Shown piece by piece: positions 1 to 64,000 of a stretch of DNA of 64,000 bases. How positions within the stretch are numbered: position 1 is the stretch's first letter; the number at the start of each line of letters is the position of its first letter. The notes under the pieces were generated by a model. It was not told the origin of the DNA and searched no databases. It saw nothing but the letters and a program-made list of their open reading frames with translations. The DNA lies in contig NZ_CP114200.1 in the NCBI RefSeq assembly GCF_029392895.1, forward strand, positions 7,260,501 to 7,324,500, in the 5' to 3' direction. The position numbers and the translations under genes are program-made. Source of the stretch: Streptomyces sp. 71268. GTDB taxonomy: Bacteria; Actinomycetota; Actinomycetes; Streptomycetales; Streptomycetaceae.

Positions 1-2701
1 CGCGGCGCATCCGGGGCTGGGTGCTGCTGGGGTCCGACACCTCGCAGATGAGCACCCCGGCCCGGATCAGCCTGAGTTCGACGGGGCCGCCCGCGTACCG
101 GATGGCATTGGTGACCAGTTCGCTGACCACCAACTCGGTGGTGAAGGTCAGCTCGTGCAGGCCCCACTCCGCGAGTTGGCCCGCGACCAGTTCACGGGTG
201 CCGGCGACCAGCGCCGGGTCGGCCGCCAGCGTCCAGGCGGCCCGATCGCGCTCCGGGAGCATCCGGGTGCGGGCCAGCAGCAGCGTGACGTCGTCCGGCA
301 GCCGGCTGGGCGGCAGGTCGGTCACGACCTCGCGGGGCAGGCCCGCCAGCGGGCGGCGCAGCACGTCGGCCCGCAGCAGTCGGGCGCGCAGTTCGGCCAT
401 GCCCTCGTCCACGTCGCCGGCGCCCCGCTCCACCAGGCCGTCGGTGTACAGCGCGAGGACGCTGCCCGGCGGCAGGTCGAGTTCGGTGATGTCGAAGGGC
501 AGGCTGCTCACGCCCAGCGGCGGCCCGGGGTCCAGTTCGATGAAGCGGACCGAGCCGTCCGGGGAGATCAGCGCGGGCGGCGGGTGCCCGGCGCTGGCCA
601 TGACGCAGTGTCCGGTCACCGGGTCGTACGTGACGTACAGGCAGGACGCCCCGACCGAGTCGGTCAGCGAGTTGGGCGCCCCGTCCTCGATGCCGGGCCG
701 GTCGCTGTCGGCCTCCACCGTCAGTTGCAGCACCAGGTCGTCGAGGTGGGTCAGCAACTCCTCCGGGTCCACGTCCAGGTCGGCCAGCGTGCGCACGGCC
801 GTACGCAGCCGGCCCATGGTGGCCGTGGCCTGGAGGCCGTGTCCGACGACATCGCCGACCACCAGCGCGACCCGGGCCGACGAGAGCGGGATGACGTCGA
901 ACCAGTCGCCGCCGACGCCGCGCGCCGCGTCCGTCGGCAGGTACACGCTGGCCGTCTCGGCCGCCACCACGTCCGTGAGCGCGGGCGGCAGCAGGCTGCG
1001 CTGGAGCTTGACCGCGGCCCGCCGCTCGCGGGTGTAGCGCCGGGCGTTGTCCACGGCGAGCCCGGCGCGGGCGGCCACCTCCTCAAGCAGCGTCAGGTCC
1101 TCGGCGTCGAAGGGCTCCAAAGCCTCGGTGCGCCAGACCGTCACGCGCCCCAGCAGGATGCCGCGCGCGTGCAGCGGTGCCGTCATCACCGAGTGCGCCC
1201 CGGGCACCGACCGGGCCCAGGCCAGCACCTCGTCCCCTGCGCCGGGCGCCCCGACGTGGCCGTCGCCCGAGCCGTCGGCGCCCTGCTGGCCGGTCATCTC
1301 CCGGTCGACCCAGCGCTCGCCCCTGGCGCCCGCGCCGACGTCGGCCAGCGCGCCGGCCGTGGCACCCCCGCCGGCCGTGCCCGTCCCCTCGCCGGCCGCC
1401 TGCTGATCGGCTTCCCGCTGGTCGGCCGCCTGCTGGTCGGCCTCGCGTCGGTCGGCCGCCCGCTTGCCAGCCGCCTCCGCCGCGGCGGACCCCGCGTCGG
1501 CGGCCTGGGTGCCGCCCGCGGCGCCGTTCGCCGAGTGGGTGGGGGTCTGTACGCCGTCGGCGGTCGCCGTGCGCCGCAGGTCGGCGACGAGGCCGTCGCG
1601 GTCCGGGCGCTCGGCACGCTGTCCGCCGCCGCGCGAGACGGCCTCGGCCTGGCTGCCGTCCACGGCCTCGGCCGCCGCCGCGATGTCCGTCGCCCGTTGG
1701 GTGTCGATGCTGCCGAGCGTCATCGGCCCGGTGGGCAGCGGGCTGCCGTCCGTGCCGGCCACGGCCATCCGGCGCAGCGCGAACAGGTGCTCCCCGTCGT
1801 GCGCGGGCTCCTCGCCGATCAGCACGGGGTCCGCCAGGTCGACGGCGGCGAGGTCCGCCAGGCCGGGGACGAGGACGGTCGTCAGGTCCTCGCACGTACG
1901 GATGATGGAGAGCGACTCGCCGAGCACCGCCGCCGCGTGGTGCAGCAGGTCGAGCCGCTGCCGGGCGCGGACGTGGTCGGTGATGTCGGTGAAGAACGCC
2001 GCCACCCCCACCAGGCCGCCGTCGTGCGGATCGCGCAGCCGGAACGCCGAGATGGTCATGTGCCGCCCGCCCCGCGGGTCCTCCCGGGTGCGGATCAGCA
2101 CCTCGACGCCGAGCCGCAGGTCACCGGTGCGCAGCACCTCCGCGAGGTGTCGCTCCAGGACCGCCGCGTCCTCGGGGAACAGGAAGTCGCCGAGCCGGTG
2201 GCCGGCCAGGTCGCCCGGGACGCCGGTGTACCAGAGCAGGTGCGCGTTGGTGCGCACCAGCCGCAGGTCCACGTCGAAGAGCACGACGCCCATCCGGTCC
2301 TGGAGGAACAGCTCGTGCGAGAAGGCGATGTCCTGCCGCCACCGCTCGTAGGCGGGGCGCGCCGCGGCGAGCACCAGGTAGCGGGTCGCGTCGACCCGGC
2401 CCGCCGCGCCGCTCAGCGGCAGCACCCGGAAGACGACCGGCACCTCGTGGCCGGCGACGTGCCGGAGCACCACCCGCCCCTCCCACGCGTCGGGCGTGCG
2501 GGTCCGCAGCGCCCGCCGCCACTGGTCCCGGTCGGCCAGCAGTGAGGTGACCGGCCGCCCGCACGCCTCGTCACCGGCCAGCCCGAGCAGCGTGGCTGCC
2601 TCGTCGGTCCAGCCCAGAATGGTGCCGTGGGCGTCCAGTACGGCCCCGGCGGGGTCGCTGAGGGCGGACACGGGGTCCTTGGTCTTGTCCGCGCGTCGCA
2701 T
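1..2701 (-). CDS. PAS/GAF/SpoIIE serine phosphatase with C-terminal ATPase domain (3' end outside window)
   Basis: Partial gene; the frame is open from the ATG at 2701 to the window edge, at least 900 codons. Domains in order: PAS at about 1-120, a second PAS at 125-235, GAF at 248-547, PP2C/SpoIIE phosphatase at 553-803 (includes VVGDVVGHG), then a RsbW-like HATPase domain from about 813 (ELVTNAIRY and ICEVSD visible). Proteins of this layout dephosphorylate anti-anti-sigma factors and bind partner-switch proteins, linking signals to sigma-factor choice; that role is family knowledge. The GAF domain is split by a 100-residue low-complexity insert (about 350-457) rich in Ala, Asp, Gln and Arg with ADQQAADQREADQQAA repeats. 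The missing C-terminus is probably only the last 40-60 residues. Divergent from the radical SAM gene. Confidence 0.93.
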   Translation of the reverse strand, partial: MRRADKTKDPVSALSDPAGAVLDAHGTILGWTDEAATLLGLAGDEACGRPVTSLLADRDQWRRALRTRTPDAWEGRVVLRHVAGHEVPVVFRVLPLSGAAGRVDATRYLVLAAARPAYERWRQDIAFSHELFLQDRMGVVLFDVDLRLVRTNAHLLWYTGVPGDLAGHRLGDFLFPEDAAVLERHLAEVLRTGDLRLGVEVLIRTREDPRGGRHMTISAFRLRDPHDGGLVGVAAFFTDITDHVRARQRLDLLHHAAAVLGESLSIIRTCEDLTTVLVPGLADLAAVDLADPVLIGEEPAHDGEHLFALRRMAVAGTDGSPLPTGPMTLGSIDTQRATDIAAAAEAVDGSQAEAVSRGGGQRAERPDRDGLVADLRRTATADGVQTPTHSANGAAGGTQAADAGSAAAEAAGKRAADRREADQQAADQREADQQAAGEGTGTAGGGATAGALADVGAGARGERWVDREMTGQQGADGSGDGHVGAPGAGDEVLAWARSVPGAHSVMTAPLHARGILLGRVTVWRTEALEPFDAEDLTLLEEVAARAGLAVDNARRYTRERRAAVKLQRSLLPPALTDVVAAETASVYLPTDAARGVGGDWFDVIPLSSARVALVVGDVVGHGLQATATMGRLRTAVRTLADLDVDPEELLTHLDDLVLQLTVEADSDRPGIEDGAPNSLTDSVGASCLYVTYDPVTGHCVMASAGHPPPALISPDGSVRFIELDPGPPLGVSSLPFDITELDLPPGSVLALYTDGLVERGAGDVDEGMAELRARLLRADVLRRPLAGLPREVVTDLPPSRLPDDVTLLLARTRMLPERDRAAWTLAADPALVAGTRELVAGQLAEWGLHELTFTTELVVSELVTNAIRYAGGPVELRLIRAGVLICEVSDPSSTQPRMRR

Positions 2702-3114
2702 ACGCGTGCACCTCGCTCGGCGTCCTGGCCGGCGCCCGCCACGACGGCTCACCGGTGCCGGGCGGGCACCGTAGGACACCGAGTGGCCCAGGCCGCGACG
2801 GACGTCAGGTCATCGGTCGACGGACGGCCACTGTACGCCTGGCGCCCCCTGCTGCGCCGGCGCACACGTCACCCCGCGCGGCGAGCCGCACCGCTCCGCG
2901 CCCGCTCCACGCTAGGCGGCCCGGCCCGGGACGGCACCCGGGGGCCCACCACCCGGGTGTCCCGCCCGGAGCGTGGGCCGCCAGGCCCGTGGTGGCACCG
3001 CCCCGGCGCGTACCCCGCGCCGCCGGGCCGGCGGCGGCTCTGGTGCAATGAAGTGCCAGTGGCCGGCAGCCGCCGAACCGGTGGCCGCCCAGGACGCCAG
3101 GGATGGAGCAGCAC
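2702..3114. other. Divergent intergenic region with inverted repeat
   Basis: About 410 bases separate the divergent SpoIIE and radical SAM genes. An 8-bp inverted repeat (CACCCGGG 2935-2942, CCCGGGTG 2952-2959, 9-base spacer) is the clearest structure. Longer open frames here continue into antisense frames of the neighbouring genes and have no recognisable product. Promoters for both genes must lie here, but no convincing -35/-10 pair stands out. Confidence 0.5.
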
Positions 3115-4479
3115 ATGGAGAGCCGAACCCGGACCGCGCTGGTCGAAGACCTGATGGAACGCTTCCCGCAGGTGCCGAGGGAAGCGGTGCTCAAGGAGGA
3201 CCTGCTGCGCGGCGGCATGGCCTTCGACGAGTCCGCGCTGAGCGGCACTGCCGACGGCGCGTCCGGCGACGTCAAGCCCAAGTCGTACTTCATCTTCTCC
3301 TTCGACCACCGCACGCTGCCCGAACTCGGCGCCGCCGCGCTCAACCGGCCGCCCGAGGAGATCGTGCTCACCGGCGGCCCCTACGACCTGCGGCGCACCG
3401 TGGTCTCGGTGCGGGTCAACCCCGCGTCGCCGTACGTGGTGCGGGCCGGCGCCGACGGCGCGCTCGGGCTGTACCTGGACGGGGCTCGCATAGCCGACGT
3501 CGGGCTGCCGCCGATGCCGGACTACTACCGGCACACGCTCGCCAACGGCAAGTCCGTGATGGAGGTCGCGCCGACCATCCAGTGGGGCTACCTGGTGTAC
3601 CTGACGGTCTTCCGGGTGTGCCAGTACTTCGGCGCCAAGGAGGAGTGCCAGTACTGCGACATCAACCACAACTGGCGCCAGCACAAGGCGGCGGGCCGCC
3701 CGTACACCGGCGTCAAGCCCGTCGAGGAGGTGCTCGAGGCGCTGGAGATCATCGACCGGTACGACACGGCCCGCGCCTCGCAGGCGTACACGCTCACCGG
3801 CGGCTCCATCACCTCGCACGTCGGCGGCCGGGACGAGGCCGACTTCTACGGCCACTACGCGAAGGCCATCGAGGAGCGGTTCCCCGGGCGGTGGATCGGC
3901 AAGGTCGTGGCCCAGGCGCTGCCGCGCGAGGACGTGCGGCGCTTCCACGACTACGGCATTCGCATCTACCACCCCAACTTCGAGGTCTGGGACCGGCGGT
4001 TGTTCGAGCTGTACTGCCCCGGCAAGGAGCGCTACGTCGGCCGCGACGAGTGGCACCGGCGCATCCTGGACTCCACCGAGATCTTCGGCGCACGCAACGT
4101 GATCCCCAACTTCGTGGCGGGCGTGGAGATGGCCGAGGCCTTCGGCTTCACCACGGTGCGCGAGGCCATCGACTCCACCACCGAGGGCCTGCGCTTCTTC
4201 ATGTCCCACGGCGTCGTGCCCCGCTTCACCACCTGGTGCCCCGAGCCCACCACACCGCTCGGCAAAGCCAACCCGAACGGCGCGCCGCTGGAGTACCACA
4301 TCCGCCTCCTGGAGACCTACCGCGCCACCCTGGAGGAGTACGGGCTGACCTCGCCGCCCGGCTACGGCCCGCCCGGCCCCGGTCGCGCCGTGTTCTCGGT
4401 CAGCTCCTTCATGGACAGCCTCCCGCAGGCGCCCGACGACGCCGACGCGCCGGAGCCGGCCGGCAGCACCCCGGTCTGA
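3115..4479 (+). CDS. Radical SAM protein with a CX8CX2C cluster motif
   Basis: A 454-residue protein with one cysteine triad, C169, C178 and C181 (VCQYFGAKEECQYCD), spaced CX8CX2C instead of the usual CX3CX2C. A GGS-type motif (LTGGSITS) about 55 residues later fits the SAM-binding GGE position, and the rest is compatible with a TIM-barrel core. The triad should ligate a 4Fe-4S cluster that cleaves S-adenosylmethionine; the substrate is unknown. No SPASM or B12 domain and no precursor peptide is seen nearby. An in-frame ATG at 3103 lacks a spaced ribosome site, whereas the ATG at 3115 has GGAG six bases upstream, so 3115 is preferred. A strong hairpin follows, so it is probably monocistronic. 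Confidence 0.85.
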   Translation: MESRTRTALVEDLMERFPQVPREAVLKEDLLRGGMAFDESALSGTADGASGDVKPKSYFIFSFDHRTLPELGAAALNRPPEEIVLTGGPYDLRRTVVSVRVNPASPYVVRAGADGALGLYLDGARIADVGLPPMPDYYRHTLANGKSVMEVAPTIQWGYLVYLTVFRVCQYFGAKEECQYCDINHNWRQHKAAGRPYTGVKPVEEVLEALEIIDRYDTARASQAYTLTGGSITSHVGGRDEADFYGHYAKAIEERFPGRWIGKVVAQALPREDVRRFHDYGIRIYHPNFEVWDRRLFELYCPGKERYVGRDEWHRRILDSTEIFGARNVIPNFVAGVEMAEAFGFTTVREAIDSTTEGLRFFMSHGVVPRFTTWCPEPTTPLGKANPNGAPLEYHIRLLETYRATLEEYGLTSPPGYGPPGPGRAVFSVSSFMDSLPQAPDDADAPEPAGSTPV

Positions 4480-4493
4480 CCCGAGCACCACCG

Positions 4494-4525
4494 GGGGGTG
4501 GACGCGCCGCGCCGCGTCCACCCCC
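4494..4525 (+). terminator. Hairpin terminator after radical SAM gene
   Basis: Perfect 13-bp stem GGGGGTGGACGCG / CGCGTCCACCCCC with a 6-base loop, 15 bases after the stop codon. There is no T-tract, as is common for Streptomyces terminators. Confidence 0.75.
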
Positions 4526-4609
4526 GGACGGGGTGTCAACCCCGACGAAGGTGGGGGGCGCGGCCTGCCGTTCGACCCGGGTTTCCCAGCACGGCCACTT
4601 TTACGTTCA

Positions 4610-5638
4610 GTGGCCATGGAACGAACATCTCCCACACACTCCGGGGCCGTGCGGCGCCCCCTGCTCGCGGTCGGCCTGCTCGCGGCGGTCGGCGGCGTGG
4701 TCGGCTGGCTGGCGCCGGGCGGCGTCGGCGAGCCGGACCCGGTCCAGGTCACCGAAGGGCCGTCGGCGAAGGCGTACCGCTCGCTCGGCGACGCGCTGGA
4801 CGGCGCCCCGTCGTGGTTCGCCACCCTGAGCGAACTGGCCAGCGAGGGCACGCTGGTCCTCCTCGGCGCGCTGTTGGCCTGGGCGTGCTGGCGCGCCGTG
4901 CGCCGCGGCGACGCGCGCCAGGTGGCGGGCGCGCTGCTGGTCGGCGTCGGCACCGTGGCGGCCTACGCGGCGAGCGAGGCGCTCAAGCTCGCCGTCGACG
5001 AGGAGCGGCCGTGCCGGGCGCTGCGCGGCGCCGCTGTGCTGGGCGAGTGCCCGGAACCGGGGGACTGGTCCTTCCCCAGCAACCACGCCACGCTGGCCGC
5101 CGGCATCGCGGTGGGGCTCGCCGTGCTGCGACCCCGGCTGGCCGCCGTGACCCTGCCGCTGGCCGTGGTGGCGGCGCTGCTGCGCGTCGTGCTCGGCGTG
5201 CACTACCCGCACGACGTGCTGGCCGGCGCGGTGCTCGGCGGCGGCGTCACGGCCGCCGTGCTCATCGCGCTGGGACCGCTCGCCGCGCGCGTCCTCACGC
5301 CGCTGGTCGCCCGGGTCTCACCCGTGCCCGGGGCCCGCGGGGCGCTCGGCCGGGGCGACCACGCCCGCCTCGTGGGCGACGACCGCCGCCGCGGCCCGGT
5401 TCTCCACGCCGAGCCCGGCCAGAATGGCGCTGACGTGCGCCTTGACCGTGCCCTCCACCACGTGCAGCCGCCGGGCGATCTGCCCGTTGGACAGCCCGGC
5501 GCCCAGGAAGGTGAGCACCTCCCGCTCGCGGGCGGTGAGCGCCTCGACCCGCGCCCGAGCGGCCGACCGCCGGCTCGCCGCGTCTCCGGCGCCGCTGGCC
5601 GCGAGGTGCGCGACCACCCGGGCGGCGACCTTCGGTGA
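4610..5638 (+). CDS. PAP2-family membrane phosphatase with antisense C-terminal extension
   Basis: The first 236 or so residues are a normal PAP2 (phosphatidic acid phosphatase / undecaprenyl pyrophosphate phosphatase) membrane protein with about six hydrophobic segments. All three motifs are present: KLAVDEERP (KX6RP), FPSNH (PSGH-like) and RVVLGVHYPHD (RX5HXXXD). It should dephosphorylate a lipid phosphate at the outer face of the membrane. The start is GTG 4610 or ATG 4616, with a weak ribosome site. After about residue 236 the frame does not stop but runs 321 bases antisense through the 3' part of the response regulator gene, giving a Gly/Pro/Arg/His-rich tail without recognisable fold. 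The tail looks like a lost stop codon rather than a selected domain. No other frame offers a near stop at that point. Confidence 0.8.
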   Translation: MAMERTSPTHSGAVRRPLLAVGLLAAVGGVVGWLAPGGVGEPDPVQVTEGPSAKAYRSLGDALDGAPSWFATLSELASEGTLVLLGALLAWACWRAVRRGDARQVAGALLVGVGTVAAYAASEALKLAVDEERPCRALRGAAVLGECPEPGDWSFPSNHATLAAGIAVGLAVLRPRLAAVTLPLAVVAALLRVVLGVHYPHDVLAGAVLGGGVTAAVLIALGPLAARVLTPLVARVSPVPGARGALGRGDHARLVGDDRRRGPVLHAEPGQNGADVRLDRALHHVQPPGDLPVGQPGAQEGEHLPLAGGERLDPRPSGRPPARRVSGAAGREVRDHPGGDLR

Positions 5639-6013
5639 CAGGTAGGCGGCGCCGTCGGCCACCGCGCGAACCCCCGCGATCAACTCCTCGGGCTCGCCGG
5701 ACTTGATCAGGAAGCCGACGGCGCCGCCGCCCAGCGCCCGCAGGATGTAGTCGTCCTCACCGAAGGTGGTCAGCATGAGCACGCCGGTCCCCGGCGCGGT
5801 CCTGCCGATCTCGGCCGCCGCCTCGATGCCGCCCGTGCCGGGCATCCGGATGTCGAGCACGGCCACGTCGGGGCGGTGCCGCAGCACGAGGTCCACGGCG
5901 GCCCGCCCGTCCCCGGCCTCGGCCACCACCTCGATGTCGGGCGCTGTGGTCAGCACGGCTCGCACGCCGGCGCGGATCATCGCCTCGTCGTCGGCGATCA
6001 GTACGCGGATCAC
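5318..6013 (-). CDS. NarL/LuxR-family response regulator
   Basis: 231 residues: receiver domain at 1-120 with phospho-accepting Asp in VAVLDIRMPG, acidic pocket ADDE and conserved Lys in FLIKS; LuxR-type helix-turn-helix at about 160-215 (LTAREREVLTFLGAGLSNGQIA). GTG start eight bases after the histidine kinase stop, with AGGAA upstream, so kinase and regulator form one operon with the kinase first. Phosphorylation should allow dimerisation and DNA binding; targets are unknown. The last 321 bases are overlapped on the other strand by the PAP2 frame. Confidence 0.95.
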   Translation of the reverse strand: MIRVLIADDEAMIRAGVRAVLTTAPDIEVVAEAGDGRAAVDLVLRHRPDVAVLDIRMPGTGGIEAAAEIGRTAPGTGVLMLTTFGEDDYILRALGGGAVGFLIKSGEPEELIAGVRAVADGAAYLSPKVAARVVAHLAASGAGDAASRRSAARARVEALTAREREVLTFLGAGLSNGQIARRLHVVEGTVKAHVSAILAGLGVENRAAAAVVAHEAGVVAPAERPAGPGHG

Positions 6014-6020
6014 GGGTTCC

Positions 6021-7616
6021 TCAACTCGTCAGTACGTCGAGCGACACCAGGCGGTCGCCCCTGAAGCACAGCCGGTACGCGTCGCCCGACCGGTCGTCGA
6101 ACGGGTCGGCCGTCACCGCGTAGAACTCGCACGTGCTGGGGCCGCCCTTCGGCGGCGCGGCGGAGGGCCGGTGCACCGTCTGCTGGTCCGGCAGCACCCG
6201 CTCGACCTGGCGACGATCCTGCCCCACCCGCAGCCGGGCGTAGTCGGCCGGGTCCAGGACGGCGCGCGAGGTGGTCACCGCGTTCCACACGATGAGCACG
6301 GCGCTCAGTACGGCGCCCGTGACCAGCGGCAGCATCAGCGCCGCCACCAGTGTGCGGCGCACCCGCCGGCGGGCCCGCTGGTGCTCGCGCGGCAGCGCGC
6401 CGGTGTCCGGGCCACCCGGCCCGCCCGGCTGACCGGCGCCGCCGGCAGGCCACTCCAGGGAGCCGGCCGCCGCCGGGTGGCGCTGCTCGGGGCGGGCGGG
6501 GGGCGTGTGCGGGATGCGGGCGGTGACCGCGAAGCCCGCCGCGTACGGGCCGCAGGCGAAGCTGCCGCCGGCCAGCCGCACCCGCTCGTCGAGACCGATG
6601 AGCCCCCGCCCACCCCCGGACACCACGAGCGGGGCGCCGGGGGCGGCCTCGACGGCGGCCGGGGCCCGCTCGCCCCGGCCCGGCGGCGGCCCGTTCTCGA
6701 CCCGTACCGCGAGCTCCTGGTCCCCGTAGCTGACCCGCACGGCCACCTCGGCGGCCGGCGCGTGCTTGGCGGCGTTGGTCAGCGCCTCCTGCACGACCCG
6801 GTACGCGGCCCGCTCCGCGACCGGCGATGGGTGCGCCGCGGCGGCGTCGCCGTCGACGCGCAGCCGCACCGCGAGGCCGGCCTGCGCCGCCTCCTCCACC
6901 AGGCGCTCAAGGGTGGCGGCGCGGGCCCGCTCCGGCGCGGCGTCCGACGCGTCGCGCAGCACGCCGACGACCTCGCCGAGCCGTTCGACGGCCGCCGCGG
7001 CGCGGGCCCTGATGTCACGGGCCGCCTCGCGGTGCCGCTCGTCCAGGTCGGGGCTGAGCTGGAGCGCGCCGGCCGACAGCGCGATCAGGGAGAGGTCGTG
7101 GCCGAGCACGTCGTGCATGTCCTGGGCGATCCGGGCGCGTTCGCGCAGCCGGGCCTGCTCCGCGACGAGCCGCTGCTCGCGTTCGAGCTGCCCGGCCCGC
7201 TGCCAGCCGGCCCGCACCAGCTCCTGGTACTGCCGCCAGAACCGCCCCGAGAACCAGGGGAGCATCGCGGCGACCACCACTACCGCCACGAAGATGCTCG
7301 ACAGCTCGAGCCACGCGGGCACCACGGTGATCGCCACCAGGCCGGCGGCCAACAGCGCGACGAGCACCAACGCCGTGGGCAGCGTCCTGCCCGGCCGCCG
7401 CCCGGCCAGGAACGCGGCGACGGCGGTGGGCAGCGCCCACCACAGGCTGACCACGCTGAGCCCCGCCGTCACCGTCGCCGAGGCCGTCAGCAGGTGCCCG
7501 GGGTCCACCCCGCGTGCCAGCGCCCGTGCCACCGCGCCCGCGTCACCTCGCGCCGCCCTCGGCGGAGTCCCGCCACGGTCGCGCCCGCCGTCGATCGTCG
7601 TGCTTTCCACGCCCAC
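6021..7616 (-). CDS. HisKA_3 sensor histidine kinase with C-terminal transmembrane and extra domain
   Basis: 531 residues from GTG 7616; an in-frame start at 7718 would add 34 residues that look non-coding. N-terminal hydrophobic segments (about 30-105), HisKA_3 dimerisation domain with phospho-acceptor His168 (DMHDVLGHD), HATPase at about 275-400 with N box VQEALTNAAKHA and GGGRGLIGLDERV. Unusually the protein goes on: a Pro/Gly/Arg linker, one more transmembrane helix (about 425-448) and a 75-residue tail with two cysteines containing YARLRVGQDRRQVERVLP, reminiscent of the BamE/SmpA-type fold. That tail would lie outside the membrane and could sense or bind something; this is inference. Partner of the response regulator directly downstream. 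Confidence 0.9.
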   Translation of the reverse strand: MGVESTTIDGGRDRGGTPPRAARGDAGAVARALARGVDPGHLLTASATVTAGLSVVSLWWALPTAVAAFLAGRRPGRTLPTALVLVALLAAGLVAITVVPAWLELSSIFVAVVVVAAMLPWFSGRFWRQYQELVRAGWQRAGQLEREQRLVAEQARLRERARIAQDMHDVLGHDLSLIALSAGALQLSPDLDERHREAARDIRARAAAAVERLGEVVGVLRDASDAAPERARAATLERLVEEAAQAGLAVRLRVDGDAAAAHPSPVAERAAYRVVQEALTNAAKHAPAAEVAVRVSYGDQELAVRVENGPPPGRGERAPAAVEAAPGAPLVVSGGGRGLIGLDERVRLAGGSFACGPYAAGFAVTARIPHTPPARPEQRHPAAAGSLEWPAGGAGQPGGPGGPDTGALPREHQRARRRVRRTLVAALMLPLVTGAVLSAVLIVWNAVTTSRAVLDPADYARLRVGQDRRQVERVLPDQQTVHRPSAAPPKGGPSTCEFYAVTADPFDDRSGDAYRLCFRGDRLVSLDVLTS

Positions 7617-7674
7617 GACCCTACGAAGGCCAGGCCACGGCCCGACACTGCCGAAAGTCCAATCCCGCCCCGGC

Positions 7675-7727
7675 CACCCGTGGGCCAGGGCACCCGTGGG
7701 CCCGTAGGCCCCAGCCACCCGTGGGCC
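7675..7727. repeat. Three direct copies of CACCCGTGGGCC
   Basis: Identical 12-mers at 7675-7686, 7691-7702 and 7716-7727, in the short gap upstream of the two-component operon. Each has the near-palindromic core CCCGTGGG. They may be regulator sites for the kinase operon or part of the terminator of the gene upstream. Confidence 0.6.
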
Positions 7728-7755
7728 CGGGCCGCGCCGCGCCGGGCCGGGGTTC

Positions 7756-8961
7756 CTACGCCCCGGGGGTGGCGAAGTCCAGGGTGCGCCAGGGGCTGCC
7801 GGGCGTGTCGAGCAGGATGCGGTGCGGGGCGAGGGCCGATGCGTACATCGGCCCGAACGCCTCCTCGTCGAACCGCAGCACGCGGCCGAGCACGTAGCCG
7901 GCGGAGAAGTCCGACCAGGACGTGTAGTGCCGGCGACACAGCGAGCCGGCCCGGATCACGGCGGCCTCGACCTCCGCGCGGTCCGCGTACCGGGCGCCGA
8001 GCCCCCAGCGCGCGACGCTCACCGCGCGCCCGAAGTCGTACCCCGTGGCCGAGGCGACGTGTCCGTCGGGCGGCAGCAGTCCGTCGGCGCGAAACCGCGC
8101 CTCGTAGCGCAGGATGCGCTGGATGAGTTCCCGCGCCTCCACCAACTCGGACTCGGTGGCGCCCCGCTCGTACAGCGTCTCGGCCGCCGCCCGCTGCCAG
8201 AGTCGCGGATCGACGGGCCTGCCGGGTGCGCCGCGGGCGATGCCGCGCCGCACCCGCAGCACGAACTCGGGCTGCGGCGGGCTGTTGCGGCCCCGGAGGA
8301 GGAAGTCGAGCTGTCGGCGCCACTGGGCGCGGCTGGACGCGCCCCATGCCTCGCGCAGGATCCTGGTGTCGGCGCGGTAGTCCGCGTAGACGTCGGTGAG
8401 GTCGTTCCACAGCGCGCGCCGGTGCACGGACAGGTGCGCCCCGCAGGCGAGTCCCATGGCCAGCCGCCCGCGCAGCGGCCCGGTGTACTTGGTCAGCAGC
8501 GCCCCGGCCGCCGCCTCTCCCGCCGCCTCGCGGCTCGGCGTCTGGTCCCGCAGCGCGAGCCAGCGCCGCCGCTTGCGCCGGGCGCCGGGGAAGAACGCCT
8601 CGGTCGGCGTCCCCGGGTTGACCACCATGCCGCGCAGCTTCTCGCCCCACCACACGTACGGCGCCAGCGGCAGCGCGATGGCGCAGGCGACCTCCCCGGC
8701 GCGCGGCGTGGTGAGTTCACCACGGGTGTAGACGGCGAGGTAGCGCGGCCCGTGGGCCGCCGTGTGCGGGACCCAGGCGATGAGTTGGTCGTCGTCGACG
8801 AGTTGTCTGGGGGCGTACGCGAAGGTCGGCGCGGCGAACAGCACCCGCAGGTAGCCGTCCCAGTCCCGGCGTGCCTTCGCCTCGAACAGTGCTCTCTCGA
8901 CGTCGGTCGGCGGCACCCACGCGGGCACCTGTGCGGCAGCTCCGATGATCGGCGTCCCCAT
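7756..8961 (-). CDS. SseB N-terminal / DUF1266 domain protein
   Basis: 401 residues starting MGTPIIGAAAQ at ATG 8961. The N-terminal 150 residues resemble the SseB N-terminal domain (VERALFEAKARRDWDGYLRVLFAAPTFAYA would span its start); the C-terminal 220 residues match the DUF1266 type, with the typical WGASSRAQWRRQLDFLL, YDFGRAVSVARWGL and SWSDFSAGYVLGR stretches. No signal peptide or membrane helix. DUF1266 proteins are frequent in Streptomyces and of unknown role; the SseB part suggests a protein-protein contact module. An upstream extension to 9162 is in frame but has compositional features of non-coding DNA. Confidence 0.85.
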   Translation of the reverse strand: MGTPIIGAAAQVPAWVPPTDVERALFEAKARRDWDGYLRVLFAAPTFAYAPRQLVDDDQLIAWVPHTAAHGPRYLAVYTRGELTTPRAGEVACAIALPLAPYVWWGEKLRGMVVNPGTPTEAFFPGARRKRRRWLALRDQTPSREAAGEAAAGALLTKYTGPLRGRLAMGLACGAHLSVHRRALWNDLTDVYADYRADTRILREAWGASSRAQWRRQLDFLLRGRNSPPQPEFVLRVRRGIARGAPGRPVDPRLWQRAAAETLYERGATESELVEARELIQRILRYEARFRADGLLPPDGHVASATGYDFGRAVSVARWGLGARYADRAEVEAAVIRAGSLCRRHYTSWSDFSAGYVLGRVLRFDEEAFGPMYASALAPHRILLDTPGSPWRTLDFATPGA

Positions 8962-9575
8962 GGCAGTCAGTATTCCCCGCGGGGGTGCCCCGCCATGGGC
9001 GCCAGCCGAATCCGATACCGGCGCGCGGTGCGCGGTCGGCGGATACGCGCCACCGTGCGCCGGGCCGCACGAGCCCGCGCCGCGCCGGAGCGCGGCCAGG
9101 CGGGGGACGGGGCACGGCTCGTCAGCCCGGCGCCGGGGTGAGGGCGCTGCCGTGCCGCACACGACGGGTGTCTCGGCGCGAGGCCCGGCCGCCGAAACCC
9201 CGTCCCCGGGCAGCTAACGCCGTGGGCCAGGAAATAGGGGTTCAGGGAGAGATGTAGGGGTCGGACGGGGTGAGCGACTAGGGGGTGTTCGCACCGTGCG
9301 GTGTGCCATGGTCGCCTCCACCCGGCGGATACGGGGGGTTCGGCGCGAGGAAGGCCAGGTGGGGGTGGGTGCGCCGGGTGATGGGGCGCCGGCGGGGTGA
9401 GCGGGGGAGGGACGGGGACGCGAGCCGTCGGGCCGGAGTCGGACGGTCCGCTGTGCAACGGCTGGATATCGATTGTGTCCCCGAGCCTCGACGGACCCCG
9501 TCCGACGGTCTGTGAAACCGCAACGGCCTGCTAGGTTTCCCGGGCAATTGATCAGGGCATGACGGGGGACCTACC
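8962..9575. other. 614-bp gene-poor region upstream of lipoprotein gene
   Basis: No frame here resembles a known protein. The right half holds probable promoter elements for the lipoprotein gene, including a spaced inverted repeat GAAACC (9514-9519) / GGTTTC (9534-9539) about 40-60 bases before its start. The stretch 9240-9430 is unusually G-rich on the + strand. Confidence 0.5.
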
Positions 9576-10103
9576 GTGCGAAACAAGACAAAGATCGCCG
9601 CCGCAGCCGCTGTCGCGGCACTGGCGCTCACGCTGACCGGTTGTGGCGACGACGGCGACGACGGCGGGTCGTTGTTCGGCAAGCCCAACAAGGGCGGGAA
9701 CCAGGCCATCGGCGGCGGTGAGGGCACCGGCGGCGACGAGATCAAGATCCCGGGCCCGGACTCGACCGGGCTGACCGGTGGTTCGAGCTCGACGGGCACC
9801 TCGGGCGGCTCCGGCTCGACCGGCGGCTCGGACGCCAGCAGCGCTCAGGGCCTGTGGTACACGACGGAGCGGACCGACTCCGGGCAGGTGGGCATCCTCA
9901 GCGTCTCCGGCAGCGCGTTCGTCATGCGCATGGGCACCATGACGTGCTCGGGCACCTCCGACGACCAGATGAACGTCAACGCCACCTGCCAGGGCGACAC
10001 GATGACCGGCAAGGCGGCGCTCAGTGAGGGCGGTCAGAAGCTGACGATCACCTGGAGCGACAGCGGCACCGACGAGTTCTCGCGGCAGATGCCCACCTCG
10101 TAG
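9576..10103 (+). CDS. Secreted lipoprotein, function unknown
   Basis: 175 residues with a lipoprotein signal peptide: basic start, Ala/Leu-rich core and lipobox LTGC at 20-23. An acidic and then Gly/Ser/Thr-rich linker (24-85, with GGSSSTGTSGGSGSTGGS) is followed by a compact 80-residue domain with two cysteines (MTCSG, ATCQG) that may form a disulfide. GTG start with GGGGGA upstream. The layout suggests a small folded domain on a flexible cell-surface tether. No homologue is recognised by eye. A strong hairpin follows 78 bases downstream, so it is probably a single-gene unit. Confidence 0.88.
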   Translation: MRNKTKIAAAAAVAALALTLTGCGDDGDDGGSLFGKPNKGGNQAIGGGEGTGGDEIKIPGPDSTGLTGGSSSTGTSGGSGSTGGSDASSAQGLWYTTERTDSGQVGILSVSGSAFVMRMGTMTCSGTSDDQMNVNATCQGDTMTGKAALSEGGQKLTITWSDSGTDEFSRQMPTS

Positions 10104-10180
10104 CCCGCGGCCCCGACGGCGTACGCACAGCGCGCGGTACGCCTCGGCGCGCGGTACGCCCTCACACAGCACAGCACAGC

Positions 10181-10231
10181 ACACGAGCACGCGGCCACGG
10201 TCCCGTACGGGTTCCGTGGCCGCGCGCTCGT
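10181..10231 (+). terminator. Long hairpin terminator after lipoprotein gene
   Basis: Arms CACGAGCACGCGGCCACGG (10181-10199) and CCGTGGCCGCGCGCTCGTG (10213-10231) pair at 18 of 19 positions around a 13-base loop. It is preceded by a short run of CACAG repeats. It may also serve the convergent small gene at 10296-10556. Confidence 0.8.
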
Positions 10232-10295
10232 GCGTGGTGGCGCCGTCGGTGGGGCGACGGGCGGCCGCCGTGACCGAGGTGGCCGGGCGGGCCGG

Positions 10296-10556
10296 CTACT
10301 CGGCGACGTACGTGGTGCGGGTCCACCGGAACACCCGCAGGGCGCGCTCGCCGTGGGCGACGGTCTCCGCGGTCGGCGCGAAGTGCGCGTAGTGGTTCCC
10401 GCGCGGCAGCTTGAGCATGGACCCGGGGTCGCGCACGTACCGGATGCGCTCGTGGTCGGGGAGGTCCTCCGCGGGGCCGCCACGGAGGATGATATTGGCC
10501 TCGGCGGGCGCGGTCTGGCGGGGCAGGACGTCTTCGGTCGCGAGTTCGTTGGTCAC
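10296..10556 (-). CDS. Small conserved actinobacterial protein (DUF5988-like)
   Basis: 86 residues, soluble, with the pattern NIILRGGP-x8-ERIRYV, GNHYAHFAPTAETVAHG and a C-terminal FRWTRTTYVAE. From memory this matches the small family DUF5988, found in actinomycetes and of unknown function. ATG start. A CRP-like site and a CCCCTAA/TTAGGGG spaced inverted repeat (10667-10673 and 10711-10717) lie in its 200-base upstream region. Confidence 0.75.
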   Translation of the reverse strand: MTNELATEDVLPRQTAPAEANIILRGGPAEDLPDHERIRYVRDPGSMLKLPRGNHYAHFAPTAETVAHGERALRVFRWTRTTYVAE

Positions 10557-10724
10557 GAGGGAAAGCTCCTCCGGTGAGCGGCGCGGTGGAGGCGGGTACG
10601 CGATCTCCAGCGAGACGACGGGGCCGCCTCTCCCGCAGTTCAGCAGCAGCCCGGCGCCCCAAGTAACCCCTAAATCCGATTCGTCGGGGTGGCGGGTGTT
10701 TCTGGGGGCGTTAGGGGCTTGGCA

Positions 10725-10738
10725 GTGACCTGCGTCAC
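10725..10738. promoter_or_regulatory. CRP-like site GTGACCTGCGTCAC
   Basis: Fits GTGA-N6-TCAC and also the Streptomyces Crp pattern GTG-N6-GNCAC as I recall it. It sits 170 bases upstream of the small gene starting at 10556 and just past the 3' end of the ABC ATPase gene, so the small gene is the likely target. Confidence 0.45.
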
Positions 10739-10757
10739 GCGCAGTGTGGGGCGCCGG

Positions 10758-12467
10758 CTACGCCACCGAGGCCGGTCCGGTGGCGGGGAGGCGGCCGGAC
10801 AGAAGGGCCCGGGTGACGGCGTGCTCCGGCGCGCGGAACACCCGTTCCGTGGGCCCCGCCTCGACCGTGCGCCCCGCGTCGAGCACCAGCACCGTGTCGG
10901 TCCGGTCGCCGATCAGTCGCAGGTCGTGGCTGATCAGGACGAGCGCGAGGCCGTGTCGCTCGCGCAGGGCGACCAGCAGGTCCATGATCGCCGTCGCCGT
11001 CTCCCCGTCCAGCGCCGACGTCACCTCGTCGCAGACGAGCACGTCGGGACGGGCCGCGAGGGCCCGGGCGATGGACACCCGCTGGCGCTGGCCGCCGGAC
11101 AGCTCGTGCGGGTAGCGGTCGGCGAAGTCGGCGGGCAGCGCGACCTGTTCGAGCAGCTCGGCCACGCGTGCGCGGGCGTCGGCGCCGCTCGTGCGGTGGT
11201 GCAGCCGCAGCGGGCGGGCGATGGCGGCGCCGGCCGTGACGCTCGGGTTGAGGGCGCCCAGCGGGTCCTGCGGGACGAGTTGCATCCGGCGCCGCTGGTC
11301 GCGGGAGCGCCCGTGCACCGAGGCCGCCAGCGGCGTGTCCCGCAATGCGACGGTGCCCGACGACGGCTTGTGCAGCCCGACCACGGCGCGCGCCAGGGTC
11401 GTCTTGCCCGAGCCCGAGACGCCGACGATGCCGAGGGACCCGCCGGCCGGCAGCGCGAGGCCGACGCCGCTCAGCACGGTGCGCCGCGCGCGCCGCGGAC
11501 CCACCACCGCGCCGAGGTCCCGCACCGTCAGGAGCGCCGTGGCCGGGACGGGCGGAACGGTGGTGGCCAGGGTGGCGGCCGTGGTGGTGGCAGGGGGCGG
11601 CGCGGTGGTCCCGGCCGGCGCGCCCGCGCTCGTGGCGGGTCGTCGCGCCGGGAGCGCGGTACCTGTGGCGTACGGGGCGGCCGTGCCCGACGGGCGGGCC
11701 GCCGGGCGCAGTTCGACCACCTCGTCGGCGAGCCGGGACACCAGGTCGGCGTCGTGGCACGACAGCGCGATGGCGAGCCGGTGTTCGGTGGCCAGGTGCC
11801 GCAACAGGTCGCCGACCTCGTCGCGCAGCGCGGGGTGCAGGCCGGCCGTCGGCTCGTCGAGGAGCAGCACGACCGGCTCCCTGGCCAGCGCCCTGGCCAG
11901 GGCGACGCGCCGCTGCTGGCCACCGGAGAGCCCGCCCGGGCGGCGGTCGGCCAGGCCCTCGTCCACCGGCAGCCGGACCTCGGCCAGCAACCGCTCCACC
12001 GTGTCGGGCTCGGGCCGGACCGCCGTCTCGCGGAGCAGCGAGCGCACCCGCATCCGGGGGTTGAGCCGGGACCCGGGGTCCTGGCCGACGTAGGCGACGT
12101 GGTGCCGGCGCAGCGCCCGCAACTCGCGCTCGGCCAACCGCAGCACCGGGCGGCCGAGGACCTCGACCTCGCCGCCGGCACACTCCGCCCCGGGCGGCAG
12201 CGCGCCGCTGACGGCCCGCAGCAACGTGGTCTTGCCGGCCCCGGACGGTCCGGTGAGCGCGACCACCTGGCCGGGCCGTACGGTCAACGAGCCCGCGGCG
12301 AGCAACGGGTGGCGGCCCATGGTGCTGACCACCGTGAGGTCGGTGACCCGTACGGCCGGCTCGGCGGCGTCGGCCGAGTCGGCGGCCGACCGCGCGGCCG
12401 GTGGTGCGACCGGTGGTGCGGGGTGCCGCGGGGACTTCTTCGACGTCCAGCGCGTTCGGTGGGTCAC
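10758..12467 (-). CDS. Fused double ATPase of a peptide/metal-type ABC importer (DppD-DppF like)
   Basis: 569 residues with two complete nucleotide-binding domains. Domain 1 (about 30-280): GPSGAGKTT Walker A, LSGGQQRR signature, VLLLDEPTAGL Walker B. Domain 2 (about 320-569): GVSGSGKTT, LSGGQRQR, VLVCDEVTSAL. An Ala/Pro/Thr-rich linker joins them. In most systems DppD and DppF are separate; here one chain supplies both sites. It powers the two permeases encoded upstream. The GTG start overlaps the permease stop by four bases (GTGA), so translation is coupled. Last gene of the four-gene operon that starts at 15953 under an iron box. Confidence 0.93.
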   Translation of the reverse strand: MTHRTRWTSKKSPRHPAPPVAPPAARSAADSADAAEPAVRVTDLTVVSTMGRHPLLAAGSLTVRPGQVVALTGPSGAGKTTLLRAVSGALPPGAECAGGEVEVLGRPVLRLAERELRALRRHHVAYVGQDPGSRLNPRMRVRSLLRETAVRPEPDTVERLLAEVRLPVDEGLADRRPGGLSGGQQRRVALARALAREPVVLLLDEPTAGLHPALRDEVGDLLRHLATEHRLAIALSCHDADLVSRLADEVVELRPAARPSGTAAPYATGTALPARRPATSAGAPAGTTAPPPATTTAATLATTVPPVPATALLTVRDLGAVVGPRRARRTVLSGVGLALPAGGSLGIVGVSGSGKTTLARAVVGLHKPSSGTVALRDTPLAASVHGRSRDQRRRMQLVPQDPLGALNPSVTAGAAIARPLRLHHRTSGADARARVAELLEQVALPADFADRYPHELSGGQRQRVSIARALAARPDVLVCDEVTSALDGETATAIMDLLVALRERHGLALVLISHDLRLIGDRTDTVLVLDAGRTVEAGPTERVFRAPEHAVTRALLSGRLPATGPASVA

Positions 12468-13357
12468 AGCGCGGTCACCGCCTTCCGGCCGGCCTGCGGG
12501 ACGAGCGCGACGGCCGCCAGGTTGACGCTCATGGCCAGCAGGCCGATGGCGATGCTGGGGGCCACCACGGCCCAGGGATTGAGCAGGACGCCGGCCGAGT
12601 TCTCCCGGATCATCAACGCCCAGTCGGCGGTCGGCGGTTGCGGGCCGACCTGGAGGAAGCCCGCGGTGGCGACGAGGTAGACGGCGGCGACGAAACGCAG
12701 CCCGAACAGCGCGAGCAGGGTGGCCCGCAGGTTCGGCAACACCTCGCGCACCACCAGGTGCCACAGCCCCTCGCCGCCGGCCGTCGCCGCCTCCACGTAC
12801 CCCGAGGCCGCGATGGGCGCCGCGGCGCCCGCCGTCAGCCGGATCGCGTACGGCACGCCCAGCACCACGGCGGCCGTGACCACCGCGAGCCGGCCGCCGT
12901 CCGGCCAGGACAGCGAGATCAGCAGGATGCCGAGCACGGCGGGCAGCAGCATCAGCACGTCGGCGGCGCGCTCCACGAAGCGGCCGACGGCGGGGCGCAG
13001 CGCGCTGACCGCGCCGAGCACCGCGGCGATGCCGGTGACCAGGAGGGCCACGAGCAGCGAGGTGCCGATGAGTTGCCGACCGCCGGCGAGCAGGCGGCTG
13101 AGCACGTCGCGGCCGAGCTGGTCGCCGCCCAGCGCCGCGTCGCCGCCGGGTTCCGCGTACGGCGCGGCGACCGGCGTGTCCACGGCGTGCGGGGCCAGCC
13201 AGGGGCCGGCCACCGCCAGCGCGACGAGCAGCAGTGCGGGCGCCGTGCGCAGCGCCACGCCCCACGGGCCCGGGCCCGACCGGTTGGCCGGGGCGGGCCG
13301 GTGGGCCGGGCCTTCGTGGTGGGCGGAGACTCTCACGCGTGCCCTCCGGAGCTTCAT
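12464..13357 (-). CDS. ABC importer permease (DppC-like)
   Basis: 297 residues, about six transmembrane helices. An N-terminal helix and a periplasmic loop with the DppC-type LGGDQLGRDVLSRLLAGGR precede the binding-protein-dependent permease domain; the EAA-type loop is visible around EAATAGGEGLWHLVVREVLPN. ATG start overlaps the preceding permease stop (ATGA), and its own stop overlaps the ATPase start. Pairs with the DppB-like permease to form the membrane channel. Confidence 0.93.
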   Translation of the reverse strand: MKLRRARVRVSAHHEGPAHRPAPANRSGPGPWGVALRTAPALLLVALAVAGPWLAPHAVDTPVAAPYAEPGGDAALGGDQLGRDVLSRLLAGGRQLIGTSLLVALLVTGIAAVLGAVSALRPAVGRFVERAADVLMLLPAVLGILLISLSWPDGGRLAVVTAAVVLGVPYAIRLTAGAAAPIAASGYVEAATAGGEGLWHLVVREVLPNLRATLLALFGLRFVAAVYLVATAGFLQVGPQPPTADWALMIRENSAGVLLNPWAVVAPSIAIGLLAMSVNLAAVALVPQAGRKAVTAL

Positions 13358-14418
13358 TCGCGCCTCCCGGACGCCCTGGCCCGGACCAGGTCGGCGAGCA
13401 GCAGCACGCCGCTGATGACCGCGCCGGTCAGGGCCACCACGCCGGCGATGAGGGGCCCGTCGCGGTCGGTGACGGCCCCGGCGAGCACCGAGCCGACGCC
13501 GGGATAGTTGAAGATCGTCTCCACTACGACGGCGCCGCCGAGCAGCATGCCGGTCGAGGTAGCCAGCCCCGCGGCGATGGCCGGCAGCGCGCCCGGCAGC
13601 AGGTGGTGGCTGAGCACCCGGTGCCGGGGCAGCCCGTCGATGACGGCGGTCTCCACGTGCGGGGCCGTGGCCTCGTCGGCGAGGGCGGCCCGTACGATCC
13701 GGGTGTTCCAGCCGATCTGCGGGATGGCCAGCGCGAACACCGGCAGCACCAGCATGTCCCAGGACGCGGGCGTGCCGGTGGCGTCGGCGATGGTCACGGC
13801 CGGCAGCCAGCCCGCCCACTGCGAGAACACCAGCACCAGCGCGACCGCCACCACGAACTCCGGCACCGCGAGGACCGCCGTCGCGCTCGCGGACACGGCC
13901 CGGTCCACGCCGCCGCCGGGGCGCAGCGCGGCCCAGCAGCCGAGCGCCAGCGACACCGCCACGGTCACGAGCAGCGCGAGGCCGCCGAGCAGCAGCGTGT
14001 TGGGGAAGGGCGTGCCCAGCAGCGCGGCGACCGACTCGCCGCGCGCCGACGTGCCCAGGTCGCCGCTGGGCAGCGCCGCCATCCAGTCCGCGAAGCGCTC
14101 CAGGACCGGCCGGTCGAGCCCTAGCAGATGGCGGCGCGCCTCGATGTCGGCGGCGGACTCGCCGCGTTCGGCGGTGGCGTCGGCGGCGTCCCCCGGCAGC
14201 AGCTCCACGGCGCCGAAGACCAGCGCGAGGAGCACGGCGAGCAGCAGGGCGCGGCGGGCGAGCAGCCCGGCCAGGCGCGCCACGGCCGCCCCGACGCGGG
14301 CCAGCCCGCCGGGCGCGCCGCGCTCCGGCGCGCCGGCGTCTGGCGCCGGTCGGTCGGCGCGCGGTCGCTCGCCGGGTGTCACGGGCCGCCGCGCCGCGCC
14401 CCTCAGCGGGCCAGCCAC
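13354..14418 (-). CDS. ABC importer permease (DppB-like)
   Basis: 354 residues; a long Pro/Arg-rich cytoplasmic start, first transmembrane helix near residue 57, then the DppB hallmark of an extracellular domain (RRHLLGLDRPVLERFADWM, SGDLGTSARGESVAALL) and the permease core with the EAA-type loop near ETAVIDGLPRHRVLSHHLLP. The ATG overlaps the binding-protein gene end by 16 bases; a downstream GTG (VTPGERP) is an alternative start. Second gene of the operon. Confidence 0.92.
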   Translation of the reverse strand: MAGPLRGAARRPVTPGERPRADRPAPDAGAPERGAPGGLARVGAAVARLAGLLARRALLLAVLLALVFGAVELLPGDAADATAERGESAADIEARRHLLGLDRPVLERFADWMAALPSGDLGTSARGESVAALLGTPFPNTLLLGGLALLVTVAVSLALGCWAALRPGGGVDRAVSASATAVLAVPEFVVAVALVLVFSQWAGWLPAVTIADATGTPASWDMLVLPVFALAIPQIGWNTRIVRAALADEATAPHVETAVIDGLPRHRVLSHHLLPGALPAIAAGLATSTGMLLGGAVVVETIFNYPGVGSVLAGAVTDRDGPLIAGVVALTGAVISGVLLLADLVRARASGRRE

Positions 14419-15953
14419 GCGCGCTCAAGCTGGACGCGCCCGTACCCGGGCAACTTGGGCAGGCCGCGTACGGGCGCCGCCGCCAGGTCGATGCCGTCGG
14501 CGACGCCCCACAGCAGATAGCCGGACCTCTCGTGCTGGATCTTCTGGAGTTCGCGCAGCAGCGTGGCGCGCTCGCCGGCGTCGGCGGTGCGCATGGCCTT
14601 GCGGTACGCGGCGTCGAAGGACGGGTCCCGCCAACCCGCCTCGTTCTGCGCGGATTCGGACGACAGCGTCTTGCTCGCGTAGAACACGACGGAGTCGTTG
14701 GTGCCCCAGTAGGTGGTGTACAGGTCGCCCTTGAGCCAGACGTCGTCGTAGAAGACGGCGGAGTCCCGCTTGACGACTTTGACCCTGACCCCGGCCTCGC
14801 GCACCTGGTTGGCGAAGAGGGTGGCCGACTCGGCCAGCGCGGCCACGTCCTCGGTGGTGACCAGCTCGTACGTCCTGGAGAGGTCAAAGTCCGCCTCGGC
14901 CAGCAGCTTCCTGGCCCGGTCCAGGTCGCGGACCCGCTGCGGTATGGAGCGGTCGTACGCCGGGTCGCCGGTGCCCATGATGTCGTTGCCGACCACGCCG
15001 TAGCCCGAGAGCGCCTGTTCGACCATGGCCGGCCGGTCGACGGCGAGCCGCAGGGCCTCGCGCACCCGTGGGTCGGCGAACGGGCCGTCGGCCGTGCGCA
15101 TCACGATCGGTAGCGGCATGTCGTCGCGCCGCCTGACGACCTGGATGTCCTCGCGCCGCTCGGCCGTGCGGGCGGCGACCGCGCCGACGTTGGACGCCAG
15201 GTCGAGCTGGCCGGCGAGGAGCGCGCCGGACAGCGCCTGCGGGCTCTCGAAGAGCCGTACCTCGATGGCGTCGAGCAGCACCTCCCCGCCGTGCCACGCG
15301 TCGTTGCGCACCAGTCGGGCGTTGCCGCCCCGGTACCAGTCGAGCTTGAACGGCCCGGTGCCCGGGCTCTGGTGGATCTCCTTCTCCGGCGTGCCCCGCT
15401 TCAGGATGAAGGTGGTCAGCCGCATGAGCTGGGGCATTTCGGCGTTGGGGTAGTCGGAGACCAGTTCCACGCCGTTCTCGCCGTGGGGCCTGATGTTCCC
15501 CGCCGCCACGCCCGGCATCCGGGAGGCGCCCGAGGGGGTGTTCCGCAGCCGCTTGAGCGACCAGACCAGGTCGTCGGCGGTGACCGGCGAGCCGTCGTGG
15601 AAGGTGGCGCCGTCGGCGATGGTGAACCGCCAGGTCCGCAGGTCCTTGGAGGACGACCACCTGGTGGCGAGGCGGGGCGCGGTGTTGGGCTTCGCGCCGG
15701 GGGCGGTGAGCGTGTCGTAGACGAGGGCGAGGATGAGGTAGTCGCTCTCGTTCGCCTGCACACCGTGCGGGTCGCGGGTGACGGCGGAGGCCCGGCCGAG
15801 CGCGCCCACCCGTAGCGTGCCGCCCTTGCGGGGCTTCTCGGAGCCGTTCGACCGGGCCGCCGGGTCCGGGTCGTCGCCGCCGCACGCGCCGAGCAGGGCC
15901 GTGGTCCCCAATGCGCCACCGGCCCACAGCAGTTGCCTTCTGGTCGCATCCAC
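14403..15953 (-). CDS. Family 5 solute-binding lipoprotein of iron-boxed ABC importer
   Basis: 516 residues. Twin-Arg-like TRRQLLWAGG followed by lipobox LLGAC, so it is exported and lipid-anchored. The body is the SBP_bac_5 fold (peptide, nickel, opine-metal and heme-binding proteins): KGGTLRVGAL start, FHDGSPVTADDLVWSLKR, GTGPFKLDWY and AVDRPAMVEQAL motifs are all visible. GTG start with GGGGA upstream. First gene of a four-gene coupled operon. An iron box lies 50-70 bases before the start, so the cargo is more likely an iron or metal chelate, or an opine-type metallophore, than a nutrient peptide. That assignment is inference from regulation. Confidence 0.93.
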   Translation of the reverse strand: MDATRRQLLWAGGALGTTALLGACGGDDPDPAARSNGSEKPRKGGTLRVGALGRASAVTRDPHGVQANESDYLILALVYDTLTAPGAKPNTAPRLATRWSSSKDLRTWRFTIADGATFHDGSPVTADDLVWSLKRLRNTPSGASRMPGVAAGNIRPHGENGVELVSDYPNAEMPQLMRLTTFILKRGTPEKEIHQSPGTGPFKLDWYRGGNARLVRNDAWHGGEVLLDAIEVRLFESPQALSGALLAGQLDLASNVGAVAARTAERREDIQVVRRRDDMPLPIVMRTADGPFADPRVREALRLAVDRPAMVEQALSGYGVVGNDIMGTGDPAYDRSIPQRVRDLDRARKLLAEADFDLSRTYELVTTEDVAALAESATLFANQVREAGVRVKVVKRDSAVFYDDVWLKGDLYTTYWGTNDSVVFYASKTLSSESAQNEAGWRDPSFDAAYRKAMRTADAGERATLLRELQKIQHERSGYLLWGVADGIDLAAAPVRGLPKLPGYGRVQLERAWLAR

Positions 15954-15980
15954 GCTGTCCCCGATCCGCCGGTGTGTTCG

Positions 15981-16007
15981 TACTGTTCAGACGCGGATCG
16001 AACAGTA
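15981..16007. promoter_or_regulatory. Inverted repeat TACTGTTC-N11-GAACAGTA
   Basis: Perfect 8-bp arms at 15981-15988 and 16000-16007, lying 28-54 bases upstream of the binding-protein start and touching the iron box. It could bind a second regulator or shape the leader transcript. Confidence 0.5.
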
Positions 16008-16023
16008 GGTAAGGCTTGCCTAA
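16005..16023. promoter_or_regulatory. Iron box (DmdR/DtxR-type operator)
   Basis: GTAGGTAAGGCTTGCCTAA matches the consensus TTAGGTTAGGCTCACCTAA at 15 of 19 positions, including both conserved half-sites AGG and CCTAA. It is centred about 60 bases upstream of the binding-protein GTG, in promoter position, so iron-replete DmdR should repress the importer operon. Confidence 0.82.
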
Positions 16024-16152
16024 ACCTGCAAGGGTCGGGTTCTCGGCTGGCTGATGCTCGTCGTCGCACGCGCGGCCAAGTGCGCTGGGCAGGCAGGCGC
16101 GTGCCCCCGCGCGGGCGGCGCACACGCCGTCGCGGGCGGCCACCTCATCCGA

Positions 16153-17919
16153 TCAGCCGCCGTCGCGGAGCCACCCGCCGTCCGACGACCAGTAGCCGTA
16201 TTCCGGGCGCCCCTTGAGCCCGCTGGTGCGGAACGGCCGGCCGCCGTCGTCGATCCGTACCGTCCCCTGCCGGTCGCCGCTGACCCAGTCCAGCTCCAGG
16301 TACCACTGGCAGTCGCAGGCGACGGTACGGGCGTTGACGCGCAGCACCTCCGGATCGGTGGCCGAGACCCGGTACGGGAAGCGCACGGCGGGCAGCGGTC
16401 GTTCGCCGTCGTGCCCGTCGGTGGGCTTGGCCAGCGGACGGGCCATGTCCAGGTCGACGGAGAACGCGCGCGGCGTGAGCGAACCGCCACACCCGTTCTC
16501 CATCGCGAACGCCGGCCACGCGAGCGGCGCCTGCCGCCCCACCACGCGGACCTGGAGCCCGCGCAACACCACGGCCCGCGAGGAGCGCCCGGCCACGGTC
16601 ACCTCCACGTTGGTGGTGCCGCCGTGCACGGCCCCGTGCGCCCTGGCCCAACCGGGCGCGTCCTGCTCCACCGGGGGCGGGGCGACCTCGGCGGGCTCCC
16701 GGTCGACGAGGTAGCGGTGGTCGCAGCCGTTCTCCCACACGTGCGAGCGGGTGCTGAGCGTCAGCGGTGTGCCCGCGTCGGCCCCCGGCCCGCCGTGCCC
16801 CCCGCCGCGCCCCGCGTCGCCACCGGGCGTGGGGTCGGCGGACGGCGCGCCGGTGCGGGACGAGCCGCCGGCGGAGGCGGCGGGGCCCGGGGCGGTCGCC
16901 CTCGCCTTGGGCCGCCGCTCCTCGGCCTGCCCCCGCCGGCCCGTTTCGGTGCGCCGTTCGGCGGCCGACTCGCCGGCGGCTCCGCCCCGCTCGCCCTGCG
17001 GTTGGCCACTCGCGCCGCCCGCCCGTGGCGGCGCCGTGGCCTCGGACGCCGCGCGCCCGCGCCCGGCGTCGGACGCGGCGCCCCGGCCACCGGAGCCGTC
17101 CGGCGGCGAACTCGCCGCGGCGGCGACGCCGATGACGGCCGCCGCGAGCACCGCGCCGACCGCCGCCCACGCCACGGCCCGCCGCCCGCGCAGCCGCGCG
17201 GCGAGCCGTGCGGGCAGCACGGGCAGCACCCGCCCCGAGCGCGGCCGAGCCGGCCCACGCGCCCCATCCGGCGCGCCCGCGCCCGCCGTTGGTGCGGCGG
17301 GCCGGGTGGTCGGCGTGTCCGAGGTGGGCGCGTCGGCGGCACCGGGCCCGTCGTCCGGGGCGCTCGGCTCGCTCTCCGTCTCGGCGGGGCCGTCCTCCGC
17401 TCCGGTGCGTTCGTCATCCGTGACGCTGGGCCCGTCACCCCCGGCCGGGTCCCCGGTGGGCTCACCGGCCGGCGCACCGGTCGGGTTCACGGCGGGAGTG
17501 CGCGCGGCGCCGGGCTCGTCACCGGCGGCGTCGCCCTCCGGTCGAGGGGGCGGCGTGGCCTCCGCCGCGACGGCGTTGCCGGGGGAGTCCGCCCCGGGGG
17601 CCGGGGCGACGGCGTCGCGGCCCGGCGCCGCGCCCCGCGCGGAGCGCGGCCCGCGCCCCGGCGCGGTGCGGCGGGCCGCGTCCGCGAGCAGCCAGCGGCG
17701 GTGCAACTCCACCAACTCGTCCGGTGTGGCGGCGCAGAGCCTAGCCAGTCGCTCCACCGGGGCGTAGTCGGCCGGCACGGCGTCGCCGTTGCAGTAGCGG
17801 TGCAGCGTGGAGGTGCTGACGTGCAACCGGCGGGCCAATGCGCCGTAACTGCGCCCTGATCGCTCCTTTAACTCCCGCAGACAGTCCGCGAACTTCTCGA
17901 TCTCGGTCGCGCTCGCCAT
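16153..17919 (-). CDS. Membrane-tethered XRE-family regulator with extracellular domain; contains TTA codon
   Basis: 588 residues from ATG 17919 (GGGGGTGG upstream; an in-frame start at 17961 is possible). XRE helix-turn-helix at 8-70 (YGALARRLHVSTSTLHRYCNG), a long Ala/Pro/Gly/Asp-rich linker, a single transmembrane helix near 244-270, a second disordered stretch, then a folded extracellular domain of about 180 residues with WENGCDHRYLVDR, MENGCGGSL and VACDCQWYLELDW, four or more cysteines in all. The layout fits a one-component regulator that reads an extracellular signal and acts on DNA at the membrane. Codon 17 (17869-17871) is the rare TTA, so translation should depend on the bldA leucyl-tRNA. 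Adjacent to, but transcribed towards, the iron-boxed importer. Confidence 0.85.
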   Translation of the reverse strand: MASATEIEKFADCLRELKERSGRSYGALARRLHVSTSTLHRYCNGDAVPADYAPVERLARLCAATPDELVELHRRWLLADAARRTAPGRGPRSARGAAPGRDAVAPAPGADSPGNAVAAEATPPPRPEGDAAGDEPGAARTPAVNPTGAPAGEPTGDPAGGDGPSVTDDERTGAEDGPAETESEPSAPDDGPGAADAPTSDTPTTRPAAPTAGAGAPDGARGPARPRSGRVLPVLPARLAARLRGRRAVAWAAVGAVLAAAVIGVAAAASSPPDGSGGRGAASDAGRGRAASEATAPPRAGGASGQPQGERGGAAGESAAERRTETGRRGQAEERRPKARATAPGPAASAGGSSRTGAPSADPTPGGDAGRGGGHGGPGADAGTPLTLSTRSHVWENGCDHRYLVDREPAEVAPPPVEQDAPGWARAHGAVHGGTTNVEVTVAGRSSRAVVLRGLQVRVVGRQAPLAWPAFAMENGCGGSLTPRAFSVDLDMARPLAKPTDGHDGERPLPAVRFPYRVSATDPEVLRVNARTVACDCQWYLELDWVSGDRQGTVRIDDGGRPFRTSGLKGRPEYGYWSSDGGWLRDGG

Positions 17920-18350
17920 CCGCGCCACCCCCCGTTTCCCTGTGATCCCGCTCAATCCCACTCGTACCCGCCCGGCGTTGACACCGCCGGACGCCGCGTC
18001 ACTCCGCCGCGTCGGCCACGGTCCGGTGGCACGCCGCGACCCGTACGCGCGTCATCCCCACGCCAACCGCCGCCGGCCCCGCGTCACGCGGAGCGTGCCG
18101 CGCGCGCCGCCTCGTCGCGGCCGGCCGCCCGGGGGCCGGCCGGCCCCGTACCGCGCGTCCGCCGCGCCCTGTGCGTCGGTGACACCCAAGGTGACCGTCG
18201 TACGGCCAAGACGGTTGCGGTCCGGCGGACACTGATCGCACCCTGGTCGGGTCGCCCGCCGGGGCTGGTGCTCCGCCGGCCGTCGGGTCGCAGATGATCA
18301 TGTCGGAAAACCGCCAGCCGAACTGCCCTGCGGGCTGGTGGACTTGGCGC
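17920..18350. other. Divergent intergenic region
   Basis: 431 bases between the XRE regulator and the divergent PEP mutase-family gene. No conserved frame. Nothing beyond scattered GC-rich short repeats was seen, although promoters for both genes are expected here. Confidence 0.4.
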
Positions 18351-19214
18351 ATGAGCAACGAGACACCCACCACCCTCGCCACCCAGATCGAGCGCGCCCG
18401 GACCTTCCGCGACCTGCACACGGGCGAGCGGCCGCTGGTGCTGCCGAACGCCTGGGACCCGGCCAGCGCGCGCATCGTCGAAGAGGCGGGGGCCGCCGCC
18501 GTGGCCACCACGAGTGCCGGCGTCGGCTGGGGACTCGGCTTCGGCGACGGGGAGCGGCTGAGCCGCGAGCGGGCGGTCGAGCTGATCGCGCGCGTGGTGG
18601 CCACGGTGGACGTGCCGGTGACCGCCGACGTCGAGGCCGGTTACGGCGAGAGCGCCGAGGACGTCGCGGCGACCGTGCGCGGCGTGCTCGGCGCGGGCGC
18701 GGTCGGCATCAACCTGGAGGACGCCAGCCACGCGTCCGAGGGCCCGGCGGTGCGCTCGACCGAGGAGAACGCCGCGCGGATCGCCGCCGCCCGGCAGGCG
18801 GCCGACGAGGTCGGCGTGCCGCTGTTCATCAACGCGCGCACCGACGTCTACCTGGCCTCCGTGGGCGAGCCGGAGACCCGGCTGAGCGAGACGCTGGAGC
18901 GGGCGGCCGCCTACGTCGCGGCCGGCGCCGACGGCGTCTTCGTCCCCGGCGTCGTGGACTTCGAGACGGTGACCGCGCTCGTCAAGGGCATCGCGGCCCC
19001 GCTCAACGTGATGGTGTGGCCGGGGGCGCCCAGCGTCGAGGAGTTCGCCGAGCTCGGCGTGGCGCGGATCAGCGTCGGCGCGGCGATCGCGCAGTCGGTG
19101 CACGCGCTGACCCGGCGCGCCGCGCGCGAGGTGCTGACCTCGGGGACGTACACCAGCTTCACCGACGGGCTCAGCTACCCCGAGCTGAACGGCCTCTTCG
19201 AGCGCCGCTCGTAA
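18351..19214 (+). CDS. Isocitrate lyase / PEP mutase superfamily enzyme
   Basis: 287 residues starting MSNETPT. TIM-barrel motifs of the superfamily are clear: PNAWDPASARIVEEAGA, metal/substrate loop VTADVEAGYGE, GINLEDASH, INARTDVYL. The catalytic KKCGH loop of true isocitrate lyase is absent, so it is more likely a 2-methylisocitrate-lyase-like, oxaloacetate-type or carboxyPEP-mutase-like C-C or C-P bond enzyme acting on an alpha-keto acid. No phosphonate genes accompany it, so phosphonate synthesis is not supported. The 3' end overlaps the convergent phosphatase gene by 44 bases. Confidence 0.9.
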   Translation: MSNETPTTLATQIERARTFRDLHTGERPLVLPNAWDPASARIVEEAGAAAVATTSAGVGWGLGFGDGERLSRERAVELIARVVATVDVPVTADVEAGYGESAEDVAATVRGVLGAGAVGINLEDASHASEGPAVRSTEENAARIAAARQAADEVGVPLFINARTDVYLASVGEPETRLSETLERAAAYVAAGADGVFVPGVVDFETVTALVKGIAAPLNVMVWPGAPSVEEFAELGVARISVGAAIAQSVHALTRRAAREVLTSGTYTSFTDGLSYPELNGLFERRS

Positions 19215-20181
19215 CCGGCCCCGCGACGGGCCACGGCGCGCGCCGCACCGCGACCATCGCCAGGTCGTCGGAGAGGGCCCGCGCGCCGTGGGCCGCGCCC
19301 GCGTGCCGCAGGACGTCGCGGTGCAGTACGTCGAGCAGGTCGGCGGGGGCGGCGCCGGCGAACCGGGCCAGCCGCGCCAACGGGTCGTAGAACACGCCGT
19401 GCGCGTCCCGCGCCTCGGTGACCCCGTCGGTGAACAGCAGCAGCGACGCGCCCTCGGGGAAGGCCACCTCGTCGGCGTACGGGCCGGCCGGCGCGGGGAC
19501 CTGGCCGGCGCCGGAGACCGCGCCGAGACCCAGCGGCAGCAGCCGCTGGCGCGGTTCGAGCCGGCGCACCTGGCCGCGACGCAGCAGCAGCGGCGCCGGG
19601 TGGCCCCGGTTGACCAGGCGCAGCGCGTGCCCGTCCGGGCTGACCTCGGCGACCAGCACGGTGGCGAAGTTCTCGGCGGAGTCCTCGGCCGCGTCGGCCC
19701 CGTCGGCGGCGCCCGACCCGGCGGGCCGTGCCGTCGCGCCGACCAGCGCCCACTCCAGGGTGTCCACCAGGACGGACAGGGTGGGCACCCGGTCCGCGGC
19801 CCGGTCGAACGCCCGGCGCAGCGCTGCGGCTCCCACGGCGGCCCCGGGGCCCTTGCCGCGTACGTCACCGATGAGCAGCCGCAGGCCGTACGGGGTCTGC
19901 CGGACCGCGCACACGTCGCCGCTGGCCGCGCCGGAGTCGGCCGGGACGTTGCGCGAGGCGGCGGTCAGCATCCGTGGCAGCGGCACGCCGGCCACCGCGT
20001 CCCGGCCGGCCGGGACCCGTGGCCGGGAGGCGCCCGGCACACCGCCGGCGGCCGACGCGGGCCGCGGCAGGCGCGCGGGACGACCCGGCGTCGGCGACAC
20101 GGCGAGCCCGGGCACGTGACCCGGGCCGGGCGCGGTCGGCGGCGCGGCGGCCTCACAGCGGACGCCCATCGGCTCAGGCAT
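19171..20181 (-). CDS. SpoIIE/PP2C-type serine phosphatase
   Basis: 336 residues. After a 90-residue Pro/Ala-rich start comes the SpoIIE phosphatase domain: SGAASGDVCAVRQ and LLIGDVRGKG carry metal-binding Asp residues; NFATVLVAEV, LLLFTDGVTEARD and ALSDDLAMVAVR complete the core. No PAS, GAF or kinase domain, so it is a stand-alone phosphatase, probably of an anti-anti-sigma factor. The ATG at 20181 overlaps the end of the SsgA-like gene by eight bases; ATG 20169 is an alternative. It is coupled to that gene and convergent with the PEP mutase-family gene. Confidence 0.9.
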   Translation of the reverse strand: MPEPMGVRCEAAAPPTAPGPGHVPGLAVSPTPGRPARLPRPASAAGGVPGASRPRVPAGRDAVAGVPLPRMLTAASRNVPADSGAASGDVCAVRQTPYGLRLLIGDVRGKGPGAAVGAAALRRAFDRAADRVPTLSVLVDTLEWALVGATARPAGSGAADGADAAEDSAENFATVLVAEVSPDGHALRLVNRGHPAPLLLRRGQVRRLEPRQRLLPLGLGAVSGAGQVPAPAGPYADEVAFPEGASLLLFTDGVTEARDAHGVFYDPLARLARFAGAAPADLLDVLHRDVLRHAGAAHGARALSDDLAMVAVRRAPWPVAGPVTSGARRGRSARGS

Positions 20182-20587
20182 CCCGCAGCAGCGCCGCGAG
20201 ATCGGCGTCCACATCGAGGTACCCACCCTCCTCACCCACCGGGACGAGCGCGTACGAGCGGCCGAGGAACTCCCGCACGTCGGCCGAGTTGAGCTGCACC
20301 ATGGCCATGCCCTCATCGGCGCGGAACTCCAATACGATCCGCTCCGCGCTGCACGGCCACACGTACACGTCCCCGCTGCCGGCGGGCCGGCGCAGCCCCT
20401 CCTCCAGCAGGTCGCGGCCGAAGGCCCACTCCACCTCGAACCCGTCGAGGGAGGCGGCGGGCGGGAACGAGACGCGGACCGCGAACGGGTCGGTGGGCTC
20501 GTACCGCAGTCGTGCGGGGATGGCCCGGGTGCCGGGCGCGGAGGCGATCAGCCGGGCCTGGATGGCTTGGTCTATGACGATGGACAA
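20174..20587 (-). CDS. SsgA-like sporulation/cell-division regulator (SALP family)
   Basis: 137 residues, the usual length of SsgA-like proteins, which are confined to sporulating actinomycetes and steer septum placement and peptidoglycan remodelling. Family landmarks: IPARLRYEPTDPFAVRVSFP, WAFGRDLLEEGLRRPAGSGDV, VWPCSAERIVLEF and the C-terminal FLGRSYALVPVGEE. Start is TTG 20587 with GGGAG about eight bases upstream. First gene of a two-gene unit with the SpoIIE-type phosphatase, which suggests a joint role in development. A perfect CRP-like palindrome lies 88 bases upstream. Confidence 0.93.
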   Translation of the reverse strand: MSIVIDQAIQARLIASAPGTRAIPARLRYEPTDPFAVRVSFPPAASLDGFEVEWAFGRDLLEEGLRRPAGSGDVYVWPCSAERIVLEFRADEGMAMVQLNSADVREFLGRSYALVPVGEEGGYLDVDADLAALLRDA

Positions 20588-20674
20588 CGCCTGCTCCCTT
20601 GCTCTTGGTGCGGGTCCTTGTCTCTTTGACCCCTAAGAGGGGTCCTGCATTACGCGCGTGCACTCGATCCTTGC

Positions 20675-20688
20675 GTGACGTACGTCAC
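20675..20688. promoter_or_regulatory. Perfect 14-bp CRP-like palindrome GTGACGTACGTCAC
   Basis: Exactly self-complementary and matching both GTGA-N6-TCAC and the Streptomyces Crp pattern GTG-N6-GNCAC. It lies between divergent genes: 88 bases before the SsgA-like TTG and 102 bases before the sigma factor ATG, so it could serve either or both. Confidence 0.6.
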
Positions 20689-20789
20689 CACAGGGGCGGC
20701 TGCGGTGATCGAAGTCGGGCTTGCGAAAATCCTGGCAAGCCCGCGAGTCCCCGCGATACCACGCGTCACACCCCGAGGTGTCCCCCCAC

Positions 20790-22455
20790 ATGACCGAAGC
20801 ATCCGCCGCCCCGGACACGGACGCCTACGCGCGGCTGTACGAACGTGAGCACCCCCGCCTCGTCGCCTACGCGCGCACGCTGACCGGCAACCCCTGGGTC
20901 GCCGAGGACCTGGTGGCCGAGGCGCACTTCCGTGTCTGGCGCCGGCTGCGCACCGGGCACCAGATCGACAACGTGTCCGCGTACCTGACGACGACGGTGC
21001 GCCACCTGTCCTCCAGCACGGCCGGCCGTGGCGCCCGCGAGGTGCCGCGCGACCCCGCTGTGGCCGAGGCGGACGACCTGGCCGGGTACGACGGGCGGGG
21101 GAGCGGCCAGGACCCGGCGCAGCGGGTCGCGTACGTCGATCTACTGGCCAGGGTCATGGGCCAGTTGCCGGAGCGGTGGGTGAAGGCGCTGTGGCTGGCC
21201 GAGGCCGAGGACCAGCCGCTGGAGTCCGTCGGCCGCCAGATAGGCGCGAACACCGGCGCCACCGCGGTTCTGCTGCACCGGGCCCGCGAGGGCATGCGAC
21301 AGGCGTTCCTGCGCGAGCAGCCCGGCGCCCCGGACAACCCGGCCTGCGCCGGGCACTGGGAGCGGATGCCGGCCCACATCCGGGGCACCGACTCGCCCCG
21401 GCAGGCCGAGAGCATCGCCCTGCACGTGGAGGACTGCGCGGACTGCCGGGACCGGCTCGCGGTGTTGGCCCAGGCCAACACCCGGTTGCCGGCGCTCGTC
21501 GGCCCCGCGTTGCTGGCGCTGCTCGCGGGCGGTGGGGCGAAGTTCCTGGCCCCGCTGCTCGGTGCCGGCGCCGCCGGTGCCGGTACGGCCGCCGCGGCGG
21601 GCGGCAAGGGCTCGGCCGGTGGCGCGCTGCGCTCGGTGCGCCACCTGCTGCGCGGACAGGTCGGCCAGGCGGGCCCGGTGGGTGTCGCGGTGGCCGGCGC
21701 CGGCGTGGTGGCCGTCGCCGCGGTCGCGGTCGCGGCCGGCCAGGTGTTCGGCGGCGGCGAGTCCGCCGCGCGGCGGGCCCAGGCCCCCGTCGCGGCGTCC
21801 ACGGGCGCGCCCGAGCGGGCGCCGGACGCCCCGCCGCCGTACGGCGGCACCACCCCACGGGGCGAGACCGGGCCCACCACGGCGCCCGGCGCGCCCCGAC
21901 CGACCTCGGCCAACCCCGCGTCGCCGACCTCGACGTCCCCCACCTTCGCGGTGCCCCCGCCCGCGCTCGCGGCCCCGACGCACCCCGACCGCACGGAGCC
22001 GGCCTCGGACGCCGACCCCACGTCGCCACCCAGCTCCGCCCCCGACACACCGCCACGGCCAAGCTCGACCCCCACCACCACGCCCCCGACGCCGACGGGC
22101 AAGCCGACGCCGACCAGCAAGCCGTCTCCCACCGGCAAGCCCACTCCCACAGGCAAACCGACCCCGACGGACAAGCCCACGCCGACGGGCAAGCCGACTC
22201 CCACGGGCAAGCCCACGCCGACGGACAGGCCCACCCCGACGGGCAAGCCGACCCCCACCGACAAGCCCACCCCCCACGGGCAAGCCGACCCCGACGGGCA
22301 GGCCGACCCCCACTGGCAAGCCGACGCCCACCGGCGAGCCGACCTCGCCGACGGCGACGTCGCCCGCGCCCACGAGCCCGTCGCCCACCCCCACCGGCGG
22401 CGGCCTGGTCTGCAAGGAGCTGTTCCCCGGCTGGACGATCTGCTGGCGCCGCTGA
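20790..22455 (+). CDS. One-piece membrane ECF sigma factor (sigma + zinc-finger anti-sigma + TM + PT-rich wall domain), frameshifted
   Basis: Conceptual length is 554 residues after removing one extra C in the run 22270-22275. Sigma region 2 at about 13-75 (GNPWVAEDLVAEAHFRVWRRL), region 4 at 120-175 (LPERWVKALWLAEAEDQPLESVG), zinc-finger anti-sigma motif HVEDCADC (H-x3-C-x2-C) near 211-219, transmembrane helix near 298-320, then a long Pro/Thr-rich stretch ending in 14 PTPTGK-type repeats and a conserved-looking tail with two cysteines (VCKELFPGWTICWRR). As sequenced the frame is shifted in repeat 11; uncorrected translation runs to 22541 with a Gln/Asp/His-rich tail. The protein should be a sigma factor held at the membrane by its own anti-sigma and sensor parts. 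Confidence 0.85.
22086..22338 (+). repeat. Tandem array of fourteen 18-bp units, one with an extra base
   Basis: Units resemble CCGACGCCGACGGGCAAG and encode PTPTGK variants (GK, SK, DK, DR, GR, GE). Thirteen are exactly 18 bases; unit 11 (22266-22284) is 19 bases because of a C6 run at 22270-22275. The array lies in the wall-spanning part of the sigma factor and is prone to slippage. Confidence 0.92.
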
Positions 22456-22595
22456 CCGACCGGCGGTTCCGCGGCGGAGGCTGCGAGCAGCCGCCCCCAC
22501 CCGGCCCTGACGGCTCGTGCTCGCCCGCGACCGCCGCGTGATCGTGGGGCGCCGACCGTGGACGCCGCCGCGCCCATGGGCTAGCTTCCAGCGCC

Positions 22596-23747
22596 ATGAG
22601 GGTCATGGGGACGATGCGACGGATGATGACGGCGGGGCTGTGCGGGGTGGCGCTGGCGGCCGTGCTGACGGCGCCGGCGCAGGCAGGCGCGGCGGGCACG
22701 GGCGACCGGGGCGCGGCGGAGCCGGCCGGGGCCACGGGGAGTGGTTCGCCGTACGCCACGGGAGCGGGGCTGACCTGGCGGGCGAGTGACAGCGGCAGTG
22801 ACGCGAGGTTCCGCGGGCTGGCCGCCGTCGATCGGCGCACCGCCTGGGTGGCCGGTACGAAGGGCACCGTACTGCGCACCGTGAACGGCGGCCGGAGCTG
22901 GCGCGACGTCTCGCCGCCCGGCGCTGGCTCGCTGGAGTTCCGGGACGTGGAGGCGTTCGACTCACGGCACGCGGTGGTGCTCGCCATCGGCGAGGGCGAG
23001 GCGTCGCGGGTCTTCCGCACCGCCGACGGCGGCGCGACCTGGACGGAGAGCTTCCGCAACACCGACCCGGCGGCCTTCTACGACTGCATGACCTTCTTCG
23101 ACGCCCGGCACGGCATCGCGCTCAGCGACCCGGTGGACGGTAAGTACCGCATCCTGTCGACCGGCGACGGCGGCCGGAGCTGGCGGGTGCTGCCATCGGC
23201 GGGGATGCCGGCCGCCCAGCCGGGCGAGGCCGCGTTCGCCGCCAGCGGTCAGTGCCTGGTCAGCTCGGGCAGCCGGGACGCCTGGATCGCCACCGGCGGG
23301 GCCGCCACCGCGCGCGTGCTGCACTCCGCCGACCGGGGTCTGACCTGGACGGTCACCCAGGCGCCCATCCCGGCCGGCGACCCGGCCCGCGGCGTCTTCG
23401 GCCTCGCGTTCCGCGACGCCCGGCACGGCCTGGCCGTGGGCGGGGACTACCGCGCCGGCGAGCCGTCGCCGCGCACCGCGGCGGTCACCGGTGACGGCGG
23501 CGCGACCTGGACGGGCGCCCGACACCAGCCGCCGGGCTACCGCTCCGGCGTCGCCTGGCTGCCGCACAGCCGCTCCGCCGCGCTCGCCGTCGGCCCCACC
23601 GGCAGCGAGATCACCCTTGACGGCGGCCGGCGCTGGCACACCTTCGACACCGGCTCGTACGACACGGTCGACTGCACCCCGGACCTGAGCTGCTGGGCCG
23701 CCGGCGAGCGGGGCCGCGTCGGACGCCTCGCGCTCTCCGGCCGCTGA
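22596..23747 (+). CDS. Secreted YCF48/BNR-type beta-propeller protein
   Basis: 383 residues with a Sec signal peptide (about 1-33, ending near AQAGA). The mature part carries six Asp-box-like repeats: VNGGRSWRDV, ADGGATWTES, GDGGRSWRVL, ADRGLTWTVT, GDGGATWTGA and LDGGRRWHTF. This is the pattern of YCF48/photosystem assembly-like and sialidase-type propellers. Sialidase catalytic residues (Arg triad, FRIP) are not apparent, so it is probably a binding protein or a non-sialidase propeller often misnamed oxidoreductase. ATG start at 22596 or 22605; weak ribosome site. It lies 140 bases after the sigma factor and could be its first target; that is speculation. Confidence 0.88.
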   Translation: MRVMGTMRRMMTAGLCGVALAAVLTAPAQAGAAGTGDRGAAEPAGATGSGSPYATGAGLTWRASDSGSDARFRGLAAVDRRTAWVAGTKGTVLRTVNGGRSWRDVSPPGAGSLEFRDVEAFDSRHAVVLAIGEGEASRVFRTADGGATWTESFRNTDPAAFYDCMTFFDARHGIALSDPVDGKYRILSTGDGGRSWRVLPSAGMPAAQPGEAAFAASGQCLVSSGSRDAWIATGGAATARVLHSADRGLTWTVTQAPIPAGDPARGVFGLAFRDARHGLAVGGDYRAGEPSPRTAAVTGDGGATWTGARHQPPGYRSGVAWLPHSRSAALAVGPTGSEITLDGGRRWHTFDTGSYDTVDCTPDLSCWAAGERGRVGRLALSGR

Positions 23748-23779
23748 CCGCGCCGCCGGGCGCACGGACGACGGACGCC

Positions 23780-23810
23780 GGGCCGGGGCGAGAGTGACTC
23801 GCCCCGGCCC
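23780..23810. terminator. Bidirectional hairpin terminator
   Basis: Perfect 13-bp stem GGGCCGGGGCGAG / CTCGCCCCGGCCC with a 5-base loop, between convergent genes ending at 23747 and 23830. Confidence 0.85.
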
Positions 23811-23829
23811 GGGCGGGACCGCGCGGCCT

Positions 23830-24129
23830 CTAGACCGGCAGTTCCTGCCGGTACGCGGCCAGCTCGGGCGCCGTCTTGGTCGCCAGGAACTCCGTGATCC
23901 GGTACGCGCACACCTCCGCCGTGACGAACGGGTCGCTCGCCACCACCTCCTCGATGGCGGCCCGGTCCGCCCCCACCGCGAGGATCACGCCGCCGTCGCG
24001 CGGCTCCTTGCGCCCGGAGGCGATGAAGGTCCCCGACGCGTAGTGCGTGTTCAGCCAGTCGACGTGGTCGCTGAGCAGGGCGTCGACGCGCTCCAGGGGA
24101 GCCGTGTAGGTCAATTCGAGTACGAACAT
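23830..24129 (-). CDS. YciI-family protein
   Basis: 99 residues with the YCII fold pattern: MFVLELTYTAPLERVDALLSDHVDWL would span its start, then GTFIASGRKEPRDGGVIL and DPFVTAEVCAYRITEF. The His of DHVDWL and Asp of SDPF are the residues conserved in YciI-like dehydrochlorinase/chaperone-like proteins. Function unassigned. ATG 24129 chosen; GTG 24135 is in frame. Divergent from the endonuclease V gene. Confidence 0.9.
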   Translation of the reverse strand: MFVLELTYTAPLERVDALLSDHVDWLNTHYASGTFIASGRKEPRDGGVILAVGADRAAIEEVVASDPFVTAEVCAYRITEFLATKTAPELAAYRQELPV

Positions 24130-24236
24130 GATCACCAGGCTACGCCGAGCGCCCCGCGCCGCACCCGTCGTCCCCGGCGACCCCGCCGTCCCCCGCGCGG
24201 GGCAACCGTTCGGCCCCGCGTAACGTGATCACCGGT

Positions 24237-24968
24237 ATGAGCTCATCCAGCGAACCCACGGGGCAGCCGGCCCGGGCGGCCGTGCCCGCCGACTGGCCGC
24301 GCACCGAGGCCGAGGCCACCGCCGTCCAGGAGCGGCTGCGCGGCGGCGTCGACGCGTCGAGCGTGGCCACCGCGCCGGGCGCCCCCGGCCTGGTGGTGGG
24401 CGTGGACGTGGCGTACGACGACGAACGCGACCTGGTCGCGGCGGCGGCCGTCGCGCTCGACGCGCGCGACCTGACCCGTGTCGCGGAGGCGACGGCCGTC
24501 GGCCGGGTCTCCTTCCCCTACGTGCCGGGCCTCCTGGCCTTCCGGGAGATCCCGACCGTGCTGGCCGCCCTCGACCGCCTCGGCCGCACGCCCGACCTGG
24601 TGGTGTGCGACGGCTACGGGCTGGCCCACCCGCGCCGGTTCGGCCTGGCCAGCCACCTCGGGGTGGTCACCGGGCTACCGACCATCGGCGTCGCCAAGAG
24701 CCCCTTCGTCTTCCGCCACGACCCGCCGGGCCCACGGCGCGGCGACGCCTCGCCGCTGTGGGACGGCGCCCAGGAGGTGGGCCGGGCGCTGCGTACCCAG
24801 CCGGGCGTCAAGCCGGTCTTCGTCTCCGTCGGGCACCGGATGACGCTGGACGCCGCCTGCGCCCACACCCTGCGCCTCAGCCCCCGCTACCGACTGCCGG
24901 AGACCACCCGCGCGGCCGACGCCGCCTGCCGCCGGGCGCTGGCCGCCCTCGCCCGCGAGCAGGGTTAG
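24237..24968 (+). CDS. nfi: Endonuclease V (deoxyinosine 3' endonuclease)
   Basis: 243 residues. Family signatures in order: VVGVDVAYDD (first catalytic Asp), FPYVPGLLAFREIP with the strand-separating PYIP-like wedge, VCDGYGLAHPRRFGLASHLGV (second catalytic Asp), IGVAKSPF and VFVSVGHRMTLDAA. It nicks DNA one base 3' of deoxyinosine, starting repair of deaminated adenine. ATG 24237 chosen; GTG 24225 would add four residues. A GTGATCAC palindrome sits just before the start. Likely single gene. Confidence 0.96.
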   Translation: MSSSSEPTGQPARAAVPADWPRTEAEATAVQERLRGGVDASSVATAPGAPGLVVGVDVAYDDERDLVAAAAVALDARDLTRVAEATAVGRVSFPYVPGLLAFREIPTVLAALDRLGRTPDLVVCDGYGLAHPRRFGLASHLGVVTGLPTIGVAKSPFVFRHDPPGPRRGDASPLWDGAQEVGRALRTQPGVKPVFVSVGHRMTLDAACAHTLRLSPRYRLPETTRAADAACRRALAALAREQG

Positions 24969-25019
24969 CCGGCGCCGGCCGCGGGTGGGGGCCGCCGGCG
25001 TTGTCGGTATGTTGGTGGC

Positions 25020-25184
25020 ATGGCAGAGCATGACTACCAGTTGATGAACCGGTCCCGCTGGCAGCGCCGGCTGGACCCGATCGTGGCCATCGTGCTCATG
25101 ATCGGCATCGTGTACGGCGCGTTCTGGCTGGTCTGGCAGCTATGCACGTCGTACGCCGGTGTGATCGCCAATCTCTTCGACTGA
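25020..25184 (+). CDS. 54-residue single-span membrane protein
   Basis: Reads MAEHDYQLMNRSRWQRRLDP, then a hydrophobic helix of about 22 residues (IVAIVLMIGIVYGAFWLVWQ), then a short tail ending ANLFD. The basic, Trp-containing start followed by one helix predicts a cytoplasmic N-terminus by the positive-inside rule. Codon use is GC-rich at third positions. GGTGG just before the ATG is a possible ribosome site. It begins 51 bases after nfi. Small proteins of this type are common in Streptomyces and their role is unknown. Confidence 0.65.
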   Translation: MAEHDYQLMNRSRWQRRLDPIVAIVLMIGIVYGAFWLVWQLCTSYAGVIANLFD

Positions 25185-25261
25185 CCCGACCGCCTGGCCG
25201 GCCCCGTCGGGCCCGCCCCCGCCGCGCCGGTCGCGCGGTGGGGTCGGCCCGGCGGCTTCGC

Positions 25262-25831
25262 TCATGCCGCGCGACGGGTCTCCGCGAGGAAGCAGCCGTA
25301 CTCCACGGCCCTGATGTGCACGGCCGCCACCCGCGGGTCGCGGTACCACTCCTCCAGGGCGTCGACGACCGAGCCGCCGTGCTCCGGGCTCCCCTGGATC
25401 AGCAGTCGTCCGCCGAGGATCCGGCCCTCCGCCGAGTAGGCGCGCAGCACCCGCCGCTCGCCCACGAGGCCCTGCGGGTAGCCGCCCGGGGCGCCGTCCC
25501 GCCCGCCGCCGGACCAGCCGTCACACGGCTCGGGGTGCAGGAAGACCGGGCCGACCTCGTCGTACGCGCCCGGCGTGGCGCCCGTCTCGGCGGCCCAGCG
25601 GCGCAGCGGCGCGTACGAGACGAGGATCAGGTGCTCGCCGGGGGTGCTGCGGCCCAGGCAGCAGCGCAGCGGGTTGCCGCCGTCCTCGTCGACGACCACG
25701 CGCGGTATCCGGCCGGCGTCGTCGCGCACCCGCAGTTCGCGCAGGACCTCCGGGGCGATGGGGCGGATCTCGTAGCGCGGCCCGGAGTCCTGGTCGGGGG
25801 TGCGGGTCTGGGTGTCCGTGTAGGTGCTCAT
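25262..25831 (-). CDS. DUF1203 family protein
   Basis: 189 residues from ATG 25831. Matches the DUF1203 pattern: YEIRPIAPEVLRELRVRDDAGR, NPLRCCLGRSTPGE, LVSYAPLRRWAAETGA, GPVFLHPEPCDGW, VHIRAVEYGCFLAE. Two adjacent cysteines and the late EYGCF cysteine suggest a metal or thiol role, but none has been shown as far as I know. Soluble, no signal peptide. Reading upstream of the ATG is in frame but shows non-coding composition. Confidence 0.9.
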   Translation of the reverse strand: MSTYTDTQTRTPDQDSGPRYEIRPIAPEVLRELRVRDDAGRIPRVVVDEDGGNPLRCCLGRSTPGEHLILVSYAPLRRWAAETGATPGAYDEVGPVFLHPEPCDGWSGGGRDGAPGGYPQGLVGERRVLRAYSAEGRILGGRLLIQGSPEHGGSVVDALEEWYRDPRVAAVHIRAVEYGCFLAETRRAA

Positions 25832-25955
25832 GCAGCCATGGTGGGGCGCCCGGGGCGCCGCTTCTGGCGGATATCGGACATCGCGTTCGAGCCCGTACGG
25901 AGCGGGCGCCGGGCCAGCCCGGCCCGTACGGTGCGGGCGCCGGAACCGCTCCCGC

Positions 25956-27146
25956 TCAGTGTTCCGAGACGACCCGGAAGCCGAGACCCGCGCGGACCAG
26001 CCGGGCCGTGAGGTGCTCGCCCATCGCGGTGGCCGGCGTGACCTGGCCCGCGGTCTCGGGAAGGTCGTCGAACGCCAGGCACAGTGCCGACTCGGCCAGC
26101 ATCCTGGCCGTCTCGTCGTAGCCGGGGTCGCCGCCACGGACCTCGGTGACCACGCGGCGCCCGCCGCCCTGCCCCACCAGGCGCAGCGCGAACCAGCTCC
26201 GCTCCCGCCGCTCCGGGCTCGGCCCGTCGCCCGGACCGCGCCGGCCCGTCAGCCAGGAGCGCACCCGCGGCACCTGCGCCAGCGCGGCCAGCGCGCCGAT
26301 CCCGGCCACGCCCGCCGCGGCCACCGGCAGCCGGCGTACGGCCGCGAAGTGGCGGTAGCGGAACGCCGGTCCGTAGGCCGTTGACGCGGCGGCCGAACGG
26401 GCGACGACCCGCGCGTCGATCGTCGGCAGCGGCACCCCCCAGGCGCGCACAGCGCGGCTGTGGTGCACGGGGCCGAGCGGGGCGCGCACGGCCCGCCCGG
26501 GCGGGCGGGGCTCCGCGCGCCGACGGTCCCGCGCCGCGCGGGCCATCGCCAGCGGCCGGGAGGCGGCGGTCAGCGCCGAGTCCAGGGTTCCGCCGGAGAA
26601 GGTGGCGTTGGTGCGCAGGTAGCCGTCGACGCGCAGCGGCACGCCCCGGGGCAGCAGCCCCACGGTGTACAGCGCGCCCAGGTCGGCCGGGATGGAGTCG
26701 AACCCGCACGTGTGCACCAGACGGGCACCGGTGGCCCGGGCCCGCTCGTGGTGGCGCACGTACGTCCGGTCGACGAACTCGGGCTCACCGGTCAGGTCGG
26801 CGTAGTCGGTGCCGGCCTCGGCGCACGCGGCGACCAGTGGCTCGCCGTAGCGCAGGTAGGGGCCGACGGTGGTGGCGACCACTCGGGTGCTTTCGGCGAG
26901 CGCCCGTACCGCGTCGGGGTCGGCGACGTCGACGGTGAGCAGCGGCAGCCCCGCGTGTGCCGGGTCGGCGGCGGCCAGCTCGGCGCGCAGCGCCTCGAGC
27001 CGGTCCCGGCTGCGCCCGGCCAGCGCCCAGCGCAGCCCGGGCGGGGCGTGCTCGGCCAGGTAGTGAGCGGTCAGCGTGCCCACGAAGCCGGTGGCGCCGA
27101 CGAGCACCACGTCGTACGCGCGCTGGTCGAGTCCCTCGCGTGGCAT
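25956..27146 (-). CDS. Saccharopine dehydrogenase-like NADP-binding reductase
   Basis: 396 residues from ATG 27146 with GAGGGGAAG upstream. N-terminal Rossmann motif VVLVGATGFVGTLTAHYLAEH, then AGRSRDRLEAL, VVATTVGPYLRYGEPLVAACAEAGTDY and DLTGEPEF, the signature set of the bacterial saccharopine dehydrogenase-like / trans-acting enoyl reductase family. A hydrophobic stretch near 265-280 may contact the membrane. In mycobacteria a relative reduces polyketide-derived lipids; here the substrate is unknown. Divergent from the lyase/transporter operon. Confidence 0.9.
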   Translation of the reverse strand: MPREGLDQRAYDVVLVGATGFVGTLTAHYLAEHAPPGLRWALAGRSRDRLEALRAELAAADPAHAGLPLLTVDVADPDAVRALAESTRVVATTVGPYLRYGEPLVAACAEAGTDYADLTGEPEFVDRTYVRHHERARATGARLVHTCGFDSIPADLGALYTVGLLPRGVPLRVDGYLRTNATFSGGTLDSALTAASRPLAMARAARDRRRAEPRPPGRAVRAPLGPVHHSRAVRAWGVPLPTIDARVVARSAAASTAYGPAFRYRHFAAVRRLPVAAAGVAGIGALAALAQVPRVRSWLTGRRGPGDGPSPERRERSWFALRLVGQGGGRRVVTEVRGGDPGYDETARMLAESALCLAFDDLPETAGQVTPATAMGEHLTARLVRAGLGFRVVSEH

Positions 27147-27324
27147 CGCTTCCCCTCGTGGCCCGCGGGCCGGGCCCCGAGCGTGGTGCGTGCTGCGCCG
27201 TGCGTGATCCACAGCCTGGAGGCCGCCACGCTAGGCAGCTATTGACCAGCAGTCAACAAGAGGGCACCCGGATGTGGGAGAGGTTGACAGGCGTCCGGCG
27301 CTCCGTCACATTCACCCCACACAT

Positions 27325-27341
27325 CGGACGTCCAACGTCCG
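27325..27341. promoter_or_regulatory. Inverted repeat CGGACGT-CCA-ACGTCCG
   Basis: Perfect 7-bp arms around a 3-base spacer, 72-88 bases before the lyase ATG in the divergent gap. It has the size and place of an operator for the lyase/transporter operon. No regulator gene is next to it. Confidence 0.6.
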
Positions 27342-27412
27342 TATTGTCATCTTTACTGCTATGGCTTGGCTCCCTCCCACCCTGGCTGACGCCTCGTAGA
27401 AAGCTGATCCCG

Positions 27413-28351
27413 ATGCGCCCACCGGTTCCCCTCACCGGCGTCATCCCGCCGATGTGCACCCCGCTCACCTCCACCGGCGACGTGGACACCCGGTCGCTCG
27501 TCGCGCTCACCCGACGGCTCCTGGACGCCGGCGTGCACGGGCTGTTCGCCCTCGGCTCCACCGGCGAGGTCGCCTACCTCACCGACGCCCAGCGCCGCAC
27601 CGCCCTGGAGACGGTGGTGGAGGCCGCCGCCGGACAGGTCCCCGTGCTCGCCGGCGTCATCGACACGACCACCGCGCGGATGCGCGACCACGCCGCGAGC
27701 GCCGCCGCCAGCGGCGCCGACGCCCTGGTGGCCACCGCCCCCTTCTACACCCGCACCCACCCCGTCGAGATCGCCGACCACTTCCGCCGCCTGCGCGCCG
27801 GCACGGAGCTGCCGCTGTTCGCGTACGACATCCCCGCCGCCGTGCACACCAAGCTCACCGCCGCCACCGTGCTGCCGCTGGCCGCCGACGGCACCCTGGC
27901 CGGGCTCAAGGACAGCAGCGGCCAGGTGGACGAGTTGCGCCGACTGCTCGTCGCGGCCCGGGACCGGGGTCTGGGCGAGCGGTTCTCCGTGCTGACCGGC
28001 TCCGAGATGGCGGTGGACGGCGCCCTGCTGGCCGGCGTGCACGGCGTCGTGCCCGGCCTCGGCAACGTGGACCCGCACGGCTACCTGCGGCTCTACGCGC
28101 ACGCCCGCGCCGGCCGGTGGGCCGAGGCCGCCGCCGAACAGGACCGGCTCGCCGCGCTGTTCGCCCTCACCGAGACCGGCGACCCGGCGCGGATGGGCGG
28201 CAGCTCGTCGGCGCTCGGCGGCTTCAAGGCCGCGCTGCACCTGCTCGGCGTCATCGACTGCCCGGCCACCGCCGCGCCGCAGGTCCCGCTGGAGGCCGCG
28301 GCCCTGGACCGGGTGCGCAAGTTCCTCGACGACGCTGGCCTGACCGCGTGA
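27413..28351 (+). CDS. Dihydrodipicolinate synthase / N-acetylneuraminate lyase family aldolase
   Basis: 312 residues. Class I aldolase of the DHDPS/NAL superfamily: GSTGEVAYL (NAL uses GSTGE, DHDPS usually GTTGE), Tyr in FAYDIPAAV, Schiff-base Lys in LAGLKDSSGQ. GVHGVVPGLGNVDP fits the C-terminal half of the barrel. The GSTGE loop and the coupled NanT-like transporter point to cleavage of a sialic-acid-like or other 2-keto-3-deoxy acid into pyruvate and a sugar or aldehyde. GntR regulator, epimerase and kinase genes are missing nearby, so the exact substrate is open. Stop overlaps the transporter GTG (GTGA). Confidence 0.9.
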   Translation: MRPPVPLTGVIPPMCTPLTSTGDVDTRSLVALTRRLLDAGVHGLFALGSTGEVAYLTDAQRRTALETVVEAAAGQVPVLAGVIDTTTARMRDHAASAAASGADALVATAPFYTRTHPVEIADHFRRLRAGTELPLFAYDIPAAVHTKLTAATVLPLAADGTLAGLKDSSGQVDELRRLLVAARDRGLGERFSVLTGSEMAVDGALLAGVHGVVPGLGNVDPHGYLRLYAHARAGRWAEAAAEQDRLAALFALTETGDPARMGGSSSALGGFKAALHLLGVIDCPATAAPQVPLEAAALDRVRKFLDDAGLTA

Positions 28352-29841
28352 GCGCCACCGGGCGCGAGACGGGCACGCGCTGGTACCGCGAGGTGTCCCC
28401 GGGCCAGTGGAAGGCCATGTTCGCCGCCTGGCTCGGCTACCTGCTCGACGGCTTCGACTTCGTCCTGATCACCCTCGTGCTGACCGAGATCGCCGACGAG
28501 TTCGACCTCAGCGGCGTCGAGGCCGCCAGCCTGGTCTCCGCCGCCTTCATCACCCGCTGGCTCGGCGGCGCGCTGCTCGGCGCCTTCGGCGACCGCTACG
28601 GGCGTAAGGCCGCCATGATCGTCAGCATCCTGCTCTACTCCTTCGGCACCTTCGCCTGCGGCTTCGCCTGGGGGTACGCCAGCCTCTTCGTCGCCCGACT
28701 GCTGATCGGCGTGGGCATGGCGGGGGAGTACAGCGCGAGCGCCACCTACGTCCTGGAGAGCTGGCCGCCCCGGCTGCGCAACCGCGCCTCCGGCTTTCTG
28801 ATCTCCGGCTACGCGGGCGGCACCATCCTCGCCTCCAAGCTCTACGAGTGGGTGGTGCCGAACTGGGGCTGGCGCTGGATGTTCTGGATCGGCGTGCTGC
28901 CGGTCCTGGTCGCCCTGTGGGTACGCCGCGCGCTGCCGGAGGCCGAGGACTGGAGCGCGGAGATCGCCGCCGGTGGCCGGCGCCCCAACCCGTTCGCGCC
29001 GCTGTTCGCCGGGCGCCGCAGGGCCTGGCTGAACACGTTGCTGACCGTGCTCGCCAGCGCCGCGCTGTTCTGCGTGTTCACCCCGCTCGGCAAGGGCCTG
29101 GTGTGGCCGCTGGCGCTGCTGGCCGCGGGTTGCCTGATCGCCTTCGCGGTCCAGGTGGGCGGCCGACGGCAGTGGGTCCTGTACGTGTCCCTGATGGTCA
29201 CCGTCTTCTGCGCCTTCCTCTACAGCTGGCCGATCCAGGCGCTGCTGCCCACCTATCTGAAGACCGAGATGGGCTACTCGCCCGGCCAGGTGGGCGACGT
29301 CATGTTCTACGCCGGGTTCGGCACCATGTGCGGCTGCTGGCTCGCGGGCTTCGTCGGCGACTGGGCGGGCACCCGGCGCGCGTACGCCTGGACCCTGATC
29401 GCCTCGCTGGGCTTCGTCTTCCCTGTCTTCGCCGTCGACGAGAGCCTGGTCGCGCTCGGCGTGCTGCTGTTCGGGCTGCTCGCCCTCAGCCAGGGCATCT
29501 CCGGCATCCTGCCCAAGTACATCGCCAGCCACTTCCCGACCGGCAACCGGGCCGCCTCGCTCGGCTTCGTCTACAACGTCGGGGCGCTCGGCGGCGCGGT
29601 GGCCCCGGTGCTCGGCGCCCACCTGGCCGAGAGGATGCCGTTGGGGCGGGCGCTGGCCGTGTTGACGTTCGGGCTGACCCTGGTCGTCATCGTGCTCGTC
29701 GGCTGTGACGTCCCGCGCCGGCTGGCCCGGATCACCGACCCCGAAGGGCTGGACGACCACCTGGTGCCGGCCGCCGCCCCGGCGCGGGGCCCGGCCCCGC
29801 CCCGGGCGGACGACGTGCGCGGGACGGCGCCCGCCGACTGA
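28348..29841 (+). CDS. MFS transporter, NanT-like (sialate/proton symporter type)
   Basis: 497 residues, 12-14 predicted transmembrane helices. Strong by-eye likeness to NanT: WYREVSPGQWKAMFAAWLGY, LLDGFDFVLITLVLTEI, FITRWLGGALLGAFGDRYGR, GMAGEYSASATYVLESWP, RNRASGFLISGY. The MFS A-motif GDRYGRK is intact. Starts at GTG 28348 inside the lyase stop, so the pair is translationally coupled: uptake and cleavage of one substrate. The C-terminal tail is Pro/Ala-rich. It could import another sugar acid, since MHS-type relatives carry aromatic and dicarboxylic acids. Confidence 0.9.
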   Translation: MSATGRETGTRWYREVSPGQWKAMFAAWLGYLLDGFDFVLITLVLTEIADEFDLSGVEAASLVSAAFITRWLGGALLGAFGDRYGRKAAMIVSILLYSFGTFACGFAWGYASLFVARLLIGVGMAGEYSASATYVLESWPPRLRNRASGFLISGYAGGTILASKLYEWVVPNWGWRWMFWIGVLPVLVALWVRRALPEAEDWSAEIAAGGRRPNPFAPLFAGRRRAWLNTLLTVLASAALFCVFTPLGKGLVWPLALLAAGCLIAFAVQVGGRRQWVLYVSLMVTVFCAFLYSWPIQALLPTYLKTEMGYSPGQVGDVMFYAGFGTMCGCWLAGFVGDWAGTRRAYAWTLIASLGFVFPVFAVDESLVALGVLLFGLLALSQGISGILPKYIASHFPTGNRAASLGFVYNVGALGGAVAPVLGAHLAERMPLGRALAVLTFGLTLVVIVLVGCDVPRRLARITDPEGLDDHLVPAAAPARGPAPPRADDVRGTAPAD

Positions 29842-29856
29842 GCCGGCCCCCGCGCG

Positions 29857-30261
29857 TCAGCCCCGCTCCCACCGCGCGAGCACCTCGCGGCACGCCCCGA
29901 GGTGTTCGTCCGACACCAGCAGCACGAGGTTGCCGGCGTGGTCGCTGTACTGGGTGGTGACGTTGACGCCCGCGTCGCTCAGGAGGCGGGCGAGGGTGCC
30001 GAGCTGGCCGGGCGTCTCCTGGTCGAGACGGGTCATGGCCACGTCGCGGACGACGGCGGGGCCAAGGCCCGCGCCGGCGACGGCCGCCAGCGCGGCGGGC
30101 CCGTCGTCGACCAGGTAGTGCGCGACGGCCCGCCCCTCGCACGCGAACACGCCACCGCCCTCCAGGCTCACCCCGGCCGCGCCGAGCGCCTGGCCCAGGT
30201 CGGCCAGCGCCCCGGGCCGGTCCGGCAGGCGCACCTCGAGGTCCCGTGGCCCGGCGCTCAC
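29857..30261 (-). CDS. Double ACT-domain protein
   Basis: 134 residues, two ACT-like halves: RDLEVRLPDRPGALADLGQALGAAGV (stated in part) and RLDQETPGQLGTLARLLSDAGVN. Each carries the PG-x-L-a-x-L motif that binds amino acids at ACT interfaces. GTG start overlaps the OsmC stop by four bases (GTGA). No catalytic domain, so it is a stand-alone ligand sensor or binding protein. It ends 15 bases from the convergent transporter gene. Confidence 0.88.
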   Translation of the reverse strand: MSAGPRDLEVRLPDRPGALADLGQALGAAGVSLEGGGVFACEGRAVAHYLVDDGPAALAAVAGAGLGPAVVRDVAMTRLDQETPGQLGTLARLLSDAGVNVTTQYSDHAGNLVLLVSDEHLGACREVLARWERG

Positions 30262-30716
30262 GAGGTCACCACGGTGGTGGTCACCTCGACCGGCACCGAC
30301 AGGCTGTTGGCGACGTAACAGGAGCGGTGCGCCCGCTCGGCGATCTCCCGCACCCGGGCCGGGTCCGTCCCGGCGGCGACCCGGACGGTGACCCGCAGCC
30401 GGATCGCGGCCAGCCGGGCCGGCTCGGCGGCCAGGTCGAGGTGGCTGCCGGCCTCGTCGTCGTACCCGAGCACGGTCACCCCGGCGCGGGCGGCGGCGCC
30501 CAGGAAGGACAGCATCTGACAGGAGGAGGCGGCCATGACCACCAGTTGTTCGGGGTTGAGCCGTTCGGGGTCGCCGCGGAAGGCCGGGTCCGCGCTCAGG
30601 TCGACCCGCGCGGCGGCGGGTGGGGCGACGGCGGTGTGGTCGCGCGAGTAGCCGCGGACCCCGTCCGCGGTGGAGCCGTCCCAGTGCAGGTGGGCGCGGT
30701 AGGTGTGGGTGTCCAT
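30258..30716 (-). CDS. OsmC-family peroxidase-like protein
   Basis: 152 residues. Both redox cysteines of OsmC/Ohr proteins are present: VVMAASSCQMLSFLGAA and AHRSCYVANSL. Relatives reduce organic hydroperoxides with dihydrolipoamide or related thiols. It is coupled to the ACT gene and divergent from an ArsR-family regulator across a perfect palindrome, so expression is probably controlled by that regulator. ATG 30716. Confidence 0.93.
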   Translation of the reverse strand: MDTHTYRAHLHWDGSTADGVRGYSRDHTAVAPPAAARVDLSADPAFRGDPERLNPEQLVVMAASSCQMLSFLGAAARAGVTVLGYDDEAGSHLDLAAEPARLAAIRLRVTVRVAAGTDPARVREIAERAHRSCYVANSLSVPVEVTTTVVTS

Positions 30717-30733
30717 GCGGGGACCGTAGGCGC

Positions 30734-30763
30734 CCGACGCTTCGGCTCTGGCCGAAGCGTCGG
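30734..30763. promoter_or_regulatory. Perfect 30-bp palindromic operator between osmC-like and arsR-like genes
   Basis: Arms CCGACGCTTCGGC (30734-30746) and GCCGAAGCGTCGG (30751-30763) are fully complementary around TCTG. It fills the 65-base gap between the divergent genes, 17 bases before the OsmC ATG and 18 before the regulator ATG, so one site would cover both promoters. Confidence 0.85.
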
Positions 30764-30781
30764 CGTCGTATCGTCACCCCC

Positions 30782-31516
30782 ATGAGCCGGGACCGGGACT
30801 TCACCAGCGTGGGCAGGGCGCTCGCCGCGCCCGCCCGCTCGGCCTTCCTCAACCTGCTCATGGACGGCACCAGACGGCCGGCCGGCGAGCTGGCCCGGGC
30901 GGCCGGGGTGAGCGCGTCGACCGCGTCCGAGCACCTGGCGGCGCTGGTCGACGCCGGCCTGGTCACCTGCGAGGCGCGCGGGCGCCGCCGCTACTACGCG
31001 CTCGCCGGCCCACGGGTGGCCACCGCACTCGAAGCGCTCGGCGCCCTGGCCGACCCGGTGCCCGTCTCCGGGTACCGACGCAACCGCGAGATGCGCCACC
31101 TGGCCGCGGCGCGGCTGTGCTACGACCACCTCGCCGGACGGCTCGGCGTCGCCCTGACCGACGCCTGGACGGAACAGGGATGGCTGGCCGACCGCGAGTC
31201 GCTGACCCTCGCCGACGCCGGTGCCACGGGCCTGCGCGCGCTCGGGGTGGACGTGGACGGCGCGCTCCGCGCCCGCCGCCCCACCACCCGGGCCTGCCCG
31301 GACTGGACGGAACGCCGCACCCACCTGGCCGGCGCCCTGGGCGCCGCGATCGGCACGCGCTTCCTCGCCGCGGGCTGGGTCGTACGACACCCTGCCGGCC
31401 GCGGGCTGAGCACCACGGACAGCGGTCGCGAGTTGCTGCGCGACGCCTGGGGCATCGAGCTGGGGGACCTGGCCGACCCGGTGGGCCCGGCCGGCGGAGC
31501 CGGTCCGGTGCGCTGA
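30782..31516 (+). CDS. ArsR-family winged-helix regulator with C-terminal extension
   Basis: 244 residues. HTH_20/ArsR domain in the first 85: AAPARSAFLNLLMDGTRRPAGELARAA in part, ASTASEHLAALVDAGLV, RGRRRYYALAG. The 150-residue C-terminal part (CYDHLAGRLGVALTDAW, CPDWTERRTHLAGALGAAI, RELLRDAWGI) matches the longer ArsR-like repressors in which the CPDWTERR region follows the sensing domain. No metal-binding CXC box in the recognition helix. Divergent from osmC-like and ACT genes, with the palindrome between them. Confidence 0.92.
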   Translation: MSRDRDFTSVGRALAAPARSAFLNLLMDGTRRPAGELARAAGVSASTASEHLAALVDAGLVTCEARGRRRYYALAGPRVATALEALGALADPVPVSGYRRNREMRHLAAARLCYDHLAGRLGVALTDAWTEQGWLADRESLTLADAGATGLRALGVDVDGALRARRPTTRACPDWTERRTHLAGALGAAIGTRFLAAGWVVRHPAGRGLSTTDSGRELLRDAWGIELGDLADPVGPAGGAGPVR

Positions 31517-31718
31517 CCCGTGCGCTGACCGGGGCGTCACGGGTCCCTTCTCTCCGGTGCGTGACGCCGGCCGACGACCGTCGCCGCGCCGGCCCGGCCA
31601 CCGGCGGCCGTTCTGGCCACTGGCGGGCCGCCCCGGCCACTGGCGAGGAGCCGGGACCGGGGGGGCGGGGAGCCGGGGGTCGGGGGTCGGGAGCCGGCGG
31701 TCGCTGGTCGCCGGTCGC

Positions 31719-32513
31719 TCAGGGCAGGATCGAGTCGACGTAACCGCCGTCGACCCGCAGGGCGCCGCCGGTGGTCGCGGACGCGAAGGGCGAGGAGAGG
31801 TAGACGACCAGGTGGGCGATCTCCTCCGGCTCGATGAGGCGCTGGATCAGCGACTGCGGGCGATGTTTGATCATGAACTCGCGCTGTGCCTCGTCCCAGG
31901 GCAGTTCGTCGCCGACCAGCTCACGGACGAAGTTCTCGACGCCGCCGGTGTGCGTCGGACCGGCGATGACGGAGTTGACGGTCACGCCCGTGCCGGCCGC
32001 CTCCTTGGCGAAGCCGCGGCTGACGGCGAGCAGCGAGGTCTTGGTCATGCCGTAGTGGATCATCTCGGCGGGAATGACCACGGCCGAGTCGCTGGCGAGG
32101 TTGAGGACGCGGCCCCAGCGCCGGTCCGTCATGCCGGGCAGATAGGCGCGGATGAGCCGGATGGCGGAGAGGACGTTCACCTCGAAGTAGCGGCGCCACT
32201 CGGCGTCGTCGATCTCCAACGGTGCGGCGGAGCCGAAGATGCCGAGGTTGTTGACCAGGATGTCGACACTGGGAACGGCATCGACCACGGCCGCGGCCCC
32301 CTCCTCCGTCGCCAGGTCGCCCACGGCGGGGACGACGTCGTCGCTGCCGGATTCGGTACGCACCCGCTCCACCGCCTCCGCGACGCGCTCCGCGCCCCGG
32401 CCGTTGACGGCGACCCGGGCACCGGCGCGGGCGAGGCCGACGGCGATGGCGTGCCCGATGCCCTGGGTGGAGCCGGTGACCAGGGCGGTGCGGTCGGAAA
32501 GGTCGATCTGCAC
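31719..32513 (-). CDS. SDR-family oxidoreductase
   Basis: 264 residues from GTG 32513 (GAGGAGAACC upstream). Classical SDR: TGSTQGIGHAIA cofactor motif, VDILVNNLGIFG, catalytic Ser in NLASDSAVV, YGMTK (YxxxK), and C-terminal GGALRVDGGYVDS. GlyXXXGlyXGly with a following VAVNGRG suggests NADP(H). Last gene of the cluster MFS, HbpS-like, aldo-keto reductase, SDR, all on the minus strand. Confidence 0.93.
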   Translation of the reverse strand: MQIDLSDRTALVTGSTQGIGHAIAVGLARAGARVAVNGRGAERVAEAVERVRTESGSDDVVPAVGDLATEEGAAAVVDAVPSVDILVNNLGIFGSAAPLEIDDAEWRRYFEVNVLSAIRLIRAYLPGMTDRRWGRVLNLASDSAVVIPAEMIHYGMTKTSLLAVSRGFAKEAAGTGVTVNSVIAGPTHTGGVENFVRELVGDELPWDEAQREFMIKHRPQSLIQRLIEPEEIAHLVVYLSSPFASATTGGALRVDGGYVDSILP

Positions 32514-32682
32514 GATGGTTCTCCTCGTCGAGAGTGTGCGCGGCTGTCGAGCGGTGCCGATGCGGTGCCGGTGCGGGGGAGGGGCGCGGCGGTACGTCTG
32601 CCGGCGGCGGTACACGGCCGGCCCCCGGCGCCCGTCCCCGTGGCACGCGGGGCGGGCGGGCGCCTGGGCGGTTCGGTGACGG

Positions 32683-33507
32683 TCAGTTGAAGGTGCCGGG
32701 GTTCGGGCCGGTGCGCAGCTCGCGGTCCAGGCCCGCGATGGCGGACATGTCGGCGTCGCTCAGCTCGAAGCCGAAGACGTCGAGGTTCTGCCGGATGCGC
32801 TCGGGCGTGACGGACTTGGGGATCACGATGTTGCCGCTCCGCAGGTGCCAGCGCAGCACGACCTGCGCCGGTGACACGCCGTGCGACCGCGCGATCCGCA
32901 CGACCGGTTCGTCCTGGAGGACCGCGCCCTGCGCCAGCGGGCTCCACGCCTCGGTGGCGATGCCGTGCTCGGCGTGGTAGGCGCGCAGCTCGTTCTGCTG
33001 GAGCGCGGGGTGCAGCTCGACCTGGTTGACGGCGGGCGTGACCCCGGTGTGCTCGCGCAGCCGCTGGAGGTCGGCGACCCGGAAGTTCGACACGCCGATC
33101 GCGCGGGCGCGTCCGCTCGCCAGGATCTCCTCCAGCACCTCGTACGTCTCCACGTACAGATCACGGGCCGGGGTGGGCCAGTGGATCAGGTAGAGGTCGA
33201 CGTGGTCGAGGCCGAGCCTGTCCAGGGAGGCGTCGAACGCGGCCAGGGTCTTGTCCCTGCCCTGGTCGTCGTTCCAGAGCTTGGTCGTGACGAAGAGTTC
33301 CTCGCGGGGGAGCCCGGAGGCGCTGAGCGCCTTGCCGACGCCGCGCTCGTTGCCGTAGATCGCCGCGGTGTCGATGCTGCGGTAACCGGCCTCAAGCGCG
33401 CTGGCGACGGCGGCGGTGGTCTCCTCGTCGGGGACCTGGAAGACGCCGAAGCCGAGCTGCGGCATGACCACGCCGTTGTTGAGCGTCACGTTCGGGATGG
33501 CAGTCAC
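32683..33507 (-). CDS. Aldo/keto reductase (AKR5-like)
   Basis: 274 residues. Catalytic tetrad visible: Asp and Tyr in SIDTAAIYGNE, Lys in VTTKLWNDD, His in LYLIHWP. NADPH-binding VIPKSVTPERIRQN. Resembles 2,5-diketo-D-gluconate reductase-type enzymes, which reduce aldehydes and ketones broadly. GTG start. With the SDR and HbpS-like genes it suggests detoxification of reactive carbonyls or quinones exported or excluded by the MFS pump. Confidence 0.94.
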   Translation of the reverse strand: MTAIPNVTLNNGVVMPQLGFGVFQVPDEETTAAVASALEAGYRSIDTAAIYGNERGVGKALSASGLPREELFVTTKLWNDDQGRDKTLAAFDASLDRLGLDHVDLYLIHWPTPARDLYVETYEVLEEILASGRARAIGVSNFRVADLQRLREHTGVTPAVNQVELHPALQQNELRAYHAEHGIATEAWSPLAQGAVLQDEPVVRIARSHGVSPAQVVLRWHLRSGNIVIPKSVTPERIRQNLDVFGFELSDADMSAIAGLDRELRTGPNPGTFN

Positions 33508-33629
33508 GATGGGGGCCTTTCGGTGGTGCTTGTTGGTGCTTGTTGGTGCTGTGTTCGCTGTCCGTGCTGGTCGGGGCTGTGCGTGCCGCTCTGTGTCGGT
33601 CCGCGACGACCAGTACGGCTCGGCGCTGG

Positions 33630-34043
33630 TCAGAGGGCCTGGAGCGCGGTCTGGGCGAAGCCGTGGTCCTGCTCGGGGGCGCCGCCGCCGAGCCCGAGGG
33701 CGCCGACGAGGTGGCCGTCACGGTGGACGGGCACCCCGCCGGCGATGAACAGCAGGGGTCGGTTCAGCGCGGTGGGCAGCGAGTGGAAGGGGCCGTCCGG
33801 CTTGACCAGGTCGGCGACCTCGGCAGTCGGCGCGTTCAGTTGGAGGGCGGTGTACGCCTTGGCGGTGCTGGTCTCGCCGGAGATGAGCACGGCACGCTCG
33901 TCGCGGCGGAAGGCCAGCAGGTGTCCGCCGGCGTCGAGAACGGTGACGCTGACGGGCACCCCCGCCTCGTCGGCGGCCCGGCGCGCCGCGGCGATCAGGG
34001 TCTCGGCGTCGGCTGTGGTCAGCGGGGTCACTGTGGTGGTCAT
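33630..34043 (-). CDS. GlcG/HbpS-family heme-binding-like protein
   Basis: 137 residues. GlcG/HbpS pattern: DAETLIAAARRAADEAGVPVSV (start of fold), VLDAGGHLLAFRRDE, SGETSTAKAYTALQL, GGVPVHRDGHLVGALGLGGG. No signal peptide, unlike secreted HbpS of the SenS/SenR system, and no SenSR genes adjacent, so it is a cytoplasmic relative. ATG with AGGAAG upstream. Sits between MFS and AKR genes. Confidence 0.9.
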   Translation of the reverse strand: MTTTVTPLTTADAETLIAAARRAADEAGVPVSVTVLDAGGHLLAFRRDERAVLISGETSTAKAYTALQLNAPTAEVADLVKPDGPFHSLPTALNRPLLFIAGGVPVHRDGHLVGALGLGGGAPEQDHGFAQTALQAL

Positions 34044-34089
34044 GGGACACTTCCTACGGTGGGGGATGGATGTCCGCGTGTCGCGGCGG

Positions 34090-35376
34090 TCAGGAGCGGC
34101 CGGCGCCCGTCGCGGCCGGGACGGCGCCGGAGTCGGCGGCCGGGGCCCAGGCGAGGTCCGCTGGCACCGGGGCCGCGGTGTCGAGGGGGCGTACGAGGGG
34201 TTCGGGGGCTCGGGGCGTCGCGGCGCGCCGGCCCGAGCGCGCTTCTAGTCGGTGCGAGACGACGGCCAGCGCCAGGGCTGCGGCGGCCAGGGCGGCACCG
34301 ACGGCGTTGGGCGTGGTGTAGCCGAGCCCCGCGGAGATCACCATGCCGCCGAGCCAGGCGGACAGCGCGTTGCCCAGGTTGAAGGCGCCTATGTTGGCCG
34401 CGGACGCCAGGGTGGGAGCGCCGTGAGCCTGGTCCAGGACCCGCTTCTGCAGCGGCGGGACGGTGGCGAAGCCCAGCGCGCCGATGAGGAAGACGGCCAC
34501 GACGGCCGCGATCTTGACCGAGGCCAGGAAGGTGAAGAGGAACAGGACCAGCGCCAGGCCGCCCAGGGCCGTGTAGAGCAGGGGCATCAACCTGCGGTCG
34601 GCGAACCGGCCGCCGAGGAGGTTGCCCACCACCATGCCGAGCCCGAAGACCACCATCAGCCAGGTGACGGACGACTCGGCGAAGCCGCCGACCTCGGTCA
34701 TCATCGGCGCGATGTAGGTGATCGCGGCGAACACTCCGCCGAAGCCGAGCACCGTCATGGCCATGGCCAGCACGACCTGCACGTTCCTGAACGCGGCGAC
34801 CTCGTGTCGCAGTCGCACGCCCTCCGGCCTGGGCAGGTCGGGGACGAGCTTGGCGACGCCCACCAGGCCGAGCACGCCGAGCGCGGCGACGAGCGCGAAG
34901 GTCACCCGCCAGCCGGCGCTCTGGCCCACGTACGTGCCCAGGGGCACGCCGACGACGTTGGCCACGGTCAGGCCGGTGAACATCATGGAGATGGCGCCGG
35001 CCTTCTTCTCCGGCGCCACCAGCTCGGCGGCGACGACGGAGCCGATGCCGAAGAAGGCGCCGTGGGCCAGCGAGGCCACCACCCGGCCGATCAGCATGAC
35101 GGCGAAGACAGGGGCCACGGCGGAGATGAGGTTGCCGAGGATGAACAGGCCCATGAGCAGCATGAGCATGTTCTTCCGCGAGATCCGGGTGCCGAGGACG
35201 GTCATGATCGGCGCTCCGATCATGACACCGAGGGCGTACCCGGTGACCAGGTAGCCGGCCGTCGGAACCGACACTCCGAGATCCGCGCCGACCTGGGGCA
35301 GCAGCCCCATGATCACGAATTCGGTAGTGCCGATTCCGAAGGCGCCCAGGGCCAGGGCCAGCAGTGCGAGTGGCAT
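34090..35376 (-). CDS. MFS transporter, DHA1 drug/arabinose-efflux type
   Basis: 428 residues, 12 transmembrane helices, starting MPLALLALALGAFGIGTTEFV, which with EFVIMGLLPQVGADLGVSVP is typical of the AraJ/YdhP efflux subfamily. Motif A is degenerate (GTRISRKNML). First gene of the minus-strand cluster and divergent from the MarR regulator, so it is probably derepressed by the compound it exports. Confidence 0.92.
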   Translation of the reverse strand: MPLALLALALGAFGIGTTEFVIMGLLPQVGADLGVSVPTAGYLVTGYALGVMIGAPIMTVLGTRISRKNMLMLLMGLFILGNLISAVAPVFAVMLIGRVVASLAHGAFFGIGSVVAAELVAPEKKAGAISMMFTGLTVANVVGVPLGTYVGQSAGWRVTFALVAALGVLGLVGVAKLVPDLPRPEGVRLRHEVAAFRNVQVVLAMAMTVLGFGGVFAAITYIAPMMTEVGGFAESSVTWLMVVFGLGMVVGNLLGGRFADRRLMPLLYTALGGLALVLFLFTFLASVKIAAVVAVFLIGALGFATVPPLQKRVLDQAHGAPTLASAANIGAFNLGNALSAWLGGMVISAGLGYTTPNAVGAALAAAALALAVVSHRLEARSGRRAATPRAPEPLVRPLDTAAPVPADLAWAPAADSGAVPAATGAGRS

Positions 35377-35452
35377 GACGGGGTCCTTTGGTGGTGCGGG
35401 GACGGGATGGAGAACCCGAAGGTGAGACGCGTCTGCGCCTTACGAGCGTCCA

Positions 35453-35494
35453 CAATAATTGCACACGCGGGATATCCGCAAGCGCGGGTATAGT
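35453..35494. promoter_or_regulatory. Divergent MFS/marR promoter region with palindromes
   Basis: CAATAATTG (35453-35461) and GGATATCC (35470-35477) are perfect short palindromes framed by TTGC...GCAA, and TATAGT (35489-35494) is a good -10 for the MarR gene. AT-rich against the local background; likely MarR operator. Confidence 0.5.
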
Positions 35495-35572
35495 GACGTA
35501 GGTGATACGCCGCCCGTCTTCCGTCGGCGCGGCGCCGCCGCCGCCCGCGAGATCCGCCCGAGGGAGTTGCCC

Positions 35573-36040
35573 ATGACCGCCACCGACCCGGCGATGACAG
35601 CGCTGGCGCACCGTTGGTCGGCCCTTTCGCTGCTGCATGGCCGCATAGAAGGCCGCGTCGAACGCGCGCTCCAGGCGGGGCACGAGCTGAGTGCGCGCGA
35701 GTACTCGCTGCTGGACGTGCTCAGCCGGCAGCACGACGGCGAGGGCGGCCACCTGCAGATGCGCCAGGTCGCCGACTCCGTCGTCCTCAGTCAGAGCGCG
35801 ACCACGCGCCTGGTGGCCCGCCTGGAGGAGCGCGGCCTGCTCTCGCGCTACCTGTGCCCCACCGACCGTCGCGGCATATACACGGACGTGACCGAGGCCG
35901 GTGCGCGCCTGCTGGACGAGGCTCGCCCCACCCACAACGCCGCCCTGCGCAAGGCCCTCGACGAGGCGGCCGAGGACCCCGCGTTCGCGCCCCTCGTCAA
36001 CGCCGTCCACGAACTGCCGGGAGCCATCCAGCCGGTGTGA
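35573..36040 (+). CDS. MarR-family transcriptional regulator
   Basis: 155 residues from ATG 35573 with GAGGGAG upstream. Winged helix: LSAREYSLLDVLSRQ, LQMRQVADSVVLSQSATTRLVARLEERGLL and wing CPTDRRGIYTDVTEAG. Dimerisation helices at both ends. Divergent from the MFS, HbpS-like, AKR and SDR genes; expected to repress them and itself. Confidence 0.93.
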   Translation: MTATDPAMTALAHRWSALSLLHGRIEGRVERALQAGHELSAREYSLLDVLSRQHDGEGGHLQMRQVADSVVLSQSATTRLVARLEERGLLSRYLCPTDRRGIYTDVTEAGARLLDEARPTHNAALRKALDEAAEDPAFAPLVNAVHELPGAIQPV

Positions 36041-36701
36041 GTCGGCGCCCCGGCGTCGTGGGGGCGGGGCCGTCCGGGGGCTTGGCGAGTCCTCGGCTCG
36101 TGTTCCTCGGCTCGCCGGGTCAGGTCGGCGTGGTCGCCTCGTCCGTAACGTAGGCGCCCGGTCGTCGGCGAGCCCCCGGAGGGGGCGTTGGTGGCGCTCA
36201 CCTCCCCGCCGCGACGCTCACGGTGCCCGCGAAGCCGCTGTCCCCCGCGCCACGGGCCGGCCCCGCCCGTGCCGGTTCCAGGGGCGGGGCGTGTACCTCG
36301 TCCCGACAGGGGCGTCGCGCTCACCCCGGCAGCGGTACCGCGCTCACCTCGGCAGTGACACCGCGCTCGCCCCGCGGCAGCGGCATCGCGGCGCGGCCCG
36401 TCAGGCGAACCTCTCCCGTGCCCGTGCCCGTGCGCTCGCTCCGCCCCCTCGCCGCAGGGTGACTCCTCCACCCACGCGGCCCGCGCGGACGGACGGTTCG
36501 ACTCCGCGGCCAGCGGAGTCGCGGGAGTGTGGCGGCCGGCGCCCGCCGCGCTCAACGGGCTTGGAGGGCAGGGAGCTTACGCGACGGTAAGTCGGGCGCC
36601 GACCGGCGCGAACCCGTTGCCTCAAGGGCTTGTGGAAACTGGAACACGTTCTTAGCATCGGCGGTGTTACAGCAAAATTGTCATAACGACGTGGGGGTCG
36701 G
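36041..36701. other. 661-bp gene-poor region with degenerate repeats
   Basis: Between the MarR gene and the beta-oxidation operon. Two diverged 23-bp direct repeats lie at 36328-36350 and 36351-36373 (GGCAGCGGTACCGCGCTCACC and GGCAGTGACACCGCGCTCGCC). No frame looks coding. The last 80 bases are AT-richer and contain the operon promoter and a KstR-like site. Confidence 0.5.
36640..36653. promoter_or_regulatory. KstR/TetR-like operator before beta-oxidation operon
   Basis: TGGAACACGTTCTT fits the KstR-type pattern TNNAACNNGTTNNA at all but the last base. It is centred about 55 bases before the CoA-transferase ATG, in promoter position. TetR-type regulators of lipid and sterol catabolism bind such sites in actinomycetes. 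Confidence 0.5.
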
Positions 36702-37841
36702 ATGACGGCAACACCACACGGTCCGCTCACCGGGGTGCGGGTCGTGGAACTGGCAGGCATCGGCCCCGGTCCGTACGCGGCGATGGTGCTCGCCGACCTC
36801 GGCGCCGACGTGGTGCGCGTCGATCGCCCGGCCGGCGCCGGTCTGGGCATCGACCCGGCCCACGACATCACCAACCGCAACAAGCGCTCGGTGACCGTCG
36901 ACCTCAAGTCCGAGCGGGGCCCGGGGACCGTGCTCGACCTCGCCGAGCGTGCCGACATCCTCATCGAGGGGCTGCGCCCCGGCGTCGCCGAGCGGCTCGG
37001 TGTCGGCCCCGACGCCTGTCTGGCCCGCAACCCGGCGTTGGTCTACGGCCGGATGACCGGCTGGGGCCAGGACGGGCCGCTGGCCCAGCGGGCCGGGCAC
37101 GACATCGGCTACATCGCCATCACAGGCGTCCTCGGCATGATCGGCTCGCCGGACGAGCCGCCGGCCATCCCCGCCAACCTCGTCGGGGACTACGCGGGCG
37201 GCTCCCTCTACCTGGTCATCGGCGTCCTCGCGGCCCTCCAGCACGCCCGCACCCCGGGCGGCGCGGGCCAGGTCGTGGACGCCGCGATCGTGGACGGCAC
37301 GGTCCACCTTTCCTCGATGATCCACGGCATGCTGGCGGCCGGCGCGTGGCAGGACCGCAGGGGCGCCAACCTGCTCGACGGCGGCTGCCCGTTCTACGGC
37401 GTCTACGAGACCGCGGACGGCGGCCACATGGCGGTCGGCGCCCTGGAGCCGCGGTTCTACGCCGAGTTCGTCGCCCTGCTCGGCATCGCCGACCAGGCCC
37501 CCGCCCAGGGCGACATGGCCCGCTGGGGCGAACTGCGTGAACAGGTGGCGGCCCGCTTCAGAACCCGTACCCGCGAGGAGTGGACCGAGGTGTTCGCGGC
37601 GTCGGACGCCTGCGCCGCGCCCGTGCTCTCGCTGCGCGAGGCGCCAGACCACCCGCACCTGGCCGCCCGCGGCACCTTCACCGAGCACGGCGGCATCGTC
37701 CAACCGGCCCCCGCGCCCCGCTTCTCGGCGACCCCGGGCAGCGTGCGCAGACCCCCGGCCCTGCCGGGCGCGCACACCGCCGAGGTCGCCGACGACTGGG
37801 GCCTGCCACACCTCGCCGACCCACCCGCCACCGGCCCGTGA
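36702..37841 (+). CDS. CoA-transferase family III, alpha-methylacyl-CoA racemase type
   Basis: 379 residues. CaiB/BaiF fold: GVRVVELAGIGPGPYAAMVLADLGADVV (in part). The racemase triad of mycobacterial MCR appears conserved: His in RAGHDIGY, Asp in VGDYAGGS and Glu in GALEPRFY. That favours 2-methylacyl-CoA racemase over CoA transfer: it would invert the R methyl-branched acyl-CoA so that beta-oxidation can proceed. First gene of a four-gene lipid operon, ATG with GGGGG upstream. Confidence 0.92.
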   Translation: MTATPHGPLTGVRVVELAGIGPGPYAAMVLADLGADVVRVDRPAGAGLGIDPAHDITNRNKRSVTVDLKSERGPGTVLDLAERADILIEGLRPGVAERLGVGPDACLARNPALVYGRMTGWGQDGPLAQRAGHDIGYIAITGVLGMIGSPDEPPAIPANLVGDYAGGSLYLVIGVLAALQHARTPGGAGQVVDAAIVDGTVHLSSMIHGMLAAGAWQDRRGANLLDGGCPFYGVYETADGGHMAVGALEPRFYAEFVALLGIADQAPAQGDMARWGELREQVAARFRTRTREEWTEVFAASDACAAPVLSLREAPDHPHLAARGTFTEHGGIVQPAPAPRFSATPGSVRRPPALPGAHTAEVADDWGLPHLADPPATGP

Positions 37842-37915
37842 CCCCCGGACCCGTAACGCCCGGGAGGCCCGGACCCGTGATCGCCGGTCCCGTTACCGCC
37901 GGGCCCGCGACCCGG
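37833..37915 (+). repeat. 15-bp degenerate tandem repeats in operon spacer
   Basis: Five units of GG-N-CCCGT-N-ACCGCC type (37833-37846, 37847-37861, 37871-37885, 37886-37900, 37901-37915), interrupted by GGGAGGCCC. The first unit contains the stop codon of the racemase gene. In one frame they would read GPVTP/GPVIA/GPVTA, but no start or ribosome site supports translation. Confidence 0.6.
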
Positions 37916-38001
37916 CCCGCGCCCCGCACCGGGTGGCCGCCAGCGCACGCGGCCCCCGCCCCGCACCGTCCGCCCGTACGGCAGCACCCGAGGAGAGACA
38001 C

Positions 38002-39144
38002 GTGAAGCGCCAGATCTTCGCCGCGGAACACGAGGCGTTCCGCGAGACCGTACGGACCTTCCTGGCCAAGGAGGTGCTGCCGCACTACGAGCGGTGGGAG
38101 GAGAACGGCATCGTGGACCGGGACGCCTGGCTCGCGGCCGGCCGGCAGGGGCTGCTCGGCTTCGCGGTGCCCGAGGAGTTCGGGGGCGGCGGCAACGAGG
38201 ACTTCCGCTACAGCGCCGTGCTCGCCGAGGAGTTCACCCGCGCCGCGGCCCCGGGCCTCGCGCTCGGCCTGCACAACGACATCATCGGCCCGTACCTGAC
38301 CTCGCTCGGCACCGACGAGCAGAAGCGCCGCTGGCTGCCCGGTTTCTGCAGTGGCGAGATCATCACGGCCATCGCCATGACCGAGCCCGGCGCCGGCTCC
38401 GACCTGCAGGGCATCCGCACCAGCGCCGAGGACCGGGGCGACCACTGGGTGTTGAACGGCTCCAAGACGTTCATCTCCAACGGCATCCTGGCCGACCTGG
38501 TCATCGTCGTCGCCAAGACCACCCCCGAGGGCGGGGCGCACGGGCTGAGCCTGCTGGTGGTCGAGCGCGGCATGGCCGGCTTCGAGCGGGGCCGCAATCT
38601 CGCCAAGATCGGACAGAAGTCCCAGGACACCGCCGAACTGTTCTTCAACGACGTGGTCGTGCCCAAGGAGAACCTGCTCGGCGAGTTGAACGGCGCGTTC
38701 GTCCACCTCATGACCAACCTCGCCAAGGAGCGGCTGAACATCGCGGTCGCCTCCATCGCCGGGGCCGAGCACGTCCTGGAGATGACGACGAACTACGTCA
38801 AGGAGCGCGAGGCGTTCGGCCGGCCGCTGGCCAAGCTCCAGCACGTGCGATTCGAGATCGCCGAGATGGCCACCGAATGCGCCGTCACCCGCACCTTCGT
38901 GGACCGCTGCATCGTGGACCACGACGCCGGGGAGCTTGACGCCGCACACGCCTCGATGGCCAAGTGGTGGGCGAGCGAGCTCCAGAAGCGGGTCACCGAC
39001 CGCTGCCTCCAGCTCCACGGCGGCTACGGCTACATGGCCGAATATCCCATCGCCCGGGCGTTCACCGACGGCCGCATCCAGACGATCTACGGCGGCACCA
39101 CCGAGATCATGAAGGAGATCATCGGCCGGTCCCTGCTCTCCTGA
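38002..39144 (+). CDS. Acyl-CoA dehydrogenase
   Basis: 380 residues, usual length. ACAD signatures: IAMTEPGAGSDLQGIRTSA, LNGSKTFISNG, CLQLHGGYGYMAEYPIARAF and YGGTTEIMKEIIGRS. The MCAD-position Glu is Gly here (IYGGTTE), so the base should be the Glu in LAKERLNIAV, as in the LCAD/IVD-like class. FAD enzyme making trans-2-enoyl-CoA. GTG start with GAGGAGAGA upstream. Second gene of the operon. Confidence 0.95.
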   Translation: MKRQIFAAEHEAFRETVRTFLAKEVLPHYERWEENGIVDRDAWLAAGRQGLLGFAVPEEFGGGGNEDFRYSAVLAEEFTRAAAPGLALGLHNDIIGPYLTSLGTDEQKRRWLPGFCSGEIITAIAMTEPGAGSDLQGIRTSAEDRGDHWVLNGSKTFISNGILADLVIVVAKTTPEGGAHGLSLLVVERGMAGFERGRNLAKIGQKSQDTAELFFNDVVVPKENLLGELNGAFVHLMTNLAKERLNIAVASIAGAEHVLEMTTNYVKEREAFGRPLAKLQHVRFEIAEMATECAVTRTFVDRCIVDHDAGELDAAHASMAKWWASELQKRVTDRCLQLHGGYGYMAEYPIARAFTDGRIQTIYGGTTEIMKEIIGRSLLS

Positions 39145-39222
39145 CCCACCCGCCCCCGGCGAGCGCGGACGCGCCGAACCCGGTGGCAGACCCCGTACCG
39201 CTCTCCCCGAAAGGCTTCCGAC

Positions 39223-40437
<1,215 letters not shown>

Positions 40438-40472
40438 CCGCCCGCCGCCAACCCTCATACGGAGACAGACAG

Positions 40473-42653
40473 ATGAGCACCGAGCCCACCACCATCCGCT
40501 GGGAACAGGACGACACGGGCGTGGTCACCCTCGTCCTGGACGACCCGGACCAGTCGGCCAACACCATGAACGCCGCCTTCAAGGCGTCGCTGGCCGCCGT
40601 CGCCGACCGCCTGGAGGCCGAGCGGGACTCCGTCCGTGGCATCATCGTCACCTCGGCCAAGAAGACCTTCTTCGCCGGCGGCGACCTGCGCGACCTGATC
40701 GCCGTCACCCCCGAGCACGCGCGGCAGGTCTTCGACGCCAGCCGCGAACTCAAGCGCGACCTGCGCCGCATCGAGACCCTCGGCAAGCCGATCGTCGCGG
40801 CCATCAACGGCGCCGCGCTCGGCGGTGGTTACGAGATCGCCCTGGCCTGCCACCACCGCGTCGCCCTGGAGGCGCCGGGCAGCAAGATCGGCCTGCCCGA
40901 GGTCACCCTCGGCCTGCTGCCCGGCGGCGGTGGCGTGGTCCGTACCGTACGCCTGCTCGGCATCACCGACGCGCTGCTCAAGGTGCTGCTCCAGGGCACC
41001 CAGTACAGCCCGGCCAGGGCACTCGAGGCCGGCCTGGTCCACGAACTCGCCGCGGACCGGGACGAGTTGTTCGCCAAGGCGCGCGCGTTCATCGACGACC
41101 ACCCCGAGTCCCGCCAGCCCTGGGACACCGACGGCTACAAGATCCCCGGCGGCACCCCGGCCCACCCGAAGTTCGCGGCCAACCTGCCGGCGTACCCGGC
41201 CAACCTCCGCAAGCAGTTGAACGGCGCCCACTACCCGGCCCCGCGCAACATCATGGCCGCCGCGGTCGAGGGCTCCCAGGTGGACTTCGAGACCGCGCAG
41301 ACCATCGAGGCCCGGTACTTCACCGAGCTGGTCACCGGCCAGATCGCCAAGAACATGACGCAGGCGTTCTTCTTCGACCTCCAGGCGGTCAACTCCGGTG
41401 CCAACCGGCCGTCGGGCATCGAGCCGCACACCGTGCGCAAGGTCGCGGTGCTCGGCGCCGGCATGATGGGCGCCGGCATCGCGTACTCCTGCGCCAAGGC
41501 CGGCATCGAGGTCGTGCTCAAGGACGTCAGCCAGGAGGCGGCCGACAAGGGCAAGGGCTACTCCGAGAAGCTGTGCGCCAAGGCCGTCTCGCGCGGCCGT
41601 ACGAGCCAGGACAAGGCGGACGCGCTGCTCGCCCGCATCACCCCGACCGCCGACCCGCGGGACCTGGCCGGCTGTGACGCGGTGATCGAGGCCGTCTTCG
41701 AGGACACCGCCCTCAAGCACAAGGTGTTCCAGGAGATCCAGGGCATCGTGGAGCCGGACGCGCTGCTGTGCTCCAACACCTCCACGCTGCCCATCACCCT
41801 GCTCGCCGAGGGCGTGGAGCGGCCGGTCGACTTCGTCGGCCTGCACTTCTTCTCGCCGGTGGACAAGATGCCGCTGGTGGAGATCATCAAGGGCGGCAAG
41901 ACCGGCGAGGCCGCGCTGGCCCGCGCGTTCGACCTGGTCCGGCAGATCCAGAAGACGCCCATCGTGGTCAACGACTCGCGCGGCTTCTTCACCTCGCGCG
42001 TCATCGGCCACTTCATCAACGAGGGCGTCTCGATGCTCGCCGAGGGCGTCCCGGCCCCCACCATCGAGCAGGCCGCGGGCCAGGCCGGCTACCCGGCCAA
42101 GGTGCTCTCGCTCATGGACGAGCTGACCCTGACGCTGCCGCGCAAGATCCGCGAGGAGACCAAGCGGGCCGTCGAGGAGGCGGGCGGCGTGTGGGAGACG
42201 CACCCCGCGGAGGCGGTCATCGACCGCATGGTGCTGGAGTTCGAGCGCCCGGGCCGTAGCGGCGGCGCCGGCTTCTACGACTACGTGGACGGCAAGCGGG
42301 CGGGGCTGTGGCCGGGGCTGGCCGAGCACTTCGGCCCCGCCGGCGACGCCCCCGAGGTGCCCTTCGAGGACCTGAAGGAGCGCATGCTGTTCGCCGAGGC
42401 GCTGGACACCGTGCGCTGCGTCGAGGAGGGCGTGCTCACCTCGGTCGCCGACGCCAACATCGGCTCCATCTTCGGCATCGGCTTCCCGGCCTGGACCGGC
42501 GGCGTCCTCCAGTACATCAACGGTTACGCGGGCGGCCTGCCCGGCTTCGTCGCCCGCGCCCGCGAACTCCAGGCCGCCTACGGCGACCGCTTCGCCCCGC
42601 CGGCCCTGCTGGTGGAGAAGGCCGAGCGGGGGGAGCGGTTCGCCGACGCGTAG
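40473..42653 (+). CDS. FadB-type enoyl-CoA hydratase / 3-hydroxyacyl-CoA dehydrogenase
   Basis: 726 residues. N-terminal crotonase domain (1-200) with oxyanion motifs FFAGGDLRDL and NGAALGGGYEIAL and the catalytic Glu region IGLPEVTLGLLPGGGG; middle NAD-binding domain from about 325 (VAVLGAGMMGAGIAYSCAKAG); C-terminal 3HCDH domains with HFFSPVDKMPLVEII and NDSRGFFTSRV. Performs hydration and oxidation steps of beta-oxidation and should pair with the thiolase just upstream. ATG 40473 with ACGGAGA upstream; the frame is open much farther upstream but only as antisense-like sequence. Confidence 0.95.
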   Translation: MSTEPTTIRWEQDDTGVVTLVLDDPDQSANTMNAAFKASLAAVADRLEAERDSVRGIIVTSAKKTFFAGGDLRDLIAVTPEHARQVFDASRELKRDLRRIETLGKPIVAAINGAALGGGYEIALACHHRVALEAPGSKIGLPEVTLGLLPGGGGVVRTVRLLGITDALLKVLLQGTQYSPARALEAGLVHELAADRDELFAKARAFIDDHPESRQPWDTDGYKIPGGTPAHPKFAANLPAYPANLRKQLNGAHYPAPRNIMAAAVEGSQVDFETAQTIEARYFTELVTGQIAKNMTQAFFFDLQAVNSGANRPSGIEPHTVRKVAVLGAGMMGAGIAYSCAKAGIEVVLKDVSQEAADKGKGYSEKLCAKAVSRGRTSQDKADALLARITPTADPRDLAGCDAVIEAVFEDTALKHKVFQEIQGIVEPDALLCSNTSTLPITLLAEGVERPVDFVGLHFFSPVDKMPLVEIIKGGKTGEAALARAFDLVRQIQKTPIVVNDSRGFFTSRVIGHFINEGVSMLAEGVPAPTIEQAAGQAGYPAKVLSLMDELTLTLPRKIREETKRAVEEAGGVWETHPAEAVIDRMVLEFERPGRSGGAGFYDYVDGKRAGLWPGLAEHFGPAGDAPEVPFEDLKERMLFAEALDTVRCVEEGVLTSVADANIGSIFGIGFPAWTGGVLQYINGYAGGLPGFVARARELQAAYGDRFAPPALLVEKAERGERFADA

Positions 42654-42684
42654 CGCCTGGCCGGCGCGGGCTTCGGGGAGCGCC

Positions 42685-42729
42685 GGCCCGGCGCCGCCCG
42701 GCGGCCGCACCGTCGGGCGGCGCCCGGCC
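42685..42729 (+). terminator. Hairpin terminator of beta-oxidation operon, in a 371-bp gap
   Basis: Arms GGCCCGGCGCCGCCC (42685-42699) and GGGCGGCGCCCGGCC (42715-42729) pair at 13 of 15 positions. The rest of the gap 42730-43024 holds no recognisable frame; its last 100 bases are less GC-rich and probably carry the promoter of the next gene. Confidence 0.65.
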
Positions 42730-43024
42730 CCGCACCCGCCGGGCTCGGCCGTACTGACCCGGCGACGAGGCGTCCCGCCACCGAGTCGCCGGGCCAGGGC
42801 GTTGGCGTCGGCCCGCTCAGCGGAGCCCGCGCCTGACGCGTTCGGTCCGGGTCAGATCCTCCGTCAGGCTCTCCGGGGCCACGGGGTACGCGGTGTCGTC
42901 GAGGGCGTCGTGGTGATGAGCGCCGACTCGACGTCACGGGCTCTTGACCTCAACCAAGCTTGAGGTCGGACGATCTCCTGGAGTGGTCCGCACGGAGCGG
43001 AGCTCGGTGATGAGGGGCGGGCCC

Positions 43025-43969
43025 ATGGAGACAGTGACCGAATGGATCGAGAAGAACTCCCATCCACTCACGAACAGGAAGCCCGACGAGCCGCTGGACG
43101 ATCTGCGGCCGCTCGCCCCGCTGGTGCGGGACGCCAGGATCGTGGCGCTGGGAGCGGCTTCCCGACAGACACGTGAACTGTCGGACGTGGCGCATCGCAT
43201 CGTGCGGCTGCTGGTGGAAGAAGAGGGGTTCCGCTCCCTTGCCCTGGAGGGCGACGACCCTGGTCGCCTCGGCCTAGACGTCTACGTCGCCACCGGCGAC
43301 GGAGATCCTCACGCGATGCTGGGAAAGGCACGGTCGTTCTGGCGGACCGTCGAGATCCTCGATCTCGTCCACTGGATGCGGTCCCACAACAAGCGTCACC
43401 CGGCCGACCCGGTACGTTTCGCGCGGTTCCCCGCTGAACCGGTGCGGCGTACCACCCGGCTCGACGGTCTGGCCGAACTGGAACGTACGCTGGCCGACGG
43501 TGTGAGCTGGTGGCAGCGGCTCACCGGCGACAAGGTCGTCTACTGGGGTGGCATGGCGCACACCGCCGTCGGCACCCCTCGTACCGTGTCTCCCTCCGAG
43601 CCCCTGGAGTCCCACCAGAACATGGGCGGATACCTGCGTCAACGCATGGGACCGGACTACCGGTCCGTGGGCCTGACCATGGGGCGTGGTTCGATCGGCC
43701 AGCCCCTGACCGCTCCACGCCCGGACCTCGTCGACAGCCTGCTGCACGCGGCCGGCGAGAACAGGGCGGGATACGTCCTGGATCTGGGCACATCGCGGCC
43801 CGAGCCGATCCGCCGCCTCCTGGACGCCCCGACGCGCACGCGGTTGATCGGCCCGTTCTACGACCCCCGGGACGACGCGGCCCACCACATGTCGGGCGGT
43901 TCACTCGCGAGCTGGTTCGACGTCGTCGTCCACACACAGGAGGTGACACCGTCCCGGCCGTTGCCCTGA
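43025..43969 (+). CDS. Erythromycin esterase-like protein with degenerate catalytic motif
   Basis: 314 residues, shorter than EreA/EreB (about 400). Ere-family landmarks are recognisable: LAPLVRDARIVALGAASRQ, FRSLALEGDD, SFWRTVEILDLVHWMRSHNK, KVVYWGGMAHTAVG, RRLLDAPTRTRLIG. But the active-site GEATHG is GAASRQ here, so the Glu and the catalytic His are lost; the later Glu of ALE remains. Start ATG 43025 with GAGGGG upstream. Third codon positions use more A/T than neighbours, hinting at recent transfer. Probably not a working macrolide esterase; a succinoglycan-biosynthesis-like or other hydrolase-fold role is possible. Confidence 0.85.
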   Translation: METVTEWIEKNSHPLTNRKPDEPLDDLRPLAPLVRDARIVALGAASRQTRELSDVAHRIVRLLVEEEGFRSLALEGDDPGRLGLDVYVATGDGDPHAMLGKARSFWRTVEILDLVHWMRSHNKRHPADPVRFARFPAEPVRRTTRLDGLAELERTLADGVSWWQRLTGDKVVYWGGMAHTAVGTPRTVSPSEPLESHQNMGGYLRQRMGPDYRSVGLTMGRGSIGQPLTAPRPDLVDSLLHAAGENRAGYVLDLGTSRPEPIRRLLDAPTRTRLIGPFYDPRDDAAHHMSGGSLASWFDVVVHTQEVTPSRPLP

Positions 43970-44043
43970 AGGCCGCCCAGCGGAGCATTCCGCGGACGCC
44001 GGCTCCGCCACACGGACAGGCACCGATCCGCCGGGCAGAACAG

Positions 44044-45051
44044 CTAGCCGGCCTTCTCCCGGCCGGGCACGCCCTCGTCGCCGCTGGCCCGGGTGTCGGC
44101 CCCGCCCGCGCCGCCGGCGGTGTCGGCTTCCCCGGCTCCCTGGGGTTCCTCGGCCGTCGCCGCCCCATCGCCCCCCGCTTGGGCCACCGACGGCCCGTAC
44201 GCCGCCCGCAACTCCTCCCGCAGGGAGCGCTGGAACGCCGTCACCAGGGCCTGGACCACCATGGGCTGCATGTGCGCCGACAGTGACTTCATGGCGGCCA
44301 CCTGGGCCGGGTCCGACTCGCGTTCGCGGTAGGGGCCCCACACCTCGTCCCGGAAGAGCCGGCTCAGCTCGCGGGCCGAGGCACGGGCGTGGTCGAGGAC
44401 CACCGTGCGGGCCGCGCGCAGGGTCTCCAGCGGGATGGGCACGTCGAGCAGCCGCACGCCCAGGTGCAGGATCGCCGGGTCCACCCGGAAGACGTCGGGG
44501 TCGGCGGTGCGCTCCAGCACGTCCATGGCGGCCAGCCGGTCGATGTCGCCCTCGGTCAGTGGCCGTCCGGCCCGTCGCTCCAGCAGGTCCCGGCCGGCCT
44601 CCTCGGCCACGTCCGGGGTCCAGGAGGCGACCAGGGCCCGGTGTATCGCCAGGTCGTGCGCGCTGATGTCGGCGGGCAACTGCTGGAGGTAGCGCTCGAT
44701 GGCCGCCAGCGTCATGCCGTGGTGCTGCAACTCCTCGATCAGGGCCAGCCGCGACAGGTGCTCGGGACCGTACCGGCCGACCCGGCGCGGGCCGATGTGC
44801 GGCGGTGGCAGCAGGCCGCGGGTGCCGTAGAAGCGCACCGTGCGCACCGTGACGCCGGCCCGGGCCGCCAACTCGTCCACGGTCAGCCCGAGCCGGGCGG
44901 AGCCGCCGGCGCCGGTCGGCTCCGGCGCGTGAGCGGGGGCCTGTTCGGCGTGGGGCGCGCCGTTGGCGCCGGGCGTTCGGCGTGCCGCGGGGCCGGCCGC
45001 GGCGCGGCGTCCCTCGGGCTCGCTGGCGTCCGCGGTCAGGGCCTCGCTCAT
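44044..45051 (-). CDS. MerR-family transcriptional regulator
   Basis: 335 residues from ATG 45051. An 80-residue Ala/Pro-rich start precedes the MerR helix-turn-helix (LTVDELAARAGVTVRTVRFY, YGPEHLSRLALIEELQHHGM). The long C-terminal part (LHLGVRLLDVPIPLETLRAA, RLFRDEVWGPYRERES, FQRSLREELRAAYG) is the effector-binding type seen in actinobacterial MerR proteins next to fatty-acid genes. Tail is acidic and disordered. Divergent from the acyl-CoA synthetase across an inverted repeat, so likely its regulator. Confidence 0.92.
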   Translation of the reverse strand: MSEALTADASEPEGRRAAAGPAARRTPGANGAPHAEQAPAHAPEPTGAGGSARLGLTVDELAARAGVTVRTVRFYGTRGLLPPPHIGPRRVGRYGPEHLSRLALIEELQHHGMTLAAIERYLQQLPADISAHDLAIHRALVASWTPDVAEEAGRDLLERRAGRPLTEGDIDRLAAMDVLERTADPDVFRVDPAILHLGVRLLDVPIPLETLRAARTVVLDHARASARELSRLFRDEVWGPYRERESDPAQVAAMKSLSAHMQPMVVQALVTAFQRSLREELRAAYGPSVAQAGGDGAATAEEPQGAGEADTAGGAGGADTRASGDEGVPGREKAG

Positions 45052-45140
45052 CGGCTGCGCCTCGCTCTCTGGGCCACTCGGGTGCCGTGAGGTGGCCGGT
45101 TCCTGGCCTTGCGCGCACGCGGCACGGGGTACATCTGAGC

Positions 45141-45159
45141 GCAACAGTATTGCTGTCGC
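45141..45159. promoter_or_regulatory. Inverted repeat GCAACAG-TATTG-CTGTCGC
   Basis: Six of seven arm positions pair, in the MerR/acyl-CoA synthetase divergent gap, 65-83 bases before the synthetase TTG. The AT-rich centre overlaps a CAGTAT -10-like element, as expected for MerR sites. Confidence 0.55.
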
Positions 45160-45223
45160 ACCGCTCCTGTGAAACCTTCCCCGCGCGCAGTCCGTCCGGC
45201 ACCCACTCCATCAGGAGGCGGCC

Positions 45224-47150
45224 TTGACCCCGACCTTGCGACTCTCCGACCCGCCCGGCGACCCGACGCTGCCCGCCCTGATGCGGCGCAACGCCGACGA
45301 GTTCGGCAACCTGCCCGCCCTGTCCTGGCGTGCTCCGGACGGCGGTTGGGCCTCGATGAACTGGGCCGAGACCCGTCGGCGGGTCGGAGAGTTGGCGGCG
45401 GGTCTGGCCGCGCTCGGTGTACGGCGCGGTGAACGGGTGCTGATGATGATGGTCAACCGGCCCGAGCACTGGCTGAGCGACATGGCCCTGGTGCACCTCG
45501 GCGCGGTGCCGATCTCGGTGTACGGCACGGCCTCGCCCGAGCAGATCGCGCACATCGTCCGGCACAGCGGCGCCCGGCGCGCGATCGTGGACGGCGAACG
45601 GGAACTCGTCCGCTGGGGCCCGCTGCTGGACCGTACGGGACCCCTTGAGCGCCTGGTCGTCGTGGACCCGCCGCCGGCGACCGACCCCGCCCCGGACGGC
45701 GAGGGCTCCCACGCCCACGCCCCCCGCGGACGCGCCCACCACCCCCGCCACCGCGCAGGACCCCGCCACCACGTACGGCCCCGCCACCGCGTACGGCTCC
45801 GTCACCGCGTACGCCGACGTGCTGGCCGACGGCGCGCGCCGCTTCGACCCGGACGCCTTCGAGGCGTGTTGGCGGCGGGGGAGCCCGGGCGATCCGGCGA
45901 CCGTCGTCTACACCTCGGGGACCAGCGGCGAGCCCAAGGGCGTCGTGGCCACCCAGCGGCAGGTGGTGGTCAGCGGCGCGTCCCTGGACCGCAAGCTCGG
46001 CGTGGCCCCGCACGGGGCGCACATCTGCTACCTGCCCTTCGCGCACATCGCCGAGCGCATGTTGGGCCTGTACATGCCGCTGCTGCGGGTCTCGCACGTG
46101 TACTTCTGCGCTGACCCGGGCGACGTGGCCCAGGCCGTGCGCGAGGTGCGGCCCGAGGAGTTCTTCGGGGTGCCACGGGTGTGGGAGAAGCTGACCGTGG
46201 CGGCGCGCGGCGCGCTCGCCCGGCTGCCCGCCGAGCGACAGGCGGCGATCCGGGCGGCGGGCGAGACCGCGCGCGCCTGGGTGGCGTGCCGCGAGCGCGG
46301 CGAGGAGCCCACGGGCGCGCTGGCCGACGCGTACGCCCGCGCCAGGCGGGAGGGGCTCGATCCGCTGCTGGCGGCGATGGGCTTCGACCGGCTGACGTGG
46401 GCGATCAGCGCCGCGGCGCCGATGCCGCAGGACGTGGTGCGGTTCTGGACCGGGCTCGGGGTCGTCATCCTCGACGTCTGGGGCATGTCGGAGGCCACCG
46501 GCGTGTGCACGCTCAACCACCACGGCGGGTTCCGGCTCGGCTCGGTCGGCAGCCCGATCGACCGCGTCGAGGTGCGGATCGCCGCCGACGGCGAGATCGA
46601 GGTGCGCGGCGAGGTCGTGTGCGGCTACCTCCAGGAGGACGGTTCGGTGGCGCGGCTGGGCGACGCGGACGGCTGGTTCGCCACCGGCGACGTCGGCCGT
46701 GTCGACGCGGACGGCTATCTGTACGTCACCGACCGGAAGAAGGAGCTGATCATCACCTCCACGGGCAAGAACGTCTCGCCCGCGCTGGTGGAGAACACGC
46801 TCAAGGCACACCCGTTGATCGGCCAGGCCCTGGTGCACGGCGACCGCCGCTCGTACCTGGTGGCCCTCCTGGTGCTCGACCCGGACGCCACCGCCGCCTG
46901 GGTCGCCGGGCAGGGCCTCGCGACCGGGGCCGGCCCGCTGTCGCGCCACCCGGCCGTGCGCGCCGAGGTCGAGCGCGCGGTCGCCGCCGCCAACAGCCGG
47001 CTCAACCGCACCGAGCAGGTCAAGCGCTATCGCCTGCTCGACCGCGAGTGGGGGCCGGAGACCGGCGAACTCACCCCCTCGCTCAAGCTGCGCCGGCACG
47101 TGATCCACGCCACGTATGCGCAGGTCATCGAGGAGATGTACGAGGTGTGA
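45224..47150 (+). CDS. Long-chain acyl-CoA synthetase (FadD-like), +1 frameshift
   Basis: As sequenced the frame breaks between about 45690 and 45760; the longest candidate is the C6 run at 45720-45725, where removing one C joins both halves into about 641 residues. N-terminal half: LSWRAPDGGWASMNWAETRR, LMMMVNRPEHWLSDMALVHLG. C-terminal half: P-loop VVYTSGTSGEPKGVV, YLPFAHIAERM, DVWGMSEATG, GWFATGDVG, VTDRKKELIITSTGKNVSP. It activates fatty acids with ATP and CoA for the nearby beta-oxidation genes. Start TTG 45224 has AGGAGG six bases upstream. The break falls in a Pro/Ala/Thr-rich linker and may be a sequencing error. Confidence 0.87.
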
Positions 47151-47262
47151 GATGACCCACGGTATGACGTGAGCGCGGCGCTCGGGATGTGAGACTGCCG
47201 CGGGCCGATCGATCAGCGGCCTGTGACAGAACATTCCGACGCGAAGGCGAGAGACGTAGCTC

Positions 47263-48729
47263 GTGGGCAATGAAGCCGTTCAGCACGGGACCCCACCGCC
47301 GCCCAGCGGGGCGCTACAGGACGCGGGTGACGCGGGGTACAGCAAGGACCTCAAGGCGCGCCACATCCAGATGATCGCGATCGGCGGCGCCATCGGCACC
47401 GGCCTCTTCCTGGGGGCGGGCGGACGCCTGGAGTCCGCCGGGCCCGCGCTGGCCATCGCGTACGCGGTGTGCGGACTCTTCGCGTTCTTCGTCGTCCGCG
47501 CCCTGGGCGAGATGGTGGTCTACCGGCCGTCCTCCGGCTCCTTCGTCTCCTACGCCCGGGAGTTCCTGGGCGAGAAGGGCGCCTACGCCGTCGGCTGGAT
47601 GTACGTGGTGAACTGGTCCACGACCGGCATCGCGGACATCACGGCCATCGCGCTGTACACGCACTACTGGAGCATGTTCAGCGACATCCCCCAGTGGGTC
47701 ATGGCGTTGATCGCGCTCGCCGTGGTGCTCTCCATCAACCTCGTCTCGGTCAAGATCTTCGGTGAGCTGGAGTTCTGGTTCGCGATCATCAAGGTCGCGG
47801 CCCTGGTCGTCTTCATGGCCATCGGCATCTTCCTGCTCGTCACCCAGCACGAGGTGGGCGGCGAGACCCCGGGGTTCAGCCTCATCAGCGACAACGGGGG
47901 CATCTTCCCGACCGGGTTGCTGCCGGTCGTCGTGGTCCTGCAGGGCGTGGTGTTCGCGTACTCCGCCGTCGAGATGGTCGGCGTCACCGCGGGCGAGACC
48001 GCCGAGCCCGAGAAGGTCGTGCCGCGCGCGGTGAACTCCATCATGTGGCGGGTCGGGGTCTTCTACGTCGGCTCGGTCGTGCTGCTGACGCTGCTGCTGC
48101 CCTGGGACGGCTACAGCGCGGGCGAGAGCCCGTTCGTCACCGTCCTGTCCAAGATCGGTGTGCCGGCGGCCGGTCACGTGATGAACCTGGTGGTGCTCAC
48201 GGCCGCCATGTCCAGCCTCAACTCCGGGCTCTACTCCACCGGCCGCATCCTGCGCTCGATGGCCAAGGCCGGCTCCGCGCCCCAGTTCACCGGCCGGATG
48301 AACCGCAACCAGGTGCCCTACGGCGGCATCATGCTCACCTCGGCGGTGTGCGTGGTCGGCGTGGGCCTGAACTACGTCGTGCCCGACAAGGCGTTCGAGA
48401 TCGTGATCAACATAGCCGCGCTCGGCATCATCTCCGCCTGGGCCGCGATCATGCTCTGCCACATCGTCTTCGTCCGCCGCGCCGAGGCCGGCCAGCTCAC
48501 CCGCCCCTCCTTCCAACTGCCCTTCTCGCCCTTCACCGAGATCGCCACCATCGCCTTCCTGGCCGGCGTCATCGTGCTGATGTGGTACGACGGCGGCGTC
48601 GGGCGCGACACCATCATGCTGGCCCCGATCATCGTCGCCGCGCTGATCGCCGGCTGGTTCGTGGTCCGTGGCCGGGTACGGGAGGCCAGCGCCGAGCGGG
48701 AGGAGCTCCCGGGGGAGCGGACGGAGTAG
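47263..48729 (+). CDS. Amino acid permease (APC superfamily, AnsP/CycA type)
   Basis: 488 residues, 12 transmembrane helices. AAT-family motifs: [86 protein letters not shown]. Likely proton symport of asparagine, glycine, GABA or similar; the exact substrate cannot be read from sequence. GTG start 112 bases after the acyl-CoA synthetase. Confidence 0.94.
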
Positions 48730-48813
48730 CCGGCCGCCGCCGGGACCGGTCCCCGAGGGGCGCGGTGAGACTGCCCGGGCGACACGACGTCAGGCCCGAA
48801 GGAGTCGCCCGCC

Positions 48814-49299
48814 ATGAACGCACGTCCGCCGTCCGCCATGCCCGCGACCGTCAGGGGCTGCCTGGCCATGATCTGGATCCAGGCGCTGGCCAGCGCGTAC
48901 ATCGGATGGTGGGTGTTCGCGGAGATCGACACGCGCCACGACCACGGGCAGGAGGTGGAGGGCGAGGGGGTGCTGCGGTTCGTGGCCTACCTCAGCTACG
49001 GGACGGCCGCGGCACTCCTGGTGGCCAGCGTGTTCTTCTTCCGGCGCGCGCTGGTGGCCAGCAAGTTGGTGTACGGGTACGAGGTCCTGGTCCTGTGCTT
49101 CGGCGGGCTGGGCATCGCGCTGGCGGTGGCCACCTCCACCTTCCACCCGCTGCAACTCCTGGGGTTCGCCGTGCCCGGCGCGGTGTGCTGGGCGCTGAGC
49201 GGCGACAGCGCCGACCAGTGGTTCGCGCGGCCGTCGACGCGGGACAGGCGGCGGGCCGCTACCGAGCGGCACCTCGGCACGCCACGAACCCCTGAGTGA
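48814..49299 (+). CDS. Four-helix membrane protein, unknown function
   Basis: 161 residues with hydrophobic segments near 14-36, 55-77, 85-105 and 110-127, and a basic soluble tail (RPSTRDRRRAATERH). A periplasmic loop after helix 1 is acidic with DTRHDHGQEVEGEG. Start ATG 48814 with GGAG upstream. It follows the permease by 84 bases and might be cotranscribed. No family recognised beyond generic actinobacterial membrane protein. Confidence 0.85.
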   Translation: MNARPPSAMPATVRGCLAMIWIQALASAYIGWWVFAEIDTRHDHGQEVEGEGVLRFVAYLSYGTAAALLVASVFFFRRALVASKLVYGYEVLVLCFGGLGIALAVATSTFHPLQLLGFAVPGAVCWALSGDSADQWFARPSTRDRRRAATERHLGTPRTPE

Positions 49300-49490
49300 C
49301 CATCCCCGGGAGGGGCGCCGCGCGACCGTGCGCGACGGGGCCGGGGGGCACCGTGCGGCCGAGCGGCGCCCGGCGCGCCGGCGCGAACGAGGGGGCCTCG
49401 TCGCGCCGGCGCGCTCATGACCGGGCGCCCGGCCGCGGCGGCGGCCGCCGGGAGGCCGCCGCGCGCGGAGCGTCCGGGTCGCTGACGGCG

Positions 49491-51059
49491 TCAGCGGTGG
49501 TCGTGCTCGTGGTCGTGACCGTGGTCATGGCCGCGCCCGCCGTGGTCGTGCACGGAGTTGGTGGCCTGGATCTGCTTCCAGGACTTGGGCTGCTTCAGGC
49601 CCGAGGGAGCGACCGACGAGGCCGAGGAGGGCTTCGCCGCGCGGGCGATGCCCGCCTCGTGCGCGATGGGCGCGGCGGGCTTGCTGTCGGTGTAGAGCCA
49701 GGTGTCGAAGAGCTGCGCCAGCGGCTTGCCCGAGGACTTCTCGGCGAAGTGGACGAAGTCCTTCACCGAGGCGGTGCCGTACTTGTTGACGGTCGGCCAG
49801 TCCTTGAGGATGGCGAAGAACGCGTCGTCGCCGATCTCGTTGCGCAGCGCCTGCAGGGCGATGGCGCCCCGGTCGTAGACGGCGCCGTGGAACTGGTTGT
49901 CCGGACCCGGGTCGCCCGGCTTGACCTTCCAGAACGGGTCGTCGGCCGGGTGCTGGTCGTACGCGTACTGGGCCAGCTCCTGCGCGGTGCCCTCGCCCTC
50001 CTTCTCGGACCACAGCCACTGGCTGTAGCGCGCGAAGCCCTCGTTGACCCAGATGTCCTTCCAGTCCTTGAGGGAGACGCTGTCGCCGTACCACTGGTGC
50101 GCCAACTCGTGGACGACGACCGACACGTTGCTGCCCCGGTCGAACGCCTTCTTGCCGTAGAACGGGCGGGTCTGGGTCTCCAGCGCGTAACTGGCCGGCA
50201 CGTTGGGCACGTAGCCGCCGACCGAGTTGAACGGGTAGGGGCCGAAGACGGTCTCCAGCCACTCGGTGATCTCGGTGCTGCGCTCGATGCTGGCGCGGGC
50301 CGCGCCGTCGTTGGCGCCGAGGTCCTTGCTGAACGCGTTGATGACCGGCAGGCCGGAGGCGGTGGTGTCCTTGGTGATGTCGAACTTGCCGATCGCCAGC
50401 GTGGCCAGGTACGTGGCCTGCGGCTTGTCCGAGCGCCAGTTGTAACGGGTCCAGCCCAGCTTCGAGGACTCCGAGAGCAGCACACCGTTGGAGATGGCCT
50501 GGGTGCCGTCCGGGACCGAGATGGAGATGTCGTACGTCGCCTTGTCGGTGGGGTGGTCGTTGCCGGGGAACCACCACGCGGAGCCCTCGGGCTCCTGCGC
50601 GATGACGCCGCCGTCGGGCGTACGGGCCCAGGCGGTGAAGCCGTCGATCGCCAGCGCGGAGGGCTTGCCGGCGTACCGTACGACCACGGACGTCTGCTGG
50701 CCCTTGGCCAGCGGGGAGGCCGGGGTGACCACGAGCTCGTGCTTGCCCGCGGTGGTGAAGGTGGCCTTCTTGCCGCCCACGCGCACCTCGCTGACGGGCA
50801 GTCCGAAGTCCAGGTTGAAGCGCGAGAGGTCCTGCTTGGCCGTGGTGACCAGCGTCGCCGTGCCCTCCAGGAGGTCGGTCTTCGGCTGGTACTTCAGGCG
50901 CAGGTCGTAGTGCGAGACGTCGTAACCGCCGTTGCCGCTCTCCGGGTAGTAGCTGTCGCCGACGCCCGGGGCGCCCGGAGTGGGCTGCGCGGCCGATGCC
51001 GGGATCGCCAGCAGCAGGCAGGCGGCAGCCGCGCTCGGGGCGAGGAATCTGTAGCGCAC
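49491..51059 (-). CDS. Secreted M1-family aminopeptidase with His-rich C-terminus
   Basis: 522 residues from GTG 51059 (GGAGGA upstream). Sec signal peptide with hydrophobic core AAAACLLLAIPASAA. Zinc site HELAHQWYGDSVSLKDW followed by WVNEGFARY, i.e. HEXXH-x18-E of gluzincins; catalytic Tyr probably in GAVYDRGAIALQ. The GAMEN exopeptidase motif is replaced by YALETQ, typical of this secreted clade. The last 19 residues hold eight histidines in HDHGGRGHDHGHDHEHDHR, probably a zinc-binding tail. Acts outside the cell on peptide N-termini. Divergent from another secreted peptidase. Confidence 0.94.
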   Translation of the reverse strand: MRYRFLAPSAAAACLLLAIPASAAQPTPGAPGVGDSYYPESGNGGYDVSHYDLRLKYQPKTDLLEGTATLVTTAKQDLSRFNLDFGLPVSEVRVGGKKATFTTAGKHELVVTPASPLAKGQQTSVVVRYAGKPSALAIDGFTAWARTPDGGVIAQEPEGSAWWFPGNDHPTDKATYDISISVPDGTQAISNGVLLSESSKLGWTRYNWRSDKPQATYLATLAIGKFDITKDTTASGLPVINAFSKDLGANDGAARASIERSTEITEWLETVFGPYPFNSVGGYVPNVPASYALETQTRPFYGKKAFDRGSNVSVVVHELAHQWYGDSVSLKDWKDIWVNEGFARYSQWLWSEKEGEGTAQELAQYAYDQHPADDPFWKVKPGDPGPDNQFHGAVYDRGAIALQALRNEIGDDAFFAILKDWPTVNKYGTASVKDFVHFAEKSSGKPLAQLFDTWLYTDSKPAAPIAHEAGIARAAKPSSASSVAPSGLKQPKSWKQIQATNSVHDHGGRGHDHGHDHEHDHR

Positions 51060-51152
51060 GAGTCCTCCAACTCGGTCAGGCAGAAACGATCCGTCCTGGT
51101 CAGGACGAGCGATCGATGGGTCGGCTTGACCATATGGTTTTCTGATCCCGGA

Positions 51153-51162
51153 GGACATGTCC
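51153..51162. promoter_or_regulatory. Palindrome GGACATGTCC in divergent peptidase promoter
   Basis: Perfect 10-bp palindrome in the 245-base gap between the divergent M1 aminopeptidase and Xaa-Pro dipeptidyl-peptidase genes, beside an AT-rich patch (CATATGGTTTTCTGAT). It may bind a shared regulator. Confidence 0.35.
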
Positions 51163-51304
51163 ATGGCGCTCACTGTCACGCGATCGACATGCGCCATACG
51201 GAGGACACACCTGTCACACGTTGGCGGAACACTCCCGTCACACCGGCCGGAGCCGGCCCGTCGCCCTCTTCTGTCCGCCCGGCCCCTCGCGCTACCGTCC
51301 GCCC

Positions 51305-53308
51305 GTGCAAAAACGTGCGCGGGGCACCCGCATCCAGTGGACGACGCTCATATTGGCGGTCGTGACCGCCCTGATGGCCTCCCTCGCCGCCCCGGCCGCC
51401 GCACACGGCGGCCGGGGCCGGGACGGCACGGTACGCGACGGGCTGAGCCGGCCGGTCTACTCCTACGCCGACGCGATCCGCGAGTCCGTGTGGGTGGACA
51501 CCGGTCTCGACCTGGACCGCGACGGCAGACCCGACCGGGTGGCGGCCGACATCGTGCGCCCGAGCGAACCCGCCCGCAGGGGCGGCAAGGTGCCCGTCGT
51601 CATGGACGCGAGCCCCTACTACTCCTGCTGCGGGCGCGGCAACGAGCCGCAGAAGAAGACCTACGACAGCGCGGGCAAGCCCGTGCAGTTCCCGCTGCAC
51701 TACGACAACTACTTCGTGCCGCGCGGCTACGCGGCCGTCCTGGTGGACCTCGCCGGCACCAACCGATCCGACGGCTGCGTCGACGTCGGCGGCCGGTCCG
51801 ACATCATCTCGGCCAAGGCCGTCGTGCAGTGGCTGAACGGCCAGGGCACCGCGTACACCACCCGCACCGGCAACACCCGGGCCACCGCGAGTTGGAGCAC
51901 CGGAGCCACCGGCATGATCGGCAAGAGCTACGACGGCACGGTCGCCAACGGCGTCGCCGCCACCGGCGTGCCGGGCCTGAAGACCATCGTGCCGATCGGT
52001 GCCATCTCCTCCTGGTACGACTACTACTTCGCCAAGGGCGCCCCGTACCACAACGGCGGCCCCGACGGCCTGGCCCGTGGCATCGAGAGCCCGGAGGCCG
52101 CGGCCCGCTGCGGCGCCGTCAAGAACGAGCTGGTCCGGGGCGCCCCGCGCACCGGTGACTGGACGCCGATGTGGGCCGAGCGCGACTACGTGCCGGACGC
52201 GGGCAAGGTCAAGGCCAGCGTCTTCGCCGTGCACGGCGGGCAGGACCTCAACGTCCGCATGAACCACCTCGGCCAGTGGTGGGACAAGCTCGCCGCGGCC
52301 GGTGTCGAGCGAAAGATCTGGCTGACCCAGGCCGGCCACGTGGACCCGTTCGACATCCGCCGCGCACAGTGGGTGGACGTCGTGCACCGCTGGTTCGACC
52401 ACTACCTGCTGGGCGTCGACAACGGCGTCGAGCGCGAGCCGATGGCCGACATCGAGCGCGAGGTGGACCGGTGGACGACGGACGCGACCTGGCCCGCCCC
52501 CGGCACCCGGGCGACCACGCTGCGCCCGCGCAACGGCACCACACCCGGCGTCGGCACCCTGGGCACCGAGCCCGCGGCGGCGGGCAGCACCGAGACGTTC
52601 ACCGACGACCCGCGCCAGAGCGAGGCCGACTGGGCCGCGCGCGCCGACCAGCCGACCGCCGCCAAGGTCGCGTTCAGCACCCGGCCGCTCGCCAAGGACC
52701 TGCGCCTGTCCGGCTCGGCGAAGGTCCAGGTCACGGCGGTGCCCACGACCCGCACCGCGCACCTGTCGGCCGTCCTGGTGGACCTGGGCCCGGACACCAT
52801 CCGCAACTACACCGGCTCGGGTGAGGGCATCACCAACCTCACCACCCGCAGTTGCTGGGGCGAGAGCCGGCCGGGTGACAGCGCCTGTTTCCTGGACACC
52901 AGGGCCGACACCCGCGCCGTGGACTACACCATCTTCAGCCGTGGTTGGGCGGACCTCGGCAACTACGCCGACGACCACGTGGGCCGGCCGCTCACCCCGG
53001 GCCGGGCGCACACCATCACCCTCGACCTGGCCGCCAGCGACCACGTCGTCAAGGCCGGGCACCGGCTCGCGCTGATCGTGGCCGGCACCGACCGCGGCCT
53101 GATCACCGCCCCGAACAGCCAGCCGCGCCTGACCCTCGACCTGACCCGCACCAGCGCCGAACTGCCCCTGGTCGGTGGCGCGCCGGCGCTCGTGGAGCGC
53201 CCGGCGTCCACGCCGGTGCCCGGCGCGAGCGCCCCGCTCACGTCGGTTCCCGAGCCCGGGCCCATCGACCGGCGACCGGCGGGTCTGGCGGCCCGGCCGA
53301 TCGGCTAG
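51305..53308 (+). CDS. Secreted Xaa-Pro dipeptidyl-peptidase (S15 family)
   Basis: 667 residues from GTG 51305. Sec signal peptide ending near APAAAHG. Alpha/beta-hydrolase domain with nucleophile Ser in MIGKSYDGT (GxSYxG), Asp in HGGQDLNV and His in TQAGHVDPF; C-terminal jelly-roll PepX_C domain from about 430 (KVAFSTRPLAKDLRLSG, DYTIFSRGWADL). It releases X-Pro dipeptides extracellularly and complements the divergent M1 aminopeptidase. A strong hairpin follows. Confidence 0.94.
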   Translation: MQKRARGTRIQWTTLILAVVTALMASLAAPAAAHGGRGRDGTVRDGLSRPVYSYADAIRESVWVDTGLDLDRDGRPDRVAADIVRPSEPARRGGKVPVVMDASPYYSCCGRGNEPQKKTYDSAGKPVQFPLHYDNYFVPRGYAAVLVDLAGTNRSDGCVDVGGRSDIISAKAVVQWLNGQGTAYTTRTGNTRATASWSTGATGMIGKSYDGTVANGVAATGVPGLKTIVPIGAISSWYDYYFAKGAPYHNGGPDGLARGIESPEAAARCGAVKNELVRGAPRTGDWTPMWAERDYVPDAGKVKASVFAVHGGQDLNVRMNHLGQWWDKLAAAGVERKIWLTQAGHVDPFDIRRAQWVDVVHRWFDHYLLGVDNGVEREPMADIEREVDRWTTDATWPAPGTRATTLRPRNGTTPGVGTLGTEPAAAGSTETFTDDPRQSEADWAARADQPTAAKVAFSTRPLAKDLRLSGSAKVQVTAVPTTRTAHLSAVLVDLGPDTIRNYTGSGEGITNLTTRSCWGESRPGDSACFLDTRADTRAVDYTIFSRGWADLGNYADDHVGRPLTPGRAHTITLDLAASDHVVKAGHRLALIVAGTDRGLITAPNSQPRLTLDLTRTSAELPLVGGAPALVERPASTPVPGASAPLTSVPEPGPIDRRPAGLAARPIG

Positions 53309-53335
53309 CCGCGTCCCGTACCTGGCGTAACTCCT

Positions 53336-53371
53336 GGCCGCCGGTGGTGAGTCGACCCACCACCGGCGGCC
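53336..53371 (+). terminator. Hairpin terminator after dipeptidyl-peptidase
   Basis: Perfect 14-bp stem GGCCGCCGGTGGTG / CACCACCGGCGGCC with an 8-base loop, 27 bases after the stop. An A7 run follows on the + strand rather than a T-tract. Confidence 0.8.
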
Positions 53372-53465
53372 TGGGCCGAAAAAAACCGGCAGGAGTGCGT
53401 TGGCCGGTTGGGGGTAGCGGGCAGAGGAATCACTTGTTAGTTGCTCCTTGAAAGAAGGTCGACGC

Positions 53466-55202
53466 GTGGCGGAGAACACTCAGGAGAAGGGCGGTCGGGG
53501 CGATCCGTCGGTGCCGGCCAGCGTGCCCGGCAGCCCCCACCAGACCACGCCGCCACGGACCGACCGCGTGGTCTTCGGCGTCACGGCCGCCCTCACGCTC
53601 GCGTTCGTGACCTGGGGCGCGATCGCCACCGACGGGCTCAAGGACGTCTCGTCCGACCTGCTCACCGACCTGATCCACAACGGCGGCTGGGCGTTCATGC
53701 TCGCCGCGTCCGGGTTCGTGGTCTTCGCGCTGTGGCTGGCGATGAGCCGCTACGGCAAGATCACGCTCGGCAAGGAGGGCGAGGAACCCGAGTTCCGCAC
53801 GGTCTCCTGGGTCGCGATGATGTTCAGCGCCGGCATGGGCATCGGCCTGATGTTCTACGGCGTCAGCGAGCCGATGTCGCACTTCATCGACGCGCCGCCG
53901 GGCACCGACCCGAAGAACGACGCCGAGGGCATGCAGACCTCGATGGCCACCACCCTCTTCCACTGGACGCTGCACCCGTGGGCCATCTACGCGGTGGTGG
54001 GCCTGGCCATCGCGTACAGCACCTTCCGGCGCGGGCGGCGGCAGACCATCAGCGCCGTGTTCACGCCGCTGATCGGCAAGCACCACGCCAACGGCACGGC
54101 CGGCCGGATCATCGACATCCTGGCCATCTTCGCCACGCTCTTCGGCTCCGCCGCCTCGCTGGGCCTGGGCGCGGTGCAGATCGGCAGCGGCATGGAGAAG
54201 CTGGGCTGGAAGAGCGACGTGGGCACGGGGTTGCTCGTGGCCATCATCGCGGTGCTCACCGTGGCGTTCGTCGCCTCGGCGGTCTCCGGCATCGCCAAGG
54301 GCATCCAGTGGCTGTCGAACACCAACATGGTGCTGGCGCTGGCACTGGCCGTCTTCGTCTTCGTGGCCGGCCCCACCATCGTCATCCTCGACATGCTGCC
54401 CACCTCCATGGGCGCCTACCTGGGCGACCTGCCGCAGTTGGTGGGCCGCACCGAGGCCACCGGCGGCCAGTCCGTCGCCGACTGGCTGGGCTCCTGGACG
54501 GTCTTCTACTGGGCGTGGTGGATCTCCTGGACGCCGTTCGTCGGCATGTTCATCGCCCGCATCAGCCGGGGGCGCACGATCCGGCAGTTCGTCGGCGGTG
54601 TGATCCTGGTGCCCAGCACCGTGTCGCTGCTCTGGTTCGCCGTCTTCGGCAGCTCCGCGATGAAGCTCCAGGCCGCCGACAAGCTGGGCGCCGACTCCTC
54701 GCCCGAGGGCCGGCTGTTCGAGGTGCTCGAGCAGTACCCGATCGCGACCGTCACCAGCGTCCTGGTGATGATCCTGGTCGGCATCTTCTTCGTCTCCGGC
54801 GCCGACGCCGCCTCCATCGTCATGGGCACGCTCTCGCAGAAGGGCTCCTTCGAACCCACCCGACTCGTCGTCATCTTCTGGGGCGTGGTGACCGGTGCCG
54901 TGGCGGCCATCATGCTGATGGTGGGCGAGGGCGGCTCGGACGTACTGACCGGCCTGCAGAACCTCACCATCCTGGTGGCCGCGCCCTTTGTGCTGGTCAT
55001 GGTCGGCATGTGCGTGGCGCTCATGCGCGACCTGCGGCGCGACCCGCTGATCGTGCGCGGCGAGAAGGGCGAGGAGGCCGTGGAGATGGCCGTCATCGCC
55101 GGACACGAGCGGTACGCGGGCGACTTCGAGCTCCAGATCGTGCCCGGCTCCGGGGCCACGGTCGCGGAGGAAGCCGACACCACGCCGGTGGGCAAGGCGT
55201 AA
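53466..55202 (+). CDS. BCCT-family transporter (choline/betaine/carnitine type)
   Basis: 578 residues, 12 transmembrane helices. BCCT signatures: MMFSAGMGIGLMFYGVSEPM, substrate box TLFHWTLHPWAIYAVVGLA, and WTVFYWAWWISWTPFVGMF. The Gly-rich GMGIGL is typical of sodium-coupled betaine carriers rather than the proton-coupled BetT form, so sodium-driven uptake of glycine betaine or related osmolyte is likely. GTG 53466 has AAGAAGG upstream; a TTG at 53448 is in frame. The charged C-terminal tail (about 70 residues) could sense osmotic stress as in BetP. Flanked by terminators on both sides, so a single-gene unit. Confidence 0.94.
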   Translation: MAENTQEKGGRGDPSVPASVPGSPHQTTPPRTDRVVFGVTAALTLAFVTWGAIATDGLKDVSSDLLTDLIHNGGWAFMLAASGFVVFALWLAMSRYGKITLGKEGEEPEFRTVSWVAMMFSAGMGIGLMFYGVSEPMSHFIDAPPGTDPKNDAEGMQTSMATTLFHWTLHPWAIYAVVGLAIAYSTFRRGRRQTISAVFTPLIGKHHANGTAGRIIDILAIFATLFGSAASLGLGAVQIGSGMEKLGWKSDVGTGLLVAIIAVLTVAFVASAVSGIAKGIQWLSNTNMVLALALAVFVFVAGPTIVILDMLPTSMGAYLGDLPQLVGRTEATGGQSVADWLGSWTVFYWAWWISWTPFVGMFIARISRGRTIRQFVGGVILVPSTVSLLWFAVFGSSAMKLQAADKLGADSSPEGRLFEVLEQYPIATVTSVLVMILVGIFFVSGADAASIVMGTLSQKGSFEPTRLVVIFWGVVTGAVAAIMLMVGEGGSDVLTGLQNLTILVAAPFVLVMVGMCVALMRDLRRDPLIVRGEKGEEAVEMAVIAGHERYAGDFELQIVPGSGATVAEEADTTPVGKA

Positions 55203-55248
55203 CGCGATCCGGCCGACCACGGCCGCACCGCACGGGCATGCAGCACCC

Positions 55249-55283
55249 CGAGGGGCCTCGCGCACCGCGCGCGAGGCCCCTCG
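55249..55283. terminator. Bidirectional hairpin terminator
   Basis: Perfect 15-bp stem CGAGGGGCCTCGCGC / GCGCGAGGCCCCTCG, loop ACCGC, between the convergent BCCT and rmlD-like genes. Confidence 0.85.
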
Positions 55284-55304
55284 CCCGTGGGCCCGCGCCG
55301 CCGC

Positions 55305-56273
55305 TCAGCCGCTCAGCGCGCGCACCGGGCCACGGTTCGCGGCGGCGGTTCGCGCCGCGCTCGGCAGCGGGCGCCGGGAGGCCGTGCGCCGCCGTGCCGG
55401 CGGGCCCTCGGAGGTCACCGACCGGAAGGCCACCGCGAGCGCCTCGCGCCAGTGCCGGGGCGGCGTCAACCCGGCCTCCTCCCACCGGTCGTGGCCCAGC
55501 ACGCTCCACGCCGGGCGCGGCGCCACCGTGTCCAGGCTGGCCCCGTCCACCGGCAGCACCCGGTCCGGGTCGGCACCGGAGAGTCGGAACACCTCCCGGG
55601 CCAGGTCGTACCAGGTGGTGCGGCCTCCGCAGGTGGCGTGGAAGATGCCCGCCGCCTGGGACGCGGGCAGCCGGCCGAGCGCGAGCAGCCGGCCGGCGAC
55701 GTCCCGGGTCCAGGTGGGTTGCCCGTGCTGGTCGTGCGCGACCGCCAGGGTGCCCTCGCCCGCCGTGGCCCGGGCGGCCATGGCACGGATGAAGTTGGGG
55801 CCGTACGCCCCGTACAGCCACGCCGTGCGCACCACGGTGCCGGTGCGCGGCAACTCCTCGAGCACGGCGCGCTCGCCGGCCAACCGGGTGCGCCCGTAGG
55901 CGGTGCGCGGGGCGGGGCGCGCGGTCTCGTCGTACGGGTTGGTGGCGCGGCCGGGGAAGACGACGTCGGACGAGACGTGCAGCAGCCGGGCGCCGCTCGC
56001 GGCGCAGGCCCGGGCCAGGCCGCGCACCGCGTCGCCGTTGACCCGCAGCGCCTCGGCCTCGCGCGTCTCGGCGGCGTCCGCGTCGGTCCACGCCGCGCAG
56101 TTGACGACGATCGCGGGCCTGGTGCGCCGCACGGCCCTGGCCACCGCGTCGGTGTCGGTCAGGTCCAGGTCGGCGCGGGTGAGCGGGAGGGCGGGGACGG
56201 ACGCCGCGGCGAGCCGGGCGCGCAGCTCGCGGCCGAGCATGCCGCCCGCTCCGGTGATCAACCAGCCGTTCAT
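55305..56273 (-). CDS. rfbD: dTDP-4-dehydrorhamnose reductase-like protein (RmlD/RfbD)
   Basis: 322 residues from ATG 56273 (GGAGGTAG upstream). RmlD features: LITGAGGMLGRELRARL, LTRADLDLTD, VVNCAAWTDADAAE, LLHVSSDVVFPG, PRTAYGRTRLAGERAV, VVRTAWLYGAYGPNF, AHDQHGQPTWTRDVA. The SDR catalytic Lys (YxxxK) reads Arg here (YGRTR). It would reduce dTDP-4-keto-rhamnose to dTDP-rhamnose. It overlaps (ATGA) a short frame that looks like a decayed rmlB; rmlA and rmlC are not in the window. Arg-rich C-terminal tail. Confidence 0.9.
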   Translation of the reverse strand: MNGWLITGAGGMLGRELRARLAAASVPALPLTRADLDLTDTDAVARAVRRTRPAIVVNCAAWTDADAAETREAEALRVNGDAVRGLARACAASGARLLHVSSDVVFPGRATNPYDETARPAPRTAYGRTRLAGERAVLEELPRTGTVVRTAWLYGAYGPNFIRAMAARATAGEGTLAVAHDQHGQPTWTRDVAGRLLALGRLPASQAAGIFHATCGGRTTWYDLAREVFRLSGADPDRVLPVDGASLDTVAPRPAWSVLGHDRWEEAGLTPPRHWREALAVAFRSVTSEGPPARRRTASRRPLPSAARTAAANRGPVRALSG

Positions 56274-56623
56274 CGGACTACCTCCAGGTGTGCGCGCGGC
56301 TCCCGGCGCCACCACGAGTGGTGGGAGCGGGACCCGTCGATGGTTGCGGCGAGCCCGCCGGAGCGGGAGCGCCGGGGCGCGAAGCCGGGTTCGGCGGGGG
56401 TCCGCGTCCCGTCCGGCGCGTGGCGCGGCGCGGGGGCCCTGGGACCGGCGGCGTCCCTGGCCCGGTCCGAGCCGGCGCCGAGCAGGCCCGCCCGACCGGA
56501 CGCGGGACCGCGGGAGTCGGGAAGGGCGGCGGCCAACGCGCCGCCACGGCCTCGCGGGCCGAGCGGCGGGCGGACGGAGGGGAAGCCGGGGGAGCCGGCT
56601 CCGCTGGTGACGAGGATTCTCAT
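56270..56623 (-). pseudogene. Possible remnant of dTDP-glucose 4,6-dehydratase (rmlB-like)
   Basis: A 117-codon frame starts MRILVTSGAGSPGFPSVRPP, close to the RmlB start pattern MRILVTGGAGFIGSHFVR, continues as Pro/Gly/Arg-rich sequence without the catalytic YxxxK or TDEVYG motifs, and ends SWWRREPRAHLEVVR, faintly like the WWEPL end of RmlB. Its stop overlaps the rmlD-like ATG (ATGA), as in a coupled operon. This suggests an rmlB gene reduced by internal deletion and drift. The likeness is short and could be chance. Confidence 0.35.
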
Positions 56624-57196
56624 GCGGGTTCCGGGGGTCGGGGGCGTGGGGACGGGGAGGGCGGGCGACGGGCGGTGTCGCGGCACGCGGAGGAGGAGGG
56701 GCGGGGGTGTGCGGATCGCCTGCCGGCGGTTCGGCGTTGGCGGACCGTGGCTCCGTGGCCTCAGAAGTGGTGGCCGGCCCCGGCCGCCTTGGGGCCGGGT
56801 GGCGGGGGCAGGGGCGCGCGACAGGGTGGGACGTGGACGCGGGCTCGGTACAGGGGCCCGGTGGCGCCGAGTTGGGGCGTACGGCCTGGGGGTGTTGTTG
56901 AGCGGTGAGGCACGTGGTTAGCTTAGGCTTACCTAAGTAAGTGCTCGCCCTGTTGGGTGTGTGACCTCACCCACAACCGTCCTTCTATGTGCCCCTCCCG
57001 CGTACGACGTGCCCTCCGCCCCGCGCCCCTGCCAGCGCGGGGCGACGGCAAGGCGACGAGGGGTGCGGAAACGCAGGTTGCCGATGTGTGTCCGGTTCGT
57101 CGGTCGCTCCCGCCACGGCTCGTCGCTCCCGACGGCCCCGCCGTCCCGGGCGTATCGCGCCGTACGCGAGTCGATGGCCAGCGGTGGGAGCGGCCG
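56624..57196. other. 573-bp region with iron box and long leader
   Basis: Left of 56910 it is G-rich on the + strand with no convincing frame. It holds the iron box at 56918-56936 and then 260 bases before the esterase start. A 79-residue frame at 56961-57200 ends in an ATGA overlap with the esterase start, but its Arg/Pro/Ser-rich product matches nothing known. Confidence 0.5.
56918..56936. promoter_or_regulatory. Iron box (DmdR/DtxR-type operator)
   Basis: TTAGCTTAGGCTTACCTAA matches TTAGGTTAGGCTCACCTAA at 17 of 19 positions, with CTAAG following. It is the best iron box in the window. It should put the transcript of the esterase at 57197 under iron repression, with a 5' leader of about 230-260 bases. 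Confidence 0.88.
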
Positions 57197-58063
57197 ATGA
57201 GCACGCGTCCGACTCCCGTGGCCGCGCCGCTCGGCGGCGTGCCCGCCGCCCGTCGCGCCACCCACCGCCCCCCAACGGGCGCCCGGTCGCCGGGCCCTGA
57301 CGCCCCGCCCTGGGCCGAGGCGCCCGACGACGTACACCCCGGCAGCCTGCGACGGCACCGGCTCGGCAACCGCGCGCTCGCCGCCGAGCGCGACGTGTGG
57401 GTGTACGAGCCGCCGGGGCCGCTGCCCGCCGAGACCGACGCGGTGGTGCTGCTCGACGGCGACATGTGGTTCGGCCAACTGGGCTTCGAGTCCGTACTCG
57501 ACCGGCTCATCGCCGTCGGTCTGCTGCCCCCGCTGATCGTGCTCGCGCCGAACTGGGACCGGGCGGACGGGGCCACGCGGGCCGGGGAGTTGGGCGGCCA
57601 CGACGCCCAGGTCGCCTTTCTGGCGACGGAGTTGCTGCCGTGGGCCGCCGCCCGCTGGCCGGTCACCGACGATCCGGCCCGCACCGTCGTCGCCGGACGG
57701 GGGCTCGGCGGCGTGAGCGCGCTGTACGCCGGGTACGCCGCGCCCATGCGGTTCGGCAACGTGCTGGCCCAGTCCGCCGCGCTGTCCTGGCACCCGGTGG
57801 GCGAGCCCGAGAGCGGCGCGGACCCGGTGCCCTGGATCACGCGCCGGTACGCCGACGGCGCCCCGCGCGAACTGCGCCTCCACCTCGGCGTGGGGCTGGG
57901 CGAGGGGCGACTGCTGGAACTCACCCGTGGCCTGCGGACGGCGCTGCGGGCCCGCGACTACCCGGTGACCCACACCGAGTTCAACGGCGGTCACGACTAC
58001 GCCTGCTGGCGGGACGCCCTCGTCGACGGGCTGATCACCCTGCTCGGCGCGCACCCTCGCTGA
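57197..58063 (+). CDS. Fes/IroE-like siderophore esterase lacking the nucleophile serine
   Basis: 288 residues from ATG 57197 (GGGAG six bases upstream). Alpha/beta-hydrolase of the enterochelin esterase family: VWVYEPPGPLP, VVLLDGDMWFGQLGFESVL, PLIVLAPNWDRADGATRAGE (in part), TVVAGRGLGGVSALYAG, RFGNVLAQSAALSW and catalytic His in NGGHDYACWRDAL. In active Fes proteins the nucleophile motif is AGQSxGG; here it reads AGRGLGG, so Ser is Gly (codon GGG). It may be inactive as an esterase, a binding protein, or use another residue. Downstream of an iron box, consistent with siderophore processing. No signal peptide. Confidence 0.88.
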   Translation: MSTRPTPVAAPLGGVPAARRATHRPPTGARSPGPDAPPWAEAPDDVHPGSLRRHRLGNRALAAERDVWVYEPPGPLPAETDAVVLLDGDMWFGQLGFESVLDRLIAVGLLPPLIVLAPNWDRADGATRAGELGGHDAQVAFLATELLPWAAARWPVTDDPARTVVAGRGLGGVSALYAGYAAPMRFGNVLAQSAALSWHPVGEPESGADPVPWITRRYADGAPRELRLHLGVGLGEGRLLELTRGLRTALRARDYPVTHTEFNGGHDYACWRDALVDGLITLLGAHPR

Positions 58064-58084
58064 CCCCGCTGAGCCTGCTGTCTT

Positions 58085-58136
58085 GGGGCGCGCGCCGCCG
58101 TGAGCGAGCGGCGCCCCCACCCCGGGCGCGCGCCCC
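58085..58136. terminator. Inverted repeat between convergent genes
   Basis: Arms GGGGCGCGCGCC (58085-58096) and GGCGCGCGCCCC (58125-58136) are fully complementary, 28-base loop that itself can fold. It lies 22 bases after the esterase stop and is likely the terminator for it and for the convergent oxidase gene. The rest of the gap to 58307 shows no gene. Confidence 0.6.
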
Positions 58137-58307
58137 GAGGCGCGGCCCGGTCCGCCCCGTGCGGCGGGCCCCGCCGGCCCCGCGCCGGCCCCATGATCGT
58201 GCTCCCCGCGCGTCCGGCGGTCCCAAAGGCCCTGCCGTCGGACTCGCGGGGGGCACCCCCGCAACCGCCCCGGCACACGGGGCGCCCGGCCCGCCGCCCG
58301 GCGCCGA

Positions 58308-59270
58308 CTACGCCGTCGCCAGCGCCGCCGCCTCCTGGGCGCAGCCCCAGGCCACGGTGACGCCCGCGCCGCCGTGCCCGTAGTTGTGCACGCACCGCGC
58401 GCCGCCGGGCAACTCCTCCACCGCGAGCCGCACGCGCGGGCGCGCGGGCCGCAGCCCCACCCGGTGGGCCACCACCCGTGCCCCGGCCAACTCCGGCCGG
58501 ACCCGGGTGCAGCGCGCCACGATCGCCTCGGTCGTCGCGGGGTCGGGCCGCAGCTCCCACGCGTGCGCCCGCGCCGTGCCTCCGAGCACCACCCCGTACG
58601 GCTGAGGCAGCACGTACAGCGTCTCCGCCGCCACCGGGTCGGCCGCCACCAGCCACTCCGCGAGCCCCGGGTTCTCGACCACCACGACCTGCCCCTGCAC
58701 CGGGTGCACCTCGGGGTCGGGCACCAACTCCCGGGCGCCGAGCCCCGAGCAGTTCACCACCACCGGCGCCCGCCGCCCCGCCTCCGCGAGCGAGGCCAGC
58801 GCCCGGCGTTCCACCGTGCCGCCCGCCGCGACCAGCCGCCGCTCCAGGTACCGCAGGTGCGTGGGCATGTCGATCAGCGGCACGCGGGCCCGCAGGCCGG
58901 TCGCGTACCCTGCGGGCAACTCGGCCGGCGCGGCCGGGCCGAGCCCCGGCACCTCGTCCGCCCACGCCCCGAGGCCGGCGCGGCCCAGACCGGCGTGCGT
59001 GCCGTCGGCGAACCGCACCCCCGTCTCGCCCGGGTCTGCGGCCAGGGCGGTCAGCTCGGCCAGGGAGGCCACCGACCAGCGGCCGGCGGCGTCCGCCGGC
59101 TCGATGCGGTACGGCCACCACAGCCCGCCCGCCACCGCCGACGTCGTCTCCGCCGCCGGGTCCCGACTCCACACGGTCACCCCGAGCCCACCCTCCGCCA
59201 ACGTAACGGCGCAGGTCAGACCGATGACCCCGGAGCCCACCACGATCACGTCGCGCACCATGCTCACCAT
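58308..59270 (-). CDS. D-amino-acid oxidase (FAD-dependent)
   Basis: 320 residues. FAD motif VIVVGSGVIGLTCAVTLAEGG, TTSAVAGGLWWPYRIEP, VVNCSGLGARELV, HPVQGQVVVVEN, VGLRPARPRVRL and the DAAO C-terminal signature HNYGHGGAGVTVAWGCA. The conserved substrate Arg lies in GLRPARP, and the Tyr in YVLPQPYG region fits. Oxidises neutral D-amino acids to keto acids with hydrogen peroxide. No peroxisomal-type tail. Start ATG 59270; ATG 59261 is equally possible. Divergent from the ABC-F gene. Confidence 0.94.
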   Translation of the reverse strand: MVSMVRDVIVVGSGVIGLTCAVTLAEGGLGVTVWSRDPAAETTSAVAGGLWWPYRIEPADAAGRWSVASLAELTALAADPGETGVRFADGTHAGLGRAGLGAWADEVPGLGPAAPAELPAGYATGLRARVPLIDMPTHLRYLERRLVAAGGTVERRALASLAEAGRRAPVVVNCSGLGARELVPDPEVHPVQGQVVVVENPGLAEWLVAADPVAAETLYVLPQPYGVVLGGTARAHAWELRPDPATTEAIVARCTRVRPELAGARVVAHRVGLRPARPRVRLAVEELPGGARCVHNYGHGGAGVTVAWGCAQEAAALATA

Positions 59271-59407
59271 GCGCGGACGCTATCCGCTCGCTGCGCCCCA
59301 CGCGAGACCCCACCCGTGGACCGGCTCCCCGCGCGGCCGGCCCCTCGCGCGCGGCGACGGATATCGGCGAGCGTCCCGCCGCGCCCCGCCGTTAGGATCA
59401 CCGCCTG

Positions 59408-61189
59408 ATGACTGCCACCCTCGTTGCCAAGAACCTCGCTGCCGGGCACGGCGACCGCACCCTGTTCTCCGGGCTCGACCTCGTCGTGGGCCCGGGCGAC
59501 ACCATCGGCCTGGTCGGCGCCAACGGAGCGGGGAAGTCCACGCTGCTGCGCCTCCTCGCGAGGCTGGCCGAGCCCGCGGAGGGGAGCGTCACGCTCAGCC
59601 CGCCGCACGGCACCATCGGCTACCTGCCGCAGGAGCACGAGCGGCGGCGCACCGGCGGCTCCGACCCGGCCACCGGCGCCGAGACCGTACGCGACTTCCT
59701 CGCCCGCCGCACCGGGGTCGCCGCCGCGCAGGCCGCGCTGGACGCCGCCACCGAGGCGCTGGCGGCCGAGCGCCCGGGCGCCGACGACGCGTACGCCACC
59801 GCGTGGGAGCGCTGGCTCGCGCTCGGCTGCGCCGACCTGGACGAGCGAGCCGAGAGCGTCACCGCCGGGCTCGGCCTCGCGGTCGGCCTCGACCGGCCGA
59901 TGACCGCCCTCTCCGGCGGCCAGGCGGCCCGCGCCGGCCTCGCCTCACTGCTGCTCAGCCGATACGACGTGTTCCTGCTCGACGAGCCCACCAACGACCT
60001 GGACCTCGACGGCCTGGGCCGACTTGAGGACTTCGTCCGCGGGCTGCGTGCCGGCACCGTGCTGGTCAGCCACGACCGCGAGTTCCTGGCCCGTACGGTC
60101 GACAAGGTCCTCGAACTCGACGTCGTCCAGCAGCAGTTCACCCTCTTCGGCGGCGGCTACACCGCCTACCTGGAGGAGCGCGAGACCGCGCGCCGGCACG
60201 CCAGGGAGCGGTACGAGCAGTACGCGCAGACCCGCGCCGGCCTGGAGGAGCGGGCCCGCACCCAGCGTGCCTGGATGGACAAGGGCGTGCGCAACGCGCG
60301 CCGCAAGGCCACCGACGGCGACAAGCTGCTGCGCAACGCGCGCGTCGAGAGCACCGAGAAGCAGGCGGCCAAGGCCCGACAGACCGAACGCCTCCTTGAG
60401 CGGCTCGAAGAGGTCGACGAGCCGCGCAAGGAGTGGGAGCTGCGCATGGAGATCGCCGCCGCGCCCCGCTCGGGCTCGGTGGTGGCCACCCTGCGCGGGG
60501 CCCGCGTGCGGCGCGGCGGCTTCACCTTCGGCCCGGTGGACCTCCAGATCGACTGGGCGGACCGGGTGGCCATCGTCGGGGCCAACGGCTCCGGCAAGAG
60601 CACCCTGCTCGCCACCCTCCTCGGCCGGCTGCCCCTGGACGAGGGGCACGCCTCGCTGGGCTCCGGCGTGATCGTCGGAGAGGTGGACCAGGCCCGCGCC
60701 CAACTCTTCGACGACGGCCCGGACCCGGCCGACGCCCCGGGCCCACCGGACCGGATCGCCGGCGCGGGGCAGGTCGCGGCCGCGGGCGACGGGGCGCGGC
60801 CGGGGCGCCCGCGTGCCGCGCGGGCCCGTACCGGATCGCTCCTGGACACCTTCGGCGCCGTCGCCACCGAACTGGAGCCGGCCGAGGTACGCACGCTGCT
60901 GGCCAAGTTCGGACTCAAGGCCGACCACGTGCTGCGCCCGGCGCACACCCTCTCGCCGGGCGAGCGCACCCGCGCAGCCCTGGCCCTGCTCCAGGCCAGG
61001 GGCGTGAACCTGCTCGTGCTCGACGAGCCGACCAACCACCTGGACCTGCCCGCCATCGAGCAACTGGAGTCGGCGCTCGCCTCGTACAACGGCACCCTGC
61101 TGCTGGTCACCCACGACCGTCGGATGCTGGACGCCGTGCACACCACGCGCCGCGTCGAGGTGGCCGACGGGCGGGTCAGCGAGGTCTGA
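59408..61189 (+). CDS. ABC-F family ATPase
   Basis: 593 residues, no membrane helices. Two ABC domains: GANGAGKST, LSGGQAAR, VFLLDEPTNDLDL, then GANGSGKST, LSPGERTR, LLVLDEPTNHLDL. Inter-domain linker (about 240-340) is charged and Arg-rich (ERARTQRAWMDKGVRNARRK), the P-site-contacting element of ribosome-bound ABC-F proteins. A disordered 45-residue Gly/Pro/Ala/Arg insert follows the second Walker A. Either a translation factor (EttA-like) or an antibiotic ribosome-protection factor; linker length fits the latter class without proving it. Confidence 0.93.
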   Translation: MTATLVAKNLAAGHGDRTLFSGLDLVVGPGDTIGLVGANGAGKSTLLRLLARLAEPAEGSVTLSPPHGTIGYLPQEHERRRTGGSDPATGAETVRDFLARRTGVAAAQAALDAATEALAAERPGADDAYATAWERWLALGCADLDERAESVTAGLGLAVGLDRPMTALSGGQAARAGLASLLLSRYDVFLLDEPTNDLDLDGLGRLEDFVRGLRAGTVLVSHDREFLARTVDKVLELDVVQQQFTLFGGGYTAYLEERETARRHARERYEQYAQTRAGLEERARTQRAWMDKGVRNARRKATDGDKLLRNARVESTEKQAAKARQTERLLERLEEVDEPRKEWELRMEIAAAPRSGSVVATLRGARVRRGGFTFGPVDLQIDWADRVAIVGANGSGKSTLLATLLGRLPLDEGHASLGSGVIVGEVDQARAQLFDDGPDPADAPGPPDRIAGAGQVAAAGDGARPGRPRAARARTGSLLDTFGAVATELEPAEVRTLLAKFGLKADHVLRPAHTLSPGERTRAALALLQARGVNLLVLDEPTNHLDLPAIEQLESALASYNGTLLLVTHDRRMLDAVHTTRRVEVADGRVSEV

Positions 61190-61308
61190 CAGCGGGCCGC
61201 GCGCCGTCACCCCGGGCCGGGGCGCCACTCCGGGCCGGGGGGCCGGGCTGGGGGCGGCGACGCGACCCGGTCACGCCGGGGTGGCCCGGCCCGGACGGCG
61301 GCGGGGGC

Positions 61309-61953
61309 TCATTCCGGCCAGGGTGAGTTCTCGATGACGGTGACGAAGTCGCCGCGCCGGAAACCGGGCACGAAGTGTTCGAGCACGTCCGCCTTCACGT
61401 TGCCGAACGTGGTCTCCGGCTTGGGCGCGATGCCCTCGGTGAACGCCGCCAGGATGCGCCGCTTGAAGTCCGGGCGCGGGTGCAGCGCGGTGATCTCGGC
61501 CCGGTCGTCCGCGCTGACGCGCTCGTAGTCGATGCCGAGCACGTCGTACTCCACTCCGGCGGTGACCAGCGCGACCTCCGGTTCCATGAACTCCGGCACG
61601 CCGGGCGTGGTGTGCAGGGCGATGGCCGTCCACACCCGGCGCACGGCGTCCTCGGGCACCGCGTGGGAGCGCAGGAACCTCGCGGCCTCCTCCGCCCCGT
61701 CCACCTCGAACCGGCGCCCGCTGGTACGGAACTCCTCGCCCAAGCCCAGGTCGTGGAACATGGCGCCGACGTAGAGCAGCTCGGGGTCGCACTCCAGGCC
61801 GCGTTCGCGCCCCAGCAGGCTGCCGAACAGGAACACCCGGCGGGAGTGGTGGTAGATCAGGTCGGAGGTCACCGCGCGCACCAGGTCGGTGGCCTCCTTG
61901 GCGAGTGCGCTGTCGGGCACGGTGATCCCCGCGACGTGCGACGCGTCGGGCAT
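61309..61953 (-). CDS. HD-domain phosphohydrolase-like protein
   Basis: 214 residues from ATG 61953 (GGAGACC upstream). HD metal site: YHHSRRVFLFGSLLG, AMFHDLGLGEEFR and IALHTTPGV, the pattern of the HD proteins annotated as cyanamide-hydratase-like or metal-dependent phosphohydrolases. A conserved C-terminal FGNVKADVLEHFVPGFR follows. Substrate unknown. Between two ABC-F genes; transcribed with the right-hand one on the minus strand but 264 bases away. Confidence 0.93.
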   Translation of the reverse strand: MPDASHVAGITVPDSALAKEATDLVRAVTSDLIYHHSRRVFLFGSLLGRERGLECDPELLYVGAMFHDLGLGEEFRTSGRRFEVDGAEEAARFLRSHAVPEDAVRRVWTAIALHTTPGVPEFMEPEVALVTAGVEYDVLGIDYERVSADDRAEITALHPRPDFKRRILAAFTEGIAPKPETTFGNVKADVLEHFVPGFRRGDFVTVIENSPWPE

Positions 61954-62217
61954 GGCTGGTCTCCTCGTCCTCGGTCCTGTCGTCATCCGGCTGACCGTGA
62001 CCGGTGACCGGTCGCCGGCTCGCTCCCGGCCCCGACCGTCCCGGTACGGGCGCCCGTCGCGCGCCCCTCGGCCAGCCCCGGGCCTCGGCTCACGCCACCC
62101 GACGGCCGGCGACCGGCAGTGGGCGGGGCGCGCCGACACCAGTGAACCAGCGCGCCCCGCCCGCGTCACCGCGCGGCCCGCCCCCGCGCACACGCGCCGC
62201 CCGGCCGCCGGCGCCCG

Positions 62218-63969
62218 CTACGGCGCCTCGGACGCGGCAGCCGCCTCGGACGCCTCGGGTGTGTCGGCCTCCTCGGATGTGTCGGACGCCTCCAGCAGGC
62301 CGTCCACCTCGTCGGCCGTCGTCTCGCGCAGCGTCGTATCCACGAACAGCCAGCGCGTGATGCCGATCGACCGAAGGAAGGCCAGGTCGTGGCTGGCGAT
62401 CAGCAGGGCGCCCTGGAAGGAGTCGAGGGCGCCGCTCAGATGGCGCACGCTGGCCAGGTCGAGGTTGTTGGTCGGCTCGTCCAGCATCAGCAACTGCGGG
62501 GCCGGCGCGGCGAGCATCGTCGCGGCCAGCGCGGCCCGGAAGCGTTCCCCACCCGACAGCGTCCCGGCCGGCTGCGCGGCACGCGCGCCACGGAACAGGA
62601 ACCGCGCGAGCTGCGAACGGATCTCCTGGTCGCCGACGCCCGGGGCCATCCGGGCCACGTTCGCCGCGATGCTCAACTCCTCGTCCAGCACGTCGAGTCG
62701 CTGTGGCAGGAAGCGCAGCGGCACGTGCGCCGTGGCCTCGCCCGACAGCGCCGGCAGCGTGCCGGCGATGGTACGCAGCAAACTCGTCTTGCCGGCGCCG
62801 TTGCGCCCGACGAGCGCGATCCGCTCGGGCCCGTGCACGTGCAGGTCGCCCTCGCGCAGCCTGCCGTACCGGGGCCGCAGCGCGCGCAGGCTCAGGACCG
62901 TGCGGCCGGCCGGCACGGCGGTGTGCGGCAGGCTGACCCGGATCTCGGCGTCGTTACGGATCGCGTCCGCCGCCTCCTCGCGCCGCTCGCGCGCCTCGTT
63001 GAGCCGCTCCTCGTGCACGCCCCGGAGCTTGTCCGCCGACTCCTGCGCGGAGCGCTTGCGCTCTCCCGCGACGATCCGGGGCGCGCGCCGCTGGGCGTCC
63101 ATCTTCTTGCTGTGCCGCTCGCGGCGGGCCACCTTGATCTGGGTCTCCTCCAGCTCGCGCTTCTGCTTGCGCACCTGCGCCTCGGCGGCCCGCAGGGTGC
63201 GCTCGGCGGCTTCCTGCTGGGTGGCGAGCGCCTGCTCGTACTGGGCCCAGTTGCCCCCGTACCAGGTCACCGAACCGGAGCGGAGTTCGGCGATGCGGTC
63301 CACGCGCGCCAACAGGTCGCGGTCATGGCTGACGATCACCAGCACGCCGGAGCGCCAGGAGTCGACCGCGTCGTAGAGCCGGCGCCGGGCGAACAGGTCC
63401 AGGTTGTTGGTCGGTTCGTCGAGGAGGAGGATGTCGGGGCGCTCGATGAGCAGGGCGGCCAGCCGGAGCAGGACGGTCTCCCCGCCGGACAACTGGCCCA
63501 CCGTACGGTCCAGTTCGATGTCGCCGAGGCCGAGCGGGCCCAGCGTCGCCTGGGTCCGCTCCTCGATGTCCCAGTCGTCGCCGATCGTGTCGAAATGCTC
63601 CTCGCGCGCGTCACCCGACTCGATGGCGCGCAGCGCGGCGCGCCGCTCGGCGATGCCCAGCGCCTGGTCGACGCGCAGCTCCGTGTCGAGGGTGATGTTC
63701 TGCGGCAGATAGGCGAGGCTGCCACGGAGGGCCACCGAGCCGCTGGCCGGGCGCAGTTGGCCGGCCAGCAGCCGCAGCAGCGTGGACTTGCCGGTGCCGT
63801 TGCCGCCGACCAGCCCGGTGCGGCCCCGGCCGACGGTGAGGGAGAACCCGTCGAAGACCGGCGTGCCGTCCGGCCACCGGAACGTCAGGGCCGAGCAGGT
63901 CACGGCGGCGGGGGAGGAGTGGGAGGAAGCAGAAGAACCAGAGGAAGCGGGGGAGGGTGAATGGGCCAT
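62218..63969 (-). CDS. ABC-F family ATPase
   Basis: 583 residues. Ser-rich start (PSPASSGSSASSHSSPAA), first ABC domain GGNGTGKST, LSGGETVLL, LLLLDEPTNNLDL, coiled-coil Arg/Lys/Glu linker about 225-335 (QKRELEETQIKVARRERHSK), second domain GRNGAGKTS, LSGGERFRA, LLMLDEPTNNLDL, and an acidic tail with EASDTSEEADTPEASE. Same class as the 59408 gene but not its close copy. Probably ribosome-associated; antibiotic resistance or translation control are the usual roles. ATG 63969; only 31 bases of upstream sequence are in the window. Confidence 0.93.
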   Translation of the reverse strand: MAHSPSPASSGSSASSHSSPAAVTCSALTFRWPDGTPVFDGFSLTVGRGRTGLVGGNGTGKSTLLRLLAGQLRPASGSVALRGSLAYLPQNITLDTELRVDQALGIAERRAALRAIESGDAREEHFDTIGDDWDIEERTQATLGPLGLGDIELDRTVGQLSGGETVLLRLAALLIERPDILLLDEPTNNLDLFARRRLYDAVDSWRSGVLVIVSHDRDLLARVDRIAELRSGSVTWYGGNWAQYEQALATQQEAAERTLRAAEAQVRKQKRELEETQIKVARRERHSKKMDAQRRAPRIVAGERKRSAQESADKLRGVHEERLNEARERREEAADAIRNDAEIRVSLPHTAVPAGRTVLSLRALRPRYGRLREGDLHVHGPERIALVGRNGAGKTSLLRTIAGTLPALSGEATAHVPLRFLPQRLDVLDEELSIAANVARMAPGVGDQEIRSQLARFLFRGARAAQPAGTLSGGERFRAALAATMLAAPAPQLLMLDEPTNNLDLASVRHLSGALDSFQGALLIASHDLAFLRSIGITRWLFVDTTLRETTADEVDGLLEASDTSEEADTPEASEAAAASEAP

Positions 63970-64000
63970 GGTGATCTCGCAGTCGCAAGCGCAGGAACGG

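Follow-up and report, generated by a model that had tools for sequence, protein, structure and literature searches.

The gene described here belongs with the Fes-type enterochelin esterases, lies behind a well-matched iron box, and encodes a protein whose catalytic elbow carries glycine in place of the nucleophile serine, as do all members of its immediate clade. It was found in a 64-kb stretch of Streptomyces sp. 71268 DNA, the whole of which is called the window below. Given the lost nucleophile together with a kept pocket, the iron box, purifying selection, a serine-bearing paralogue and a host that appears equipped to make a catechol siderophore, the simplest account is that the protein holds a catecholate uncut. 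We place just short of even the prospect that the gene specifies an iron-regulated pseudo-esterase that would bind ferric catecholate without cutting it. To the original prediction of an iron-regulated esterase lacking its nucleophile, the analysis adds loss of the N-terminal domain, a serine-bearing paralogue, lost siderophore neighbours and many parallel losses of the serine. These four observations are also compatible with the main rival, slow decay: the gene would be the sole survivor of an IroB/IroC-like siderophore locus, made superfluous by a serine-bearing Fes and shedding its catalytic parts under relaxed selection on the way to a pseudogene. We rate this history somewhat less likely than the pseudo-esterase.

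The gene, its iron box and its leader

The features of the locus are collected in Table 1. The gene likely starts at the ATG at 57197, behind GGGAG, since the orthologues begin at the same methionine; the start given in the list of open reading frames, a GTG far upstream at 56957, was rejected. Scored against TTAGGTTAGGCTAACCTAA, which we take to be the iron-box consensus, the window holds a single site with three or fewer mismatches, and no such site appeared in 100 shuffles. This is the site that had been singled out at the outset as the best iron box of the window, and it deserves that place. The same 19 bases stand upstream of the orthologues at loci L003, L004 and L005, a conservation in keeping with a DmdR1-type operator.

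Table 1. Features of the pseudo-esterase locus (window positions)
Feature	Position	Strand	Remarks
Iron box (predicted DmdR1-type operator)	56918..56936	+	TTAGCTTAGGCTTACCTAA, 17/19
Leader, 260 nt	56937..57196	+	partly conserved; strong predicted RNA fold
Fes-type gene, putative pseudo-esterase	57197..58063	+	288 aa and stop
Remaining N-terminal tail, residues ~1-36	57197..57304	+	PF11806, normally following in full-length orthologues, deleted in frame
Esterase domain (PF00756 region)	57308..58060	+	modelled as Fes fold
Elbow AGRGLGG	57692..57712	+	Gly169 (GGG, 57701-57703) replaces nucleophile Ser
His266 codon CAC	57992..57994	+	retained

Two blocks of the leader are about 85% identical to the corresponding region of S. 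zagrosensis, and its predicted RNA fold is stronger than that of 199 of 200 shuffles (z -4.2). In this fold the ribosome-binding GGGAG is predicted to pair with an invariant CTCCC upstream; covariation is slight (3 of 43 pairs), and the covariation term does not favour it. Comparison of 56316-57250 with the known RNA families of Rfam gave no match up to an E value of 1, and a search for the leader sequence on plasmids gave none. Just 3' of the iron box, at 56951-56977, lies an imperfect inverted repeat, GTTGGGTGTG/CACCCACAAC, with a core, TGTGTGACCTCACCCACAA, that L003, L004 and L005 share without change.

Domain architecture and catalytic residues

The protein matches PF00756 with an E value of 3e-26, a structure model gives it the Fes fold, and the solved structures closest to it are those of Salmonella and Shigella Fes (E 1e-25 to 1e-23); the predicted Fes-like alignment through the elbow and the histidine is thereby upheld. 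In the alignment to solved Fes, AGQSFGG stands opposite AGRGLGG, so that the nucleophile serine corresponds to Gly169, just as had been proposed, and the motif GGHD is aligned too, from which His266 (Fes His375 in the 400-aa numbering) is seen to be retained. The PF11806 N-terminal domain of Fes is missing, and the score against the Fes equivalog NF007758 is 160.7 bits against a cut-off of 222. PF11806 is present in relatives P0002-P0006 and absent in P0007. Relative to L003, the window copy has lost this domain through an in-frame internal deletion, and the loss in S. zagrosensis looks, from the sequences, like a separate event. No obvious signal sequence is seen by eye. The window copy also carries changes of its own at otherwise conserved sites, among them Q168R in the elbow, which weighs against a maintained function.

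Fixation of glycine and repeated loss of serine

The relatives considered are the best 120 of 412 proteins and the best 80 of 392 loci, so the shares of serine-less proteins given below are no census. The two sets were combined into 177 rows after proteins already represented by a locus had been removed, and trees were built by quick searches with SH-aLRT support only, the nucleophile and His columns being left out.

The six nearest relatives (P0002-P0007) all read AGQGLGG. In the 177-protein trees the window protein falls in an eight-row clade with SH-aLRT support of 100 and 99, all eight rows have glycine, and all eight frames are open, the last of these telling against decay to a pseudogene. 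The catalytic residue is thus replaced throughout a conserved clade, as in pseudoenzymes, which answers the question raised earlier of whether the glycine is a subfamily trait. The glycine codon is GGG in the window, GGA in L003, GGG in L004 and GGC in L005; the serine codon in seven serine-bearing relatives is AGC six times and AGT once. A sequencing error at this codon is virtually inconceivable, because separately sequenced orthologues share the glycine with differing codons.

Among actinomycete Fes proteins, loss of the serine extends well beyond this clade. Among the best 120 of 412 relatives, 29 proteins including that of the window are without it (24 Gly, 2 Arg, 2 Glu, 1 Asp), and many of these are named enterochelin esterase, a warning for annotation; among the combined 177 rows there are 40 (35 Gly, 2 Arg, 2 Glu, 1 Asp). 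That several unrelated residues have replaced the serine would suit decay of a redundant gene. The 177-row tree needs 13 changes, at least eight of them forced by well-supported branches, and a tree with further columns removed needs 14, of which seven are forced; some of these changes may be regains of serine. A single origin of the loss is rejected (AU p 0.00037) in a subset of 57 of the 177 rows, 24 serine-less and 33 serine-bearing, chosen after inspection of the tree. A narrow control, made up of E. coli Fes and 120 listed relatives from Escherichia, Citrobacter and their close allies, shows serine in 121 of 121 cases. Recurrent loss of the same residue in related bacteria suggests a further role that does not involve cutting. 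Glycine is also fixed in a second clade, comprising L066, P0112-P0117 and P0119 (Actinacidiphila and kin); neither a further Fes nor an EntC match was found in the L066 genome.

Erosion of the catalytic centre and conservation of the pocket

In the 137 serine-bearing rows S195 is kept in 136, and W197 and H266 in all. In the serine-less rows S195 survives in 18 of 40, W197 in 23 of 37 (three rows have gaps) and H266 in 33 of 40, whereas D87, W91, R128, D267 and W271 are each present in 40 of 40, and position 236 is Glu or Asp in all 40. The minimum number of changes on the tree is 10 for S195, four for W197 and four for H266, and zero or one for each of the five invariant residues. In these counts the catalytic centre decays in part and the remaining pocket does not, an intactness that argues against general decay of the protein. 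Co-loss with the serine is strong in plain counts (S195 p 4e-16, W197 p 4e-11, His266 p 2e-5); on seven independent pairs it is not significant (median p 0.5, 1 and 1, respectively). In the structure model S195 and W197 follow directly on strand 188-194, and we infer that they would lie at the sheet end that holds the elbow and the His loop of the Fes fold.

Could the protein still be an esterase, with His266, an acid and some other residue, or an iron-bound hydroxide, cleaving the trilactone without Ser169? The histidine kept in most serine-less rows, the acidic residue kept at 236 in every one, and a fold that appears preserved in the model are compatible with this. Another catalytic mechanism is nevertheless improbable, since the clade shares no substitute near the elbow and some rows have no histidine. 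No clade-specific Ser, Cys or Thr that might serve as a shifted nucleophile lies close to the elbow, S99 being the sole clade-specific invariant serine; the histidine too is gone in seven of the 40 serine-less rows; and S195 and W197, nearly invariant alongside the serine, erode without it. One of the rows lacking the histidine, P0006, belongs to the Gly clade itself, which also counts against a maintained pseudo-esterase.

Selection and rate of change

Pairwise dN/dS (NG86, with bootstrap limits) for the esterase domain within the Gly clade is 0.47, 0.47, 0.21, 0.37, 0.21 and 0.19, with a highest upper limit of 0.92; five serine-bearing pairs give 0.15-0.33. By this pairwise measure purifying selection has continued after loss of the nucleophile, as in pseudoenzymes and contrary to the course expected of a pseudogene. 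For the N-terminal domain, the one clade pair with DNA in which it is retained gives 0.96 (0.54-1.83), compared with 0.17-0.47 in five serine-bearing pairs; this near-neutral value, together with outright loss of the domain in the window copy and S. zagrosensis, speaks for relaxed selection and against a maintained pseudo-esterase.

The rate of the whole gene points the same way. Between the window and L004 the esterase gene is 87% identical with a dN/dS of 0.45, and eight neighbours are 94.7-98.4% identical with values of 0.10-0.30, so that the gene evolves faster than its surroundings. A serine-bearing fes also outpaces its neighbours: between L013 and L006 it is 86% identical and three siderophore neighbours are 92-95% identical. 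In S. philanthi (L003) four of five mappable neighbours are cut or frameshifted (rmlD, DAO, the first ABC-F gene and the gene at 61309-62110), but the esterase is intact, as is the second ABC-F gene; this tells against a relic, if weakly when taken alone. The damage to several esterase neighbours in L003 (6084-12500) is like that of an eroding genome.

The original prediction offered a dead esterase serving as binder or scaffold, or else a new mechanism. The first part fits a glycine that is no artefact and is shared by an entire subfamily, as well as a domain under selection; the new mechanism is left as the weakest option, no replacement nucleophile having been found near the elbow in the clade.

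Chromosomal neighbourhood

The genes of each locus were called by a simple script, with which neighbours can be missed. In the serine-bearing loci L006, L010 and L013 the esterase adjoins genes for a double ABC exporter of 1216 aa, a glycosyltransferase resembling EryCIII and a siderophore-binding protein, genes that are like iroC, iroB and fepB. This set is bounded by rmlD or a GMD-like gene, and in L010 by DAO and ABC-F genes as well; the window gene is likewise flanked by rmlD, DAO and ABC-F. Of the siderophore set, only the esterase remains in the Gly clade, with an iron box that begins 264-285 bases before the start codon. The disappearance of the other genes from the same place is what the last survivor of a lost locus would show. 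Remnants of them were sought in the intergenic DNA of the window, and none is convincing (best upstream E 0.55; no match downstream).

Fourteen of the loci have both the exporter and the glycosyltransferase family. Exporter, glycosyltransferase and Fes are found at L006, L008, L010, L012, L013, L014, L017, L019, L021, L022, L026, L044, L052 and L053, and by sequence these actinomycete loci resemble a non-enterobacterial counterpart of the salmochelin-type (glucosylated catechol) system.

Neighbouring siderophore genes are present at 50 of 63 serine-bearing loci as against 2 of 18 serine-less loci (Fisher p 2e-7), which again favours a relic. On six independent pairs, however, the link between loss of serine and an orphan context is not significant (about 3.5 one way and 0 the other, median p 0.125), and there are exceptions in both directions: the serine-less L040 and L043 lie beside siderophore genes, and 13 of the 63 serine-bearing loci are orphans. 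A box of at least 15/19 occurs in 62 of 82 loci and in 20 there is none, some of the boxes lying up to 2 kb upstream, before another gene. Among serine-less loci it is present in 16 of 18, the misses being L045 (a cut contig) and L066, a retention that argues against decay.

In the S. griseus group the serine-less gene has an aminotransferase (class III)/phosphatase pair on one side and redoxin, CcdA-, ResB- and CcsB-like genes on the other. These copies (L047, L051, L061, L063, L064 and L068) are alone beside cytochrome c assembly genes and have iron boxes of 17-18/19; four serine-less copies of the group also lack the histidine, which is replaced by Arg.

Siderophore genes elsewhere in the genomes

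A cluster of enterobactin type lies in the window genome (G000) at roughly C1:6.996-7.009 Mb, with two FecCD permeases, a binding protein, EntA, EntC, EntE and an NRPS in two stretches (C-A and A-PCP-TE), and with boxes of 16/19 and 17/19. EntB was not among the script's gene calls in this cluster, where genes can be missed. The siderophore-binding gene (C1:6998149-6999084) has one TAG inside the match, and a 383-aa frame was called there. A second Fes, at C1:7034804-7035604, reads AGQSLGG and so keeps its serine; no box better than 12/19 was found within the surrounding 19 kb. An IroB orthologue was not found in this genome (best E 3e-8). At C1:5707920-5712257 (L091 11858-16294) lies a gene for a double ABC exporter that shares about 50% identity with the IroC-like one; it has no siderophore genes for neighbours.

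At least one further Fes homologue is present in 14 of 17 genomes that carry a serine-less copy, and the 13 second copies read, a set to which neither that of G006 nor two additional ones of G004 belong, all have serine; the remaining three genomes show only the serine-less copy, in one case on a cut contig. Around 14 serine-bearing further copies, that of the window genome included, no box of at least 14/19 was found in the 3.6-3.8 kb examined. EntC of at least 68% identity is present in 8 of 10 serine-less genomes tested, again including that of the window; G009 has a match of only 47% and G016 none.

A possible course of events

Under the preferred reading of an iron-regulated binder, a paralogue of Fes/IroD type in a producer of catechol siderophores would have lost its nucleophile by a change of Ser to Gly and, in the window lineage, its N-terminal domain as well, with retention of the esterase fold and of the remaining pocket. 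On iron starvation DmdR1 would leave the box and the pseudo-esterase would be made; it might then bind ferric catecholate, either enterobactin-like or as linear pieces, in the cytoplasm and leave it uncut, acting as a carrier, a buffer or a partner of the serine-bearing Fes. A glycine fixed in a subfamily and selection on an esterase domain without its serine fit such a non-catalytic, siderophore-binding role. More tentatively, Streptomyces may repeatedly have turned a spare siderophore esterase, each time by loss of the nucleophile and in parallel lineages, into a non-cutting, iron-induced intracellular binder of ferric catecholate, a carrier, buffer or sensor beside the active esterase.

Hydrolysis by Fes is the textbook route for freeing iron from enterobactin. 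If a conserved and iron-regulated version is non-hydrolysing and yet kept, cells would deal with ferric siderophores not by cutting alone but also by binding, and the parallel losses could serve as natural replicates for telling which pocket residues binding requires and which catalysis requires. Among the matches listed in a search of titles and abstracts, no serine-less Fes protein is described, nor any class of intracellular siderophore-binding proteins of the non-cutting-esterase kind. Of related reports, PMC10188961 concerns the catechol cluster of S. varsoviensis, in which EnsG is taken as an esterase by similarity, PMC12161575 sets out the S. coelicolor DmdR1 regulon in passages where the word esterase does not occur, and PMC8001512 covers the Fes pathway of E. 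coli.

Comparison with known systems

Neuroligin-type relatives of cholinesterase have a hydrolase fold in which the nucleophile is replaced and binding has taken the place of catalysis. Unlike the window protein, they serve adhesion in animals and belong to a different lineage of esterases. IroE and PfeE are periplasmic trilactone esterases without the N-terminal domain, serine-bearing and exported. Fes is a closer relative of the window protein than these are; in PfeE the nucleophile is Ser157, according to the titles of structure entries. PfeE S157A and EstB S148A, known from crystal entries, are siderophore esterases without a nucleophile, like the window protein, but are laboratory mutants and not natural forms. 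According to its entry title, the PfeE S157A crystal contained a tris-catechol compound, so loss of the serine need not stop binding. The closest known system is Fes itself (PF11806 and PF00756, NF007758; structures 2b20, 3c87 and 3mga), which the window protein resembles in sequence, modelled fold, histidine, core pocket residues and, as its box predicts, iron control; unlike the window protein, which falls under the NF007758 cut-off, Fes has the nucleophile serine and the N-terminal domain.
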